Assembly (NCBI GenBank): GCA_021847245.1
Contig: JAJZUC010000002.1
Coordinates: forward strand, 1-64,000
DNA length: 64,000 bases
Direction: 5' to 3'
DNA from: Deltaproteobacteria bacterium
GTDB lineage: Bacteria; Desulfobacterota; Desulfuromonadia; Geobacterales; Geobacteraceae
The notes beneath the pieces are model-generated. The model ran no database searches. It saw nothing but the letters and a program-made list of their open reading frames with translations, and had not been told where the DNA came from. Of the stretch, positions 1 to 64,000 are shown piece by piece (within the stretch, counting starts at the first letter, position 1; each line of letters begins with the position of its first letter). The translations under genes and the position numbers were made by a program.

Positions 1-2
1 AC

Positions 3-569
3 CGCCGGGCCTGGGAGGAGAATCCCCCGGCGGAGACTCCGGTCCTTTCGCCCGGCGCCGCCTTTGTCACGACCCAGATGCTGAAGGACGTCCTGGTGTA
101 CGGCACCGCCAAGACCCTGAAGAAATTCGGCCAGAAATACTTTGCGGCCGGGAAGACCGGCACCACCGACGACTATCGGGACGCCTGGTTCATCGGCTAT
201 ACTCCCCGGATGATAACCGGCATCTGGGTGGGATACGACCGGCCCCGTCCCGGGGGGAAAGGCTTCACCGGCGGGGCTGTCGCCGCCCCCATCTGGGAAC
301 GGTTCATGGGCAAGGCGCTGGCCGGCCAGCCGGCCGCCGATTTCCAGAAGCCGGATACGGTCGTCTCACTCGCCATCGACCCCGCGACGGGATGTCCGGC
401 GACGGCCGACTCTCCCGGAAAACGGGATGAATTCTATGTCGTGGGGACTCAGCCGGCTGACTGTGCCAAGCCACCAGCTCCGGAGTTGCCGCCGCCCGGT
501 GGAGGGGGAGAAGGGGCTGGTGCGGAGACGGACGGTACAAAGCAAAGGGAAGAGTTGCGAGGATTTTAA
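3..569 (+). CDS. mrcA: Penicillin-binding protein 1A, C-terminal part (5' end outside window)
   Basis: Bifunctional class A penicillin-binding proteins polymerise and cross-link peptidoglycan in the periplasm. Only the last 188 residues are visible; the frame is open back to base 3. The visible part is the end of the transpeptidase domain: an SPGAAFVTTQML segment, then the KTGTT box, which is the conserved third active-site motif of penicillin-binding transpeptidases, then DAWFIGYTP and a WVGYDRP stretch typical of PBP1A. The tail after about residue 150 is rich in Pro, Gly and Glu and is likely disordered. The catalytic Ser and the glycosyltransferase domain must lie upstream. The PBP1A assignment rather than another class A paralogue rests on motif resemblance. 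Confidence 0.9.
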   Translation, partial: RRAWEENPPAETPVLSPGAAFVTTQMLKDVLVYGTAKTLKKFGQKYFAAGKTGTTDDYRDAWFIGYTPRMITGIWVGYDRPRPGGKGFTGGAVAAPIWERFMGKALAGQPAADFQKPDTVVSLAIDPATGCPATADSPGKRDEFYVVGTQPADCAKPPAPELPPPGGGGEGAGAETDGTKQREELRGF

Positions 570-576
570 CTGGAGA

Positions 577-720
577 ATGCGGCTACAATCAAATTCATCC
601 CGGGCATTTTCCGGCAAGCAGGAAGCCCAGGCATTCGTGAAGAAAAACGGCGGCGTTGTTGCCACCTTCGAGCAGGCCCTGAAACTGGCGGGGATGGAAA
701 GTATCCCTGACGATCATTGA
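577..720 (+). pseudogene. NosL-like C-terminal remnant
   Basis: A 47-codon stretch just after the PBP gene encodes AFSGKQEAQAFVKKNGG followed by VATFEQALKLAG. This resembles the C-terminal part of NosL-family copper proteins, where a line such as 'AF.s.edA.aF.kenGG...tF.eal' is conserved. The N-terminal lipoprotein signal and the CxM copper-binding segment of NosL are absent. No convincing ribosome binding site precedes the ATG, so I read it as the remnant of a degraded gene. It could also be a chance small ORF; the resemblance is short. Confidence 0.4.
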
Positions 721-752
721 TAAGGGGGGAAGAGGGAAGGCGTCCGTCGGCG

Positions 753-1586
753 TCAGCGGTACTTCTTTATCAGCTCGAACGCCCGCTTGACCCGGGTGAC
801 GATCCTGATCGGCTGGACCGGCTTGGCGATGAAGTCGATGAACCCGGCCTCCAGGGCGCGTTGCTCGTCTTCTCCGGTTGCCTTGGAGGTGAGGAGGATG
901 ATGGGGATCTCGGCGGTGGCGGGATTCGCCCGCATGGCGCGCAGAAGACCGAAGCCGTCCATGCGGGGCATGATCGAGTCGCAGATGAGCAGATCGGGCT
1001 TCTCCGTCACCGCGCACTTGAGGCCGTCTACCCCGTCGTTGGCCACCAGGACGTCGTATCCCTCCTTCAGAAGCGCCACCTGGATGATGGTGGCAATGGG
1101 CGCCGAATCCTCGACTACCAGAACCTTCAGCCGTTCCGTATCCTTGATCTTGCCGTGGAGGTAGTGCTTCTCGATGGCGACCTGCAACTCCTGCCGGGTG
1201 GCGAGCACCGGAATCACCTGCAGGCGGTTCTTCTTGGCGAGGAAATCGATCGTCTCCTGATCGAAGGGGTCGTTGATGGCGAGCGCCAGCATGTTCTCCT
1301 TGGTCTTGATCGGGAAGACCAGCCTCTGGACCGCCATGTCCTGCGGCACCAGGGCCAGCAGGTCGGCGGGGAAGGAGTACTCGGCGAACCCCTTGACCGT
1401 CCGGAAACTGAACTGCTTCGAGAGGGCGTCGATGAGTTCTTCCCCCGTGATGACTCCCATCTCCTCCAGGACCTGGCCCAGCCTCTTGCCGCTCCCCCGC
1501 TGCCGCTCCAAAGCCCGCTCGAGCGTCTTCGTGGTGATGATTCCCGCCTCTACCAGCAGGTCTCCGAGTTGTTTCTTGTCGGCCAT
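753..1586 (-). CDS. MshEN-domain protein with C-terminal response-regulator receiver
   Basis: The 277-residue protein has two parts. Residues 1-150 resemble the GspE/PilB N-terminal (MshEN) domain: LGDLLVEAGIIT at the start, a second LGQVLEEMGVIT repeat, then a GSPII_E-like region with AINDP. Such domains often bind c-di-GMP. Residues 152-277 are a CheY-like receiver: VVEDSA acidic pocket, LLICDSIMPRMDG carrying the phospho-acceptor Asp, LTSKA, and the KPV lysine. There is no output domain beyond these, so it may signal through protein contacts. It stands alone on the minus strand with no partner kinase beside it. The fold assignments are solid; the pathway is unknown. Confidence 0.85.
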   Translation of the reverse strand: MADKKQLGDLLVEAGIITTKTLERALERQRGSGKRLGQVLEEMGVITGEELIDALSKQFSFRTVKGFAEYSFPADLLALVPQDMAVQRLVFPIKTKENMLALAINDPFDQETIDFLAKKNRLQVIPVLATRQELQVAIEKHYLHGKIKDTERLKVLVVEDSAPIATIIQVALLKEGYDVLVANDGVDGLKCAVTEKPDLLICDSIMPRMDGFGLLRAMRANPATAEIPIILLTSKATGEDEQRALEAGFIDFIAKPVQPIRIVTRVKRAFELIKKYR

Positions 1587-1755
1587 GTGAAGGATACTCC
1601 ATAACTTCCGGGGGAAGGTCTCTCTCCTTCTTTACCACAGAGTCACCCACTTTTTCTACTATTGAGTAGCTGGAGGATTCATTAGATTTATCGGCCGCAA
1701 GGGGCAAAACTTTAGGGGAACGTGCGGAAATGCTTCGACAATTTCTCCCGATAAC
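1587..1755. other. Intergenic region upstream of the MshEN/receiver gene
   Basis: About 170 bases separate the MshEN gene start from the amtB terminator. The stretch is AT-richer than its surroundings and presumably holds the promoter of the minus-strand MshEN gene. I could not identify a convincing -35/-10 or -24/-12 pair. Confidence 0.4.
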
Positions 1756-1780
1756 GAAAAAGGCCCCGGAAAGGGGCCTC
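1756..1780 (-). terminator. Rho-independent terminator of amtB
   Basis: GGCCCC (1762-1767) pairs with GGGGCC (1773-1778) around a five-base loop. Read on the minus strand, a T run (1756-1761) follows the stem. It lies about 25 bases past the amtB stop codon. Confidence 0.85.
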
Positions 1781-1804
1781 GATGAAAGGAGGGAGAAGGG
1801 GGGT

Positions 1805-3025
1805 TCAGTGGATGTGCTCCTCCGGATACGACCCGATGTGATGGATCGAAAGGTCGGCGCCGGCGAACTCCTCCTCTTCAGATAGCCGGATCCCCACGGT
1901 CTTGCTGAGAATGCCGTAGACCAGGAAACCGTTTGCCAGCGCAAAGATGATGGCAGCGACGGTGCCGAGGGTCTGGGAGACGAGCGACACGCCTCCCATG
2001 CCGCCGAAGGCGGGCTGACCGAAGATGCCGGCGGCGATCCCCCCCCAGGAGCCAATGACGCCGTGAAGCGGCCAGACGCCGAGCACGTCGTCGATCCTGA
2101 GCCGCTCCTGCTCCCAGTGGAAGCCGTAGACGAAGATCAGCGAGGCAATGATGCCGGTGGCGAAGGCGCCGAGTGGGTGCATCAGGTCGCTCCCCGCGCA
2201 GATGGCGATGAGGCCGGCCAGCGCCCCGTTGTGGACGAAGCCGGGGTCGTTCTTGCCGGCTACGAGGGCAGAGAGAACGCCGCCGACCATGGCGAGGAGC
2301 GAGTTGACCGCCACGAGCCCCGAGATGCTCTGGAGATGGCCGGCGCTCATGACGTTGAAGCCGAACCAGCCGACTGCCAGGATCCAGGAGCCGAGGGCCA
2401 GGAACGGGATGTTGCTGATCGGGAGCGGATGGGACTTGCCCCGGATATACCTGCCGGCGCGGGGTCCGAGGAAGAGAACCGCCGGCAGGGCGATCCAGCC
2501 GCCGATGGAGTGGACCACCACGGAGCCGGCGTAGTCGTGGAACTCGGTTCCCCCGACGCTCTTGAAGAAACCCTGGAGAAGCGAGGCGTTCTTTCCCCAG
2601 ACCAGGGATTCGAAGACCGGGTAGGTGATGGCGGCGAAGATCGCCCCGGCCAGGACCTGGGGCCAGAACTTGGCCCGCTCGGCGATGCCGCCGGAGATGA
2701 TGGCCGGGATGCAGGCGGCGAAGCAGAGGAGAAAGAAGTAGTGGACGAGATCGTACCCCTGGGTGGCGCCGAGGAGCTCCTTGGCCGGAACGAGGAAGGA
2801 GATGCCGTAGGCAAGGGGGAAGCCCACCAGGAAGTAGGCCACCGTCGACACCGACCAGTCGGTCAGGATCTTCACGAAGGCGTTCACCTGGCTCTTCTTG
2901 CGGACCGTTCCCACTTCAAGGAACGCGAAGCCGGCGTGCATGGCGAAGACCATGACCGCGCCGAGCATGAGGAACAGGACGTCGGTGCTGTTCCTGAGAC
3001 CTGTCGCCATTGACAGAGTGTCCAT
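1805..3025 (-). CDS. amtB: Ammonium transporter AmtB
   Basis: An inner-membrane ammonium channel of the Amt/Mep/Rh family, 406 residues, normal for the family. It shows about eleven hydrophobic segments, the early FLMLGAVMVFAMHAGFAFLE segment, the DYAGSVVVHSIGG region with a conserved pore His, and the HWEQERLRIDDVLGVWPLHG motif with the second pore His. The start is set at 3025 because GGAGGT (3033-3038 on the minus strand) sits four bases before it. The in-frame ATG at 3040 overlaps that Shine-Dalgarno and is unlikely. No glnK lies beside it, unlike many amtB genes. A -24/-12 promoter about 70 bases upstream suggests induction under nitrogen limitation. Confidence 0.95.
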   Translation of the reverse strand: MDTLSMATGLRNSTDVLFLMLGAVMVFAMHAGFAFLEVGTVRKKSQVNAFVKILTDWSVSTVAYFLVGFPLAYGISFLVPAKELLGATQGYDLVHYFFLLCFAACIPAIISGGIAERAKFWPQVLAGAIFAAITYPVFESLVWGKNASLLQGFFKSVGGTEFHDYAGSVVVHSIGGWIALPAVLFLGPRAGRYIRGKSHPLPISNIPFLALGSWILAVGWFGFNVMSAGHLQSISGLVAVNSLLAMVGGVLSALVAGKNDPGFVHNGALAGLIAICAGSDLMHPLGAFATGIIASLIFVYGFHWEQERLRIDDVLGVWPLHGVIGSWGGIAAGIFGQPAFGGMGGVSLVSQTLGTVAAIIFALANGFLVYGILSKTVGIRLSEEEEFAGADLSIHHIGSYPEEHIH

Positions 3026-3093
3026 CGATATTACCTCCATTGGTAATCTGCCCTCTTTAACCCGCCATTGGGGAGAGCTGTCCCGCGACCTTA

Positions 3094-3109
3094 GCAACCT
3101 TTCTGCCAA
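3094..3109 (-). promoter_or_regulatory. Sigma-54 (-24/-12) promoter of amtB
   Basis: On the minus strand the sequence reads TTGGCAGAAAGGTTGC. The GG at 3107-3106 and GC at 3095-3094 are separated by exactly ten bases, and both half-sites (TGGCA and TTGC) match the sigma-54 consensus closely. It is about 70 bases upstream of the amtB start on the same strand. Confidence 0.8.
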
Positions 3110-3181
3110 CGGCCTAACCTGATGAAATTACATGATCACCCTGCCGCGCCTTTTCCGCGTCTGCCTCTTTGTTGGGCAGCG

Positions 3182-3200
3182 GTGCCTCGTAAATGGGCAC
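3182..3200. promoter_or_regulatory. Inverted repeat upstream of the amtB promoter, possible activator site
   Basis: GTGCC (3182-3186) and GGCAC (3196-3200) form a short dyad with nine bases between them, about 75 bases upstream of the amtB -24 element. Sigma-54 promoters need an upstream activator, and the position fits. The arms are short and chance occurrence is possible. The spacing does not match the classical NtrC site. Confidence 0.35.
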
Positions 3201-3294
3201 TGGCGGGGAAATTAGAGGTTGACGGCTTGGGGGCTACATTGTAAATTCGCGTGGTTAAAAGAAAAAGCGGCGTTTCTGCCGCGACGGGATCCTC

Positions 3295-4452
3295 GTGCCT
3301 GCCAAGACCGCCCTCATCTACTCACATGATTTCGAGCGCTTCAGCTACGGCGACGATCATCCGTTCAAGATCCAGCGCTTTCTTCTTGCCTTCGAGCTCA
3401 TGCGGCAGTATGGGCTCACCGATCTTCCCCATGCCGATCTGATCGACTGCCCTCCCGCGGCGGAGGAGGAGCTCCTCACCTTCCACTCCTCCGACTACCT
3501 GGTCCGCCTGAGGGAATTCAGCGGCTCGGACGAACCCCGGGCCGATTTCCGCTACGGGCTCGGTGATCTGGATAATCCCGTCTTCCGCGGACTCTACGAC
3601 TGGGCGCGTCTCGGCACCGGCGGTACCATCGAGGCGGCCCGCCTCGTCACGGAGGAGGGGTACGACATCGCCTTCAACCTGGCAGGGGGGTGGCACCATG
3701 CCCAGCGGGCCAAGGCCTCGGGGTTCTCGTACCTGAACGATGCGGTGGTCGCCATCAACCGGCTCCTGGCCAAGGGGTTGAGGGTCGCCTACCTGGATAT
3801 CGACGCCCACCATGGTGACGGAGTCCAGGAGGCTTTCTACGATACCGACCGGGTGCTGACCGTGTCGATCCATGAAAGCGGCATCTATTTCTTTCCCGGA
3901 ACCGGATTCGAGAATGAGATTGGCAGCGGCCGGGGGGAGGGATATTCGGTGAACGTCCCGCTGGTGGCCCACGCGGACGACGCCCTGTTCATGAAGGCCT
4001 TCGACGAGGTGGCCTATCCGCTGATTGCAGCCTTCAACCCCGACGTGCTGGTCACCCAGCTCGGCGCCGACACGTTCCGGACCGATCCCCTCACGCGCCT
4101 TGAGATCACCACCCACAGCTACAGCTACATCCTCCGCAAGCTGAAGGCCCTGAAGATTCCCTGGGTGGCGGTGGGGGGCGGGGGGTACAATCTGGTGAAT
4201 GTTGCCCGGGCCTGGACCATCGCCTGGGGGGTGATGAACGGCGTCGAGCTCTCGCCGCGGCTTCCCGCCAGCTTCGTAGAGATCATCGCCGGGATGGGGC
4301 ACGGGAACCGGATGCTCCTCGACGCCATGCACTGGGCCGAGGAGGACGACCGGAACCGGGCTCTCGATGCCGTGGAGAAGAGCATCGCCGCCATCAGGGA
4401 GACCGTTTTCCCGATCATTATCGGACGCTACGATGCGGCTTGCGGGGAATGA
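3295..4452 (+). CDS. acuC: AcuC-like histone deacetylase family protein
   Basis: A cytoplasmic zinc deacetylase of the class I/II histone-deacetylase fold, 385 residues, close to AcuC proteins that remove acetyl groups from acetyl-CoA synthetase and other lysines. Visible motifs are AGGWHHA (the active-site His pair), YLDIDAHHGDGVQEAFY (Asp and His zinc ligands), NVPL, QLGADTFRTDPLTRL (second zinc Asp) and the GGGGY catalytic Tyr loop. The start is GTG (3295); the Shine-Dalgarno is weak. Its stop overlaps the next gene. A role in acetate metabolism is inferred from the family. Confidence 0.9.
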   Translation: MPAKTALIYSHDFERFSYGDDHPFKIQRFLLAFELMRQYGLTDLPHADLIDCPPAAEEELLTFHSSDYLVRLREFSGSDEPRADFRYGLGDLDNPVFRGLYDWARLGTGGTIEAARLVTEEGYDIAFNLAGGWHHAQRAKASGFSYLNDAVVAINRLLAKGLRVAYLDIDAHHGDGVQEAFYDTDRVLTVSIHESGIYFFPGTGFENEIGSGRGEGYSVNVPLVAHADDALFMKAFDEVAYPLIAAFNPDVLVTQLGADTFRTDPLTRLEITTHSYSYILRKLKALKIPWVAVGGGGYNLVNVARAWTIAWGVMNGVELSPRLPASFVEIIAGMGHGNRMLLDAMHWAEEDDRNRALDAVEKSIAAIRETVFPIIIGRYDAACGE

Positions 4453-5284
4453 GGCGCTGGTGACGAGCGGCGGAAGGCCGCTCCACTCCCTCCGGGAGAT
4501 CAACGCCTTAGCCGCCGAGGAGAAGGAGCGGATCTACGGCAGGTTGCTCCCCCCCCGCCTCCTGGCGTATCTCGACATCGTCCCGGACTCCCTGCGTGGC
4601 CGGGACGGCCTGAAGCGGGTCGGGGTCATCGCCCCTGAGGGGATCGGTCTCGTCCGGCTGGAGGTGACGGCCCATCCCGCCCTTCAGGACGCGGTTTTTT
4701 TTCTCGAACTGGCCGACACCCAGTTCCGGCAGATGGAGCTCTCGTTCTGCATCATCGCCGATCCGCGAGCGCCCCGCTTCGATGTCGACCGCGACAGCGA
4801 GGGGCGGGACAACCTGTTCGCCTCCCTCGGCCGAAACCGCCGGGAAGAGGAGCGCGCCATGAAGGCGGGTCTTTTCCCCAATCAGACCCGGCGGGGGCTC
4901 CAGCTGTTCGGTGAGTTCTTCGTGCTCTTCGAGCGTTTCGTCGATGCGCTCGGGATGGAGATGATCGTGGCCGAACCGCTGACCTACGACAACGCCATCC
5001 GCTACGAGAAGTACGGTTTCGACTACCTCACCGGCAAGCGGCTGATGCTCGAGATCGACCGGGGGTTTCAGCCCGGCGGCGTTCTTTTCCGGCGCCTCGA
5101 CGGCTCCTCCCCCTTCCGGATGCCGGGGATGGAGCGAACGGTGCGCGGGCGGAGCTGGGCGATTCACGACGGGATCATGGACGAGCCGTGGGACGGGGTG
5201 AGGATTTACAAGATGGTGGGAGTGCATGCCGGGGTCGATACCTTCCCCGGCAGGGAGCCGGAAATGGAGGAGGTACGAGGATGA
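4433..5284 (+). CDS. Conserved protein of unknown function downstream of acuC
   Basis: 283 residues, soluble, no signal peptide. I do not recognise the family with confidence. The centre has a segment MEMIVAEPLTYDNAIRYEKYGFDYLTGKRLMLEIDRGF that loosely recalls the CoA-site end of GNAT acetyltransferases (YEKYGF), which would suit a neighbour of a deacetylase, but this is weak. The ATG at 4433 overlaps the end of acuC by 20 bases; the alternative GTG at 4460 has a better purine-rich stretch upstream. Its stop overlaps the next ATG (ATGA), so the genes are translationally coupled. Confidence 0.75.
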   Translation: MRLAGNEALVTSGGRPLHSLREINALAAEEKERIYGRLLPPRLLAYLDIVPDSLRGRDGLKRVGVIAPEGIGLVRLEVTAHPALQDAVFFLELADTQFRQMELSFCIIADPRAPRFDVDRDSEGRDNLFASLGRNRREEERAMKAGLFPNQTRRGLQLFGEFFVLFERFVDALGMEMIVAEPLTYDNAIRYEKYGFDYLTGKRLMLEIDRGFQPGGVLFRRLDGSSPFRMPGMERTVRGRSWAIHDGIMDEPWDGVRIYKMVGVHAGVDTFPGREPEMEEVRG

Positions 5285-6234
5285 TGGCGCAACGGGCTGA
5301 CCTTACCCCGTTCAGGGGAATGAAGTATTACTATCCGCCGGACGATGCCGAGCTTGTCTTCAAGGACGGCACCGCCCGGGTTTCCTACGGCGGGCTTCCG
5401 ATTCCGCTGCTGGACGAAGATTACGAGACCCTGGACGGGGAGCCTTCCTACGACGTCGTCGGACGCGGCATCTATCAGGCGCTGCGGGCCAACCCCGACT
5501 GCTCCTTCTGCGAGCGTTACGCCGCGCTTCTGCGAGATGCATATCCCCACTTCCTGGCCGAACTGGCGAGCAACGCCATCATGCTTGACGGCAAGGACGT
5601 GGAGGTGCCCTACCTCGATCGCAAGATCAACTGCCTCAAGGTGCTTGCGTTGCTGGAGCCGGAGAACGCCGGTCTCCCCCTGGAGATCGGGAAGACCTTT
5701 CTCGACCGGGGGTTGCGGCTTTCGGCGCTCCATCTTTCGACGGTTAGCCTTTACCGCGCCGAGCATTTCCTCCGCCGTGCCGTCTCCTTCGCCCCGGATG
5801 ACCGGAATGCCCGCCGGCTGCTGGGAGAGGTCTGTTACCTGCTCGGGAAATACGACGACGCGGCGGGGCTGTGGCGTGATATAGTTGCAGGGTCCGGGGC
5901 GGGGGATGCCGGCGGCCTCGCCGGGCGACTGGCGCGGATCGAAGAGGGGCGGCTGCCCCTCATCCCGACCGTCGACTACCTGGAGGCGGTCGGTGTGGCC
6001 TTTTCCCAGTTCCAAGCCGGTGATTTCGAGGAATCTCTGGCCATTCTGCAGGATGTGGTGCGGGACCCGGTGTTTAGGGAGGAATTTGCGGCCGCCGAGA
6101 TCCACAGCGTCATGGGGAAATGTTTTACCGAGCTCGGGATGCCGAAATACGCCGAAGAGGAGTTCCGCGAGGCATTGAGGATCGATCCGGAGCATGAGGA
6201 GTCCCGCTCCCGGCTCGCTCACCTGACGGCATAA
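5281..6234 (+). CDS. Tetratricopeptide-repeat protein
   Basis: 317 residues. The C-terminal two thirds contain TPR-like helical pairs: LSTVSLYRAEHFLRRAVSFAPDDRNA, LGEVCYLLGKYDDAAGLW and a clear final repeat (AAEIHSVMGKCFTELGMPKYAEEEFREALRIDPEHEESRSRLAHL). TPRs mediate protein contacts. The first 60 residues are unlike TPR. The ATG overlaps the stop of the preceding gene in an ATGA junction, and a good Shine-Dalgarno for the following small gene lies at its stop codon. Function is unknown; it probably acts with its operon neighbours. Confidence 0.8.
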   Translation: MMAQRADLTPFRGMKYYYPPDDAELVFKDGTARVSYGGLPIPLLDEDYETLDGEPSYDVVGRGIYQALRANPDCSFCERYAALLRDAYPHFLAELASNAIMLDGKDVEVPYLDRKINCLKVLALLEPENAGLPLEIGKTFLDRGLRLSALHLSTVSLYRAEHFLRRAVSFAPDDRNARRLLGEVCYLLGKYDDAAGLWRDIVAGSGAGDAGGLAGRLARIEEGRLPLIPTVDYLEAVGVAFSQFQAGDFEESLAILQDVVRDPVFREEFAAAEIHSVMGKCFTELGMPKYAEEEFREALRIDPEHEESRSRLAHLTA

Positions 6235-6247
6235 AAGGAGAAACGGC

Positions 6248-6349
6248 GTGTTCGGCTTCAGTATTGCAGACTGGATCTTCGTTGCATTCGTCATGGTGAT
6301 CATATTCGTCTGTGTTGCCATCAGCGACATGAGGAAGGGCAAAAAATGA
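6248..6349 (+). CDS. 33-residue single-span membrane peptide
   Basis: A GTG-started ORF preceded by AAAGGAG (6234-6240) at good spacing, directly after the TPR gene. Its TGA overlaps the ATG of the next gene (ATGA). The peptide is one hydrophobic helix (about residues 8-26: WIFVAFVMVIIFVCVAIS) with a positive tail (RKGKK), so N-out/C-in insertion is likely. Ribosome binding site, length and coupling on both sides make it a real gene although it is too short for routine calling. Function is unknown; a partner of the following membrane protein is an obvious guess. Confidence 0.7.
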   Translation: MFGFSIADWIFVAFVMVIIFVCVAISDMRKGKK

Positions 6350-6804
6350 GCGACGAAGAGCGCGATTTGACGGAAGGTGACGAGGAACGCCGCCCCCTCG
6401 GCCTGGTCCTCCTGACGGGACTCTACCTGTTTTTCTTCCTGGTCACCATTTCGACCTACGGTCATCCCTTTCCGTTTCTGGGGAGGGTTTACGTGGGAAC
6501 CGCGGCCAAGGTCCTGGTGTTCGCCGACAGCATCGTCTGTCTCTACCTGTTTCTCGGTCTCGTGAAACGGCAGTTCCTGACCTGGTACCTCCTGATCTGC
6601 TATAACCTTTTCGAGGTCGTGAACACCGTCGTCAACCTGAACGTCATTTCCCTGGCGGAACTGGAGCGGATTGTCGGCGAGCACATCGACCACGATGCCC
6701 TGGTCGTCAACAATATTGCGAGTGCACTGGCGATCCTGTTGCTGACGCAGTACATCTACCGTCATCGCCACTTTTTCACGAACCGGAGGCTCTACCTTTT
6801 CTAA
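6346..6804 (+). CDS. Four-span membrane protein of unknown function
   Basis: 152 residues. A charged N-terminus (SDEERDLTEGDEERR) is followed by about four membrane segments: LVLLTGLYLFFFLVTIS, VLVFADSIVCLYLFLGLV, FLTWYLLICYNLFEVVNTV and ASALAILLLTQYIY. It ends in a basic tail. It recalls small DUF2569-type membrane proteins but I cannot assign a family firmly. Its start is coupled to the 33-residue peptide gene by an ATGA overlap. Confidence 0.75.
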   Translation: MSDEERDLTEGDEERRPLGLVLLTGLYLFFFLVTISTYGHPFPFLGRVYVGTAAKVLVFADSIVCLYLFLGLVKRQFLTWYLLICYNLFEVVNTVVNLNVISLAELERIVGEHIDHDALVVNNIASALAILLLTQYIYRHRHFFTNRRLYLF

Positions 6805-6817
6805 CCGACCGTGGAGG

Positions 6818-6846
6818 TTGCGGTTGCCGGCCGCCTCTGGTATCAT
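6818..6846 (+). promoter_or_regulatory. Sigma-70-type promoter ahead of the ABC ATPase and cytochrome genes
   Basis: TTGCGG (6818-6823) and TATCAT (6841-6846) are separated by 17 bases. The -10 matches five of six consensus bases; the -35 matches only three. Confidence 0.45.
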
Positions 6847-6887
6847 GGCGGGCCGTCGTTGGGACGCGCGGTGGCCAAGGAGTGCGT

Positions 6888-6995
6888 GTGTTTCTGAGAA
6901 CCCTGATGGAATCGAAAAGCGAAGGGGGAGGGCTGCTGACCAAGCTGATGCACGGCCTTGCCGGTTCCATCTTCCATAATAGCGGCTCTGGCTGA
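6888..6995 (+). CDS. Possible 35-residue leader peptide
   Basis: A GTG ORF preceded by CAAGGAG at suitable spacing lies in the 200-base gap before the ABC ATPase gene. It encodes VFLRTLMESKSEGGG followed by an amphipathic stretch LLTKLMHGLAGSIFHN. No homologue is recognised. It might be a leader peptide or chance; the case is only the binding site and position. Confidence 0.3.
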   Translation: MFLRTLMESKSEGGGLLTKLMHGLAGSIFHNSGSG

Positions 6996-7022
6996 AGGAT
7001 CGACCTGAGCGACACCCGGGGG

Positions 7023-7766
7023 GTGTCGATACGGATAGAGCATCTCAACAAGCGCTTTGGCGAAAAGCATGTCCTGCGGGACGTGAACCTGGAAATCCGG
7101 GCCGGAGAGACCTTCTGCATCATCGGGCCGTCCGGCACCGGGAAAAGCGTCCTCCTCAAACATATCGTGAAGCTGGAAACTCCCGACGACGGCGAGATCT
7201 ACATCGACGATCAGCCGCTTTTTGCCCAGCAGAACCGGCACAATCTCCACGATTACCGTTACAGCATGGTCTTCCAGTCTTCCGCCCTCTTCAACTCCCT
7301 GACGGTGGGGGAGAATGTGGGGCTTTGGCTCCGGGAGAAGCGGGTCTGCAAGGAGCCGCGCATCAGGGAGATCATCCGTGAAAAGCTTGCGCAAGTGGGG
7401 CTCGAAGGGACCGAGGACCTCAGGACGTCGGAGCTGTCGGGGGGGATGAAGAAACGGGTTGCCATTGCCCGCTCGCTGGCGATGAATCCCGACCTGATCC
7501 TGTACGATGAGCCGACGGCCGAGCTCGACCCCGTCACCACCGATGAACTGGCCAACACCATCCTGAGCCTCAAGGAGTCAACGAAGAATACGACGGTCAT
7601 CGTCACGCACGACCTGAACTTCGCCCTCTACGTCTCCGATCGCATCGCCATGATGCACGCCGGAACCATCGTCGGTGTCGGCACTCCCGCCGAAATCAAG
7701 GCAAGCAGTGACCCGATCATCCGGGGATTCATCTACACGACAACCAAGGGGATCAAGGGGGAATAG
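7023..7766 (+). CDS. MlaF-like ABC transporter ATP-binding protein
   Basis: 247 residues, a single ABC ATPase domain. Walker A is GPSGTGKS near residue 38, the Q loop is VFQSSALF, the signature is LSGGMKKRVAIARS, Walker B is DLILYDEPTAELDP and the switch His is VTHD. The LSGGM signature and AELDPVTT are typical of the MlaF/Ttg2A group that powers phospholipid movement between the membranes. The start is GTG at 7023; the Shine-Dalgarno is poor. No mlaE permease or MCE-domain gene is adjacent, so its partners must be elsewhere or it serves another system. Confidence 0.85.
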   Translation: MSIRIEHLNKRFGEKHVLRDVNLEIRAGETFCIIGPSGTGKSVLLKHIVKLETPDDGEIYIDDQPLFAQQNRHNLHDYRYSMVFQSSALFNSLTVGENVGLWLREKRVCKEPRIREIIREKLAQVGLEGTEDLRTSELSGGMKKRVAIARSLAMNPDLILYDEPTAELDPVTTDELANTILSLKESTKNTTVIVTHDLNFALYVSDRIAMMHAGTIVGVGTPAEIKASSDPIIRGFIYTTTKGIKGE

Positions 7767-7796
7767 CCCCTCGCCCCGCCACCCAAGGGCAGCTCC

Positions 7797-8816
7797 ATGA
7801 ACGAGAAACCGAAGACGAGCACCGTCCTGCTTGCCGCCGCCGTCTGTCTCCTCCCGCTACTGGCCGCCTGTGCCGTGATCAAGCAGGATCGCCCCCTCCT
7901 TTCGGTTCGTGAATACGAGCGGATGATCGTCGGTCGCCTTGACGCCGAATATGTGGGGACCGACAACTGTGTCTCCAAGTGTCACCAGCACGAAAAGATC
8001 GCCGACGACTTCAAGCACAGCGTCCACGGGGAGCAGATCAAGCCGGAAACGGGGCTGCCGCTGGTGAACTGCGAGTCGTGCCACGGACCGGGCAGCCTCG
8101 CCATCGAAAATATCTCCGATGATGTCGCGCAGAACGACGAGAAGAAGGTCAAGTGCGACACGAGCAAGTTTCTCGACATCAAGAATCTCCCCACCCCCGC
8201 CCAGTCCCTTATCTGTCTGAAATGCCATTCGGCCGCCTCGACGCCGAGCCTCGCCCTCTGGAACGCCAGCATCCATGCGCTGAACGATGTGGGGTGCTTC
8301 GATTGCCACAAGCTCCACAAGGGTCCCCAGCAGAAGGTGAGCCGCGAGCAGATGGCGGAGATGTGCTATGGCTGCCACCCCGAGATCAGGGCGGAAAACA
8401 GCCTGTTTTCCCATCATCCGCTGCGGGAGAAGAAGATGGCGTGCGTCGACTGCCATGAACCCCACGGCTCCACCCAGTCCCACCTCCTCAAGGGGAACAC
8501 GGTCAAGGAGCTGTGCACCCGCTGCCACATGGACAAGCAGGGGCCCTTCGCCTTCGAGCATGGCGACGTCACCGAGAACTGCGCCAACTGTCACACCCCC
8601 CACGGCTCCATCAACAACAATCTCCTGAATGCGGCGATGCCGTTTCTCTGTCTCCAGTGCCATGCGGGGCACGTGGTCGGTTCGGATCTTGCCGTCAACG
8701 GTACGTCCGTCAACGCTACGCCGCTGTTCAACAACCGTTGCACCGATTGCCACTCGCAGATCCACGGCAGTGACGTCCCGACTGGCACCGAGAAGAAGGG
8801 GGTCTTCCTCAAATGA
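7797..8816 (+). CDS. DmsE/MtrA-like decahaem c-type cytochrome lipoprotein
   Basis: 339 residues. The N-terminus is a lipoprotein signal with an LAAC lipobox (Cys25). Nine CXXCH haem motifs are visible (CESCH, CLKCH, CFDCH, CYGCH, CVDCH, CTRCH, CANCH, CLQCH, CTDCH). A tenth site, CVSKCH near residue 60, has three residues between the cysteines (CX3CH). The repeated 'H....LL..A...C..CH' layout is that of periplasmic decahaem cytochromes that sit inside an outer-membrane barrel. The next gene encodes such a barrel, so the pair probably forms a trans-outer-membrane electron conduit. Whether the CX3CH site carries haem cannot be told from sequence. Confidence 0.92.
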   Translation: MNEKPKTSTVLLAAAVCLLPLLAACAVIKQDRPLLSVREYERMIVGRLDAEYVGTDNCVSKCHQHEKIADDFKHSVHGEQIKPETGLPLVNCESCHGPGSLAIENISDDVAQNDEKKVKCDTSKFLDIKNLPTPAQSLICLKCHSAASTPSLALWNASIHALNDVGCFDCHKLHKGPQQKVSREQMAEMCYGCHPEIRAENSLFSHHPLREKKMACVDCHEPHGSTQSHLLKGNTVKELCTRCHMDKQGPFAFEHGDVTENCANCHTPHGSINNNLLNAAMPFLCLQCHAGHVVGSDLAVNGTSVNATPLFNNRCTDCHSQIHGSDVPTGTEKKGVFLK

Positions 8817-8850
8817 CCGGTATCGGCTCTCCGGGGGAAGGGGTTGAACT

Positions 8851-10884
8851 GTGATGAGGCTTTTATCGCGTCAGAGGATGTTGTTCCTCCTTGCCATTTT
8901 GTTCCTGCTCGGAGTCGCACCGGCCCGGGGGGAGGAACCGGCAGTTCCCGCCGGAAATGACGAAGCTGCCGCGGTGGAGGATGCGGGGAGCGAGGCGGAA
9001 GCCGTGGAACCGGTGACGCTATCTCCCTCCGATACGGAAGTTGAAACCCATCGGTCCCTGGATGCCTCTGCCGGATACCGTTTCGTCGAAACCGACGGCT
9101 ATGGCGGCAGGGCCGCCGAGTACGAGTATCTTCGCCCGAGCGTTACCGGCGCCGCCCATGCTGCACATCTGGGGAAGGACCTCAAGCTGGATATCGACGG
9201 CGCCTACCTCAACAGCAACGACTACCACGCCACACTCGACTTCGATTATGCCGGGTATTACCGGTTCGACTTCCGGACCGAGTCGCTCTTCCACAACCTG
9301 GACCACGAAACGTCTCCGCTGCCCGCGTCCCTTTTTACCGATGCGGCCCCCCTGGAGCGATACGGCATCACCGCCCGGCAGGATGCCCTTCATTTCCGTT
9401 ACAAGCTGCGCGATTATCCGATCCATCTCAACCTGAGCTACTGGCTCATTGATCGGGAGGGGAGCGCCCAACTCCGCTTTGCCGATTTCTCTTTTGAGAA
9501 CCTGGGGGCTTCGTCGCTCCAGTCCCAATCGCGGCGGATCGACCGCACCACCCAGGAAGGAACCGCGGGGTTCGACGCCCATCTGGGGCCGATCAACCTC
9601 CTCTACCAGTTCCAGATCAGGCAGCACGACGAGAGGGGGGGGACCCCTGCCGACTCCTTCATTGCCCAGCCGGGTCCTGTGGAGCATAACGAAAACCCCG
9701 ACAGCCGCTTCTATTCCCATACCGTCAAGCTCTATTCTTCCCTGGCCGGAGGAATCACGGGGGCCGCCTCTTACTCCTACGCGCGGAGCGAAAACCGCTC
9801 GTCCCTCTCCACGGTGATTGGCGCCGACCAGGCGCGGGATACGCTGCAGAACGCGGCGGGGGATTTCACCTATGCCCCCTGCGCCTGGTTTGCGACTGCC
9901 GTCAGATACCGGCACCAGGAGGTCGATCGTGAGCGTCCGTCAACCCTCGTCGTTTCTTCACTCCCGGGCGGCGTGGCGGGCGGCCGCCCCCTTTTCGACA
10001 CCGTGCGCGACATCATCTCGGCCAATGTCACGATCCGGCCCAACACCATGCTTTCGGTAAACGGCGAGTACCGGGGGAGTTTCCTCCGTCGGGACGGGGT
10101 GGCGGCGGGGGAATGGAACCTCCCCGAGAATTCCGTCACCCACAACGGCACCCTGACCCTCCTTCTGCGCCCCTTTAAGGGGTTGCGGCTGAGGGGGCTC
10201 TACGGATACTCCACGACGGACAACCCCTCCTACGGGACGTCGCCGGAACAGAAACACGAAGGACAAGTCCTCGCCTCGTACACCCGCAACGGACGCTGGG
10301 GGGCCACCGCCGACTACCGGGTTGCGCGGGAATGGAACAACCACATCACGCGTACGACCAACCCGTTGGATGGGAGCCCCTCCATCACCTACGTCCTCCC
10401 CGCAGACCGGGTCCTGGCCCATGCCGCGGCCGGTCTCTGGATCAGCCCGACGGAACGTCTGGTCCTAAGCGGTACTGTCGGGTTCCTGCGCAACCGCTCT
10501 GATCAGGCGGTGCTCTTCGCGTCCGTGCTCAACGGGTATCAGGCTGCCTCCGATTACATCTCCCAGGGAGAGCTCTACTCCCTTAATGCCACCTACCATG
10601 CGGCCGACTCCGTCGATCTCTCCCTGGCGCTGCAGGAGCTCCATTCCCGCGCCGAATTCAAGCCCGGGACCGCGACCGACGGGGGATTTTCGACGGCCGG
10701 GGTCCGGGAGCTGAGCCGGGTCAAGACCATCGAGCGCTCCCTCTCCGCCCGCGCCGACTACCGAGTATCCAGGCACTTCGCATGTGTCCTCGACTACTCT
10801 TTCCGTGATTACGACAACAGGGACGGCACCTTGGGGGAAGGCAGCGTTCACGTCGTCTCCGCCTCGGTCAAGACGATATGGTAA
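8851..10884 (+). CDS. MtrB/PioB-family decahaem-associated outer-membrane beta-barrel
   Basis: 677 residues with a signal peptide (LFLLAILFLLGVAPARG) and a low-complexity acidic linker, followed by many alternating strands such as LKLDIDGAYLN, YRFDFRTESLF, IHLNLSYWLI and VSASVKTIW. The protein ends in Trp, the usual outer-membrane assembly signal. It resembles the MtrB/PioB barrels that house a decahaem cytochrome. GTG 8851 and ATG 8854 are both possible starts behind GGGGGAAGGGG. It lies 34 bases after the cytochrome gene, in the same operon. No outer-surface cytochrome (MtrC/OmcA type) follows, so the external partner, if any, is elsewhere. Confidence 0.9.
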   Translation: MMRLLSRQRMLFLLAILFLLGVAPARGEEPAVPAGNDEAAAVEDAGSEAEAVEPVTLSPSDTEVETHRSLDASAGYRFVETDGYGGRAAEYEYLRPSVTGAAHAAHLGKDLKLDIDGAYLNSNDYHATLDFDYAGYYRFDFRTESLFHNLDHETSPLPASLFTDAAPLERYGITARQDALHFRYKLRDYPIHLNLSYWLIDREGSAQLRFADFSFENLGASSLQSQSRRIDRTTQEGTAGFDAHLGPINLLYQFQIRQHDERGGTPADSFIAQPGPVEHNENPDSRFYSHTVKLYSSLAGGITGAASYSYARSENRSSLSTVIGADQARDTLQNAAGDFTYAPCAWFATAVRYRHQEVDRERPSTLVVSSLPGGVAGGRPLFDTVRDIISANVTIRPNTMLSVNGEYRGSFLRRDGVAAGEWNLPENSVTHNGTLTLLLRPFKGLRLRGLYGYSTTDNPSYGTSPEQKHEGQVLASYTRNGRWGATADYRVAREWNNHITRTTNPLDGSPSITYVLPADRVLAHAAAGLWISPTERLVLSGTVGFLRNRSDQAVLFASVLNGYQAASDYISQGELYSLNATYHAADSVDLSLALQELHSRAEFKPGTATDGGFSTAGVRELSRVKTIERSLSARADYRVSRHFACVLDYSFRDYDNRDGTLGEGSVHVVSASVKTIW

Positions 10885-10895
10885 ACAGGGCGACC

Positions 10896-11846
10896 ATGAG
10901 GGTGACGCGTTTCATTGCAATCCTGATCCTGGGTATGGTGACGCTCTGCGGCGGGAATGTTTCGGCGGCGGGGAAGGTGGTGGCCACGGTGCTGACCAGC
11001 GACATGCCGCGCTATAAAGAGGCTCACCGCGCCTTCATGAAGGCGCTTTCCGCCCACGGCAACGATCTGGAAATCATTACCCAGACCCCGAACCCCGATC
11101 CGATCTCGTGGGCAAATACCCTCAGGAAATTCAATGCCGTCAGGCCCGATGTGATTGTCACCTTCGGCGCCCCTGCGACCCTGGCCGCCGTTCAGGAAAC
11201 GGACAACATTTCAATCGTCTTCGCCGACGTCTACGGCCCGGTGGAGACCGGCCTGACGCGAAGCATGACCAGGTCGGGGAACAATCTCTGCGGGGCGAGC
11301 TCCAAGGTGCCCGTGGCGACGCTCGTCAGGAGCATGATGGATATTCGGCCGATAAGGACGCTCGGCATCCTTTACAACAATCGGGAGGCGGGAGCGATCG
11401 TACAGCTCAAGGAGCTCAAGCGCCTGGCGGCGCAGCATGGCTTCCAGGTGGCGGAGGCCAACGTGCCCAGTGCTGCCGGACTCGACGCGGCCCTCAATCA
11501 TCTCATTGCCCGGTCGGACTGCCTCTTCGTCACGGAGAGTTCGGTGGTGGGGAGACACATCGACAGGGTAATGCGCAGGGCACGGGAAGCACGGCTCCCC
11601 GTTATCTCCACCGTCCCCGATGCCTCGGAGAAAGGGGCCCTTGTCTCGCTGGAGGTAAGCCCCGTCGAACAGGGGCAGCTCGCCGCGGAGTTTGTGGCCA
11701 GGGTCCTCGGGGGAAAGAAACCCGGCGAGATGCCGATTGCCACTCCGCACAGGGTGGAACTGATTGTGAATCTGAACGCGGCGAAGTCGCTCGGCCTCCA
11801 GGTTCCGTTCCGTACCCTGAACGTCGCTACCAAGGTGCTCAAGTAA
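10896..11846 (+). CDS. TrpX-like ABC substrate-binding protein (ABC_sub_bind family)
   Basis: 316 residues with a signal peptide (FIAILILGMVTLCGGNVSAA). The body has the two-lobe binding-protein pattern of the PF04392 family: KVVATVLTSDMPRYKEAHRAF, RPDVIVTFGAPATLAA, RTLGILYNNREAGAIVQLKELKRLA and CLFVTESSVVGRHIDRVM. These proteins bind small organic ligands; no permease or ATPase gene follows, so it may act as a sensor partner. An earlier ATG at 10878 overlaps the barrel stop; 10896 fits the signal peptide better. It is followed closely by a receiver-domain gene. Confidence 0.8.
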   Translation: MRVTRFIAILILGMVTLCGGNVSAAGKVVATVLTSDMPRYKEAHRAFMKALSAHGNDLEIITQTPNPDPISWANTLRKFNAVRPDVIVTFGAPATLAAVQETDNISIVFADVYGPVETGLTRSMTRSGNNLCGASSKVPVATLVRSMMDIRPIRTLGILYNNREAGAIVQLKELKRLAAQHGFQVAEANVPSAAGLDAALNHLIARSDCLFVTESSVVGRHIDRVMRRAREARLPVISTVPDASEKGALVSLEVSPVEQGQLAAEFVARVLGGKKPGEMPIATPHRVELIVNLNAAKSLGLQVPFRTLNVATKVLK

Positions 11847-11888
11847 TGCGGGGACGGATTTCAGGGACGATTGCAGCAAGAGGTAATA

Positions 11889-12281
11889 ATGGGCAAGATT
11901 CTGATCGTTGACGACGACAAGGCGTTTTCGCGGCTGCTGAAAAGCTATATCAAGCGATACTATCCCATCCTGAGCGTCCAGGTCTGCTCTGATCCTGTAC
12001 GGGCACTCTCATTCATCAGGAAGGGGGACCTGGACCTGCTGCTGGTGGACTACGAAATGCCGGTGCTCGATGGCGAAAAGGTGGCGAACTACGCCCGGCA
12101 GGTCGGCATCGACAAGAGCCGGATCATCATCCTTTCGAGCCGCGAGGCCGACTTTCTTCACGAGCAGTTTCCCTTGGGGACCTGTCTGGCGGTCATGAAC
12201 AAGTACGAAACCGCCCAGAAGGCGGTGCTTGACATGATCTTCAGCTCTCTGCAGCGCAAGGCGGCGGCGAACGCCGGGTGA
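11889..12281 (+). CDS. Single-domain response regulator
   Basis: 130 residues, a CheY-like receiver alone: ILIVDDD acidic pocket, LLLVDYEMPVLDGE with the phospho-acceptor Asp, IIILSSRE and a Lys in VMNKYE. The ATG at 11889 has AGAGGT just upstream and is preferred to an in-frame TTG at 11871. No output domain is present. Its place after the conduit genes and the binding protein suggests it belongs to a signalling circuit for them, but no kinase is nearby. Confidence 0.88.
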   Translation: MGKILIVDDDKAFSRLLKSYIKRYYPILSVQVCSDPVRALSFIRKGDLDLLLVDYEMPVLDGEKVANYARQVGIDKSRIIILSSREADFLHEQFPLGTCLAVMNKYETAQKAVLDMIFSSLQRKAAANAG

Positions 12282-12296
12282 TCGGGAAAGGGTGGC

Positions 12297-12689
12297 ATGG
12301 CCATGAAAGAGATGACGGTGGTGTTCTATCGGCAGAACCATAAACGGGACAACTGGCGCGTCGATACCGACGGAGAGGCGGCAAACCGGTTTTTCGCCGA
12401 ATTCGCGGAAGATCTGTCGCGGTTCGGGATTGCCCTGAAGCGCGCCACCAATGACGCCTTCGCGATCGATATCAACAGCTACGCCGACCTTCTCAACTCG
12501 GTGAGGATTTCGTCCCCTTCGGACGGTTTTCACAGCGTCTGCGTGGGGCATGTCATCGGCAAGAGCGAGAATCTCAGCCTTTTCGAGGATATCAGGCGGG
12601 CAGTGACCCGCATTGCCTTTGCCCCCGAAACGGTTCCTCCGGAGGACCATAACCGTAAGGTATGCCACAACTGCGGCTGTGGATGCTGA
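12297..12689 (+). CDS. Unknown protein with Cys-rich C-terminus (CHNCGCGC)
   Basis: 130 residues, soluble, no signal peptide. The body (FYRQNHKRDNWRVDTDGEAANRFFAEF and following) is not recognised. The last eight residues are CHNCGCGC, giving four cysteines in a CX2CXCXC pattern ending exactly at the C-terminus, which looks like a metal or Fe-S site or a redox tail. Sixteen bases separate it from the receiver gene, so it is likely co-transcribed with it. It converges on the phosphodiesterase gene. Confidence 0.7.
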   Translation: MAMKEMTVVFYRQNHKRDNWRVDTDGEAANRFFAEFAEDLSRFGIALKRATNDAFAIDINSYADLLNSVRISSPSDGFHSVCVGHVIGKSENLSLFEDIRRAVTRIAFAPETVPPEDHNRKVCHNCGCGC

Positions 12690-12696
12690 AGAGGCT

Positions 12697-13179
12697 CTAA
12701 GGGTGGGGAGTCGGAGCGGGGATGATTTCAGCTGACGGAACGCCGTTTTCTAGGGTGAGAACGGCGTAGCTCGGCTCTTCGCACCCTTTCTTGAGACAAC
12801 CGGGGTTTACGAAGAGGATGCCGTCGATTTCCTCTATCGAGGCGAGGTGGGTGTGGCCGTAAAGGACGATATCGGCCTTTACCTCATGGGCCCGTTTTTT
12901 GAGCCGTTCCTTCCCGGCCTTGACGTTGTACAGGTCCCCGTGGGTGATGAGGATGCTGCGTCCCTCCAGATCGAGCGTCACCTCGCGGGGGTAGCGTGCG
13001 GTACAATCGCAGTTTCCGCCGATCTTCACGACGGTTCTGCCGGTCACATCCTCAAGGAAGCAGGCATCGTCCGTTTCATCGCCCAGATGCACGATATGAT
13101 CGGCGTCGCCATTGGCCTCAACAATGCTGAGGGCCAGGGTCTGGTTGCCGTGGGTGTCCGAGAGGATTACGACTTTCAT
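12697..13179 (-). CDS. YfcE/MJ0936-type metallophosphoesterase
   Basis: 160 residues from the second Met (MKVVILSDTHGN). The calcineurin-like metal motifs are all present: SDTHGN, HLGDETDD, GGNCD, ITHGD and YGHTHLA. Small proteins of this family hydrolyse phosphodiesters in vitro; the physiological substrate is not predictable. It is a single gene on the minus strand, divergent from sppA. Confidence 0.88.
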   Translation of the reverse strand: MKVVILSDTHGNQTLALSIVEANGDADHIVHLGDETDDACFLEDVTGRTVVKIGGNCDCTARYPREVTLDLEGRSILITHGDLYNVKAGKERLKKRAHEVKADIVLYGHTHLASIEEIDGILFVNPGCLKKGCEEPSYAVLTLENGVPSAEIIPAPTPHP

Positions 13180-13312
13180 GAGAAGCATTCTGGGATAAAA
13201 CGGTGTCTATGGTCAACATCTTTATCGAGAAAAATCACTCATTTAAACCCTGTATAAATTCGATTTCGGCAGGGAGTGAGACCGGCAGCGGGAGTCCCTG
13301 CAGGGGGATGTC

Positions 13313-14209
13313 ATGAAAAGGAACTACCTCGTAACCGGCATCGTCATTGCTGTGGCGCTCTTGCTGCTGTTTGCCTTCTCGGTGCAGGTGGCGCGGCTGA
13401 TCCTGGGGGACTCCCTGGCTGCCATGACCAGCGAGGAGGGGGTCGGTTACCTGGAGGTGAAGGGACCCATCATCGACTCCGATGAGACGATCAAGCAGAT
13501 CCAGGAGCTGAAAAAGCGCTCCAACGTCAAGGCGGTGGTCTTCCGGATCGATTCCCCCGGCGGCGTCGTCGGACCGTCCCAGGAGATTTACGCGGAGGTG
13601 AAGAAGCTTGCCGCCGCGAAGAAAGTGGTGGTTTCCATGGGGAGCATTGCCGCCTCCGGCGGCTACTACATCGCGGTCCCCGCGACGACGATCTATGCCA
13701 ATGCGGGATCCATCACCGGCAGCATCGGCGTGCTGATGAAAATGTCGAACATCGAGGGGCTCCTCGGAAAGGTGGGGCTGAAGGCGTTCACCATCACCAG
13801 TGGCCGGTTCAAGGATGTCGGCTCGCCGCTGCGCAAGATGACCCCGGCAGACCGGGCGATCCTGCAGGGGATTATCGACAATCTGCACGGGCAGTTCGTG
13901 AAGGCGGTGGCCGATGGACGCAAGCTGCCGGTCGGCACGGTACGGAAGCTGGCCGACGGGCGGGTCTACACCGGCGAGCAGGCCCTGGCGCTGCACCTCG
14001 TCGACCGGATCGGGACGCTTCAGGATGCCGTCGCGGAAGCAGGACGACTTGCCGGGATCAAGGGGGAACCGAAACTGATCATGCCGCCGAAAAAGCGCAG
14101 GCTGCTGCGGGATCTGCTCGTGGAAGGGGTGAGCGGCGTCATGGGCGAGGCGTCGCGTCGCGATGGCGGCTTCAGCGTCAACTATGAGCTGGACAGCAGC
14201 GCCAACTGA
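13313..14209 (+). CDS. sppA: Signal peptide peptidase SppA, short form
   Basis: 298 residues, membrane-anchored by one N-terminal helix (LVTGIVIAVALLLLFAFSV), with the protease domain outside. It cleaves leftover signal peptides. The short form carries the Ser in GSIAASGGYY and the general-base Lys in RFKDVGSPLRKMTPADR, the usual Ser-Lys dyad. RIDSPGG is the oxyanion strand. A strong GGGGG Shine-Dalgarno precedes the ATG. cobO follows 33 bases later on the same strand. Confidence 0.92.
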   Translation: MKRNYLVTGIVIAVALLLLFAFSVQVARLILGDSLAAMTSEEGVGYLEVKGPIIDSDETIKQIQELKKRSNVKAVVFRIDSPGGVVGPSQEIYAEVKKLAAAKKVVVSMGSIAASGGYYIAVPATTIYANAGSITGSIGVLMKMSNIEGLLGKVGLKAFTITSGRFKDVGSPLRKMTPADRAILQGIIDNLHGQFVKAVADGRKLPVGTVRKLADGRVYTGEQALALHLVDRIGTLQDAVAEAGRLAGIKGEPKLIMPPKKRRLLRDLLVEGVSGVMGEASRRDGGFSVNYELDSSAN

Positions 14210-14242
14210 GGCTGCCCGAGTCCGGCGCCCGCAGAGGAGCAG

Positions 14243-14797
14243 ATGGAACTTCAGCGCCTGGAGACGAAGGAGAAGACGGGGCTCGTGGTCGTCATCACCG
14301 GCAACGGGAAGGGAAAGACCACGGCGGCGCTCGGGCTCTGCCTTCGGGCGGCGGGACACGGCCTCAGGGTCTGTCTCATCCAGTTCATGAAGGGTGATCT
14401 GTACGCGGGGGAGATCGACGGGCTCAAGCTCCTGCCGAACGTGGAGCACCATCTGACCGGCAAGGGATTCTGCGGCATCCGCGGAAACCCTTATCCGTTC
14501 CGGGAACACCGGGCCAACGCCCAGGATGCGATCGGGCTGGCCGGGGATAAAATAACTTCCGGGGCGTTCGACATCGTCATTCTCGACGAAATCAACAACG
14601 CCCTCAAGCTCAAACTCGTAGACCTATCCCAGGTTCTCAACCTCATCGCCACAAAGCCGCCCCTCATCCACCTCGTCCTGACCGGGCGGGACGCCCACCC
14701 CGACGTGATCCGGCGGGCCCATACGGTCACGGAGATGCAGGAGATCAAGCATGCCTTCCGGGAGGGGATCGAGCCGCAGAAGGGGATCGACTACTGA
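14243..14797 (+). CDS. cobO: Cob(I)yrinic acid a,c-diamide adenosyltransferase
   Basis: 184 residues, the CobO/BtuR family, which transfers adenosyl from ATP to cob(I)alamin. The P-loop variant GNGKGKTTAALGLCLRAAGHG lies near the N-terminus, followed by VCLIQFMKG, a FDIVILDEINNAL segment and HLVLTGRDAHP. The length is normal. Other B12 genes are not adjacent. A bidirectional terminator follows the stop codon. Confidence 0.93.
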   Translation: MELQRLETKEKTGLVVVITGNGKGKTTAALGLCLRAAGHGLRVCLIQFMKGDLYAGEIDGLKLLPNVEHHLTGKGFCGIRGNPYPFREHRANAQDAIGLAGDKITSGAFDIVILDEINNALKLKLVDLSQVLNLIATKPPLIHLVLTGRDAHPDVIRRAHTVTEMQEIKHAFREGIEPQKGIDY

Positions 14798-14805
14798 TCT
14801 TCCTC

Positions 14806-14837
14806 AAAAAAAAGGAAGGCCAATGGGCCTTCCTTTT
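14806..14837. terminator. Bidirectional terminator between cobO and the glutamate synthase cluster
   Basis: AAGGAAGGCC (14812-14821) pairs with GGCCTTCCTT (14826-14835) around AATG. An A run on the left and T run on the right serve both convergent transcripts. Confidence 0.88.
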
Positions 14838-14866
14838 CAGTTGCTCTGCCTCTGTGGTGCTGCCGG

Positions 14867-15613
14867 TCAGCGCGGCATGGGGCAGTACATGTTGCCGTAG
14901 GGGCGCGTGCTCCTGGGGAGGATCTTCACGAACCGCTCCGCCATCACCCCGGCGAAGTCGATCCCGAAGTCCGAGCAGTAATCCTGCAGGTACCCCTCCA
15001 GTTCCTGGCGGTCCCCGTCGGTCAGTTCGAACACGCCGACTTCCCGTGAAAGTTTCTTCTCGTCGACCTCACCCCGGACGAAGATGGTCCCCCCGTGCAT
15101 GCCGGTGCCGAAGCGGAAGCCGTGCTTCGGCTTTTCCGGATCGTCGCTGAACATCCCGAGCAGGATCAGCACCCCGCCGGCCATGTACTCGCCGAAAAAG
15201 TCGCCTGCCTTGCCACCCGCGATGAGGACCGGCTTGTTGTCGTCATAAGACTTCATGTGGATACCCACCCGGTAGCCGACGTCCTTGCGGATATGCACCT
15301 TCCCGCCGCGCATGCCGTAACCGAGCACGTCCCCCGCGTGACCATGGACGATCACCTTGCCGGCGTTCATCGTGTTGCCGATGTTGTCCTGCCCGTTGTC
15401 CCTGACGATGATGGTGGCGCCATTCATGAATGCCGCCAGGTCGTTGCCCGGCACACCCTGGATGGTAAGGGTCACCTCGCGGTTGATGCCATCGCCGATG
15501 AAGTACTGGCCGTTCACGTTGACCAGCTCGATCTCCGTAGCGCCTGTCGCCACTGCTTCGCGGATTTTCTGGTTGAGGTCCCGGTAGTAGAGACCCTGCG
15601 CATCGATTTTCAT
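14867..15613 (-). CDS. Glutamate synthase GXGXG (alpha-subunit C-terminal) domain protein
   Basis: 248 residues. It is the free-standing form of the C-terminal beta-helix of glutamate synthase, with the repeated G-x-x-G-x-x-x-G motifs (GDGINREV, GNTMNAGKVIVHGHAGDVLGYGMRGG, GGKAGDFFGEYMAGG, GTGMHGGTIFVRGEV). In the fused enzyme this domain supports the ammonia tunnel. GAGGTG precedes ATG 15613. It is the last gene of a minus-strand cluster that splits glutamate synthase into separate polypeptides, as in archaea. Confidence 0.9.
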   Translation of the reverse strand: MKIDAQGLYYRDLNQKIREAVATGATEIELVNVNGQYFIGDGINREVTLTIQGVPGNDLAAFMNGATIIVRDNGQDNIGNTMNAGKVIVHGHAGDVLGYGMRGGKVHIRKDVGYRVGIHMKSYDDNKPVLIAGGKAGDFFGEYMAGGVLILLGMFSDDPEKPKHGFRFGTGMHGGTIFVRGEVDEKKLSREVGVFELTDGDRQELEGYLQDYCSDFGIDFAGVMAERFVKILPRSTRPYGNMYCPMPR

Positions 15614-15632
15614 GACTAACACCTCAAAATCT

Positions 15633-15691
15633 GTGAGGGGTGAGGAGCAAGGGCATAAACCGCTCCTCACGCCTCACTCCTGACCCCTCAC
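15633..15691. repeat. GTGAGGAG/CTCCTCAC intergenic inverted repeat
   Basis: GTGAGGGGTGAGGAGC (15633-15648) is matched by inverted copies GCTCCTCAC (15662-15670) and TGACCCCTCAC (15681-15691). A related purine/pyrimidine-asymmetric element occurs after carA (36451-36550). It fills the gap between two genes of the glutamate synthase operon and could form a hairpin in the mRNA. Confidence 0.7.
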
Positions 15692-15699
15692 CGGTTTAT

Positions 15700-16821
15700 T
15701 TAGATTACTCCCGGATTCAGCTTGGCGATGACCGGCTCGCCGCCGCGCGGTGCCCAGACCTTGTCGGGCTGCGGGCAGATCTCGCGGATCGCCGCTTCCT
15801 CCGAGGCCATGTAGACGAAGTCGTCCTTGGTCGCGCAGACCAGCGGACGGAGCTTAACCCGGTCGTTGAGGCCGATGAGCCCCTCGTTGCTGGCAAAGAG
15901 AATGGCGAAGGGGCCGTTGAGCAGCGCGCTGCCGTAAACCTGGCGGATAGCGGTCAGCAGCTGGCGCTCGTCGTCGGGAAGCGCATCGATGATGTCCCAG
16001 AAGGGGGAGGCCATGGCGAGGCTCGCCAGTTCCGGGGTAAGCCCGTGCTTGCGGATCAGGAGGTCGAGGGTATAGGCGACGACCTCGGTGTCGGTCAGCA
16101 TGGTGCAGAGATAGCCGTACATTTCCAGGTAACGCTTGTTGATCCCGTAAGAGGAAATCTCCCCGTTATGGACGATGGACCAGTCGAGGAGGGTAAACGG
16201 ATGGGCGCCCCCCCACCATCCCGGGGTGTTGGTCGGGAAGCGGTTGTGGGCGGTCCAGATATACCCCCTGTACTCTTCGAGCCGGAAGAAATCGGCGATC
16301 TCCTCGGGGTAACCGACCCCCTTGAAGGCCCCCATGTTCTTGCCGGAGGAGACGACGAACGCCCCCTCGATCTCGTTGTTGACGGCCATGACGTGACGGA
16401 CGACGACGTCTTCGTCGGTCATCTTCTGGAATTCGATTGCTTCCCGGTACTCCGGCGTCTCCAGCGGTTTCACGAAGTAACGCTTGAAGACGGGCGGATT
16501 GACGATGGCCGGCGTGCGGCGCGTCGGGATCTCCTCATGCTGCTCGACGAAGAAGTGGCGCTCCAGGTACTCCTCGGTAAGCTGCAGGGCCATGCCGCTC
16601 TCGTACATGAGGTGGAAGGCGAAGAACTCCTTGTAGTCGGGATAAATCCCGTAAGCGGCGAAACCGCCGCCAAGCCCGTTCCCCCGGTCGTGCATGAGGG
16701 CGATCGATTTGATGATGACTTCTCCACCGACGAGGGCCCCCGATTTGGAGATGAATCCGGTCAGGCCGCAGTTGGAGATGTCTTTCTGGAAGTTGTGGGT
16801 CGGTTTGCGCGTTGCGTTCAT
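15700..16821 (-). CDS. Glutamate synthase glutaminase-domain protein
   Basis: 373 residues, a class II (Ntn-type) glutamine amidotransferase. The likely nucleophile Cys is in ISNCGLTGF near residue 18, so about 17 residues would have to be removed for it to become N-terminal. Other motifs are HNRFPTNTPGWWGGAHPF and VHNGEISSYG, which bind glutamine. It supplies ammonia to the FMN synthase subunit encoded upstream. Confidence 0.88.
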   Translation of the reverse strand: MNATRKPTHNFQKDISNCGLTGFISKSGALVGGEVIIKSIALMHDRGNGLGGGFAAYGIYPDYKEFFAFHLMYESGMALQLTEEYLERHFFVEQHEEIPTRRTPAIVNPPVFKRYFVKPLETPEYREAIEFQKMTDEDVVVRHVMAVNNEIEGAFVVSSGKNMGAFKGVGYPEEIADFFRLEEYRGYIWTAHNRFPTNTPGWWGGAHPFTLLDWSIVHNGEISSYGINKRYLEMYGYLCTMLTDTEVVAYTLDLLIRKHGLTPELASLAMASPFWDIIDALPDDERQLLTAIRQVYGSALLNGPFAILFASNEGLIGLNDRVKLRPLVCATKDDFVYMASEEAAIREICPQPDKVWAPRGGEPVIAKLNPGVI

Positions 16822-16868
16822 AGTTCGAACCTCTGTCTGGTCATGGCGAATCGCGAGGAGGAAGCGGG

Positions 16869-18179
16869 TCAGTGCCCGACGGCCAGGGCCGGCGCCCCGG
16901 TATCCGTAACCTTGCCGGCGGGGGCGAACAGGGTGCTCCGCAACTCCTTCGGCAGGTGGACGAAGCCGAAATCGGGAGCGAGAAGCTGCTCCTTGAACGG
17001 GGCGATGTCCACCTTGTCGCGGATGAGCCCGGCGAAGATCCCGGCGCGGTCGACGGCACCCACCAGCACGGCACCTGCGAGCAGATTATCCTTGATGACG
17101 ATCTTGCGGTAGAGATAGTTTTCCTGGTCCAGGTACGTGAGGATCTCGAACTCCTTCGGCTCCTGCGGGTTGGTGATCCCCATGGAGATGGTCGGCACCT
17201 TGAAGAGCTCGATGGAGTTCATGGCGATCCCCCCCGCGTACTCCTTGGTGCCGCCGGCCATGCTGGCCCCGGCGATGTCTCCCTGGATGTAGGCGTCGGG
17301 CCAGATCGGCATCGGGTTCTTGACGCCGGTGAAGAAGTCCCTGGCCTCGGCCACGTCGCCGGCGGCAAATACACCCTTGATGCTGGTTTCCATCCGGTCG
17401 TCGACCACGATGCCGCGGTTCACTTCAATGCCGCTCCCCTTCAGGAACGTACAGGCGGGTCGCACCCCGATGGCGACGACGACCGTGTCGCAAGGGATGA
17501 AGTCGCCGGAACGGAGCGTGACCCCGGTGATGTCCGCCCCTTCCCCTTCGATCCGGACCACCGTGTCTTCGGTGAGGACCTCGATGCCGTTGGCCTTCAT
17601 CTTCTTGGCGACGATCCGTCCCGCGGGCCGATCGAAGGCCATGGAGAGGATACGGTCGGCCAGTTCCACGATGGTGATCTGTTTGCCGAGGAGGTGAAGC
17701 CCCTCGGCCGCCTTGAGCCCGATGAGGCCGCCGCCGATGACGACGACCTTCCCGATGTCGTTGGCAACCCCCTTGATCTTGGCGGCATCGTCCCAGGTGG
17801 TGAAGGTGAAGATCCGCTCCTTATCCGCCATCCCCTCAATGGGGGGGACGAACGGGTCGCCGCCGGTGGCGATGAGGAGCCGGTCGTAAGCGATGGTGTC
17901 GCCCGCGGCAAGCCTGACTTTTCGGGCTTGCGCGTCGAGGCCGACCACCTCGGAGTCGAGGAGGAGATTGACCCGGTTCTTCTCGTAGAAATCCTCGGGA
18001 AGGTAGGCCATCCGCTTCTCCGTCACGACTCCGCCCAGGAGGTAGGAGATGAGGGGGCGGCCGTAGGCGACATGGCGCTCACGGGAGATGACGGTGATGT
18101 TTCCGCTCTGGTCGATGCTTCTGATCCCCCGGACGGCGCCGACGGCGGCCACGGAGTTTCCGATGATCACGTAGTTCAT
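16869..18179 (-). CDS. FAD-dependent NAD(P)H oxidoreductase of the glutamate synthase cluster
   Basis: 436 residues, pyridine nucleotide-disulphide oxidoreductase fold. The FAD Rossmann motif at the N-terminus is IIGNSVAAVGAVRGIRSID, the second dinucleotide motif is VVIGGGLIGLKAAEGL near residue 150, and GVFAAGDVAEA is the second FAD contact. It probably feeds electrons from NAD(P)H through the neighbouring ferredoxin to the FMN subunit. The true start is ATG 18179, overlapping the ferredoxin stop by four bases; a longer frame upstream of it is the shadow of that gene. Confidence 0.88.
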   Translation of the reverse strand: MNYVIIGNSVAAVGAVRGIRSIDQSGNITVISRERHVAYGRPLISYLLGGVVTEKRMAYLPEDFYEKNRVNLLLDSEVVGLDAQARKVRLAAGDTIAYDRLLIATGGDPFVPPIEGMADKERIFTFTTWDDAAKIKGVANDIGKVVVIGGGLIGLKAAEGLHLLGKQITIVELADRILSMAFDRPAGRIVAKKMKANGIEVLTEDTVVRIEGEGADITGVTLRSGDFIPCDTVVVAIGVRPACTFLKGSGIEVNRGIVVDDRMETSIKGVFAAGDVAEARDFFTGVKNPMPIWPDAYIQGDIAGASMAGGTKEYAGGIAMNSIELFKVPTISMGITNPQEPKEFEILTYLDQENYLYRKIVIKDNLLAGAVLVGAVDRAGIFAGLIRDKVDIAPFKEQLLAPDFGFVHLPKELRSTLFAPAGKVTDTGAPALAVGH

Positions 18180-18625
18180 TTCTGGCTCCCCTCCTTGTAA
18201 ACAAGCGCGCGGTTGGGGCAGGCATCGACGCAGGCCGGGCTCTTGCGGTCCGGGCAGAGGTCGCACTTGTTCGCCTTCTTTTTGGTGAGATTGCGCTGGA
18301 TGGCACCGTAGGGACAGGCCATGACGCACGACCAGCAGCCGACGCACTGTTCGGTGTCGACCCGGACGACCCCGTTGTCGAGTTTCTGGATGGCGCCCGA
18401 GATGCAGGCCCGCATGCAGTCGGGCTCGTCGCAGTGGCGGCAGGTGGTGGAGAAGGAGACGATGCCGCCGTCCCACTCCTCGACCGTGCAGCGCGAGATG
18501 GGGCGAAGCGGTTCGTGGAGGAATGCCTTGACCGGGTCCTTCGACTGGGAGTGCTCGGTGATGCAGGCCACCTCGCAGAGGTGACAGCCGATGCAGGCGT
18601 CTTCGAGAGTGTAGATTCGCTTCAT
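18176..18625 (-). CDS. 4Fe-4S ferredoxin of the glutamate synthase cluster
   Basis: 149 residues with Cys clusters for several 4Fe-4S centres: CIGCHLCEVAC, CRHCDEPDCMRAC, CVGCWSCVMACP and CDLCPDRKSPACVDACP. The pattern is that of the electron-transfer subunits of the DMSO reductase iron-sulphur family. It sits between the FMN and FAD subunit genes with three bases or an overlap on each side, so it likely carries electrons between them. Confidence 0.9.
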   Translation of the reverse strand: MKRIYTLEDACIGCHLCEVACITEHSQSKDPVKAFLHEPLRPISRCTVEEWDGGIVSFSTTCRHCDEPDCMRACISGAIQKLDNGVVRVDTEQCVGCWSCVMACPYGAIQRNLTKKKANKCDLCPDRKSPACVDACPNRALVYKEGSQK

Positions 18626-18628
18626 GTT

Positions 18629-20158
18629 CTATTCTCCAGCGGGCATCACGCCCAGAAGATTCAGGTCTTTTTCGGAGAGCCCCACCGCCCGGAGCTTGTA
18701 GCGGTTGCCGCGCAGCGACTCCAGGGCATTGAGCCCCATGCCGCCGAGGATCTCCTTCATCTCGTGGCCCCAGGCGTGGATCAGGTTCACCAGTCGCTCG
18801 GCGCCGAGCTCCGGATTGAGCCTCTTGGCGAGGTAGGGATTGTTGGTGGTGATCCCCCAGGGGCACTTGCCGGTGTAGCAGCGCTGGCAGAGGGTGCAGC
18901 CGAGGGCAAGGAGGGTCGAGGTGCCGAGGTTGATGGCATCGGCGCCGAGGGCGATCGCCTTGATGGCGTCTCCCGAGGAGCGGACCCCGCCGCCGACCAC
19001 GATGGAAACCTGGTTCCTGATCCCTTCATCCCGCAGGCGCGAATCGACGGCGGCAAGGCCGAGTTCCATCGGGATCCCGACGTTGTCGCGGATGACCTGG
19101 GGTGCTGCGCCGGTCCCCCCCCGGAAGCCGTCGATGGTGATGATGTCGGCGCCGGCCCGGGCCACGCCGGAGGCGATGGCCGCCACATGGTGAACCGCCG
19201 CGATCTTGACCGACACCGGCTTCTCGTAGTTGGTCGCCTCCTTCAGGGCGAAGATCAGCTGACGCAGGTCCTCGATGGAGTAAATGTCATGATGGGGGGC
19301 CGGCGAGATGGCGTCGGAGCCCATGGGGATCATCCGGGTCTCGGAGATCTCGCTGTTGACCTTCTCCCCCGGGAGGTGCCCGCCGATTCCCGGCTTCGCC
19401 CCCTGGCCGACCTTGATCTCGATCCCGACGCCGGCGTTCAGGTACTGCTCGCTGACGCCGAACCGCCCCGAAGCCACCTGGACGATGACGTTCTTGCCGT
19501 ACTGGTAGAGATCCTTGTGGAGCCCCCCCTCACCGGTGTTGTAAAGGGTGCCGAGTTCCTGGGCCGCTGCCGCCATTGCCTTGTGGGCGTTGAGGTTCAG
19601 AGCCCCGTAGCTCATGGCGGAGAAGATGAAGGGGTACTCCAGCTTCAGCTGCGGGGTGAGCTTCGTGGCGAGTTTCGGCTTCCCCGTCTGCTCGTCCCTC
19701 ACCACCTCGATGGCGTGGGGCTTCTTGCCGAGGTAGGTCCGCAGCTCCATCGGCTCCCGGAGCGGGTCGATGGACGGGTTGGTCACCTGGGAGGCGTCGA
19801 GGAGCATGTGGTCCCAGTAGATGGGATACTTTGCCGGGTTCCCCATGGCCGCCAGGAGGATGCCGCCGGTGTCGGCCTGGGCGTAGAGGTTGCGGATGTG
19901 GGGGCCGGACCACGACTCGTTCCGCTTGAAGGCCTCCTCGTTGGCGCGGATGGTGATGGCGCCGGTGGGGCAGAGGGCGGAGCAGCGGCGACAGCCGATG
20001 CAGAGGGTGTTGTCCTCGGTCAGGACATCAGCCTCTTCCTGGTACGCGTGGACCTCGTAGGCGCACTGGCGGACGCAGACCTTGCAGCGGATGCACTTGG
20101 CATCGCTGCGGTCGATGATGAATTCGTTGAACGACTCTGTGACGGTTTTGTACAGCAC
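18629..20158 (-). CDS. gltB: Glutamate synthase FMN-binding (synthase) subunit with N-terminal ferredoxin domain
   Basis: 509 residues. Residues 15-65 hold two 4Fe-4S motifs (CIRCKVCVRQC, CIGCRRCSALCP). The rest is the FMN TIM barrel that makes glutamate from 2-oxoglutarate and ammonia: FSAMSYGALN, GEGG, GQGAKPGIGGHLPG, IDGFRGGTGAAP and GGGVRSSGDAIKA, then CTLCQRCYTGKCPWG for the 3Fe-4S-type cluster. The start is GTG 20158, six bases after AGGAGGT (20165-20171); an in-frame ATG at 20200 lies upstream of that site. It is the first gene of a five-gene operon behind a -24/-12 promoter. Confidence 0.92.
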   Translation of the reverse strand: MLYKTVTESFNEFIIDRSDAKCIRCKVCVRQCAYEVHAYQEEADVLTEDNTLCIGCRRCSALCPTGAITIRANEEAFKRNESWSGPHIRNLYAQADTGGILLAAMGNPAKYPIYWDHMLLDASQVTNPSIDPLREPMELRTYLGKKPHAIEVVRDEQTGKPKLATKLTPQLKLEYPFIFSAMSYGALNLNAHKAMAAAAQELGTLYNTGEGGLHKDLYQYGKNVIVQVASGRFGVSEQYLNAGVGIEIKVGQGAKPGIGGHLPGEKVNSEISETRMIPMGSDAISPAPHHDIYSIEDLRQLIFALKEATNYEKPVSVKIAAVHHVAAIASGVARAGADIITIDGFRGGTGAAPQVIRDNVGIPMELGLAAVDSRLRDEGIRNQVSIVVGGGVRSSGDAIKAIALGADAINLGTSTLLALGCTLCQRCYTGKCPWGITTNNPYLAKRLNPELGAERLVNLIHAWGHEMKEILGGMGLNALESLRGNRYKLRAVGLSEKDLNLLGVMPAGE

Positions 20159-20224
20159 CTTGGGACCTCCTGGATGGGGGGGAGTGTGTTTCGGGTACAC
20201 TCGTGCCTCGTGGACACCTCACAT

Positions 20225-20240
20225 TGCGATAGGTGTGCCA
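20225..20240 (-). promoter_or_regulatory. Sigma-54-like promoter of the glutamate synthase operon
   Basis: On the minus strand TGGCACACCTATCGCA has a perfect -24 box (TGGCAC), exact GG-N10-GC spacing, and a -12 box with one mismatch (TCGCA for TTGCA). It is about 67 bases upstream of the GTG start. Confidence 0.7.
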
Positions 20241-20247
20241 TTTATCT

Positions 20248-20262
20248 AGTTGTCGGACAACT
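20248..20262. promoter_or_regulatory. 15-bp palindrome with a GntR/FadR-type core
   Basis: AGTTGTC-G-GACAACT is a perfect 7+1+7 palindrome just upstream of the -24 box of the glutamate synthase promoter. Its core TTGTCGGACAA fits the TNGTNNNACNA pattern of FadR-subfamily GntR regulators. No gntR gene is in the window, so the binding protein is unknown. Confidence 0.6.
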
Positions 20263-20458
20263 TAAGTGCGGCTATCGCATAACATCCCGACTCTGCGGAA
20301 AAAACAGGGCCGCGAGCGGAGCGATTTGTTGCTGTTGCCATGCCGACATGGAAGATGAATTGGCGAGTTTGCTGCCGGGTAGGGTAGATCGAGCGGGTAC
20401 GCAGAGTATAAATATTACACTGAAGGTCGGTTTCGGTTCCTTTGTCCGGGAAGAGGCC
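20263..20458. other. Intergenic region between glutamate synthase operon and PilZ gene
   Basis: About 200 bases with no ORF I can support. It contains a minor dyad CCATG-CCGA-CATGG near 20338-20352 and AT-rich stretches. It may hold further activator sites for the sigma-54 promoter; none is clear. Confidence 0.4.
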
Positions 20459-21451
20459 TCAGTGCCAGGGGATTGCCGAACGGTACTTTTTGATTTCCCG
20501 TTCGTAATCCTGCTCGATCTCTCCCTTGGGGCCGGTGAGACGCGAGATGGCGAGGAGTGCCAGGACGATCAGGATGACAGCTATCAGGGCGGCGGCGAAG
20601 ACGATCCGCCGCAGCCGCATCCGCCGGGCGTACTCCGTGTACTCCAGGTCAGTGATCCTGATGGCGTTGCCGCGAAGGGAGCGGAGATGTTCCAGTTGGA
20701 CCAGCGAAACGAATTTGACAATGGCGTCCCGATCGCGCTCGTCGATGCAGAAAAAGTGAAGGGCCGTGCCGAAGAGGGGGGGCTCTCCGTCCCGGGTCCG
20801 GACCTGGCCGACGTGAACGACCTGCCCGATTACCGAAATCGTCGTCGGCTGTTCCAGCGGCAGAAAAAGTTCCAGGGGAAGGAGGTCGCCGACGGCAAAC
20901 TGCTCGTGGGTCCTGATCCGAATCCCCGAGCCGCTTATGTTTGCCGCAACCGGTGCAGGGTGGCCGGCGGGGCGTCCCCCGGACAGGTCGGCACCGGCAG
21001 GAAGGGACGGAAGATCGCCGCCGGCGTCAGGAGGGCCGTAGCGCCCGGCTTCCCACCGGGCCCTGATTTCGCCGGCCGGCTCTCCCCTGGGGAGGCGATA
21101 GCGGAGCGGGATGTAGGCATCGATGCGGTAGAATTCCCTGAGCTCGTCCGGGACGACCTCTCCGATGAGCCGGGCCGAGATCTTCGCCCCCGCTGGTTCG
21201 CCGACGATAATCGACCGACAGCAGTAGGCGCTACCACCCTGGCCGAGGCGCAGATCGAGAATCGTGCCGACATCGGTCCTGACACCCTCGGGGAGGGCAT
21301 CGCGGGAGAGCTGGAACTCCACGAGGTCTTCCTCGAAGAGGGTGATGACCGCCCAGTCGCTGAAGGCGGGAGCCTCGGAGCGCGGAAAACGGACCTCCAC
21401 CCGGAGCCCGACATCGAAATACTTGTAGTAGTTGGGCGGCTGTTCCTTCAT
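20459..21451 (-). CDS. PilZ-domain (c-di-GMP-binding) membrane-anchored protein
   Basis: 330 residues. The N-terminal part resembles a YcgR-like flagellar-brake domain. The middle has the PilZ signatures: an EFYRIDAYIPLRYR stretch with spaced arginines and NISGSG, which matches (D/N)xSxxG. Near the C-terminus is one membrane helix (VFAAALIAVILIVLALLAIS) followed by a charged tail. It probably changes activity on c-di-GMP binding; the target is unknown. It starts six bases after the DUF1858 gene stop, so the two form an operon. Confidence 0.82.
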   Translation of the reverse strand: MKEQPPNYYKYFDVGLRVEVRFPRSEAPAFSDWAVITLFEEDLVEFQLSRDALPEGVRTDVGTILDLRLGQGGSAYCCRSIIVGEPAGAKISARLIGEVVPDELREFYRIDAYIPLRYRLPRGEPAGEIRARWEAGRYGPPDAGGDLPSLPAGADLSGGRPAGHPAPVAANISGSGIRIRTHEQFAVGDLLPLELFLPLEQPTTISVIGQVVHVGQVRTRDGEPPLFGTALHFFCIDERDRDAIVKFVSLVQLEHLRSLRGNAIRITDLEYTEYARRMRLRRIVFAAALIAVILIVLALLAISRLTGPKGEIEQDYEREIKKYRSAIPWH

Positions 21452-21457
21452 GAATGG

Positions 21458-21652
21458 TCAGGATGAGATCGCTTCGTTGAGTTCTTTGAGAAGCAGGACA
21501 AGGTCGGTTTTGTGGACGCCGGCACCGTGTTCCAGCTGTTCGTAGTCGGCCACCTGGCATTCGTAGCAGTCCAGGCCGTACTTCTCGAAAACCTTGAGCG
21601 TTGCGGGGTACGCGCGGACGATTTCGCCGATGGTCATTTCCTTGGTGATCAT
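21458..21652 (-). CDS. DUF1858 small protein (first paralogue)
   Basis: 64 residues: MTIGEIVRAYPATLKVFEKYGLDCYECQ is the DUF1858 hallmark, with two Cys spaced CxxC. Such small proteins or domains occur with hybrid-cluster and disulphide-reductase proteins; the biochemical role is not established. AGGAGG precedes the ATG. A second copy is at 41717. Confidence 0.85.
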   Translation of the reverse strand: MITKEMTIGEIVRAYPATLKVFEKYGLDCYECQVADYEQLEHGAGVHKTDLVLLLKELNEAISS

Positions 21653-21744
21653 CGCATCCTCCTGGGTGGCGGTCCGCGGGGCGGATCGAAGACCGATAGT
21701 ACATCTATCGGCTGGAATGGGGGGAAGCTTTAGGGGCCGGGTAT

Positions 21745-21784
21745 GGAAAAGGCGAGGAATACCACGGTAGACCTCGCCTTTTCC
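21745..21784 (-). terminator. Hairpin terminator downstream of aspC
   Basis: GGAAAAGGCGAGG (21745-21757) is perfectly complementary to CCTCGCCTTTTCC (21772-21784). The T run lies inside the stem. It follows the aspC stop and lies upstream of the DUF1858 gene. Confidence 0.7.
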
Positions 21785-21829
21785 GTCACGGTAGCAGAAG
21801 AGCCACCCCTTTGCAACGGTGCCTGTACG

Positions 21830-23029
21830 TTACTTCAGATTCCGTATGGCCTCCTCGATCCGGTCGAGACCCTTCTTGATGGTCTCAAGGCTCGTGGCAT
21901 AGGAGAGCCTGGCATAGCGATCGTCGCCAAAGGCAACGCCCGGCACGAGGGCGACCTTGGCGTCTTCCAGAAGGTATGCGGCGAAGTCGGAGGAGTTGGC
22001 GATCTTCTTCCCTGCCGGCGTGGTCTTGCCGTAGACGCCGGAGAAGTTGGGGAAGGCGTAGAAGGCGCCGGTGGACCTGAAGCAGGTAACCCCGGGAATG
22101 GCGTTCAGCCGGTCGACGATGTAGGTGCGCCGCTTCTCGAACTCTATCACCATGGCCGCCACGGCATCCTGGGGGCCGTTGAGCGCCTCGACGGACGCCT
22201 TCTGGGCGATGGAGGTGGCGTTGGAGGTCGACTGGGACTGCATCTTGGTCATGGCCCCCATCAGCTCCTTCGGTCCGCAGGCGTAGCCGATCCGCCAGCC
22301 GGTCATGGAATAGGCCTTGGATACGCCGTTGACGATGATGGTGCGGTCCTTGAGCTCCGGGCAGGCCATGGGGATGTTGCAGAACTCCAGCCCGTCATAA
22401 AGGAGCTTTTCGTAGATGTCGTCGGATACGATCAGCACGTGGGGGTGCTTGAGGAGGACGGCGGCAAGGGCCTTCAGTTCGTCCTTCGTGTAGGTGGAAC
22501 CGGTCGGGTTGCAGGGGGAGTTGAGGATCACGTACCTGGTCCGCGGGGTGATCGTCTTCTCGAGCTGCTCCGGGGTGATCTTGAAGCCGGTGGACTCGTC
22601 GGTCATGATGAAAACCGGCGTGCCGCCGGCCAGGACGATCTGGTCGGGATAGGAGACCCAGTAGGGGCCCGGGATGATCACCTCGTCCCCTTCCTGGATC
22701 AGGGCCTGGGAGATGTTGTACAGGGTGTGCTTGGCGCCGCAGGCGACCGAGATCTCGTCACGGGTGTAGTCGAGGCCGTGGTCGCGCTTCATCTTGGCGA
22801 TGATGGCGTCCTTGAGGTCGTCGGCGCCCCCCACCGGCATGTATTTGGTGAAACCTGCGTCGATGGCCTTCTTCCCGGCTTCCTTGATGTTGGCGGGGGT
22901 GTCGAAGTCCGGCTCGCCGGCCCCGAAGCCGACGACGTCGACCCCTTGCGCCTTCAGTGCCTTGGCCTTGGCGTCGATGGACAGGGTAGGGGAAGGCTGG
23001 ATCTTGTTGACGCGATCTGCAAGTTTCAT
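21830..23029 (-). CDS. aspC: Aspartate aminotransferase (class I/II, PLP)
   Basis: 399 residues, a PLP-dependent aminotransferase interconverting aspartate/2-oxoglutarate and oxaloacetate/glutamate. Visible are GAGEPDFDTPANIKEAG, NSPCNPTGSTY, VSDDIYEKLLYDG and the PLP lysine in NGVSKAYSMTGWRIGYACG. The I-gamma subgroup (IQPSPTLSIDAKAK at the N-terminus) is typical. AAAGGAGG lies upstream of the ATG. It produces or consumes the glutamate made by the nearby glutamate synthase, though it is separately transcribed. Confidence 0.93.
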   Translation of the reverse strand: MKLADRVNKIQPSPTLSIDAKAKALKAQGVDVVGFGAGEPDFDTPANIKEAGKKAIDAGFTKYMPVGGADDLKDAIIAKMKRDHGLDYTRDEISVACGAKHTLYNISQALIQEGDEVIIPGPYWVSYPDQIVLAGGTPVFIMTDESTGFKITPEQLEKTITPRTRYVILNSPCNPTGSTYTKDELKALAAVLLKHPHVLIVSDDIYEKLLYDGLEFCNIPMACPELKDRTIIVNGVSKAYSMTGWRIGYACGPKELMGAMTKMQSQSTSNATSIAQKASVEALNGPQDAVAAMVIEFEKRRTYIVDRLNAIPGVTCFRSTGAFYAFPNFSGVYGKTTPAGKKIANSSDFAAYLLEDAKVALVPGVAFGDDRYARLSYATSLETIKKGLDRIEEAIRNLK

Positions 23030-23073
23030 TGTTCCCTCCTTTGGGTAATAGGATGACCCGCAGGGGCCATTCC

Positions 23074-23568
23074 TTATCGGTTGATGGTGGCGAACTTCGC
23101 CTTGAGCGCCTCCCGCACCAGTGGCGGGACGAGGCTGTCGACGGGGCCGTTCAGGGAGCTTACTTCCTTGACGATGGACGACGAAAGGTAGCCGTAGGGA
23201 ACCGAGGTCATCATGAAGAGCGTTTCCACTTCCTGGGAGATGCTCCGGTTCATCTGGGCGATCTGAAATTCGTACTCGAAGTCCGAGATGGCCCGCAGCC
23301 CCCGGATGATGACCGTTGCCTTCTGGGAAAGGACGTAATCTACCAGAAGGCCGTCGAAGGTGTCAACCCTCGCCCGGGCGTTGTCGGCCAGGACGCGCTG
23401 GATCATATCGACCCGTTCGTCGATGGTGAAGAGGGAGTTCTTGGCCGAATTGCGGGCCACCGCGACGATGATCTGATCGAAGATTCTGAGACCGCGGTCG
23501 ATGATGTCGAGGTGTCCGTAGGTTATCGGGTCGAAGGAGCCGGGGTAGACGGCGATTTTTCTAGGCAT
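23074..23568 (-). CDS. coaD: Phosphopantetheine adenylyltransferase
   Basis: 164 residues. It makes dephospho-CoA from 4'-phosphopantetheine and ATP. The nucleotidyltransferase motif YPGSFDPITYGHLDII is at the N-terminus and VPYGYLSSSIVKEVSSL near the C-terminus matches the ISSTxVR-type motif. ATG 23568 was chosen since MPRKIAVYPGSFDP is the family N-terminus; the longer frame overlaps rsmD. It overlaps rsmD by eight bases. Confidence 0.94.
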   Translation of the reverse strand: MPRKIAVYPGSFDPITYGHLDIIDRGLRIFDQIIVAVARNSAKNSLFTIDERVDMIQRVLADNARARVDTFDGLLVDYVLSQKATVIIRGLRAISDFEYEFQIAQMNRSISQEVETLFMMTSVPYGYLSSSIVKEVSSLNGPVDSLVPPLVREALKAKFATINR

Positions 23569-24139
23569 GGTCGATGGAAGCCCCTTTCCGGAAGAATGAG
23601 AGGGCGGTGTCGCCGTAAACCCTTCGGTCGAACATCCGCAGGGGGCCGAACTCGGTGCCAATCTCTTCATCATCGGCGGTTTCGGCCGTTATGATCGTTT
23701 CGTCGGTCACCAGCGGCGAGCAGGCAAGCCGCTCGAGCACCCGCTCGGTCATGCCGAGCCGGTAAGGGGGGTCAAGAAGAACGAGCCGAAACGGCCGGCC
23801 CGCTTTTTCCAGGGTGCCGATGGCCGCGGTCGCATCCTTCACGAGCACCGTGCCGCGGCCGGCAAAGCCGAGCGCTTCCAGGTTCTTCCTGACCGTCGCT
23901 GCCGACTCCCGGTGGTTGTCGACGAAGACCGTCTCGCAGCCGCCGCGGCTCAGCGCCTCGATGCCGAGGCTTCCCGTCCCGGCGAAGATGTCGAGGGTCC
24001 GAATACCGTCGAAATTTCCCAGAAGGGAGCCGAGGATGCTGAAGAGGGCCTCCTTCACCCGGTCGGCGGTCGGTCTCAACCGTTCCCCCGGTGGCGCGGA
24101 GAGCCGGCGACCCCGCGCGGTGCCGCTGATCACGCGCAC
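23561..24139 (-). CDS. rsmD: 16S rRNA (guanine(966)-N(2))-methyltransferase RsmD
   Basis: 192 residues. It methylates G966 of 16S rRNA. MRVISGTARGRRL is the characteristic N-terminus, LDIFAGTGSLGIEALSRG is the SAM-binding motif and LLDPPYRLG is the catalytic (D/N)PPY loop. It begins with GTG 24139, inside the end of the aldolase-like gene, and overlaps coaD, a pairing common in bacteria. Confidence 0.93.
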   Translation of the reverse strand: MRVISGTARGRRLSAPPGERLRPTADRVKEALFSILGSLLGNFDGIRTLDIFAGTGSLGIEALSRGGCETVFVDNHRESAATVRKNLEALGFAGRGTVLVKDATAAIGTLEKAGRPFRLVLLDPPYRLGMTERVLERLACSPLVTDETIITAETADDEEIGTEFGPLRMFDRRVYGDTALSFFRKGASIDHA

Positions 24140-25221
24140 GGCGACTCCTTCAGGTGCTGGACGAGGCGCGTCGCACTCCCCCGGGCATGAAACGCGAGGA
24201 GGAATTCCTTTGCCTCCCGGTAGGCCATGTCGAGGATCTGCCTGGCATTCTCTTCGGGGATCGCGTCGATCTCCGCCTTGAAGGGGCTGGTAGCGAACTT
24301 GATGTCCTTGCCGTTCTCCTTTGCCCAGCGGCGCATGGCATCCATGAGATCCAGAGGAAGCCCCGCGTGGGCCACGTTCTGCCAGAGGGTGCCGATATTC
24401 CCTTTGCGGATGCCGTAGTCCACGAGCTTGCCGACGATGCGCAGCGGCGTTCCGGTAATCCCGTGCTGGACGAGCCCCGAAAGGCCGTGTCGCGTTGCGG
24501 TCTCATGGATCTGGCGGGTTCGCTCAAGGTCGATCCTGACCATTTCGCCGTCGAGATAGTTTCCTCGCTTGGAACCGTTGTCGATGGCGAGGAGTTGGGG
24601 GTGGATCCCCCTGCCGGCGAGGCCGGTGAGGAATTCCTCGGTTTCCGCCACGGTGGTCAGGTTCGAGGTGACCCCCGCCGGTTTCACCTCCCCCAGTTCG
24701 ACTTCGAGGCCGTACCCCTCGGCAACTACCGCCCGGGCCAGGTCGGCCGTGATGGCGATGTTGTCCGCCAGGGGGGTGAACGACGCGTCGATGGCGAAGG
24801 AGGTATAGCCGGCGGAAAGCTGCGTGGCGATGAGGGCCCGGGCCCTCTCGATTTCGGCCGGATCGGTGGAAAGGACGGTGGTATGGTCACCGTGGATGAT
24901 GAACGGCTTCGAGAATCTGCACCGCTCTGCGTACTCTGCGACGGTCTCGAAAAAAAGCTCCGGGGTCTGCCCCGTGTAGCCGCCGTCGATCCCCCCTTCG
25001 GTGCGGGTCAGTTCGAAGGCGATTACGGCGTCGAGCTCCTCGGCGGCCTTCATAATGCCGGGGATCACGTGCCTGATGCGGGGGTTGCAGGCCATGAGGA
25101 TCATTTTTTCATGGCGGAGGGCGGAAAAGACATCCGCGCCGTTCAGCAGGCAGACGGCCGTGCGTGAGCCGAGCTTGCTCTTGATCCTGGCGGGAATGCG
25201 GTCGATAAGGGTCTGTGGCAT
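24130..25221 (-). CDS. Divergent class II (fructose-bisphosphate) aldolase family protein
   Basis: 363 residues, TIM barrel. The class II signature FAIDASFTPLADNIAITADLARAV and VELGEV is clear, IIHGDHTT gives the catalytic Asp and first zinc His, and LVQHGITGTPLRIVG carries the third zinc His. The usual G-x-x-H-G ligand segment is instead AIDNGSKRGNY, so one zinc His appears missing. It may be an aldolase with altered metal use or another reaction. It is the first gene of a run with rsmD and coaD. Confidence 0.75.
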   Translation of the reverse strand: MPQTLIDRIPARIKSKLGSRTAVCLLNGADVFSALRHEKMILMACNPRIRHVIPGIMKAAEELDAVIAFELTRTEGGIDGGYTGQTPELFFETVAEYAERCRFSKPFIIHGDHTTVLSTDPAEIERARALIATQLSAGYTSFAIDASFTPLADNIAITADLARAVVAEGYGLEVELGEVKPAGVTSNLTTVAETEEFLTGLAGRGIHPQLLAIDNGSKRGNYLDGEMVRIDLERTRQIHETATRHGLSGLVQHGITGTPLRIVGKLVDYGIRKGNIGTLWQNVAHAGLPLDLMDAMRRWAKENGKDIKFATSPFKAEIDAIPEENARQILDMAYREAKEFLLAFHARGSATRLVQHLKESPCA

Positions 25222-25322
25222 AACGTTGGTTCGCAGTCGTGTATACGGAGATTGGTTAATCTTAAAAAAGGCTTAAAAAACTAGCATGATACGTCAGTTC
25301 TAGTCAAGGACTACTTTTGTTG

Positions 25323-25351
25323 TTGACTCCCCCGGGAAGCGGAATTAGATT
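25323..25351 (+). promoter_or_regulatory. Sigma-70-type promoter of dgt
   Basis: TTGACT (25323-25328) and TAGATT (25346-25351) are spaced 17 bases apart. AGGAGG (25366-25371) follows, then the ATG at 25376, leaving a very short leader. Confidence 0.55.
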
Positions 25352-25375
25352 TGCCTCACCACGCAGGAGGAACCG

Positions 25376-26533
25376 ATGACGAACGGCGTCGATGAACAGA
25401 GTCTGGAACGACCCGACCTGGCGGTGTACGCGGCCCGCAGTGCGGCTTCCCGGGGGCGGAAGCACCGGGAGGATTTCCGCGACCATCGTCCCGCCTTCGA
25501 GCGGGACCGGGACCGGATCATCCATTGTGCGGCTTTTCGCCGTCTCGAATACAAAACCCAGGTCTTCGTCAACCACGAGGGAGACTACTACCGCACCCGG
25601 CTCACCCACTCGCTGGAGGTTGCCCAGATCGGCAAGGCGATCGCCCGGCGACTGAAGCTGAACGAGGAGCTGACCGAGGCCCTGGCCCTGGCGCACGACC
25701 TGGGGCATACCCCGTTCGGCCATACGGGCGAGGAGGTGCTGAACCGGCTGATGGAGGGGGCCGGCGGATTCGAGCACAACCTGCAGTCGTTCCGCGTGGT
25801 GGACGAGCTGGAGGAGCGCTATCCCGGCTTCAACGGGCTCAATCTCTCCTGGGAGGTCCGGGAGGGGATCGTCAAGCATTCATCCCCCTACGACCGCCCC
25901 TGCGGCGTCATCGACGAGTTCCTCCCCGGGGTCGTTCCGACCATGGAAGCCCAGATCATCAACTACGCCGACGAGATCGCCTACAATAACCACGACATCG
26001 ACGATGGTCTCAAGTCGGGGTACATCACCCTCGAACAGCTCCAGGAGGTGACGCTCTGGCGGGAGGTCTGGGAGAGGGTCGGAGCCGCCCACCCTGCGCT
26101 CGATCCGGAGAGGAAGAAATTTCAGACGATCAGTGCCCTGATCGGCCTCTTCATCAAGGACCTGACCGCGACGTCGCTGGCCAACATCCGGGGGTTCGGC
26201 ATCGAAACCCTCGAAGACCTGCGGCGGGTGAACCGTCCGGTGGTTGCCCTGAGCCCCGCGCTGGCCGGGAAAAACCGCTCCCTCAAACGGTTCCTGCTGG
26301 AGAACCTGTACCGGCACCACAAGGTCGAGCGGATGCGGGTGAAGGCGGAGCGCTATCTCACGCAGCTCTTCGAAAGCTATCTGAAACATCCCACCCTCCT
26401 GCCGCGCAAGTACCAGCAGAAGATGGAGATCCTCGGGCGGGAGCGGGTGGTATGCGACTACATCGCCGGCATGACCGACCGTTTTGCCCTCGACGAGTTC
26501 AAGCGACTGTTCGAGCCGTACGAGCGGGTGTGA
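25376..26533 (+). CDS. dgt: Deoxyguanosinetriphosphate triphosphohydrolase-like protein
   Basis: 385 residues, HD-domain metal-dependent dNTP triphosphohydrolase. The HD motif is complete: FRRLEYKTQVF, RLTHSLEVAQIG, ALAHDLGHTPFGHTGE, and a later YADEIAYNNHD. The length fits the shorter Dgt family that releases triphosphate from dNTPs. AGGAGG precedes the ATG. It stands alone. Confidence 0.92.
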   Translation: MTNGVDEQSLERPDLAVYAARSAASRGRKHREDFRDHRPAFERDRDRIIHCAAFRRLEYKTQVFVNHEGDYYRTRLTHSLEVAQIGKAIARRLKLNEELTEALALAHDLGHTPFGHTGEEVLNRLMEGAGGFEHNLQSFRVVDELEERYPGFNGLNLSWEVREGIVKHSSPYDRPCGVIDEFLPGVVPTMEAQIINYADEIAYNNHDIDDGLKSGYITLEQLQEVTLWREVWERVGAAHPALDPERKKFQTISALIGLFIKDLTATSLANIRGFGIETLEDLRRVNRPVVALSPALAGKNRSLKRFLLENLYRHHKVERMRVKAERYLTQLFESYLKHPTLLPRKYQQKMEILGRERVVCDYIAGMTDRFALDEFKRLFEPYERV

Positions 26534-26552
26534 TTGCCGCCAGCCGGGACTC

Positions 26553-26582
26553 TTGACTATCCCCTGGCGAATGGGTTATTAA
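26553..26582 (+). promoter_or_regulatory. Promoter of the riboswitch transcript
   Basis: TTGACT (26553-26558) and TATTAA (26577-26582), 18 bases apart, place the start point just before the GEMM aptamer. Confidence 0.5.
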
Positions 26583-26599
26583 GAGAGAAAAGCCGGTTT

Positions 26600-26686
26600 C
26601 GATAGACGATAATACTCAACCACCCGCGAGGGTGGGGCGGAAAGCCTACAGGGTCTCACGCAGACAGCCGGGTTGCCGAAATATCG
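26600..26686 (+). ncRNA. GEMM-I cyclic-dinucleotide riboswitch aptamer, GEMM-Ib type
   Basis: The layout matches GEMM-I: CGATA (26600-26604) closes with TATCG (26682-26686). CCACCC-GCGA-GGGTGG is the first hairpin with a GNRA loop, then GGCGGAAAGCCTA. GGGTCTC...GAC is the second hairpin, ending AGCCGGGTTGCCGAA with the receptor sequence. At the position equivalent to G20, which selects c-di-GMP, the base appears to be A (26614, in ATACTC). In Geobacter that change marks the GEMM-Ib class, which responds to 3',3'-cGAMP. Base numbering is by hand alignment. Confidence 0.85.
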
Positions 26687-26713
26687 ACGAGATATTGCGG
26701 TCCCGGCTTTTTT
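26666..26713 (+). terminator. Riboswitch expression-platform terminator
   Basis: AGCCGGG (26666-26672), part of the aptamer, pairs with CCCGGCT (26702-26708). Inside it CCGAAATATC pairs with GATATTGCGG, and TTTTTT (26708-26713) follows. Ligand binding would hold the 5' arm in the aptamer and prevent this hairpin, so the switch should be ON with ligand. Confidence 0.85.
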
Positions 26714-26772
26714 GCATTCCGGCTCCGTGCCGGTAGAATATCTGGAGCAGTTTCTCGAAAGGAGCAAAAATC

Positions 26773-27324
26773 ATGAAAAGAGCAGTCATGCTCGCCACGC
26801 TGTTGACGGTGTCAGCCTCCCCGGTGTTTGCCTCTGACGTCGGGTTCGACCTGAACGTCAACGTCGGCAACCGACCGCAGGTGGTCGTTCCGGCCCCGCC
26901 GGTCGCCGTCGCCTCGCCCCGGGTCGTGTTCGAGGAGCCGCCGGTGTTCATCGCCCCGCCCCGTCTCGGCTTCTACGTCGGGGTCGACATCCCCTACGAC
27001 ATCTTCTTCATCTCGGGCCGCTACTATCTTTACCAGGGGAACTCCTGGTATGTCGCCCCCAGCTACAACGGTCCCTGGGGGGTGGTCCGGTACCGGAGCT
27101 TGCCGCCGGGGCTGCGCAGGCACAGACTGGAGCGTATCCATTACTACCGGGATCACGAGTACCGGGTATACCGCGGAGACCACGAACACTACCGGGGCAG
27201 ATACTTCCGGCCCGAAAAGGAATGGAAGGAGCGCCGCAAGGAAGAGCACGAGCGGTGGAAGGAAGAGCGGAAGTGGGAGAAAGAGGAGCGAAAACACCGC
27301 GGAAGAGGGCACGGGGACGACTGA
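26773..27324 (+). CDS. Riboswitch-controlled secreted protein of unknown function
   Basis: 183 residues with a signal peptide (AVMLATLLTVSASPVFA). A Pro/Val-rich stretch (VVVPAPPVAVASPRVVFEEPPVFIAPPR) is followed by a GFYVGVDIPYDIFFISGRYYLYQGNSWYVAPSYNGPWGVV module seen in small envelope proteins. The last 70 residues are very rich in Arg, Glu, Lys and His, partly helical (KEWKERRKEEHERWKEERKWEKEERK). It is the sole gene behind the GEMM riboswitch, so it is likely an envelope or surface effector of cyclic-dinucleotide signalling. GAAAGGAGC precedes the ATG. Confidence 0.85.
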   Translation: MKRAVMLATLLTVSASPVFASDVGFDLNVNVGNRPQVVVPAPPVAVASPRVVFEEPPVFIAPPRLGFYVGVDIPYDIFFISGRYYLYQGNSWYVAPSYNGPWGVVRYRSLPPGLRRHRLERIHYYRDHEYRVYRGDHEHYRGRYFRPEKEWKERRKEEHERWKEERKWEKEERKHRGRGHGDD

Positions 27325-27356
27325 TCCCGGCGTCGATCGTGGAAATTCATCGAAAG

Positions 27357-27386
27357 AAAAAGGGGTCGTATCGGCGACCCCTTTTT
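27357..27386. terminator. Bidirectional terminator between the riboswitch gene and yhbY
   Basis: AAAAAGGGGTCG (27357-27368) pairs with CGACCCCTTTTT (27375-27386) around a six-base loop; T runs serve both directions. Confidence 0.88.
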
Positions 27387-27424
27387 CTCTTGCGAGACCG
27401 TTCTGTGACAATGCGGGGCCGGTA

Positions 27425-27721
27425 TTACTTCCCGCGGGGGAGGGTGATCTTCGGCTCCTTTGCCGGACGGTAGAGCAGAAAAGTCCGCCCGAGCACCTGC
27501 GCCACATCGGCGCCGCAGGCGGCGGCAAGCTCTTCGGCGACATCGTGGCGGTCCATGAGGCAGCTTTCGAGAATCTTTACCTTGATGAGTTCGTGATGCG
27601 CGAGCGCTTCGTCGGTTTCCCGCGTGAGCGATTCCGAGATGTCGGCTTTTCCGACGGTTATTACGGGATTGAGCGCGTGCCCCAACCCACGGAGAAAACG
27701 TTTCTGTTTTCCAGTCAGCAT
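27425..27721 (-). CDS. yhbY: YhbY/CRS1-type RNA-binding protein
   Basis: 98 residues, CRM domain, which binds pre-50S ribosomes in E. coli. LTGKQKRFLRGLGHALNPVITVGKADIS is the conserved first half with the GxxG-like loop, and HELIKVKIL continues it. ATG 27721 follows AAAAGGA at good spacing and gives the usual family length; an upstream ATG (27739) has no binding site. Confidence 0.92.
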   Translation of the reverse strand: MLTGKQKRFLRGLGHALNPVITVGKADISESLTRETDEALAHHELIKVKILESCLMDRHDVAEELAAACGADVAQVLGRTFLLYRPAKEPKITLPRGK

Positions 27722-27811
27722 GTACCGGTTCCTTTTCATGAATTTTCTGATGCCGCTGCTGCTATAGCACGAAATAGCCCGAAAGGAAAGGCCATCTCCG
27801 CGCAGCGGCGG

Positions 27812-28129
27812 CTATCTGCCGCTGACCGGCTGCACCTGCTGGAGATATTCGATCAGGAGGTCGATGAACTTTGAAATCCTGCGCCAGTTACTCGTGAGCG
27901 CCGCACGCTCCAGCCGGATGCCGATGCCGGTCACGGCGTTGAAGCCGAAGGTGGTGCCGGCCCCCTTGAGATTGTGGGCGATCTTGCGGATGAGGCCGGA
28001 ATCTTCATGGGCGAGGGCGTCCTGAAGCGACGCCACGTCCTGCCAGCGATACTCGAAAAACGTCGGCACGATCTCCATGAGTTCAGGGTCTACGGAAACG
28101 GTATGTCTTTTCTGCCTTGTCTGGTCCAT
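27812..28129 (-). CDS. Histidine phosphotransfer (Hpt) protein
   Basis: 105 residues. The Hpt helix carrying the phospho-accepting His is IRKIAHNLKGAGTTFGF. It lies 17 bases after the hybrid kinase gene, which has a receiver but no Hpt of its own. The two likely form a phosphorelay. Confidence 0.87.
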   Translation of the reverse strand: MDQTRQKRHTVSVDPELMEIVPTFFEYRWQDVASLQDALAHEDSGLIRKIAHNLKGAGTTFGFNAVTGIGIRLERAALTSNWRRISKFIDLLIEYLQQVQPVSGR

Positions 28130-28146
28130 GTGTCACGCTCCCTGAT

Positions 28147-29430
28147 TCATGCGCCGACATGGGCGGCAACGGTGCGCAGGAGGGTTTCCTTTCTGATCGG
28201 CTTGGCAAGGTGGGCCGTACAGCCCGCTTCGCGGCACTGGCGGTGACCGTTTCGCTCCGCATGGGCCGTGAGAGCCAGGATGGGGACCGGCCCGGTGCCG
28301 TGCGCCCGCTCCCACGCCCTGATCTGCCTGGTGGCCGCATATCCGTCCAGATCGGGCATCTGCATGTCCATCAGCACGATGTCGAAGCTGCCGGAGATGA
28401 ACTTATCGACCGCCTGTCTGCCATCCGCAACCGCCTCGACCAGATGGCCCGACGAGGTGAGGAAGACCGTGATGAGCCGGCGGATATCCGCCGTGTCCTC
28501 GGCCAGGAGAACGCGGAGCCTGCGGCCGGGGGAGCCGCTCGGAGCGGGGGACGCCGCCGGTTCCCCTGCCGCCGGGGGGGAGGGAGCTCCGAAGGGGATC
28601 GAGAAGGTAAAGCGGGTCCCTTTCCCTTCTTCGCTTTCAACCTCGACGGACCCGTTCATGAGTTCAATCAGCTTTCGCGCTATGGCAAGCCCCAGTCCCG
28701 TCCCCCCCGCCGATCCCGCGGAAGGACCGTGAAGCTGGGCGAACGGCTCGAAGATCTCGTCGAGCTTTGCTCCGGGGATACCGATGCCGGTATCGGCCAC
28801 CGAGAAGCGCAGGGTGGTTTCCGGCCCCGGAGCAGAGTCGTCCCGCGCTACGGAAATCGTGATCGTCCCCTTGCGGGTGAACTTGATGGCATTGCCCGCC
28901 AGGTTTACAAGCACCTGCTGGAGGCGGCGCACGTCGCCGAGGACGAACCCGGGGAGGTCCGGTGCGGCCTGCAGTTCCAGCGACAGCCCCTTGCTCCGGG
29001 CAAGACCGCCGAGCATCTCCCCGGTGCTCCCGAGAAGCTCGGCCGGGGAGAAGAGGGACAGTTCGAGGGGGAGGCGCCCGGCGTCCATCCGGGCACTGTC
29101 GAGGATGTCGTTGACGAAGGAGAGGAGCAGCGTGTTTGCCTGCCGGCACTGCGATACGCATTTGCGTTGCCGCGATGAGAGAGGGGTCTCTCCGATGAGT
29201 TCCAGGGCGCCGCTGAGGACCTGAAGCTGCGTCCGCATTTCATGGCTTGCGTGGGCGAGGAGCTCACCCCGTGCCTTGGCCGCCTCCGAGGCTTCGGCCA
29301 GCGACTGCCGCAGCATCTCTTCGGTTCTTGCCCTTCTTGCTGCTTCTTCCCTGAGCTCGCAAATCAGGCGCTTCAGCTCAGCGGCGCTGTCGGGAAGGGG
29401 ATGTGACGGATGGGAGCAGGAAATGGTCAT
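28147..29430 (-). CDS. Hybrid sensor histidine kinase with C-terminal receiver
   Basis: 427 residues, no membrane segment, so cytoplasmic. A coiled coil (about residues 15-55) leads into the HisKA box (HASHEMRTQLQVLSGALELI), then the HATPase boxes N (NLAGNAIKFT), G1 (DTGIGIP) and G2 (GGTGLGLAIARKLIE). A Pro/Ala linker leads to a receiver (LLAEDTADIRRL, IVLMDMQMPDLDG, KPI). It has no recognisable sensory domain and may sense through partners. It is co-transcribed with the Hpt gene. Confidence 0.9.
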   Translation of the reverse strand: MTISCSHPSHPLPDSAAELKRLICELREEAARRARTEEMLRQSLAEASEAAKARGELLAHASHEMRTQLQVLSGALELIGETPLSSRQRKCVSQCRQANTLLLSFVNDILDSARMDAGRLPLELSLFSPAELLGSTGEMLGGLARSKGLSLELQAAPDLPGFVLGDVRRLQQVLVNLAGNAIKFTRKGTITISVARDDSAPGPETTLRFSVADTGIGIPGAKLDEIFEPFAQLHGPSAGSAGGTGLGLAIARKLIELMNGSVEVESEEGKGTRFTFSIPFGAPSPPAAGEPAASPAPSGSPGRRLRVLLAEDTADIRRLITVFLTSSGHLVEAVADGRQAVDKFISGSFDIVLMDMQMPDLDGYAATRQIRAWERAHGTGPVPILALTAHAERNGHRQCREAGCTAHLAKPIRKETLLRTVAAHVGA

Positions 29431-29756
29431 GGTGTGTGCTCTGTTTCCGGTGCGCGATGCTGATCCCTGCTGGTCCGGGACCGGATGTGTCGGTCTTCCT
29501 CGGTGAAGATGTTACCGGCCTGAAATGATTAGAAAGTTGTATACCACAGCTGCGGCAGGTCGGCAACGATTAAATTTGAATTATTTAATGGCATGTCTCT
29601 TGTAGGGAGGGGCGGGAGAAATCCCTTTACAACCTCCCGGAATATCAGATATGCTTTTTCGGTTAAACCGATACGAAGAGGCGGCCCGTCTGATGTTGCG
29701 CTGGTGTGCGAGGCGCCCGGGTGATGCCCTTTGTACGTTCAGGAAAACGGGTGTCT
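29431..29756. other. Intergenic region upstream of lepA
   Basis: About 325 bases between the divergently transcribed kinase and lepA. It holds a GGGAGG/CCTCCC dyad (about 29604-29637) and a probable lepA promoter (see separate entry). I see no gene in it. Confidence 0.5.
29626..29655 (+). promoter_or_regulatory. Possible promoter of lepA-lepB
   Basis: TTTACA (29626-29631) and TATGCT (29650-29655) are 18 bases apart, about 100 bases before the lepA start. Confidence 0.45.
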
Positions 29757-31559
29757 ATGAAGATTGAAAATATCCGCAACTTCTCCATCATTGCCCATAT
29801 CGACCACGGCAAGTCGACCCTTGCCGATCGCCTTCTCGAGTATACCGGGGCACTGTCCGAGCGGGAGATGCAGGACCAGTTCCTCGACAAGATGGATCTG
29901 GAACGCGAACGGGGGATCACCATCAAGGCCCAGACCGTCCGGCTCAACTACCGGGCCGACGACGGCAGGGACTACATCCTTAACCTCATCGACACCCCCG
30001 GCCACGTCGACTTCACCTACGAGGTGTCGCGCTCCCTGGCGGCCTGCGAGGGGGGACTCCTCGTGGTCGACGCCTCCCAGGGGGTCGAGGCCCAGACCCT
30101 GGCCAACGTCTATCTCGCCATCGACAACAACCTGGAGGTCTTCCCGGTTCTGAACAAGATCGATCTGCCGGCCGCCGAACCCGAGCGGGTCAAGCACGAG
30201 ATCGAGGAGATCATCGGGCTCGATGCCCATGACGCGGTGCTGGCGAGCGCCAAGGAAGGGATCGGCACCCGGGAGATCCTGGAGGAGATCGTCAAGAAGA
30301 TCCCCCCTCCCGAGGGAGATCCGGCAAAGCCGCTGAAGGCGCTTCTCTTCGACTCGTGGTACGACCAGTACCAGGGGGTCATCATCCTCGTGCGGGTTGT
30401 GGACGGCACTCTCAAGAAGGGGGACAAGATCCTCCTCATGTCGACCGGCCGGAGCTACGAAGCGCTCAAGATCGGCGTCTTCGCTCCCGTCATGCGGGAG
30501 GTCCCCTCGCTCTCGGTGGGGGAGGTCGGCTTCATCATCGCCGGCATCAAGGAGGTGCGGGACGCCAAGGTCGGCGACACCGTCACCCTGTTCCACAATC
30601 AGTGCGCCGCGCCGCTCTCCGGCTTCAAGGAAGTGAAGCCGATGGTCTTCTCGGGGCTCTATCCCATCGACACGACCCAGTACGAGCAGCTGCGCGACGC
30701 CCTGGCAAAGCTCAAGCTGAATGATTCCTCCTTCTCCTACGAGCCCGAAACGTCCCTCGCCCTCGGCTTCGGCTTCCGGTGCGGCTTTCTGGGGCTGCTC
30801 CACATGGAGATCATCCAGGAGCGGCTGGAGCGGGAGTTCAACCTCGACCTCATCACCACGGCGCCGACGGTCGTCTACAAAGTCCACCGCCTCAAGGGGG
30901 ACGTGATCACCATCGAGAGCGCCAACCAGCTCCCCCCCACCCAGGAGATCGACTACGTCGAGGAGCCGTTCATTCTCGCCTCCATCCACACCCCCAACGA
31001 GTTCGTCGGCGGCATCCTGGCGCTGTGCGAGGAGAAGCGCGGGGTACAGCGCGAAATCAAGTACCTGACCCCAACGCGGGTCATGATTATCTACGAGCTT
31101 CCCCTCAACGAGGTGGTCCTCGACTTCTACGACCGTCTCAAGTCGATCACCAAGGGGTACGCGTCCCTGGACTACGAGCACCTTGATTACCGCCGCAGCG
31201 ACCTGGTCCGGATGAACATCCTCATCAACGGTGAAACCGTCGACGCCCTGTCGCTCATCATCCACCGGGACAAGGCCTACTACCGGGGGCGCGACCTCGT
31301 CTCCAAGATGAAGGAGCTGATCCCCCGCCAGATGTTCGAAGTGGCGATCCAGGCGGCCATCGGTACCAAGATCATCGCCCGCGAGACCGTCAAGGCACTC
31401 CGCAAGGACGTTCTCGCCAAGTGTTACGGCGGCGACATCACCCGCAAGCGCAAGCTTCTCGAAAAGCAGAAGGAAGGGAAGAAGCGGATGAAGAACGTCG
31501 GGAACGTCGAGCTGCCCCAGGAGGCGTTTCTCGCCATCCTCAAGGTGGAAGACAAGTAG
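29757..31559 (+). CDS. lepA: Elongation factor 4 (LepA)
   Basis: 600 residues, normal for LepA, a ribosome-associated GTPase that acts on stalled or early translation complexes. G1 is [19 protein letters not shown], followed by [17 protein letters not shown]3 [13 protein letters not shown]4 [13 protein letters not shown] and the LepA-specific C-terminal domain ending [28 protein letters not shown] 29757 fits the family N-terminus ([18 protein letters not shown]) behind AGGA. lepB follows 30 bases later. Confidence 0.97.
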
Positions 31560-31589
31560 CGTCCCATTTCCAGCGCAAAGGACCAGACT

Positions 31590-32273
31590 ATGGATTACAA
31601 GGATTTCCAGCACGGACCGGACGGCACCATGGAGAGTGGCGCTGCGCCGGCGGAGCAGCAGCCGGTGAAGAGGAAGCATGTCGTCCGGGAGTATGCCGAG
31701 TCGATCATCATCGCCGTCATCCTCGCCCTTTTCATCAGGACGTTCATCGTCCAGGCATTCAAGATTCCCTCCGGTTCCATGGAGGATACCCTCGCCATCG
31801 GCGATCACATTCTCGTCAACAAGTTCATCTACGGCACCAAGATTCCCTTCGTCGACGGCCGCTTTCTCAAGATCCGCAACCCGGAGCGGGGCGACGTGAT
31901 CGTGTTCGAGTACCCCGAGGACCCGAGCAAGGATTTCATCAAGCGGGTGATCGGGCTTCCCGGTGACAAGGTCCAGGTGATCAACAAGCGGGTCTACGTC
32001 AACGACAAGCCGTACGTCATTCCCCAGGAGGTCCACAAGGAGAATGATCTCATCCCCGCGGCCCAGAATCCCCGGGACAATTTCGGTCCGTTCATGGTTC
32101 CCCCCAATTCCTACTTCATGATGGGGGACAACCGCGACCGCTCCTACGACAGCCGCTTCTGGGGGGTCGTGAAGAACAGCCAGATCAAGGGACTCGCCTT
32201 CATCAAGTACTGGTCGTGGGACCGCGACAACTTTAGCGTGCGCTGGAGAAGCATCGGCACCCTGATCCACTGA
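31590..32273 (+). CDS. lepB: Signal peptidase I
   Basis: 227 residues. One N-terminal membrane helix (SIIIAVILALFIRTFIV) leads to the Ser of the Ser-Lys dyad in IPSGSMEDTL and the Lys in FIKRVIGLPGDKV; MMGDNRDRSYDSRFWG is the conserved box E. It removes signal peptides of exported proteins at the outer face of the inner membrane. Its last codons lie in a short tandem duplication (32261-32296). Confidence 0.96.
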   Translation: MDYKDFQHGPDGTMESGAAPAEQQPVKRKHVVREYAESIIIAVILALFIRTFIVQAFKIPSGSMEDTLAIGDHILVNKFIYGTKIPFVDGRFLKIRNPERGDVIVFEYPEDPSKDFIKRVIGLPGDKVQVINKRVYVNDKPYVIPQEVHKENDLIPAAQNPRDNFGPFMVPPNSYFMMGDNRDRSYDSRFWGVVKNSQIKGLAFIKYWSWDRDNFSVRWRSIGTLIH

Positions 32274-32296
32274 GTACCCCTGATCCACTGAATACG
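32261..32296. repeat. 18-bp tandem duplication across the lepB stop codon
   Basis: CCTGATCCACTGAGTACC (32261-32278) is followed at once by CCTGATCCACTGAATACG (32279-32296), two mismatches. The first copy contains the lepB stop; the second duplicates the end of the gene. Confidence 0.85.
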
Positions 32297-32299
32297 TTC

Positions 32300-32329
32300 T
32301 TGACACCGTCCCCCACCCGGTGATACGGT
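32300..32329 (+). promoter_or_regulatory. Promoter of the pyr operon
   Basis: TTGACA (32300-32305) is a perfect -35, with TACGGT (32324-32329) 18 bases on as a weak -10. It precedes the PyrR attenuator. Confidence 0.5.
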
Positions 32330-32356
32330 ACGAGAAATTTACCCCGGCCTTTTAAA

Positions 32357-32374
32357 TTAACCCCGTGAGGTTAG
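32357..32374 (+). promoter_or_regulatory. PyrR-binding loop of the pyr attenuator
   Basis: AACC-CCGTGA-GGTT (32359-32372) forms a hairpin whose loop and 3' side (CCGTGAGG) match the PyrR RNA-binding consensus (CCnGnGAGG). With UMP bound, PyrR would hold this hairpin and favour the downstream terminator. Confidence 0.75.
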
Positions 32375-32416
32375 AAAAGGTGTTTGTGACAGACTCGAAG
32401 AACCGCAGTCTTATCC

Positions 32417-32452
32417 GAGCCTTTTCGCCCTTTGTGCGGAAGGGCTCTTTTT
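32417..32452 (+). terminator. pyr operon attenuator terminator
   Basis: GAGCC (32417-32421) with TTTCGC pairs with GCGGAA and GGCTC (to 32447), followed by TTTTT. It stands between the PyrR-binding loop and pyrR. Confidence 0.82.
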
Positions 32453-32472
32453 GCGCCCGCCGCCGGGGGTGA

Positions 32473-33045
<573 letters not shown>

Positions 33046-33073
33046 CTGTGCATCTGATCTTAAGGGGGGAAAG

Positions 33074-34009
33074 ATGGGATTCAAGCACAAGGATATCATC
33101 GGGCTGCAGGGGCTGAGCCGGGAGGAGATCCAGCTCCTTCTCGACACGGCCGAGAACATGAAGGAGATCTCGGGCCGCGACATCAAGAAGGTGCCGACCC
33201 TGCGCGGCAAGACGGTGGTGAACCTCTTCTTCGAGGCCTCCACCCGCACCCGCACCTCGTTCGAGATTGCAGCCAAGCGGCTTTCCGCCGATACGATCAA
33301 TATCTCGGCCTCGACCAGTTCCGTGACCAAGGGAGAGACCCTCTCCGACACGGCGCGGAACATCCTGGCCATGAAGCCCGACATCATCGTCATGCGCCAC
33401 GCCGCCTCGGGGGCCCATCACTATCTCGCCCAGCGGGTCTCCTGCTCGGTCATCAACGCCGGAGACGGCGCCCATGAGCACCCCTCCCAGGGGCTCCTCG
33501 ACATGCTGACCATGCGCCAGAAGTTCGGGACCCTCGACGGGCTCACCGTGGCCATCGTCGGCGACATCACCCACAGCCGCGTGGCCCGCTCCGACATCTT
33601 CGGCCTGACGACGATGGGGGCGAGCGTCCGCCTCGCCGGCCCGCCGACCATGATGCCCCCGGGGATCGAACGGCTCGGCAACGTTACCGTCTGCACCGAC
33701 ATGCGGGAGGCGATCAAGGGGGCCGATGTGGTGATGATGCTCCGCATCCAGCTGGAGCGCCAGGGGAAGACCCTGCTGCCGACCCTGCGTGAGTACTCCC
33801 GGTACTACGGCCTCAACCCCGAAAACCTGAAGCTCGCCAAGCCCGGCGCCATGGTCATGCATCCGGGCCCCATCAACCGCGGGGTGGAGCTCTCCTCCTA
33901 CGTGGCCGACGGAGACCAGTCGGCGATCCTGACCCAGGTGGAGAACGGCGTGGCGGTGCGGATGTCGATGCTGTACCACGTTTCCGGCGGCGAGCTGCCG
34001 ACGGAATAA
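33074..34009 (+). CDS. pyrB: Aspartate carbamoyltransferase catalytic chain
   Basis: 311 residues. It condenses carbamoyl phosphate with aspartate. [13 protein letters not shown] binds the phosphate, [13 protein letters not shown] and [15 protein letters not shown] are the other family motifs, and [10 protein letters not shown] lies near the C-terminus. No pyrI regulatory chain gene is present. It follows pyrR by 28 bases. Confidence 0.96.
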
Positions 34010-34033
34010 CGAATCCAGAGACGAGGTGATTCC

Positions 34034-35311
34034 ATGAATCTGTTGATAAAGGGAGGGCGGGTGATCGACCCGTCGCAGGGGATAGACGAAGCGCTCGACA
34101 TCCTCGTGGAGAACGGTGTTGTCAAGGCGCTCGGCAAGGGGGTCAAGGCTCCGGCCCAAACGGAGATCGTCGACGCCACCGGCCTGATCGTCACGCCGGG
34201 GCTCATCGACATGCACGTGCACCTGCGGGACCCGGGGCTCGAATACAAGGAAGACATCGTCTCGGGCACCAGGGCCGCGGCGGCCGGCGGCTTCACGTCG
34301 GTTGCCTGCATGCCCAACACCAGGCCGGTGAACGACAACAAGGCGGTGACGAGCTACATCATAGCCAAGGCAAAGGCCGAAGGGGTCGTCAACGTCTTCC
34401 CGGTGGGCGCCATCACCCAGGGGAGCAAGGGGGAGGCCCTGGCCGAGATGGGGGACCTGAAGGAGGCGGGCTGCGTGGCGGTCTCCGACGACGGCCGTCC
34501 GGTCACGAGCTCCGAGCTGATGCGCCGGGCCCTGGAGTACGCCAAGGGGATGGGGATCATGATCATCTCCCACGCCGAGGACCTCTCCCTGGTTGGGGAG
34601 GGGGTCATGAACGAGGGATTCGTCTCCACCGAGCTGGGGCTGAAAGGGATCCCCTGGGCCGCCGAGGACGCCGCCACGGCCCGGGAGGTCTACCTGGCCG
34701 AGTTCACCGACTCGCCGCTCCACATCGCCCACGTCTCCACCAAGGGGGCGCTCCGGATCATCCGCAACGCCAAGGCGCGGGGGGGGAAGGTCACCTGCGA
34801 GACGGCGCCCCACTACTTCTCCCTCACCGACGACGCGGTGCGGGGGTACAACACCAACGCCAAGATGAATCCGCCGCTCCGTACGGTCGATGACGTGGCG
34901 GCGGTCAAGGCGGCGCTTGCCGACGGCACCATCGACGCCATCGCCACCGACCACGCTCCCCATCACCTGGACGAGAAGGACGTGGAGTTCAACGTCGCCC
35001 TGAACGGCATCGTGGGCCTTGAGACTTCCCTGTCGCTCTCCCTGCAGCTGGTGGAAGAGGGGGTGCTGACCCTTCCGGCGCTGGTGGAGAAAATGGCGTG
35101 CAACCCGGCGAAGATCTTGGGGATCGACCGCGGGACCCTCCGGGAAGGGGCGGTCGCCGACATCACCGTCATCGATCCGGCTGTCGAGTGGACGGTGGAT
35201 GCTGAAAAGCTGGCCAGCAAGTCAAAGAATTCCCCGTTCCTCGGACAGAAAATGAAGGGGGCCGCTGCCTGCACCATCGTCGGTGGAAACGTGGTCTTCA
35301 AACGGAACTAA
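34034..35311 (+). CDS. pyrC: Dihydroorotase (class I)
   Basis: 425 residues. The amidohydrolase metal ligands are visible: [10 protein letters not shown] near residue 58, a later SHAED and HIAHVST, and ATDHAPH with the catalytic Asp. It forms dihydroorotate from carbamoyl aspartate. The type I form with pyrB next to it is common in this phylum. Confidence 0.96.
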
Positions 35312-35330
35312 ACTCAACCAGGAGTATCGC

Positions 35331-36452
35331 ATGAAAGCAGTCCTTGCGCTCGCCGACGGGCGCGTCTTCGAAGGAAAATCGTTCGGCGCCACGGGGGAGG
35401 CCACCGGCGAGGTGGTCTTCAACACCGCCATGACCGGTTACCAGGAGGTCCTGACCGACCCCTCCTACCGGGGGCAGATGGTCACCATGACCTACACCCA
35501 GGTCGGCAACACCGGCATCAACCCGGAGGATATCGAGAGCCGGCAGCTCTACCTCTCGGGGTTCATCGTAAGAGAGTACCACGACTGCTACTCCAACTGG
35601 CGGGCCACCATGAGCCTCGACGCCTACCTCAAGGAGAACGGGGTGGTGGGGATCCAGGGGCTCGACACCCGGGCCTTGACGCGCCACCTGCGGGACAAGG
35701 GGGCCCAGAACGGGATCATCTCCACCGTCGACTTCGACCGCGAGAGCCTCGTGAAAAAGGCCCGGGCGGTGCCGAGCATGGCGGGGCTCGATCTCGCCTC
35801 CGGCGTCACCTGCGACAGGCCCTACCACTGGAGCGAGAAGCTCTGGGAGCTGGGGGAAGGATACACCGCCGCCAAGCCCGAGGAGCTCAAGTACAAGGTG
35901 GTGGCCTACGACTTCGGCATCAAGTACAACATCCTCCGCTGTCTTGTGTCGGCCGGCTGCGACGTGACCGTGGTCCCCGCCACCTTCCCGGCCGAGGAGG
36001 CCCTGGCCATGAACCCGGACGGAATCTTCCTCTCCAACGGTCCCGGCGACCCGGAGCCGATGACCGCTGTCATCGAGAACATCCGGAAGTTCGTCGGCAA
36101 GAAGCCGATCTTCGGCATCTGCCTCGGCCACCAGCTCCTGGGGCTGGCCCTTGGGGGCCAGACCATGAAGCTCAAGTTCGGCAACCACGGCTCCAACCTC
36201 CCGGTCATGGACCTGGAGACCCGCCGGGTGGAGATCACCGCCCAGAACCACGGCTTCTCGGTGGACATCGTTTCGCTGGGCCACGCCTGCGAGCTGGCCC
36301 ACGAGAACCTGAACGACCAGACCGTGGAGGGGATGCGGCACAAGGAACTTCCCATCTTCTCGGTCCAGCACCACCCCGAGGCGTCCCCTGGACCCCACGA
36401 CTCCCACTACCTCTTCGGGCGTTTCGTGGAGATGATGGAAAAGAACCTGTGA
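35331..36452 (+). CDS. carA: Carbamoyl-phosphate synthase small chain
   Basis: 373 residues. The class I glutaminase domain has the nucleophile Cys in FGICLGHQLLGLALGG and the His/Glu in SVQHHPEASPGP. The N-terminal half is the CarA-specific domain (ALADGRVFEGKSFGA). AGGAG precedes ATG 35331. It supplies ammonia to CarB, encoded 1.4 kb downstream with two genes between. Confidence 0.96.
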   Translation: MKAVLALADGRVFEGKSFGATGEATGEVVFNTAMTGYQEVLTDPSYRGQMVTMTYTQVGNTGINPEDIESRQLYLSGFIVREYHDCYSNWRATMSLDAYLKENGVVGIQGLDTRALTRHLRDKGAQNGIISTVDFDRESLVKKARAVPSMAGLDLASGVTCDRPYHWSEKLWELGEGYTAAKPEELKYKVVAYDFGIKYNILRCLVSAGCDVTVVPATFPAEEALAMNPDGIFLSNGPGDPEPMTAVIENIRKFVGKKPIFGICLGHQLLGLALGGQTMKLKFGNHGSNLPVMDLETRRVEITAQNHGFSVDIVSLGHACELAHENLNDQTVEGMRHKELPIFSVQHHPEASPGPHDSHYLFGRFVEMMEKNL

Positions 36453-36550
36453 GGAGTGAGGAGTAAGGAGTAAGGAGTAAGGAGTAAGGAGTAAGGAGTA
36501 AGGAGTGAATAGCTGGGAGATTTTACTCCTCACTCTTCACCCCTCACGCC
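36451..36550. repeat. Tandem heptamer array with facing inverted copies
   Basis: About six copies of a 7-base unit (AAGGAGT) run from 36460 to 36507 after the carA stop. A pyrimidine-rich stretch ACTCCTCACTCTTCACCCCTCAC (36535-36547 and on) is complementary in outline, so the RNA could fold into a long hairpin. A similar element is at 15633-15691. The copy number invites slippage. Confidence 0.8.
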
Positions 36551-36558
36551 TAACGCAG

Positions 36559-37461
36559 ATGCGGTACATCGATCTTTATCAATCAGGCGAACTGCTGCAG
36601 CGGGTGAAAGAGGCCTACGCCCGGCTCCGCTCCTGCGACCTCTGCCCCCACGACTGCAGGGTGAACCGGCTGGCGGGCGAGACCGGCGCCTGCCGGGCGG
36701 GGTGGCGGCCCCGGGTCGCCTCGGCCAATGCCCACCACGGCGAGGAGCCTCCCATCTCCGGGACAAAAGGATCTGGGACGATCTTCCTCTCCTGGTGCAG
36801 CCTCCACTGCCGGTTCTGCCAAAACTTCCCCATCAGCCAGCAGGGGAACGGCACCGACCTGACGACGCGGGAGCTGGCGGAGCGCATGCTGGGGTTGCAG
36901 AAGCGCGGGGTGCACAACATCAACTTCGTCACCCCGACCCACTTCCTGCCGCAGATCCTGGCGGCCCTCTACCTGGCGATTCCCCGCGGGTTCCGGCTCC
37001 CCATCGTCTGGAACTCCAGCGGCTTCGAGAAGGTGGACGCCCTGCGGCTCCTGGACGGGGTCGTGGACGTCTACCTGCCGGATATGAAGTACGCGGGGGA
37101 GGAGCCGGCGCTAAGGTTTTCCTCGGCTCCGGGATACCGGGAAGTGAACCGGCTGGCGGTTGCCGAGATGCTTAGCCAGGTGGGGCACCTGGAAACGGAC
37201 GCAGAGGGGATCGCGGTGCGCGGCCTCATCATCCGCCACCTGGTCCTGCCGGAGGGGGCGGCCGGAAGCGGCGAGACCCTTCACTGGATCGCCGCAAACC
37301 TGGGGACGGAAATCCACATCGCCCTGATGAACCAGTTCTTTCCCGCCCATCGGGCCGCCGAGACGCCGGGGATTCGGCGCAAGATCACCGACGAGGAGTA
37401 CGACGAAGCGGTGGAGGCCCTGGAGGAAGCCGGCCTGGAAAACGGCTGGGTGCAGGATTAG
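36559..37461 (+). CDS. PflX-like radical SAM protein
   Basis: 300 residues. An N-terminal Cys motif (CDLCPHDCRVNRLAGETGACRAG) precedes the radical SAM CX3CX2C motif in LSWCSLHCRFCQNFPIS near residue 75. This layout is that of proteins annotated as pyruvate formate-lyase-activating enzyme-like (PflX). The true substrate is unknown. ATG 36559 (MRYIDLYQ) is preferred; the longer frame reads through the repeat array. It sits in the pyrimidine operon, which may only reflect co-transcription. Confidence 0.8.
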   Translation: MRYIDLYQSGELLQRVKEAYARLRSCDLCPHDCRVNRLAGETGACRAGWRPRVASANAHHGEEPPISGTKGSGTIFLSWCSLHCRFCQNFPISQQGNGTDLTTRELAERMLGLQKRGVHNINFVTPTHFLPQILAALYLAIPRGFRLPIVWNSSGFEKVDALRLLDGVVDVYLPDMKYAGEEPALRFSSAPGYREVNRLAVAEMLSQVGHLETDAEGIAVRGLIIRHLVLPEGAAGSGETLHWIAANLGTEIHIALMNQFFPAHRAAETPGIRRKITDEEYDEAVEALEEAGLENGWVQD

Positions 37462-37462
37462 C

Positions 37463-37792
37463 ATGAGAACCGTCGTTTTGCTGGCGTTGTCCAACATCTT
37501 CATGACCTTCGCCTGGTACGCGCACCTGAAGAACCTGCGGGCGGCCCCCTGGTACATCGCGGTGGCGGTGAGTTGGGGAATCGCCTTCTTTGAGTACCTG
37601 ATCCAGGTGCCGGCCAACCGGATGGGGTACGGCACCTTCAACCTGGGGCAGCTGAAGATCATGCAGGAGGTCATAACCCTTGCGGTCTTCGTCCCCTTCG
37701 CCGTCTTCTACATGGGACAGCCGCTGAAACTCGACTACCTCTGGGCGGGGTGCTGCCTGGCGGGGGCGGTCTTTTTCATCTTTCGTGGCTAA
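37463..37792 (+). CDS. DUF486 small membrane protein
   Basis: 109 residues with four hydrophobic segments, starting [22 protein letters not shown], the DUF486 hallmark. [22 protein letters not shown] is conserved in the family. These are small DMT-superfamily-like proteins of unknown transport role. It starts one base after the preceding stop. Confidence 0.85.
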
Positions 37793-37830
37793 TTTCATTT
37801 TTTAACGACGATACAAAGCAAGGAGTTGCA

Positions 37831-41076
<3,246 letters not shown>

Positions 41077-41153
41077 ACCGGCCCGGTTCCGGACAGACCA
41101 CCGGGGTGGCCAGGCGGCTGCCCCGCGATCTTCATAGAGGAGTTGTCAGCACG

Positions 41154-41633
41154 ATGTCCCATTCAGTACCGATGACCAAGGAAAGTTACGAGGCGCTCCA
41201 GGAGGAGCTCAAACGGCTGATCCGCGAGGAGCGCCCCCGGGTGATCCAGGATATCGCCGAGGCCCGCAGCCACGGTGATCTCTCCGAGAACGCCGAATAC
41301 GACGCAGCCAAGAACCGCCAGGCGTTCATCGAGGGGCGCATCCAGGAACTCCAGGGAAAGCTCGCCCGGGCCTATGTGGTGGATCTCACCGGGATGAAGC
41401 CCGACAAGGTGGTCTTCGGCGCCACGGTCACCCTCTACGACACCGCCTCCGAAGATGAGGTCACCTACAAGATCGTCGGCGAGGAAGAGGCCGACATCAA
41501 GCTGGGGAAGATCTCCTGCACCTCGCCGGTCGGCAAGGCCCTCATCGGCCACAAGCTCGACGACAGCGTCAAGATCAAGGTGCCGTCGGGACTCACCCGG
41601 GAATACGAGATCATCGACATCAAGTACCTGTGA
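41154..41633 (+). CDS. greA: Transcription elongation factor GreA
   Basis: 159 residues. The N-terminal coiled coil that enters the RNA polymerase secondary channel is visible (MTKESYEALQEELKRLIREERPRVIQDIAEARSHGDLSENAEYDAAKN), with the acidic tip residues in DLSENAEY. The C-terminal FKBP-like domain follows. AGAGGAG lies 11 bases before ATG 41154; MTKESY at 41172 is an alternative start. It follows carB directly. Confidence 0.95.
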   Translation: MSHSVPMTKESYEALQEELKRLIREERPRVIQDIAEARSHGDLSENAEYDAAKNRQAFIEGRIQELQGKLARAYVVDLTGMKPDKVVFGATVTLYDTASEDEVTYKIVGEEEADIKLGKISCTSPVGKALIGHKLDDSVKIKVPSGLTREYEIIDIKYL

Positions 41634-41716
41634 GGGGGAAATCCCAAACTTTGCACGTCTCACCTCTCACTTCTCACGTCTAGCGTTCCCACTCTGCGAC
41701 AGAAAGGAAACACACA

Positions 41717-41914
41717 ATGAGCCAGCAGTTCACCAAGGATATGACCTTCGCCCAGGCCCTCCAGAAGCACCCCGAAGTGGCCAAGGTGCTCCGCAAGTAC
41801 AACCTCGGCTGCATCGGCTGCATGGGGGCCCAGAACGAATCCCTCGAGCAGGGCTGCGCCGCCCACGGCCTCGACGTGAACGACATCCTGCGCGACCTGA
41901 ACGCCATCGGGTAA
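41717..41914 (+). CDS. DUF1858 small protein (second paralogue)
   Basis: 65 residues: MTFAQALQKHPEVAKVLRKYNLGCIGCMGA shows the DUF1858 pattern and a CxxC. Compared with the first paralogue (21458) the CxxC spacing is kept while the rest diverges. It has AAAGGAAAC upstream and a terminator downstream. Role unknown. Confidence 0.85.
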   Translation: MSQQFTKDMTFAQALQKHPEVAKVLRKYNLGCIGCMGAQNESLEQGCAAHGLDVNDILRDLNAIG

Positions 41915-41947
41915 GATTCGGCTGCAGCACGTACCGCAGCTTGAACG

Positions 41948-41978
41948 AAAAAAGGCACCGACTATCGGTGCCTTTTTT
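41948..41978. terminator. Bidirectional terminator after the second DUF1858 gene
   Basis: AAAAAAGGCACCG (41948-41960) pairs with CGGTGCCTTTTTT (41966-41978) around ACTAT. It also serves the minus-strand transporter gene. Confidence 0.9.
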
Positions 41979-42000
41979 CCGTTTTGACGGCAGGAGCTTA

Positions 42001-42885
42001 CTACTCCCGCGTCCCGCCGGGGAGCGGCCGTCTCCGCCCCAGCACCGCCAGGCCGACCCCGCCCAAAATCGCCGCGGCGGAGAAGAGAAGCCGCACCGTG
42101 ACCTGCTCCGCGAGGAAGAGGACGCCCCCCGCCGCCGCCAGGACGGGGACCGCCAGCTGCACGGTCGCCGCAAAGGTGGCCGTCATCTGGCGCAGGACCC
42201 GATACCAGACTACATATCCCCCGGCCGAGGCGAGCGAACCGGACACGGCGGCGAGCAGTGCCCCTTTCGGGGAGGCATGGAGCGTCGGCAGGGTGAGGAG
42301 GGAGAGGGCGAGGACAAGGGGAACGGCGCGGGCGAAGTTCCCCGCCGTCACCGCCAGGGGATCGGTGGAGCCGCGCCCCGAAAGGGAGTATATCCCCCAG
42401 GAGACCCCCGCCACCGCCATCAGGAGAGATCCCGTCGGAGTCGGTGCCGAGAGGCCCGGGAGGACAAGCAGTACGAGTCCGGCCAGCGCCAGGAACAACC
42501 CGCACCACTCCCAGAGACGGGGGCGTTCGCCCGAGCGAAGACCCGCCAGGATCATCGTCCCCTGCACGGCTCCGAACAGGATCAGCGCCCCGGTTCCCGC
42601 GGCCAGGCTGAGGTAGGCGAACGAAAAGGCGACGACATAGACGAAGAGGGCAGCGGCCGCTCTCCAGTTACCCCGGCTTTTCCCCGGACGCCGCCCCGTC
42701 AGCCGGACGAGGAGCAAAAGCGCGAGCGCTCCGGAACCGAGCCTGATGGTGGAAAACCCCGCCGCATCGGTGGCGCCCGTCCCGAGGGCCAGGCGGCAGA
42801 GGACCGAGTTGGCGGCGAAGGCGACGAGCGCAAGGAGGGTCAGGGCGGTGGTGGTTAACCTCTCGCGGTAGGGATGGCAGGGCAC
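42001..42885 (-). CDS. EamA/DMT-family permease
   Basis: 294 residues with about ten hydrophobic segments in two EamA repeats. The first runs TALTLLALVAFAANSVLCRLAL to GLVLLVLPGL and the second GSLLMAVAGVSWGIYSL to GGVGLAVLGRRRP. Family members export metabolites or take up nucleotide sugars and similar; the substrate cannot be predicted. GTG 42885 is chosen since GAGGAG lies five bases upstream; the frame is open further. Confidence 0.85.
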   Translation of the reverse strand: MPCHPYRERLTTTALTLLALVAFAANSVLCRLALGTGATDAAGFSTIRLGSGALALLLLVRLTGRRPGKSRGNWRAAAALFVYVVAFSFAYLSLAAGTGALILFGAVQGTMILAGLRSGERPRLWEWCGLFLALAGLVLLVLPGLSAPTPTGSLLMAVAGVSWGIYSLSGRGSTDPLAVTAGNFARAVPLVLALSLLTLPTLHASPKGALLAAVSGSLASAGGYVVWYRVLRQMTATFAATVQLAVPVLAAAGGVLFLAEQVTVRLLFSAAAILGGVGLAVLGRRRPLPGGTRE

Positions 42886-42990
42886 AACGCACTCCTCTGT
42901 CTCTCTGCCCCTGCCGGCGTGCGATGTCCTGATTGCGTTTCCGGGGTCAGGGGGGTGTTGTTTGCGGTTTCCCAAACATAGCTGTCCTTG

Positions 42991-44508
42991 TCATTCGATG
43001 CAACTCCCGTCATCGAACATCCCCGCCCCTTTGATCTTTTCCGCCACCTTCCTGAAGTGATAGCCGTAGATGGCGTACGTTATGGCCAGCGGAAAGAGCC
43101 GCGGCTTGCGGCAGAGCGACCAGAAGAAGAGCTTCCAGAAGTGGAGTCTCTCCCTCCCGATCACCCCGAGAAGGAGGACCGATTTGCCCAGCGCCCCGAG
43201 ATATCCCCGCTGGAGGCGGAATTTCCCCGCCTGCGGCGGCCGGTACTCCCTGAGGAGCCTGATGACCCGCTGGTAGTAGTTTTTCGGCGAGTAGATGGTG
43301 TCGAGGATGGCCCGGTAGCCGCCGATCAGCGCCTTCGGCTCCATCCGGGGGATGAAGTTGAGGGCGATGGCCGTATTGTTGCCGGAGGCGTCCCCCAGCA
43401 GCCGCCCCTCCTGGAGCAGGCGCCGGTAGAGCCTGGTGCCGCGCAGGGCGGTGAGCATCCCGACCATGGCGGTGGCGATGCCGCTCTCCTGGATGAAGCG
43501 GATCTGCCGCTCGAAGATCCCCTGCGGGTCGCTGTCGAAACCGACGATGAACCCGCCGTGCACCTGGAGGCCGGCCCGCTGGATCCGCTTCACCGAGGCC
43601 AGGAGGTCGCGGTTTCTGTTCTGCACCTTGCCGCTCTCGGCAAGGCCGTCCTCGTGGGGGGTCTCGATCCCGATGAAGACCTCTTCGAACCCCGCCCGGA
43701 CCATCAGCTCCATGAGGCGGCCGTCGTCGGCCAGGTCGATGGAGGCCTCGGTATAGAAGTAGAAGGGGCGTCCCCGCTCCTCCATCCAGTCGATGATGGC
43801 GGGAAGGACCTCCCGCTTCAGCTTCGCCCGGTCGCCGATGAAGTTGTCGTCGACGAGGAAGACCGCCCCGCGCCATCCCCGAACGTAGAGGCTCTCCAGC
43901 TCCGCAATCAGCTGGGCAAGTCCCTTGGTGCGCGGCTTCCGTCCGAACAGGCTGGTAATGTCGCAGAACTCGCAGTCGAAGGGGCACCCCCGCGAATACT
44001 GGATGTTCATGGCGGCGTACTTCCTGACATCCACCAGCTCCCAGAGCGGGAGGGGGGTCTCCTTCAGCTCCGCCCGCCGTTCGTCGGCGTAGAGGTGCCG
44101 CGCCTCCCCCCGGCGCAGATCATCCAGGAAAGGGGGTAGGGTGAGCTCCGCCTCCCCCGTCACCAGATGGTCCACCTCCGGGAAATCCTCCGGGCAGGTG
44201 GTAAAGAGGGGACCGCCGGCGACGGTCCTCACCCCCAGCCGGCGACTGCGGTCGACCACCTCCCGGGCCGATTCCCTCTGGATGGTCATGGCGCTGATGA
44301 AGACGCAGTCGGCCCAGAGGAGATCCTCGTCCCCGAGGGGGCGGACGTTCATGTCGACGAGCCGCTTCTCCCACTGGGCGGGGAGCATGGCGGCCACCGT
44401 CAGAAGCCCCAGCGGAGGGAAGCTCGCCTTTCTCCCGATGAATTTCAGGGCGTGGCGGAAACTCCAGAATGTTTCGGGATAGAGGGGATACACGAGAAGG
44501 ATCTTCAT
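42991..44508 (-). CDS. B12-binding radical SAM protein (DUF4070 / HpnP-like)
   Basis: 505 residues. An N-terminal B12-binding-like domain (LLVYPLYPETFWSFRHALKFIGRKASFPPLGLLTVAAMLP) is followed by the radical SAM CX3CX2C motif in SRGCPFDCEFCDITSLFGRKPR near residue 178. A C-terminal DUF4070 domain follows (YRAILDTIYSPKNYYQRV). The group includes HpnP, which methylates hopanoids at C-2, but also paralogues of unknown substrate, so I do not name it. It is a single gene. Confidence 0.82.
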   Translation of the reverse strand: MKILLVYPLYPETFWSFRHALKFIGRKASFPPLGLLTVAAMLPAQWEKRLVDMNVRPLGDEDLLWADCVFISAMTIQRESAREVVDRSRRLGVRTVAGGPLFTTCPEDFPEVDHLVTGEAELTLPPFLDDLRRGEARHLYADERRAELKETPLPLWELVDVRKYAAMNIQYSRGCPFDCEFCDITSLFGRKPRTKGLAQLIAELESLYVRGWRGAVFLVDDNFIGDRAKLKREVLPAIIDWMEERGRPFYFYTEASIDLADDGRLMELMVRAGFEEVFIGIETPHEDGLAESGKVQNRNRDLLASVKRIQRAGLQVHGGFIVGFDSDPQGIFERQIRFIQESGIATAMVGMLTALRGTRLYRRLLQEGRLLGDASGNNTAIALNFIPRMEPKALIGGYRAILDTIYSPKNYYQRVIRLLREYRPPQAGKFRLQRGYLGALGKSVLLLGVIGRERLHFWKLFFWSLCRKPRLFPLAITYAIYGYHFRKVAEKIKGAGMFDDGSCIE

Positions 44509-44744
44509 CCGGCTGCTCCTTTGTGCCGTAAACGTGGGAGATGCATGAAGTCTACATTGTAAAGTCCTTTCAGTAAAAGTGCCCGATATTCATTGTAAAT
44601 TTTCTGTAAAAGGGGGGCGGTGCCGCATGGGGCATCCTCGGGCGAAGGAGGGAAGGGGGGTGGTGCCGGCCGGGATGGCGCGTCAGGAGTTCCGTGGTGG
44701 GGGGGCGGGGCCGGCCATGTCTGCCGGAGAGGGGAACCTGCCGC
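44509..44744. other. Gap between the radical SAM gene and the DUF72 gene
   Basis: About 235 bases. The part nearest the radical SAM gene is AT-rich and holds TACAAT boxes on the minus strand that could be its -10 element; the rest is GC-rich. I see no gene in it. Confidence 0.4.
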
Positions 44745-45485
44745 TCACTCACCCTTCCCGACCATCTCCTGGAGGCTGCGCGCATTCAGGGCGGCGTAGC
44801 CGTTTTGGTCGTTGTCGAAGAAGCAGAAGACCTCCTTTCCCTCTCGGGCCCAGGCCGACAGGGCCCCCGCCCATCCCGCAAGGGTGGTCGTGTCGTACGA
44901 ACCCTGGTAGGCCCCGCCCGGCCCGTGGAGGCGGAGGTAGACGAAATCGGCCGTAATCTCCCGGGGCGAAAGGGTGCCGGCCAGTTCATAGATGCAGAAG
45001 GCGGCACCCCTTTGGCGCAGCAGCGCGTAGACCTCATCGGCAAACCAGCTCGGATCGCGGAATTCGAAGGCGTAGCGAAATCCCTCGGGAAGCCGGGCCA
45101 GGAACTCCCCGAGCCGGGCGGCGTTGCATCTCCACCGCGGCGGCAGCTGGAACAGGACCGGTCCGAGCTGCTTTCCTAGCCTATTGACGCGCCCGAGAAA
45201 GTGCTCCACCGCTTCCCCGGCGTCCTTGAGCTTTTTCATGTGGGTAATGTAGCGGCTCGCCTTGACCGCAAAGATAAACTCCTCTGGCACCGCCTTGCGC
45301 CAGGAGTCGAGGGCCTCCACGCTCGGCAGATGGTAGAAGGAGTTGTTGATCTCCGCCGCCTGAAAATGCCCCGCATAGTAGGCGAGCATCTCCTCCGGCC
45401 TCACCCCCTCCGGATAGAACGGCCCCTTCCAGTGGTCGTAGTGCCACCCCGACGTGCCGATATGGATGCGGTCTCGCCGACTCAA
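44745..45485 (-). CDS. DUF72 (YecE-like) protein
   Basis: 246 residues: IHIGTSGWHYDHWKGPFYPEG, AEINNSFYHLPS, FVYLRLHGPGGAYQGSYD and VFCFFDNDQNGYAALNA are the DUF72 signatures of a TIM-barrel protein of unknown reaction. The ATG overlaps the end of the next gene upstream, so both may share a transcript. Confidence 0.88.
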   Translation of the reverse strand: MSRRDRIHIGTSGWHYDHWKGPFYPEGVRPEEMLAYYAGHFQAAEINNSFYHLPSVEALDSWRKAVPEEFIFAVKASRYITHMKKLKDAGEAVEHFLGRVNRLGKQLGPVLFQLPPRWRCNAARLGEFLARLPEGFRYAFEFRDPSWFADEVYALLRQRGAAFCIYELAGTLSPREITADFVYLRLHGPGGAYQGSYDTTTLAGWAGALSAWAREGKEVFCFFDNDQNGYAALNARSLQEMVGKGE

Positions 45486-46117
45486 TTGCTTATCAAGATC
45501 TGTGACCGTAAATCGCGCAGGATGCTCCGGGCGCTTTTCTGATACTCCGCCTGATATCCGGACGTACAGATGTTGGTCGCTGTCTTGTCCCGCAAATCCC
45601 TGGTGACCGTCAACTCATTTCCCGCCTTCCTGTACGTTGCCCGGTAATCGAGTGATGGGCTGGAATACCCGAAATCCTTGGGGAAACCGACTATCGTCAT
45701 TGAAGCGGGAAACTCGAAAACATACTCCTCCATGCTCCGCCCGCCACTGCATACCGTTGCTTTCCTGGTTGTCGGTTCATAGGCGCCGGCTGTGATTGCC
45801 GCGATGGGGAAAAGGCTGGATGTCACGGGTTTTATCGGCATTCCCGTCGTACTGGCAACGACGAGCAGGTCCTCCAGATTGAAGGAAATGCTGAAATTGT
45901 ACACATCAAGAAGTTCCTTCGGATCGTCCTTCTGCAGGGTGCCGGTGCCGTGGACTCCTTGTGATTCCAGGAGCTTCCTGACGGCGTACTCTTCCAGGTC
46001 ACCCCGCATGTTCCGCATGGCTTCTCTCATGCTGATTGCCGGAAGGCTCAGCTTCACCCCGCGAACTTCATCAAAGCGATAGCGGACACAGAGCAGGGCA
46101 TCTCCGTATTTTTCCAT
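45482..46117 (-). pseudogene. C-terminal fragment of a DUF3857/transglutaminase-like protein
   Basis: 211 residues without a signal peptide. The segments DVYNFSISFNLEDLLVV, EYVFEFPASMTIVGFPKDFGYSSPSLDYRATYRKAGNELTVTRDLRDKTATNICTSGYQAEYQKSARSILRDLRSQILI match the C-terminal end of Geobacter DUF3857-transglutaminase proteins. The N-terminal DUF3857 and papain-like parts are missing: upstream lies only the recG promoter region. The ATG lacks a clear binding site. I infer a truncated remnant, although it could still be made as a small protein. Confidence 0.55.
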
Positions 46118-46218
46118 CAGGCTGTGGCCGTCTTATAGCACGCTTTAATAACAGAATGCATATATTTTGTCTGGGCGAAGTCCTCTTGACCTGGGCTGCC
46201 TGGGGACGACATCCCGGG

Positions 46219-46247
46219 TTGCAACGGAACAATGGGCCTGCTACAGT
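46219..46247 (+). promoter_or_regulatory. Possible recG promoter
   Basis: TTGCAA (46219-46224) and TACAGT (46242-46247) with a 17-base spacer; both boxes match four of six. Confidence 0.35.
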
Positions 46248-46312
46248 GGAGACCTTGTGAAGCGTGGCTGTGTATCCGGTGCGGAGTCGATCCGCCATGG
46301 GGAGTTGCCCTG

Positions 46313-48664
46313 GTGAGTAACGGAAATCGTGACAATGCGGCAGGGAAGGGTGCCGGGGTGCGTCTGGTGCTTCAGGACGACGGCACCCTCTCGATTCCGG
46401 CCGCGGTGCTGAAGGAAGCGGGCTTCGGACCAGGGGAGCCGGTGACGGTCCATTCGACGGACGACGGCCTGGTGGTCGCCAGGGCGCCAATAGCGCCGGT
46501 TTCCGTTGAGCAATCCCAGTCGGCGCTCCGCGATTCCATCAACCGCAAGAACCTGGAAACCTCCATGCAATTCATCAAGGGGGTGGGGCCGAAGCTGGCG
46601 GAGATTCTGGGGCGGAAGGGGATCGCTACGGTGGAGGATGCCCTCTACCTCCTCCCGAACCGCTACGAGGACCGCCGCAGCATCGTCCCCATCGTGCGGC
46701 TGAGGCCGGGGGAGAGCTCGGTCTTCCAGGGGGAGGTGGTGTCGGCCGATATGGTCGCCACCCGCGGGGGACGGCGCTTCTTCGAGGCCCTCGTGCGGGA
46801 CGCGAGCGGCACGGTGATCCTCAAGTGGTTCAATTTCAACCCGGCGTTCATGAAGAAATCGTGGCGAGCGGGGCGGCGCGGCATCTTCACGGGGGTCGTG
46901 GCGCAGCACGGCTTCCAGCGGGAGGTCCACCACCCGGACGTGGAGTGGCTGGCCGAGGGGGAGACGGTGGAAGCGGTCATGGCCCGGGACCCGGTTGCCT
47001 TCGGCCGGCTCGTGCCGGTCTATCCCCTGACCGAGGGGCTTCACCAGAAGACGCTCCGCAAGGTGATGAAGGAGGTGGTGGACCGCTTCGCCCCGTGCGT
47101 GGAGAGCGTGCTCCCGCCGGCGGTGGCGTCGCGCCAGGGGCTTCTGCCGCTGGCCGGGGCGCTGCGGACGGTGCACTTCCCGGGGGAGGATAGCGACCAG
47201 CGGCTCCTGGAGGAGGGGAAGGACCCGGCCCACCGGACCCTCGTCTTTGACGAGTTCTTCTTCCTGGAGCTGGGGCTCGCCCTCAGAAAGCGGGGGGTGG
47301 TGGTGGAGCCGGGGATCTCCTTCGCCGTGAACCACACCTTCACCAAGCCGCTCCTGAAGCTCCTCCCGTTCTCGCTGACGAACGCCCAGCGCCGCGTGCT
47401 CGCCGAGATCAAGGAGGACATGATGGCGCCGCACCCGATGCACCGGCTGGTGCAGGGGGACGTGGGGTGCGGCAAGACGCTGGTGGCGCTCATGGCGGCG
47501 CTGGTGGCGGTGGAGAACGGCTACCAGGTGGCGATCATGGCCCCCACCGAGATCCTGGCGGAGCAGCACTACCTGAACATCCACCGCTGGTGCGACGAGC
47601 TTGGCGTTCAGGTGGCGCTTCTCACCTCCTCCCTCAAGGGGAAGGCGAAGAGCGAGGCGCTCGACCGGGTGGCGCGGGGGGAGGCGCAGATCGTGGTCGG
47701 TACCCATGCGGTGATCCAGGAGAAGGTGGAGTTCCACCGGCTGGGCCTTGGCATCGTGGACGAGCAGCACCGCTTCGGCGTCATCCAGCGGGGGCTTCTG
47801 CGGAAGAAGGGGGAGAACCCGGACATCCTCGTCATGACCGCCACCCCGATTCCCCGCACCCTCGCCATGACGGTCTTCGGCGACCTCTCGCTTTCGGTGA
47901 TCGACGAGCTTCCGCCGGGGCGGACCCCCGTCGAGACGCGGGTCTGCTTCGAGAGCCGCCGCGGCCAGGTCTACGGCATCATCCGCGAGGAGGTGGCGAA
48001 GGGGCACCAGGCCTACGTCATCTACCCGCTGGTGGAGGAGACGGAGAAGTCGGATCTCAAGGCGGCGACCCAGATGGCGGAGCACCTGGCCAACGACATC
48101 TTCCCGGAGCTGCGGCTCGGCATCCTCCACGGCCGGATGAAGCCGGAGGAGAAGGAAGCGGTGATGCGTTCCTTCAAGGAGCGGGAGCTCGACATCCTCG
48201 TGGCGACTACGGTGATCGAGGTGGGGATCGACGTCCCCAACGCCACGGTGATGGTGATCGAGCACGCCGAGCGCTTCGGCCTCTCCCAGCTCCACCAGCT
48301 CCGCGGCCGGGTGGGGCGGGGGAGCGGGCGCTCCCGCTGCATCCTGATGACGCCGGGGAAGCTCTCGGAGGACGGGGAGAAGCGGCTCCGGGTGATGGAG
48401 TCAACCACCGACGGCTTCCGGATCGCCGAGGCGGACCTGGAGATCCGCGGCCCGGGCGACTTTCTCGGCACCCGCCAGGCGGGGCTTCCCGACTTCCGGG
48501 TGGCGAACATCCTGCGCGACGGCCGGATTCTGGAGGAGGCGCGGGGAGAGGCGTTCGCCGTGGTGGAGCGGGACCCGGAGCTGGCGCTCCCGGAGCACGC
48601 CGGCCTGCGGGCCGAGCTGGCGCGGCGCTGGGGGGGAAGGCTGGAGCTGGCGGGAATCGCGTAG
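46313..48664 (+). CDS. recG: ATP-dependent DNA helicase RecG with an AbrB-like N-terminal extension
   Basis: 783 residues, larger than the usual ~690. Residues 15-60 (VRLVLQDDGTLSIPAAVLKEAGFGPGEPVTVHSTDDGLVVARA) look like a swapped-hairpin AbrB/MazE domain. RecG proper begins near FIKGVGPKLAEILGRKGI, with the wedge OB fold, Walker A GDVGCGKT, the DEQH box, MTATPIPRT and the GRVGRG helicase motif. It remodels stalled forks and branched DNA. GTG 46313 follows GGGGAG; earlier in-frame starts have no binding site. Confidence 0.92.
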   Translation: MSNGNRDNAAGKGAGVRLVLQDDGTLSIPAAVLKEAGFGPGEPVTVHSTDDGLVVARAPIAPVSVEQSQSALRDSINRKNLETSMQFIKGVGPKLAEILGRKGIATVEDALYLLPNRYEDRRSIVPIVRLRPGESSVFQGEVVSADMVATRGGRRFFEALVRDASGTVILKWFNFNPAFMKKSWRAGRRGIFTGVVAQHGFQREVHHPDVEWLAEGETVEAVMARDPVAFGRLVPVYPLTEGLHQKTLRKVMKEVVDRFAPCVESVLPPAVASRQGLLPLAGALRTVHFPGEDSDQRLLEEGKDPAHRTLVFDEFFFLELGLALRKRGVVVEPGISFAVNHTFTKPLLKLLPFSLTNAQRRVLAEIKEDMMAPHPMHRLVQGDVGCGKTLVALMAALVAVENGYQVAIMAPTEILAEQHYLNIHRWCDELGVQVALLTSSLKGKAKSEALDRVARGEAQIVVGTHAVIQEKVEFHRLGLGIVDEQHRFGVIQRGLLRKKGENPDILVMTATPIPRTLAMTVFGDLSLSVIDELPPGRTPVETRVCFESRRGQVYGIIREEVAKGHQAYVIYPLVEETEKSDLKAATQMAEHLANDIFPELRLGILHGRMKPEEKEAVMRSFKERELDILVATTVIEVGIDVPNATVMVIEHAERFGLSQLHQLRGRVGRGSGRSRCILMTPGKLSEDGEKRLRVMESTTDGFRIAEADLEIRGPGDFLGTRQAGLPDFRVANILRDGRILEEARGEAFAVVERDPELALPEHAGLRAELARRWGGRLELAGIA

Positions 48665-48707
48665 AGTTGCTATATATGATGGAACAATAATCACTGTGGA
48701 GGGAACC

Positions 48708-49022
48708 ATGTCCGAATTCACCAACGTAACCGTAGTCCGCGAAGCAAACGTCTATTTCAACGGCGGCGTCGTGAGCCGCACCGTCGTTTTCCCCGACGGG
48801 ACCAAGAAGACCCTCGGCTTCATGCAGCCGGGGGAGTACGAGTTCTCCACCGGTGCTCCCGAGATCATGGAGATCCTCTCGGGCGAGCTCGACGTGAAGC
48901 TTCCGGGGAGCGACGGGTGGCGGAGGATCGTGGGAGGGGAGTCGTTCGAGATCGCGGGCGATTCGAAGTTCACCATGAAGGTCCTCTCCCTCACCGACTA
49001 CTGCTGCTCGTTCCTCGGCTGA
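48708..49022 (+). CDS. ppnP: Pyrimidine/purine nucleoside phosphorylase (PpnP, DUF1255)
   Basis: 104 residues, a small cupin. FTNVTVVREANVYFNGGVVSRTVVFPDGTKKTLGFMQPGEYEF is the family hallmark; it phosphorolyses a wide range of nucleosides. GGAGGG precedes ATG 48708. It follows recG closely but may have its own promoter in the gap. Confidence 0.93.
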   Translation: MSEFTNVTVVREANVYFNGGVVSRTVVFPDGTKKTLGFMQPGEYEFSTGAPEIMEILSGELDVKLPGSDGWRRIVGGESFEIAGDSKFTMKVLSLTDYCCSFLG

Positions 49023-49052
49023 GTAACCATTCGGTAGCCAGGAGCTGGAATA

Positions 49053-49132
49053 CAGAAGTCAGAATGAACTGGTCGCAACTTTTCACTGGAGTATCGGGGG
49101 CGTGTATCCTTTCTTCTGAATTCTGACTCCTG
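49053..49132. repeat. CAGAAGTCAGAAT inverted repeat
   Basis: CAGAAGTCAGAAT (49053-49065) and ATTCTGACTCCTG (49120-49132) are inverted copies with one mismatch; further TTCTGA and CTGAAT words follow. The pattern is a typical dispersed intergenic element and fills the gap before the sigma-54 activator gene. Confidence 0.65.
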
Positions 49133-49164
49133 AATCCTGCATTCTGAATATTTATAGGTGAATC

Positions 49165-50595
49165 TTGAGAATCAAGAAGGGTGGATGGGGGCACAGGCTG
49201 CTGAACACTCTCGCGTCGGCCCGGGAGCGTGCGGAAAAAGAGCGCTCCATGCTGGAGGATGCTCTCGGTCATGCCTACGAGGGGCTCATCATTACCGATG
49301 CCGACGGCATCATCCTGAAGATCAATGAGGCCTATGCCCGGTTCCTCGGTTTGCGGGTGGAAGAGATGGTTGGCCGCCACGTCACCGAGGTGATCGAGAA
49401 CACCCGGATGCACATCGTGGCCAGGAGCGGTGTGCCGGAGATCGCCCAGATCCAGGAGATCAGGGGACGCGAGATGGTCTGCAGCCGGATTCCCATCTTC
49501 GAGGACGGCAAGGTGGTGGCGGTGGTCGGCAAGGTGATGTTCCAGGACGTTGCTGACCTCTTCGCCATGACCGATAAGTTCAAGAAGTTGAAAAGCGAGC
49601 TCGAATACTACAAAAGCGAGCTGAGCAAGCGGCTGAGCGTCAAGTACTCCTTCAACCACATCGTCGGCACCAGCAAGGAGCTGGAGTGGGTCAAGGAGTT
49701 GGGGCGTCGCGTGGCCAGGAGCAATACGACGGTCCTTCTGAAGGGGGAGAGCGGCACTGGCAAGGAGCTCTTCGCCCATGCAATCCACATCGAGAGTCAC
49801 CGGGCCCTGGGTCCGTTCATTAAGGTGAACTGCGCCGCCATCCCGGAAAATCTCTTCGAGGCGGAGCTCTTCGGGTATAAGGAGGGTGCCTTCACCGGCG
49901 CCCGGATCCGGGGGAAACGCGGTAGGTTCGCCATGGCACACCATGGGACCATCTTTCTGGATGAGGTCAGCGAACTCCCCCTGAACATGCAGGTGAAGCT
50001 CCTTCGGGTGCTCCAGGAGCGGGAGATCGAACCGGTGGGGGGCGAGCGGCCGGAACCGGTGGATGTCCGGATTATTGCGGCGTCCAACCGGGACCTGGAG
50101 ACGTTGGTTCGGCAGGGGCTCTTCCGCCACGATCTCTACTACCGACTTAACGTGGTGATGCTGGAAATCCCGCCGCTCAGGGCGCGGCGGGACGACATCC
50201 CGCTTCTGATCCGCTTTCACCTGCGTCAGTTGGAAAAGGAGACCGGCATCCCCGTGGAGGGGGTGACGCCGGAGGTGGAAGAGGCGTTCAAAAACTACCC
50301 TTGGCCCGGAAATATTCGGGAACTCCGCAACGTTCTGGAGCAGACCCTCTACTTGAAAGGGGGGAACACCATCACTATCCAGGACATACCCCGCTTCCTT
50401 GTCCGCAGCGGCGCTCCTGGCGAGTCGCCGGATCAGCACCGAACCCTCAAGTATATCCTCCAGCAAGTGGAGGAAGAGACCATCCGTCGGGCGATTCAGG
50501 AGGAGAAGGGGAACCGACTGGCCGCCGCCGCCCGTCTCGGCATCAGCAAGTCGTCCCTCTACGCCAAGGCGGCCCAGTACGAAATTGACGATTAA
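49165..50595 (+). CDS. PAS-domain sigma-54-dependent transcriptional activator
   Basis: 476 residues. A PAS domain (about 30-135: [24 protein letters not shown]) precedes the AAA+ domain: Walker A GESGTGKE, the GAFTGA sigma-54-contact loop, [20 protein letters not shown] and [16 protein letters not shown] Fis-type helix-turn-helix ends the protein ([25 protein letters not shown]). There is no receiver domain. It starts with TTG behind [13 protein letters not shown] at 49249 is an alternative. It lies 400 bases before a -24/-12 promoter driving a ten-gene operon with two identical-spaced dyads between, so it is the obvious activator of that operon. Confidence 0.9.
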
Positions 50596-50710
50596 CCCAG
50601 ATCCGGCAATGCCGCCGGTAGGAGAGTATCCGGGCTATTTTGGCGTAATTCCTGGTGAAATGGAGCATCAGCAGGCGATATTGCCTGAACCCTCCCTCCC
50701 CCAGTGCATC

Positions 50711-50728
50711 TTTCCAGAGTTCCGGAAA
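50711..50728. promoter_or_regulatory. Putative activator site, copy 1
   Basis: TTTCCAGAGTTCCGGAAA, an inverted repeat matching copy 2 at 15 of 18 positions in the pattern TTTCCAnnnTTCyGGAAA. It lies 265 bases upstream of the -24 element. A further GAAATCCGGAATCC half-site is at about 50739. Confidence 0.6.
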
Positions 50729-50865
50729 ATCCGTACAGAAATCCGGAATCCCGCACCCCGTCATTTTGCTTCTAATAATATCGGCATGTTGCAGAATTGC
50801 TCTCTGCAAGTTCCCGCCTCAAGCGCCAGTCAAGCGTCTGAGGTTTGATCATTCTCTCATCTGAA

Positions 50866-50883
50866 TTTCCATAATTCTGGAAA
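50866..50883. promoter_or_regulatory. Putative activator site, copy 2
   Basis: TTTCCATAATTCTGGAAA, a nearly perfect dyad, 110 bases upstream of the -24 element. Spacing from the promoter is typical for a sigma-54 activator. Confidence 0.65.
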
Positions 50884-50993
50884 TATCCCCTTCTCTCCTT
50901 TCCGCTACTCATCACTTTGCACGAGTTACATAGGCTTTATTTAGTAGGTAAAACAAGGTTATGCAATAATGCCCACTGGAAGAATTTCTATTC

Positions 50994-51009
50994 TGGCATT
51001 GTATTTGCC
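50994..51009 (+). promoter_or_regulatory. Sigma-54 (-24/-12) promoter of the ketone-body operon
   Basis: TGGCATTGTATTTGCC has GG (50995-50996) and GC (51007-51008) exactly ten bases apart and matches the consensus at both elements. It precedes the usp gene by about 85 bases. Confidence 0.85.
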
Positions 51010-51095
51010 ATGTTAGGTTCAATTCATCTTGCTCGGTCTTTCGACAGATCTTCAAAATCAGTTTTGGGTAGAAACGTGTTTTAGGTGGAGTGGCC

Positions 51096-51890
51096 ATGAC
51101 TCTCAGGGATATGTTCGTGCATGTTGATACCTCTTCCTCTTGCGAGGCGCGACTTGAAGTGGCGGTTTCCCTTGCCCGGCGGCACGGGGCCAGGCTGACG
51201 GGTCTTGCTGTCCTCACCCATGGCTACTACGAGCCGCGATCAAGCGTTGCGGATCAATGGATGGCGGATGCCACGGGGCTCTTCGGCCGGGTGACGGTGG
51301 GGGCGGAGATCGAGACCCGGTGGCGATCCATCGACTGGTCGGTGGTCGGGACAGGGGTGCCGGAAATTCTCATCCGCCAAGGCTACTGCACCGACCTTGT
51401 GGTGGTGGGGCAGGCCGGCGAGGGGAACCGGGTGCCGGCCGACCTCCCCCAGCGGCTGGTGCTCGCGGCGGGGCGGCCGATCCTCGTGGTCCCCTATGCA
51501 GGAGCCTTTCCCACTGTGGGGGAGCGGGTTCTGGTGGCCTGGCGGGCGGGGCGCGAGTCGGCCCGCGCCGTGGGGGATGCCCTCCCGATCCTTCGGGCCG
51601 CCCGGGAGGTGACCCTGCTGATGATAGCCTCTCCGGAAACACCCGATGATGGCGGCGGTGCCGACATCCGGGAGTACCTGGCCCGGCACGGTGTGAATAT
51701 CGAGGTCGAGCAGGCGTCGGCAACCGGCATTCCCGTTGGGGACATGCTTCTGAATCGCGTCTCGGAGGGTGGACACGACCTTCTGGTCATGGGGGCCTAT
51801 ACGCGGTTAACAAGAGGGGTGTCGGTGCTCGGTCCGGTGGCCGTCCAGATCCTGCGGGAGATGACGGTGCCGGTGCTGATGGCTCACTGA
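51096..51890 (+). CDS. Universal stress protein, two-domain form
   Basis: 264 residues, two USP-like halves. The second half ends DLLVMGAYTRLTRGVSVLGPVAVQILREMTVPVLMAH, whose glycines match the ATP-binding loop loosely. AGGTGGAG lies before ATG 51096; a GTG at 51090 overlaps it. It is the first gene after the sigma-54 promoter and is followed by the Liv ATPase after 12 bases, so it belongs to the operon, perhaps as a regulator of transport or catabolism. Confidence 0.8.
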   Translation: MTLRDMFVHVDTSSSCEARLEVAVSLARRHGARLTGLAVLTHGYYEPRSSVADQWMADATGLFGRVTVGAEIETRWRSIDWSVVGTGVPEILIRQGYCTDLVVVGQAGEGNRVPADLPQRLVLAAGRPILVVPYAGAFPTVGERVLVAWRAGRESARAVGDALPILRAAREVTLLMIASPETPDDGGGADIREYLARHGVNIEVEQASATGIPVGDMLLNRVSEGGHDLLVMGAYTRLTRGVSVLGPVAVQILREMTVPVLMAH

Positions 51891-51902
51891 GAGGATGACA
51901 CC

Positions 51903-52647
<745 letters not shown>

Positions 52648-52655
<8 letters not shown>

Positions 52656-53352
52656 ACATCTCCTTTCGATCAGCGAACTTAACGCCTGGTACGGCGAGTC
52701 CCACATCCTCCACGGGGTCGGGATGACGGTGGCCCGGGGGGAACTGGTGACCCTTCTGGGGCGTAACGGTGCCGGCAAGACCACCATCCTCAAGTCGATC
52801 ATGGGGCTCGTGGGGAGGCGAAGCGGCTCCGTGCAGCTGGAGGGGCGGGAGACGGTGGGGCTCCCCACCCACCGCATCGCCCGGCTCGGCATCGGCTACT
52901 GCCCCGAGGAGCGGGGGATCTTCTCCAGCCTGAGCGTAGAGGAGAACCTTCTCCTGCCGCCGGCGATGAAGGCGGGGGGGATGTCGCTGGAGGAGATCTA
53001 CGAGATGTTCCCGAACCTTCTGGAGCGCAGAAACAGCGTGGGTACCCGGCTCTCCGGCGGCGAGCAGCAGATGCTGGCCATGGCGCGGATCCTGCGTACC
53101 GGTGCCGATCTCCTCCTGCTGGACGAGGTGACCGAGGGGCTTGCGCCGGTCATCGTCCAGGCCCTGGGGAGGCTGATCGCGCGGCTCAAGGAGCGGGGGT
53201 ACACCATCGTCCTGGTGGAGCAGAACTTCCGCTTCGCCGCGGAACTGGCCGACCGCCACTACATCATCGAGCACGGGCATGTGGCCGACACGGTGACCCT
53301 CGACGAGGTGGGGGCCCGGGCGGAGACCTTCAGCCGGTATCTGGGGGTGTGA
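52648..53352 (+). CDS. livF: Branched-chain-type ABC transporter ATPase LivF
   Basis: 234 residues. Walker A is GRNGAGKT, the signature LSGGEQQMLAMARI, Walker B DLLLLDEVTEGLAPVIV. Note Val for Pro in DEVTEG (DEPTEG usual). EERGIFSSLSVEENL is the LivF Q-loop neighbourhood. It is the second ATPase of the importer. Confidence 0.92.
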
Positions 53353-53403
53353 GGAATTGCGGTTATCTTGATCGACGGCAGGCAACCACGAAAGGAGAGC
53401 GGC

Positions 53404-54630
53404 ATGAACAGGAAGATGATGAAGGTTCTGGCTGGTGCCACGGCCCTTGCCCTGGCGGCGGGACCGGCGCTGGCGGCGCCGACCAGGGGGATTTCCGACG
53501 GCGTGGTGAAGATTGGCGTCCTCACCGACATGTCGGGGGTCTACTCGGCCATCGGCGGCAAGGGGACCCTCGTGGCGGTGGAGATGGCGGTGGCCGATTT
53601 CGGCGGCAAGGTGCTCGGAAAGCCGATCCAGGTGATCTCCGCCGACCACCAGAACAAGGCGGACATCGCCTCCACCAAGGCCCGCGAGTGGTTCGACACC
53701 GGCAAGGTGGATATGGTCACGGGGCTTCTCAACTCGGCCTGCGCCCTGGCGGTCCAGAAGATCGGCGCGGAGAAGAGGCGGATCACCATGAATACTGGCG
53801 CCGGCTCCACCGACCTCACCAACAAGGACTGCACCCCCTACGGCATTCACTATGTGTATGACAACTACGCCCTGGCCAACGTGGCCGGGAGCGAGATCGT
53901 CAGGCACGGCGGCAAGAACTGGTTCTTCATCACCGCCGACTACGCCTTCGGCCACTCCCTGGAGCAGAACACCTCCAGGTTCGTGAAGAAGCTAGGCGGC
54001 AAGGTGGTCGGCTCGGTGCGCCACCCCCTCACCACCGCCGATTTCTCCTCCTACCTCATGCAGGCCCAGGGCTCAGGGGCGAAGATCATCGGACTCGCCA
54101 ACGCCGGGGGCGACTTCACCAACGCCGTCAAACAGGCGAAGGAGTTCGGCATCACCCAGAAGGGGCAGCAGGTGGCCGGCATGCTGGTCTTCGACTCCGA
54201 CGTGAAGAGCCTGGGGCTGAACACCGCCCAGGGGATGCTTTACGCCAGCGGCTTTTATTGGGATCGCGACAAGGCTTCCCGCGATTGGTCGAAGCGATTC
54301 AAGGCCAAATACGGTGCGATGCCTACCATGGACCAGGCCGGTGCCTATTCAGCCACCATGAATTACCTGAAGGCGGTCAAGGCGGCGGGGACCGACGATC
54401 CCGATGCGGTCATGGCGAAGCTCAGGTCCATGAACATCTCCGACTTCTTCGCCGTGCACGGCAAGATCCGCGCCGATGGCCGGATGGTGCACGACATGTA
54501 TCTGATGGAGGTGAAGAAGCCCTCCGAATCCAGGGGCGAGTGGGACATCGCCAAAATCATCAGGACCGTGCCCGGTGACCAGGCCTTCATGCCGCTGTCG
54601 GAGAGCAGCTGTTCGCAGGTGAGGAAGTAG
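53404..54630 (+). CDS. Liv-type periplasmic substrate-binding protein
   Basis: 408 residues with a signal peptide (VLAGATALALAAGPALAAP). The mature part starts VVKIGVLTDMSGVYSAIGGKGTLVAVEMAV, as in LivK-like type 1 binding proteins; QAKEFGITQKGQQVAGM and YSATMNYLKAVKAAG are further family features. This subgroup is often linked with hydrophobic acids or aromatic compounds; given the neighbours the ligand may be 3-hydroxybutyrate or acetoacetate, an inference from context only. AAGGAGAG precedes ATG 53404. A stable hairpin follows its stop. Confidence 0.85.
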   Translation: MNRKMMKVLAGATALALAAGPALAAPTRGISDGVVKIGVLTDMSGVYSAIGGKGTLVAVEMAVADFGGKVLGKPIQVISADHQNKADIASTKAREWFDTGKVDMVTGLLNSACALAVQKIGAEKRRITMNTGAGSTDLTNKDCTPYGIHYVYDNYALANVAGSEIVRHGGKNWFFITADYAFGHSLEQNTSRFVKKLGGKVVGSVRHPLTTADFSSYLMQAQGSGAKIIGLANAGGDFTNAVKQAKEFGITQKGQQVAGMLVFDSDVKSLGLNTAQGMLYASGFYWDRDKASRDWSKRFKAKYGAMPTMDQAGAYSATMNYLKAVKAAGTDDPDAVMAKLRSMNISDFFAVHGKIRADGRMVHDMYLMEVKKPSESRGEWDIAKIIRTVPGDQAFMPLSESSCSQVRK

Positions 54631-54637
54631 GCAAGAT

Positions 54638-54673
54638 CCCCCTCTCCCTCGGGGAGCCCTCAGGGAGAGGGGG
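54638..54673 (+). promoter_or_regulatory. Intercistronic stem-loop between the binding-protein gene and livH
   Basis: CCCCCTCTCCCT (54638-54649) is perfectly complementary to AGGGAGAGGGGG (54662-54673), twelve pairs with a twelve-base loop and no T run. It could protect the upstream mRNA for the binding protein, which must be made in excess over the permeases. Confidence 0.7.
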
Positions 54674-54687
54674 AATGGAGCGATGTT

Positions 54688-55593
54688 ATGGAAATCACCC
54701 TTCAGGCAGTCCTGGCCCAGGTGATGCTCGGGCTAAACAACGGGGTCTTCTACGCCCTGCTGAGCCTGGGGCTGGCGGTCATCTTCGGGCTGCTCAATAT
54801 CGTCAACTTCGCCCATGGCGCCCTCTACATGCTGGGGGCCTTCGTGGCGCTGCTCGGCTACAGCTACCTGGGACCCCTGATCGGGATGCCCGATTTCCAG
54901 ATGAACTACTGGGCCGCCCTGGTGGTGGTGCCGCTGGTGGTGGGGGGGCTCGGGATTCTGTTGGAGAGGACGCTGTTGAGACGACTCTACAAGGTGGACC
55001 ACCTCTATGGGCTGCTCCTGACTTTCGGGGTTGCGCTCATCATCCAGGGGTTCTTCACCAACTACTTCAACGTTTCCGGCACCCCCTACGACGCGAAGCC
55101 CGAGATCCTGAACGGCGTGGTGAACCTGGGCTTCATGGTCTTCCCGAAATACCGCCTCTGGGCCATCGTGGTGTCGCTGGCGGTCTGCTTCGGCACCTGG
55201 TTCGTCATCGAGCGGACGAAGCTCGGGGCCTATCTCCGGGCCGGCACCGAGAACCCCGATCTGGTGCGGGCCTTCGGCATCAACGTGCCGCTGATGGTCA
55301 CCCTCACCTACGGCTACGGGGTGGCCCTGGCCGCCTTCGCCGGGGTGGTGGCGGCCCCGATCTACTCGGTCAGCCCGGTCATGGGGGCGGAGATGATCAT
55401 CGTGGTCTTTGCCGTCGTGGTCATCGGCGGCATGGGTTCCATCATGGGGGCCATCGTGAGCGGGCTCCTCCTGGGGATGGTGGAGGGGCTTACAAAAGTA
55501 GTCTATCCGCCGGCCTCCGGCACGGTGATCTTCCTGATCATGGTACTGGTGCTCCTGGTGAAGCCGGCGGGGCTCTTCGGGCGGGAGAACTGA
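54688..55593 (+). CDS. livH: Branched-chain-type ABC permease LivH
   Basis: 301 residues, about eight membrane spans. QVMLGLNNGVFYALLSLGLAVIFGLLNIVNFAHGALYMLGAF is the LivH hallmark; GINVPLMVTLTYGYGVALAAFAGVVAAPIY is the ATPase-contact region. It forms the inner-membrane pore with LivM. Confidence 0.92.
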   Translation: MEITLQAVLAQVMLGLNNGVFYALLSLGLAVIFGLLNIVNFAHGALYMLGAFVALLGYSYLGPLIGMPDFQMNYWAALVVVPLVVGGLGILLERTLLRRLYKVDHLYGLLLTFGVALIIQGFFTNYFNVSGTPYDAKPEILNGVVNLGFMVFPKYRLWAIVVSLAVCFGTWFVIERTKLGAYLRAGTENPDLVRAFGINVPLMVTLTYGYGVALAAFAGVVAAPIYSVSPVMGAEMIIVVFAVVVIGGMGSIMGAIVSGLLLGMVEGLTKVVYPPASGTVIFLIMVLVLLVKPAGLFGREN

Positions 55594-55605
55594 GAGGGTG
55601 ACGAC

Positions 55606-56547
55606 ATGAACCGATACATCTGGCTTATCCTCTTCGCCCTCGGCCTGGCCGCCCCCTTCGCGGTCTACCCGGTCTTTCTGATGAAGCTCCTCTGCTTCGG
55701 GCTCTTCGCCTGCACCTTCAACCTCCTGCTGGGGTACGCGGGGCTCCTTTCCTTCGGCCATGCGGCCTTCTTCGGCGGGGCGGCCTACGTGACCGGCTAT
55801 CTGGTGAAGAACAGCGGACTCACCCCGGAGCTGGGGGTACTGGCGGGGACGCTCTGCGCGGGGATCCTCGGTTTTGTCTTCGGGAGCCTTGCCATCCGCC
55901 GCCAGGGGATCTATTTCGCCATGATCACCCTGGCCCTGGCGCAGATCGTCTACTTCGTTGCCCTCAAGGCCCCGTTCACCGGCGGCGAGGACGGCCTCCA
56001 GGACATCCCACGGGGGATGCTCTTCGGCGTCATCGACTTGGGGAAGGTATACGCCGTCGGCGGCAAGAGCCTGGAGCTCAACCTCTACTACTTCGTCTTC
56101 GCCGTCTTCTGCCTCGGGTTCTGGCTCATCTGCCGGACCATCAATTCCCCCTTCGGCCAGGTGCTGAAGGCGATTCGGGAGAACGAGCCCCGGGCCGTCT
56201 CCCTCGGCTACCGGGTTGAGCGGTTCAAGCTCATGGCCTTCGTCATCTCCGCCGCCCTGGCAGGGACGGCCGGCGCCACCAAGGCCCTGGTCTTCCAGCT
56301 GGCATCGCTCACCGACGCCAACTGGCACACCTCCGGCGAGGTGGTGCTGATGACGCTCCTGGGGGGGCTTGGCACCATCCTGGGGCCGCTGGTGGGGGCC
56401 TTCACCGTGGTCACTCTCCACTCCGAGCTCAGCTCCGCCGGCTCCTGGGTCACAGTGATCATCGGCTTTACCTTCGTCGTCTGCGTCCTCCTCTTCCGGC
56501 GAGGGGTGGTCGGCGAGCTGGCGCGGCTGCTGAAGAAATCGCTATAG
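55606..56547 (+). CDS. livM: Branched-chain-type ABC permease LivM
   Basis: 313 residues. LLCFGLFACTFNLLLGYAGLLSFGHAAFFGGAAYVTGY is the LivM core, and IRENEPRAVSLGYRVERFKLMAFVISAALAGTAGA is the ATPase-contact loop. It follows livH by 12 bases and completes the importer. Confidence 0.92.
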   Translation: MNRYIWLILFALGLAAPFAVYPVFLMKLLCFGLFACTFNLLLGYAGLLSFGHAAFFGGAAYVTGYLVKNSGLTPELGVLAGTLCAGILGFVFGSLAIRRQGIYFAMITLALAQIVYFVALKAPFTGGEDGLQDIPRGMLFGVIDLGKVYAVGGKSLELNLYYFVFAVFCLGFWLICRTINSPFGQVLKAIRENEPRAVSLGYRVERFKLMAFVISAALAGTAGATKALVFQLASLTDANWHTSGEVVLMTLLGGLGTILGPLVGAFTVVTLHSELSSAGSWVTVIIGFTFVVCVLLFRRGVVGELARLLKKSL

Positions 56548-56557
56548 GGAGATGCGT

Positions 56558-57247
56558 ATGAAAGTCCGGACTTCGATCGAAGAAGCGCTTCGGGACATCC
56601 ACGACGGCGCCACTATCATGGTCGGCGGCTTCGGTCTGGTGGGGATACCCGAGAAGCTGATCCTGGGGCTGCGGGAGAAGGGGACCAGGAACCTCACGGT
56701 CATCTCCAACAACTGCGGGGTGGACGACTTCGGCCTCGGCATCCTCCTCCAGAACCGCCAGATCCGGAAGATGGTCGCCTCCTACGTGGGGGAGAACCGG
56801 GAGTTCGAGCGGCAGTTCCTCGCCGGCGAGCTGGAGGTGGAGTTGATTCCCCAGGGGACGCTCGCGGAGCGGATCCGGGCCGGTGGGGCGGGGATTCCGG
56901 CCTTCTACACCCCGGCCGGGGTTGGTACTCCAATCGCCGAGGGGCGGGAGACCCGGACATTCGGCGGCAGGGAATATCTCCTGGAGTACGGCCTGACCGC
57001 CGACTTCGCCCTGGTGAAGGCCTGGCGCGGAGACACCACCGGCAACCTGGTCTACAACAAGACCTCCCGCAACTTCAATCCCATGATGGCGGCGGCCGGC
57101 CGGGTGACCATCGCCGAAGTGGAGGAGCTGGTCGAGCCGGGGGAGCTCGACCCGAACGGGATCCATACGCCGGGGGTCTACGTCCAGCGGGTCATCAGGT
57201 GCGAGGGGCACGAAAAACGGATCGAGCGCCGCACGGTGCGAAGCTGA
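56558..57247 (+). CDS. scoA: 3-oxoacid CoA-transferase subunit A
   Basis: 229 residues. TIMVGGFGLVGIPEKLILGL is the conserved CoA-transferase family I signature, followed by LTVISNNCGVDDFGLG and TRTFGGREYLLEYGL. With subunit B it moves CoA from succinyl-CoA to acetoacetate. ATG 56558 has AGGGAG upstream at six bases; ATG 56552 is too close. Acetate CoA-transferase activity is also possible. Confidence 0.92.
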   Translation: MKVRTSIEEALRDIHDGATIMVGGFGLVGIPEKLILGLREKGTRNLTVISNNCGVDDFGLGILLQNRQIRKMVASYVGENREFERQFLAGELEVELIPQGTLAERIRAGGAGIPAFYTPAGVGTPIAEGRETRTFGGREYLLEYGLTADFALVKAWRGDTTGNLVYNKTSRNFNPMMAAAGRVTIAEVEELVEPGELDPNGIHTPGVYVQRVIRCEGHEKRIERRTVRS

Positions 57248-57259
57248 GGGGAGAGCGCC

Positions 57260-57904
57260 ATGGGACTGACACGCGAGCAGATGGCCATGCGGGCCGCGCG
57301 GGAGATACGGGACGGCTATTACGTCAACCTGGGGATCGGAATCCCGACCCTGGTGGCCAACTACATTCCGGCCGATCTCCGGGTGGTCCTCCAGTCGGAG
57401 AACGGCCTTCTGGGGATCGGCCCCTACCCGGAGGAGAGCGAGCTCGACCCCGAGCTGATCAACGCCGGCAAGGAGACCATCACCATGATCCCCGGCGCGG
57501 TCCTTTTCAGCAGCGCCGAATCGTTCGCCATGATCCGCGGCGGCCACATCGACCTGGCCATCCTCGGCGGCATGGAGGTCTCCGCAGCTGGCGACCTCGC
57601 CAACTGGGTCATTCCCGGCAAGATGGTTAAGGGGATGGGAGGGGCTATGGATCTCGTCCACGGCGCCCGGAAGGTGGTGGTGCTCATGGAGCACGTGAAC
57701 AAGAACGGCGAGCCGAAGATCCTCAACCGCTGTACCCTGCCCCTCACCGGGCGGGGGGTGGTCCACCGGATCATCACCGACCGGGCGGTGCTGGATGTGA
57801 CCGCCGGGGGGCTTGTTCTCTCCGAGGTGGCCCCGGGGCACACCGTCGCGGAGATCCAGGGGTGCACGGAGCCCTCCCTCATCGTCCCCGCCGGACTCGT
57901 CTGA
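57260..57904 (+). CDS. scoB: 3-oxoacid CoA-transferase subunit B
   Basis: 214 residues. The catalytic Glu is in [29 protein letters not shown] and [28 protein letters not shown] are conserved. It completes the heteromeric CoA-transferase, 12 bases after subunit A. Confidence 0.94.
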
Positions 57905-57918
57905 GAAGGAGAAGCGCC

Positions 57919-59094
<1,176 letters not shown>

Positions 59095-59113
59095 CATCGG
59101 AAAGGACGACCAT

Positions 59114-59896
59114 ATGCTGAACGGAAAGAGTGCGCTCATCACCGGATCGACCAGCGGAATCGGCCTCGGCATTGCCCGGACCCTGGCGGCCCAGGGGTGT
59201 AACGTCATGCTGAACGGCTTCGGTGCCGAGTCCGAGATCGAAAAGATTCGCTCCGACCTCTCGGAGGCCCACGGCGTTGCGGTGTCGTATCATGGGGCCG
59301 ACATGCGGAGCCCCACAGAGATTGCCGACCTGGTGAGGAGCGCTGAGTCCCGCTTCGGCGGGGTGGACATCCTGGTCAACAACGCCGGCATCCAGCACAC
59401 GGCTCCCATTGAGGAGTTTCCCCCCGAGACCTGGGACGCCATCATCGCCATCAACCTTTCCTCGGCTTTTCACACGATCCACCACGCCCTTCCCGGCATG
59501 CGGCGACGAGGGTGGGGGAGGATCGTCAACACCGCGTCGGTCCACGGGCTCGTGGCCTCGGCCAACAAGGCGGGGTACATCGCGGCCAAGCACGGCCTGG
59601 TGGGGCTAACCAAGGAAGTGGCCCTGGAGACGGCCGGCTCGGGTGTCACGTGCAACGCCATCTGCCCCGGCTGGACCCGTACCGAGCTGATCGAGCCCCA
59701 GATCGCGGCCCGGGCCCGGGCCATGGGGGTCGACCTGGAGGAGGGGGGGCGCCACCTTCTGGCCGAGAAGCAGCCCTCCCGCCAGTTCGTTACCGTGGAG
59801 CAGCTGGGGCAACTGGTGGTCTTTCTCTGCTCGGAGGCAGCCGACCAGATCACCGGCACGGCAATCCCGGTGGACGGTGGATGGACTGCCCAGTGA
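59114..59896 (+). CDS. bdhA: 3-hydroxybutyrate dehydrogenase
   Basis: 260 residues, short-chain dehydrogenase. TGSTSGIGLGIA is the NAD-binding motif, NNAGIQ, the catalytic Ser in IVNTASVHGLVAS and the YxxxK in YIAAKHGLVGLTKEVALE. The ending AIPVDGGWTAQ and start MLNGKSALITGSTSGIG are typical of 3-hydroxybutyrate dehydrogenase. It oxidises 3-hydroxybutyrate to acetoacetate. Last gene of the operon. Confidence 0.93.
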   Translation: MLNGKSALITGSTSGIGLGIARTLAAQGCNVMLNGFGAESEIEKIRSDLSEAHGVAVSYHGADMRSPTEIADLVRSAESRFGGVDILVNNAGIQHTAPIEEFPPETWDAIIAINLSSAFHTIHHALPGMRRRGWGRIVNTASVHGLVASANKAGYIAAKHGLVGLTKEVALETAGSGVTCNAICPGWTRTELIEPQIAARARAMGVDLEEGGRHLLAEKQPSRQFVTVEQLGQLVVFLCSEAADQITGTAIPVDGGWTAQ

Positions 59897-59898
59897 TC

Positions 59899-60108
59899 TC
59901 AGGAGTGGTTTTGGGTGAGATCCGGTGAGATCCGCCTGGTTATCAAAGCGATAATCACGGTAACGGCAAGGGCGGCGGCCAGGAGTGCAAGGGAGGCGGC
60001 GGCGCTGTTCAGAAGCGACGGCCGCGCCAGGATGACGACCCCGAGCAGAGAGAGGCACAGGACCAGCAGCCCCGCCAGGCACAACGTTTTGCGTATCCCG
60101 AGCTTCAT
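59899..60108 (-). CDS. Small two-span membrane protein
   Basis: 69 residues from ATG 60108 behind GGGAAGG. Two hydrophobic segments (TLCLAGLLVLCLSLLGVVILA and AAASLALLAAALAVTVIIALI) flank a short loop. It converges on the bdhA end with two bases between stops. No homologue is recognised. Confidence 0.55.
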   Translation of the reverse strand: MKLGIRKTLCLAGLLVLCLSLLGVVILARPSLLNSAAASLALLAAALAVTVIIALITRRISPDLTQNHS

Positions 60109-60260
60109 GTCCCTTCCCCCCGGACCGCGAGCATCCGCCCCGCTCTCAAGTCTAACGCACTTCGCACCGACATAAAGCGCTTTCTCCGTAAGGCGGATAG
60201 GAGCAGGCATCGGTGAGCTCCCGTTGACTTCCACCCCGTGACCGTGTAGGTTTTGGGGCC

Positions 60261-61208
60261 ATGACCTCTTCCCCCAATCATCGTCCCGGCCCGACAGTCG
60301 GCCGTTTCGCTCCGTCCCCCACCGGACCGCTTCACCTGGGCTCACTGGTGGCCGCCGTGGGGAGCTACGCCATGACCAAGCGGAGCGGCGGGCTCTGGCT
60401 CCTCCGGATGGAGGACCTCGACACCCCGCGGGTGGTGCCGGGGATGGCGGACGACATCCTCCGGACTCTGGAGGCCCTCGGGTTTTCGTGGGACGGGGAG
60501 ATCGTCCGGCAGAGCCGACGGTCGGCGGCCTACGAAGCGGCCCTGGAGCGGCTTCTGGCGGCGGGCCACGTCTACCCGTGCGGCTGCTCCCGGGCCGAGA
60601 TCGCCCGGGCCGCCACGGCCCCCCACGACGGGGAGGGGGAGCTCGCCTACCCGAACATCTGCCGCCACGGCCTCCCCCCCGGCAAGGAGCTCCGCTCGTA
60701 CCGGGTGAAGGTCCCCGCGGATCCGATCACCTTCCACGATCTCGTCATGGGGGAGAAGAGCTTCGACCTCGCCCGGATCTGCGGCGATTTCGTGGTGAAG
60801 CGGGCCGACGGTCTCTTCGCCTACCAGCTTGCCGTGGTGGTGGACGACGCCGACCAGGGAGTGACCCAGGTGGTGCGGGGGGCGGACCTCCTCTCCTCCA
60901 CCCCCCGGCAGATCCTTCTCCAGCGCCTCCTCGACTGCGATACCCCGACCTATGCCCATCTCCCGCTGGTGACCGGCCCGGGGGGCGCCAAGCTCTCCAA
61001 GCGGGACAATGCGGTCTCCCTTGTCGCCGGCCTCGATCTGGCCGTCCGGGGAGGGGAGCTCCTCCTGGCGGCGCTGCGGTTCCTGGGGCAGGAACCCCCT
61101 TCCTTCCTGGCGGGGGCGCCGGGAGCCGAGGTGCTCGCCTGGGCCGCCGCAAGCTTCGACGTCGCCAAGGTTCCGACACAATCCTCTCCTCTGCATGACG
61201 TGCGGTAA
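60261..61208 (+). CDS. gluQ: Glutamyl-Q tRNA(Asp) synthetase
   Basis: 315 residues, a truncated GluRS-like enzyme without an anticodon domain. It glutamylates queuosine in tRNA(Asp). The HIGH-like motif is APSPTGPLHLGSL, the zinc Cys set is YPCGCSRAEI and YPNICRHG, and the KMSKS-like motif is KLSKRDN. Length and the lack of a C-terminal domain fit GluQRS. Confidence 0.93.
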   Translation: MTSSPNHRPGPTVGRFAPSPTGPLHLGSLVAAVGSYAMTKRSGGLWLLRMEDLDTPRVVPGMADDILRTLEALGFSWDGEIVRQSRRSAAYEAALERLLAAGHVYPCGCSRAEIARAATAPHDGEGELAYPNICRHGLPPGKELRSYRVKVPADPITFHDLVMGEKSFDLARICGDFVVKRADGLFAYQLAVVVDDADQGVTQVVRGADLLSSTPRQILLQRLLDCDTPTYAHLPLVTGPGGAKLSKRDNAVSLVAGLDLAVRGGELLLAALRFLGQEPPSFLAGAPGAEVLAWAAASFDVAKVPTQSSPLHDVR

Positions 61209-61356
61209 TTGCAGGAATGCACCTGGGGGAGCCGCCCCGAATTCCCTCCGGCCGTTTGCATGGGGGGAGGGGTGGTCTATACTTACGGAGAATATTCAAC
61301 CTTTGGTGGTCTCGCAGAAAGCAAATTCGGCGACCGGACCGGGGAGGCGAGGGGAC
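61209..61356. other. Short intergenic region before the lipoprotein gene
   Basis: About 150 bases, probably holding the promoter of the lipoprotein gene. I see no motif that I can support. Confidence 0.4.
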
Positions 61357-61722
61357 ATGGGGATGCTGAAGATATCACGGGCGGTCATTGCGGTTTCATT
61401 GGTCGTGGCGGCCGTGCAGGGGTGTGCCACTCTCGGCGTGCAACCCCGGAACAGGGCGGAGGTGGTGGTCAAGACCGGCGACACCGTCCGGCTGCTTCAC
61501 ATGGGGAGCAGGGAGGCGCAGGCTGATTTCTGTCTCGGCGAGATTGTACCGGTTTACCGGTGGTATGCCGGCGGCCGGTATGTGAAATACCGGGAAACCG
61601 GGAAGGTGAAGATTACCCGGTACGAGGGAGAGCATTACCTGGAAGCCCTCCTGCTGGAGGGGGATGTGAAGCTAGGGGATATTATCAGGAAAACCGGTGG
61701 GTGTCCCGCACCTCTGAAATGA
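61357..61722 (+). CDS. Small lipoprotein of unknown function
   Basis: 121 residues with a lipoprotein signal (RAVIAVSLVVAAVQGCATLG, lipobox VQGC). The mature part, EVVVKTGDTVRLLHMGSREAQADFCLGEIVPVYRW..., is not recognised. GAGGCGAGGGG precedes ATG 61357; the frame is open far upstream into gluQRS but that is a shadow. It lies 35 bases before the selenoprotein gene and could be in the same transcript. Confidence 0.8.
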   Translation: MGMLKISRAVIAVSLVVAAVQGCATLGVQPRNRAEVVVKTGDTVRLLHMGSREAQADFCLGEIVPVYRWYAGGRYVKYRETGKVKITRYEGEHYLEALLLEGDVKLGDIIRKTGGCPAPLK

Positions 61723-61757
61723 AAAGCCCATGAGCCATTGGGGAGGTAGAAAGGCAT

Positions 61758-62603
61758 ATGTCCCTTGCGCGGCTGAAAAACCGGCTCCTTGCCAGGGCCT
61801 TCACCGTTTTTCCTTCCCTCGCCGAACGCTGGGGTAGGGGGCTCGCGGCCGACCGCGGCGCGATCCCGTGGGACTCCCCCCGAAAGCCCCTGCGGGAGGC
61901 GACCCTCGCCCTGGTGACCACGGGGGGAGTCCACCTGAAAACCCAGCCCCCCTTCGATATGACCGACCCGAACGGCGACCCCTCCTTCCGGGAGCTCCCG
62001 GTGGATACTCCGCAGGCCTCCCTCGTCATCACCCACGTCTACTACGACCACCGGGATGCGGAAGAGGACCTGAACCTCATCTTCCCGGTCGAAAGGCTTC
62101 GGGAGCTGGTGGAGAGGGGTGCCCTGGGCGCCCTCAACCCCTTGGCCTTTGGTCTCATGGGGCATATCGATGGCCCCCATCTGGGGACCCTCCGGAAAGA
62201 GACCGCCCCGGCCATCGCCCGAAAGCTCGCCGATGCGAAGGTGGACTACGCCCTCCTGGTTCCCGCCTGAGGGAGCTGCAACCGGTCCGTGGGACTGGCG
62301 GCCCGGGCGGTGGAGGCGGTGGGAATACCCACCATCTCCCTCTCCATCGTCAGGGAGATCACCGAGAAGATCCCTCCTCCCCGCGCGCTCTATCTCCGCT
62401 TTCCCTTTGGGCATGCCCTCGGGGAGCCGGGGAACCGCGATCAGCAGTTGACCGTCCTCTACCTCGCGTTCCGCCTTCTCTTCGAGGCCGACCGGCCGGG
62501 GACGATCCGGAATGCCGGGCTGCGCTGGCGGCGCGAGACGTACCTTCCTCCCGACTGGGAGGCGTTCCGCCGCCTCGGTCCCGGTGCGCACGGCGCGCAA
62601 TAG
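61758..62603 (+). CDS. GrdB/PrdB-like selenoprotein (in-frame UGA read as selenocysteine)
   Basis: 281 residues if UGA 62268-62270 is selenocysteine (residue 171). The protein matches the glycine/betaine/sarcosine/D-proline reductase selenoprotein B family: VYYDHRDAEEDLNLIFPVERLRELVERGALGAL, then DYALLVPA-U-GSC-NRSVGLAARAVEAVGIPTISLSIVREITEKIPPPRALYLRFPFGHALGEPGN. The reading frame continues without shift on both sides of the UGA and both halves are conserved in the same family, with a UxxC redox motif. A SECIS-like hairpin follows at once. No grdA/C or proline reductase partner is nearby, so it is probably not part of a Stickland enzyme. Its substrate is unknown. Confidence 0.88.
62282..62298 (+). 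promoter_or_regulatory. Bacterial SECIS-like hairpin
   Basis: CCGGTCC (62282-62288) pairs with GGACTGG (62292-62298), seven pairs with one G-U, and a GUG apical loop, beginning 11 bases after the UGA. Position and GU-containing loop agree with bacterial SECIS elements read by SelB. Confidence 0.65.
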
Positions 62604-62626
62604 ATAGAAGGGGAAAGGCTATCTTC

Positions 62627-63196
62627 ATGACTCGAAAATGGCGCTGCGACAAATGCGGCTCAATTCATGAAGGTCCCGAACCGCCGGATCTCTGCCCGCA
62701 ATGCGGAGGGGACGGTTCCCGCTTCGTACCGGTAAGAGGTCGCGTATCCCGCTTTTGCAAGGACCTTTGCGACACCTTCGTCCTCCACGCCGTCGCCGCC
62801 CATTTCAGTAACGGCCTCCTCCCCGCTACCGTCCTGTTCCTCCTCCTCGCCCTCTTCAGCGGGGATCCCTATTTCGAGCGGACCGTCCTCCACCTGATCA
62901 TCCTTGCCCTCTGCGTGATGCCGGTCTCATTCTTCTCCGGCTTTCGCGACTGGCGCACGAAATTCGGCGGCGGCCACGCCCCGATCTTTTTCCGGAAGAT
63001 GTGGCTCTCGGGGCTCCTTTTTCTCCTCGAAGGAGGCGCCGCGGCTATCCGCCTCGCCTGTCCGGAAGTGCTCAACGATGGTGGGATCTTGAAGTGGCTT
63101 TACGCGGGGTGCCTCCTCGGCGCGCTGCCGGTGGTGGTTTTGCTCGGGCACTACGGAGGGAAGCTCGCGTTTCAGTGGAAGAGGGGGGCCAGGTAG
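62627..63196 (+). CDS. Rubredoxin-like domain membrane protein
   Basis: 189 residues. The N-terminus KWRCDKCGSIHEGPEPPDLCPQCGG has the CX2C...CX2C iron or zinc knuckle of rubredoxin/rubrerythrin tails. Four hydrophobic segments follow (LPATVLFLLLALFSG, LHLIILALCVMPVSF, WLSGLLFLLEGGAAAI, LLGALPVVVLLGHYGG), as in DUF2231 proteins. It may pass electrons at the membrane. ATG 62627 lies 23 bases after the selenoprotein stop; the pair is probably an operon and a redox partnership is an attractive guess. Confidence 0.82.
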   Translation: MTRKWRCDKCGSIHEGPEPPDLCPQCGGDGSRFVPVRGRVSRFCKDLCDTFVLHAVAAHFSNGLLPATVLFLLLALFSGDPYFERTVLHLIILALCVMPVSFFSGFRDWRTKFGGGHAPIFFRKMWLSGLLFLLEGGAAAIRLACPEVLNDGGILKWLYAGCLLGALPVVVLLGHYGGKLAFQWKRGAR

Positions 63197-63227
63197 ACCT
63201 CACCCGACATCGGAAGGAGCCAGGAGC

Positions 63228-63294
63228 CTGTCGGACTTAGGAATGAATCTGCTCTATCTGTCATTCTCTCGCTACGATTCCCTAAGTCCGACAG
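63228..63294. repeat. CTGTCGGACTTAGG inverted-repeat element
   Basis: CTGTCGGACTTAGGAAT (63228-63244) and ATTCCCTAAGTCCGACAG (63277-63294) are inverted copies, differing by one base, separated by 32 bases. The arms make a long hairpin between the rubredoxin-like gene and the methyltransferase. It looks like a dispersed element with few coding constraints; an ORF across it is spurious. Confidence 0.82.
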
Positions 63295-63310
63295 ACTCCC
63301 TAGGAAGACG

Positions 63311-64000
63311 ATGGAAAAGAAGACATCCGGCTACTTCGCCGAAAAGTTCGAAAAGCTCGCCTGGATCTACGACTGCGCCATCTCCTTTTGGACCTTCTTT
63401 CTCGGGGGGGAGAGAAGGGTCAGGGGAGAGGTGATCCGGCACGCCGGGATACGGGAGGGAGACAGGGTTCTCGATGTGGGGTGCGGCACGGGAACCGCCT
63501 CCTTCCTGATGGCGGAGCAGGCCGGACCGGAAGGGGAGGTGGTGGGGATCGATCTCGCAGAGAGGATGATCGCCATCGCCCGGAAAAAGCTGGCGAAATC
63601 TGGGCTCGGGAACATCTCGTTTCGCCAGGCGAATGCGGAGGATCTCCCTTTCCCCGACTCATCCTTCGACAGGGTCACCTTTTTTGCCGTCCTCCACGAG
63701 ATGAACCACGAAGGGCGGATCAACGCCCTGAAAGAGACCTGCCGGGTGCTGAGGCCCGGGGGGAGGGTGCTGATTAACGATCTGGATGCGCCGGAGAAAG
63801 GCCTCGGCCGGCTCCTCATGAAGCTCCTTTTGCTGGTGGAAGGGAAAACGGCCAGCGAGATGCTTCGGCGGGGACTTGACGCCGAGATAGGCGAGGCGGC
63901 CGGCGAGTGCCTGCGGGTCGTTCGGAAAAGGAAGATGCTTTCAGGGCTGGTGCAGGTTCTGGTGCTGGAGAACGTAGCAGAAAGCAGCTCTTTCATCGGT
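63311..64000 (+). CDS. Class I SAM-dependent methyltransferase (UbiE-like), 3' end beyond window
   Basis: 230 residues are visible and the frame is still open at base 64000. ATG 63311 follows AGGAAG. Motif I is VLDVGCGTGTASFLM, then GIDLAERMIAIARKKL, ANAEDLPFPDSSFDRV and LRPGGRVLINDLD, all typical of UbiE/Coq5-like enzymes. The substrate is unknown. Confidence 0.85.
   Translation, partial: MEKKTSGYFAEKFEKLAWIYDCAISFWTFFLGGERRVRGEVIRHAGIREGDRVLDVGCGTGTASFLMAEQAGPEGEVVGIDLAERMIAIARKKLAKSGLGNISFRQANAEDLPFPDSSFDRVTFFAVLHEMNHEGRINALKETCRVLRPGGRVLINDLDAPEKGLGRLLMKLLLLVEGKTASEMLRRGLDAEIGEAAGECLRVVRKRKMLSGLVQVLVLENVAESSSFIG

Follow-up and report, generated by a model that had tools for sequence, protein, structure and literature searches.

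A PrdB-like selenoprotein gene of a Geobacteraceae bacterium and the linkage of its subfamily to copper and silver export genes

Results

An open reading frame with a single in-frame UGA

The window analysed here is a stretch of 64,000 nucleotides (contig JAJZUC010000002.1, positions 1 to 64,000) from a bacterium of the Geobacteraceae. At 61758-62603 on the plus strand it carries an open reading frame interrupted by a single in-frame TGA at 62268-62270. Read through this codon, the frame encodes 281 residues and ends at the TAG at 62601-62603. Alignment with relatives assigns selenocysteine to the UGA (U171); 110 residues follow it, and the site reads U171-G-S-C174, a UxxC motif whose Cys174 (62277-62279) was assigned by conservation. 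A ribosome-binding site read from the sequence, GGGGAGG (61740-61746), lies 11 bases 5' of the ATG. The earlier note, made from the letters of the window, had described a UGA in frame between two halves joined by a U-G-S-C motif, and this is confirmed as described. Also supported is its view that the gene encodes a selenoprotein of the GrdB/PrdB superfamily, carries a UxxC motif and would usually be split by gene callers.

The two halves belong to one protein family, as the note had held. The part upstream of the TGA alone matches TIGR04483 (PrdB) with E 1.1e-29, the part downstream alone with E 5.2e-9, and the whole protein with E 1.5e-46. Orthologs from five genomes of the same family are 70-79% identical, and all five have the TGA. 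A survey of 395 genomes of the phylum, with a threshold of E 1e-20 or better, found homologs in 96, and nearly all full-length ones contain exactly one in-frame TGA. Every relative fetched has the TGA at the aligned position except one (L087, G409:C12), where GGA (Gly) replaces it. There the hairpin described below is intact and the locus is a copA-cytochrome c operon; the genome has SelA and SelD, and other species of the genus retain the TGA. We read this GGA as a recent mutation or a sequencing error. Between close orthologs dN/dS 3' of the TGA is ~0.07-0.18, below that of the 5' part in most pairs; the region after the UGA is under strong purifying selection. Homologues with an ordinary stop and an unconserved downstream half, which the note had named as evidence against its proposal, were not seen: the TGA is kept and the downstream half is conserved. 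Open frames of 400-500 codons enclose some of the more distant PrdB-like members (G170:C167, G155:C1, G305:C66, G434:C14 and others), which are possibly longer or fused proteins.

A covarying hairpin directly follows the UGA

A SECIS-like hairpin, identified by covariation, begins 11 bases past the UGA at 62282-62298 on the plus strand, with arms at 62282-62288 and 62292-62298 and the loop GUG at 62289-62291. Its position fits what is known of the bacterial SECIS in E. coli fdhF. In relatives the hairpin forms up to seven pairs, joining columns 15-21 with 25-31 (numbered from the U of the UGA) around a loop of three bases, GUN in most cases. Among 47 distinct sequences 96.4% of the cells are paired, compared with 82.7% after shuffling, and 40 cells have changed on both sides, compared with 11.1. 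The covariation score of the same set is 0.419, against 0.149 for shuffled alignments and 0.005-0.106 for slid registers. Pair 19-27 occurs as U-A, G-C, A-U, U-G and G-U. Since base 27 occupies the third position of a glycine codon, conservation of the protein does not account for these changes. RNAalifold recovers the same helix in relatives. Folding of the window hairpin as a single sequence did no better than shuffles, and the claim for the hairpin therefore rests on covariation. An Rfam scan of the region returned chance matches only and no SECIS family. Together, conservation and covariation argue that the UGA at 62268 is decoded as selenocysteine, aided by this hairpin, a putative SelB target, and 61758-62603 is almost certainly a selenoprotein gene.

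Selenocysteine machinery of the source genome

The note had also proposed a search for the sel genes. In the source assembly, which is 78% complete, the outcome was divided: SelB (contig C14) and SelD (C109, G000:C109:5712-6632) are present, the latter itself a selenoprotein with an in-frame TGA, and neither SelA nor a genuine tRNA-Sec (selC) was found. Matches to the tRNA-Sec model in this genome were rejected, being tRNA-Trp, Gly, Ser, Tyr and Phe. SelA is present in a genome of the same genus (G001) and in 5/5 carriers of the same family. SelA did not turn up near SelB in the source genome, nor SelB in the loci fetched around SelA of same-family genomes, so that an incomplete assembly can accommodate the lack of SelA. 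We infer that the absence of SelA and tRNA-Sec reflects assembly gaps.

The protein is PrdB-like but falls below the models of known reductases

The protein scores 158.8 bits on TIGR04483, where the cut-off is 300. GrdB-type models give 38-44 bits against cut-offs of 65-800; TIGR01918 stands at 43.2 bits against 65.45, and the 281 residues compare with ~430 for GrdB. The Pfam model GRDB (PF07355) is matched above its gathering cut-off (28 bits vs 22) over residues 36-168. A search against UGSC-type families, which the note had advised, gave 14.7 of 125 bits on NF041046 and 14.9 of 25 on PF24696, so that the likeness to these selenoproteins comes down to the letters U-G-S-C and a weak local match at the motif. 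TIGR04483 and the GrdB models are matched by 48/48 aligned members of the family. Judged by these profile scores, the protein is PrdB-like and is neither a true PrdB, a GrdB nor a UGSC-family protein. The superfamily named in the note thus stands, with the assignment refined to PrdB as the closest member, at about half of the required score (159/300 bits).

With D-proline reductase PrdB the protein shares family membership over residues 38-251 and a UxxC selenocysteine motif in the same place; it differs in its score, in having no PrdA-type partner seen alongside, and in belonging to a subfamily linked to copper genes with histidines of its own (98, 136 and 219). Compared with selenoprotein B (GrdB/GrdF/GrdH; TIGR01918, PF07355), it resembles the Pfam domain but has no N-terminal half (~200 residues) and remains under the NCBIfam cut-offs.

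Surveys count PrdB-type selenoproteins among the most frequent selenoproteins of bacteria. To our knowledge those outside clostridia have no known function, and their name implies proline breakdown. 'Proline reductase' selenoproteins have been reported for Geobacter uraniireducens and for Anaeromyxobacter (PMC1794560), and in ocean metagenomes PrdB is one of the major selenoproteins (PMC1088965, PMC2398784). These proteins, which were named by similarity, very probably belong to the same wider family. The selenoprotein class itself is thus not new, since surveys already name it in Geobacter, Anaeromyxobacter and the oceans. The accessible parts of the literature searched, these three papers included, describe no copper link for the PrdB-like family.

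Neighbouring genes in the window

Downstream on the plus strand, at 62627-63196, lies a gene with a rubredoxin-like domain (Pfam RUBY_RBDX, 40.2 bits) and a membrane part resembling DUF2231 below cut-off. Its ATG at 62627 follows the selenoprotein stop, which ends at 62603, as the note had recorded. The note had put this gene forward as a candidate electron donor. No homolog of it was found near the selenoprotein gene in any other locus tested, so we set the donor role aside; the gene is probably functionally untied to the selenoprotein. The note's description of a free-standing family member is borne out as regards the immediate neighbours.

Upstream, at 61357-61722 on the plus strand, is a small lipoprotein-like gene. 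Such genes recur at a distance of up to several kb from the selenoprotein gene; besides the window, they occur in two further genomes of the same family, at L002:12763-13032 and 14529-14783 and at L040:11490-11747. Further downstream, 63311-63997 encodes a SAM-dependent methyltransferase that resembles the CpaM, UbiE and ArsM types below their cut-offs.

Members of the subfamily are linked to copper and silver export genes

Among the loci of the first set, a CusA-type RND pump was the most widespread recurring neighbour (8 loci; TIGR00914, ~1180-1200 bits), and domains of the YHS, HMA, copper-oxidase and P-type ATPase kinds are found repeatedly as well. In the 37 genomes carrying the subfamily we counted CusA (TIGR00914) or CopA (TIGR01511) at distances up to 8 kb from the selenoprotein gene. 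One or the other was present in 14/37 genomes, including one (G277) counted on a CusA cut by the contig end, where 0.84 were expected (P ~2e-14). When genomes were collapsed to families, the linkage was found in 8/18 against 0.82 expected (P ~2e-7). For selD, which served as the control in these genomes, a copper gene was nearby in 2/38 (Fisher P 0.0006).

Because the copper genes had been noticed before they were counted, a second sample was drawn, comprising the 63 genomes of the class of G173, 40 of which carry the subfamily; its families overlap with those of the first sample. Among its informative loci (new loci with 1.4 kb or more of upstream sequence, n=28), copA lies directly upstream on the same strand in 15. 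The copA proteins are 44-74% identical to the query, which argues that the linkage is not one recent copy, though families are shared between the samples.

In several loci the arrangement is tight. In eight loci (L087, L148, L149, L151, L152, L155, L159, L160) a gene for a secreted cytochrome c with a single CxxCH lies between copA and the selenoprotein gene, and in L087, L152 and L155 the junctions of this copA-cytochrome c-selenoprotein series have overlapping stops and starts. In L090 and L130 copA lies ~20-30 bases 5' of the selenoprotein start; the L090 copA scores 630 bits on TIGR01511 (cut-off 397) and has YHS and HMA domains. In L040 a YHS-domain gene and the start of the selenoprotein gene share 4 bases. 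Most other neighbours vary between genomes. For over half of the subfamily no copper gene is in view, in some cases because the contig ends.

Comparative genomics shows that genes of this subfamily lie in or near Cu(I)/Ag(I) efflux loci, behind copA, often with a cytochrome c gene between, or beside cusAB. This link to Cu(I)/Ag(I) export genes is what is new here, and it had escaped the earlier note. For the window gene itself the link rests on its relatives, since CusA/CusB lie ~7 kb downstream on the opposite strand with other genes between. Past the window on the same contig, the region G000:C30:94974-119949 holds three more CusA-like RND pump genes, one of which (116938-119949) has an in-frame TGA.

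The linked genes fall within one clade with conserved histidines

A tree of 94 members places all 31 copper-linked rows in one 72-row clade, to which the window gene also belongs (SH-aLRT 92), and among the 22 rows outside it none is copper-linked in view. His98, His136, His219 and Asn175 are invariant or near-invariant within this clade and variable outside. His93, Sec171 and Cys174 are conserved family-wide, Cys174 being invariant in the subfamily and present in 21/22 of the other members. The structure, predicted with confidence (pLDDT 94.7, pTM 0.93), is an alpha/beta fold in which the Sec/Cys pair sits at the N-terminal end of helix 174-187, following strand 164-168. Searches of the PDB by sequence and by fold found no structure that is convincingly related (Foldseek E 0.03 and VIA Z 8.6 at best), the best fold matches being general Rossmann-like alpha/beta shapes only.

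Discussion

The reading we lean towards, with a probability of about 0.55, is that the gene encodes a cytoplasmic PrdB-like selenoprotein that serves copper homeostasis, a role suggested by genomic linkage. The Sec171/Cys174 pair together with the invariant histidines (93, 98, 136 and 219) would form a putative selenol/thiol redox or Cu(I)-binding site. The pair might reduce or repair thiols attacked by copper, with electrons from the general thiol system, or it might hand Cu(I)/Ag(I) to the exporter. Chances appear evenly balanced for the wider proposal that the whole subfamily is devoted to copper/silver homeostasis, as a selenol-based partner of the CopA/CusA exporters in the cytoplasm, with its genes in copA-cytochrome c-selenoprotein operons of many anaerobes. 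Such a subfamily would have stayed hidden because gene callers split the gene and databases label it proline reductase.

Three other explanations were weighed. An ordinary stop would leave a protein of 170 residues, with the frame behind it due to chance or decay, which is what the split of the gene callers would give and what the missing tRNA-Sec and SelA might suggest; yet the downstream part matches the family, the TGA is retained across the phylum at the aligned position and dN/dS is low, so that a pseudogene or an ordinary stop is practically excluded. The covarying hairpin, SelB and SelD in the genome and SelA in the sister genome speak against it as well. Only slightly less improbable is a true D-proline reductase subunit PrdB or a glycine/betaine/sarcosine reductase GrdB. 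TIGR04483 is indeed the best named match, but the scores on both kinds of model lie below their cut-offs, the protein is shorter than GrdB, and no PrdA/GrdA/GrdE-type partner was recognised among the recurring neighbours, which makes proline- or glycine-reductase action unlikely.

A PrdB/GrdB-type reductase of some small organic substrate other than proline or glycine deserves more weight, though we consider it doubtful on balance. Copper loci are often part of accessory regions in which unrelated genes gather, and the copper genes would here be passengers in such regions. The matches of all aligned members to TIGR04483 and the GrdB models agree with such an enzyme, as does UxxC, the motif of known reductive selenoenzymes, and no copper link is seen in the family's other clades. 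Against it, the copper linkage recurs in at least eight families with different exporters, and the lack of a PrdA/GrdA-type partner counts here too.

If the copper-homeostasis reading is right, a widespread and unexplained selenoprotein may help anaerobes against copper rather than in amino-acid breakdown, an unusual use of selenocysteine in their copper handling. The reproducible gene order with copA makes this a concrete role open to test, and it illustrates how split gene calls conceal operon partners such as the copA-linked selenoprotein.

Two further kinds of neighbour were named from the sequence by eye. TVP38/TMEM64-like membrane genes occur near other family members (L003, L004, L045, L104), and a mercuric-reductase-like flavoprotein is encoded near some (L003, L045, L089, L107), a possible mercury or redox context.
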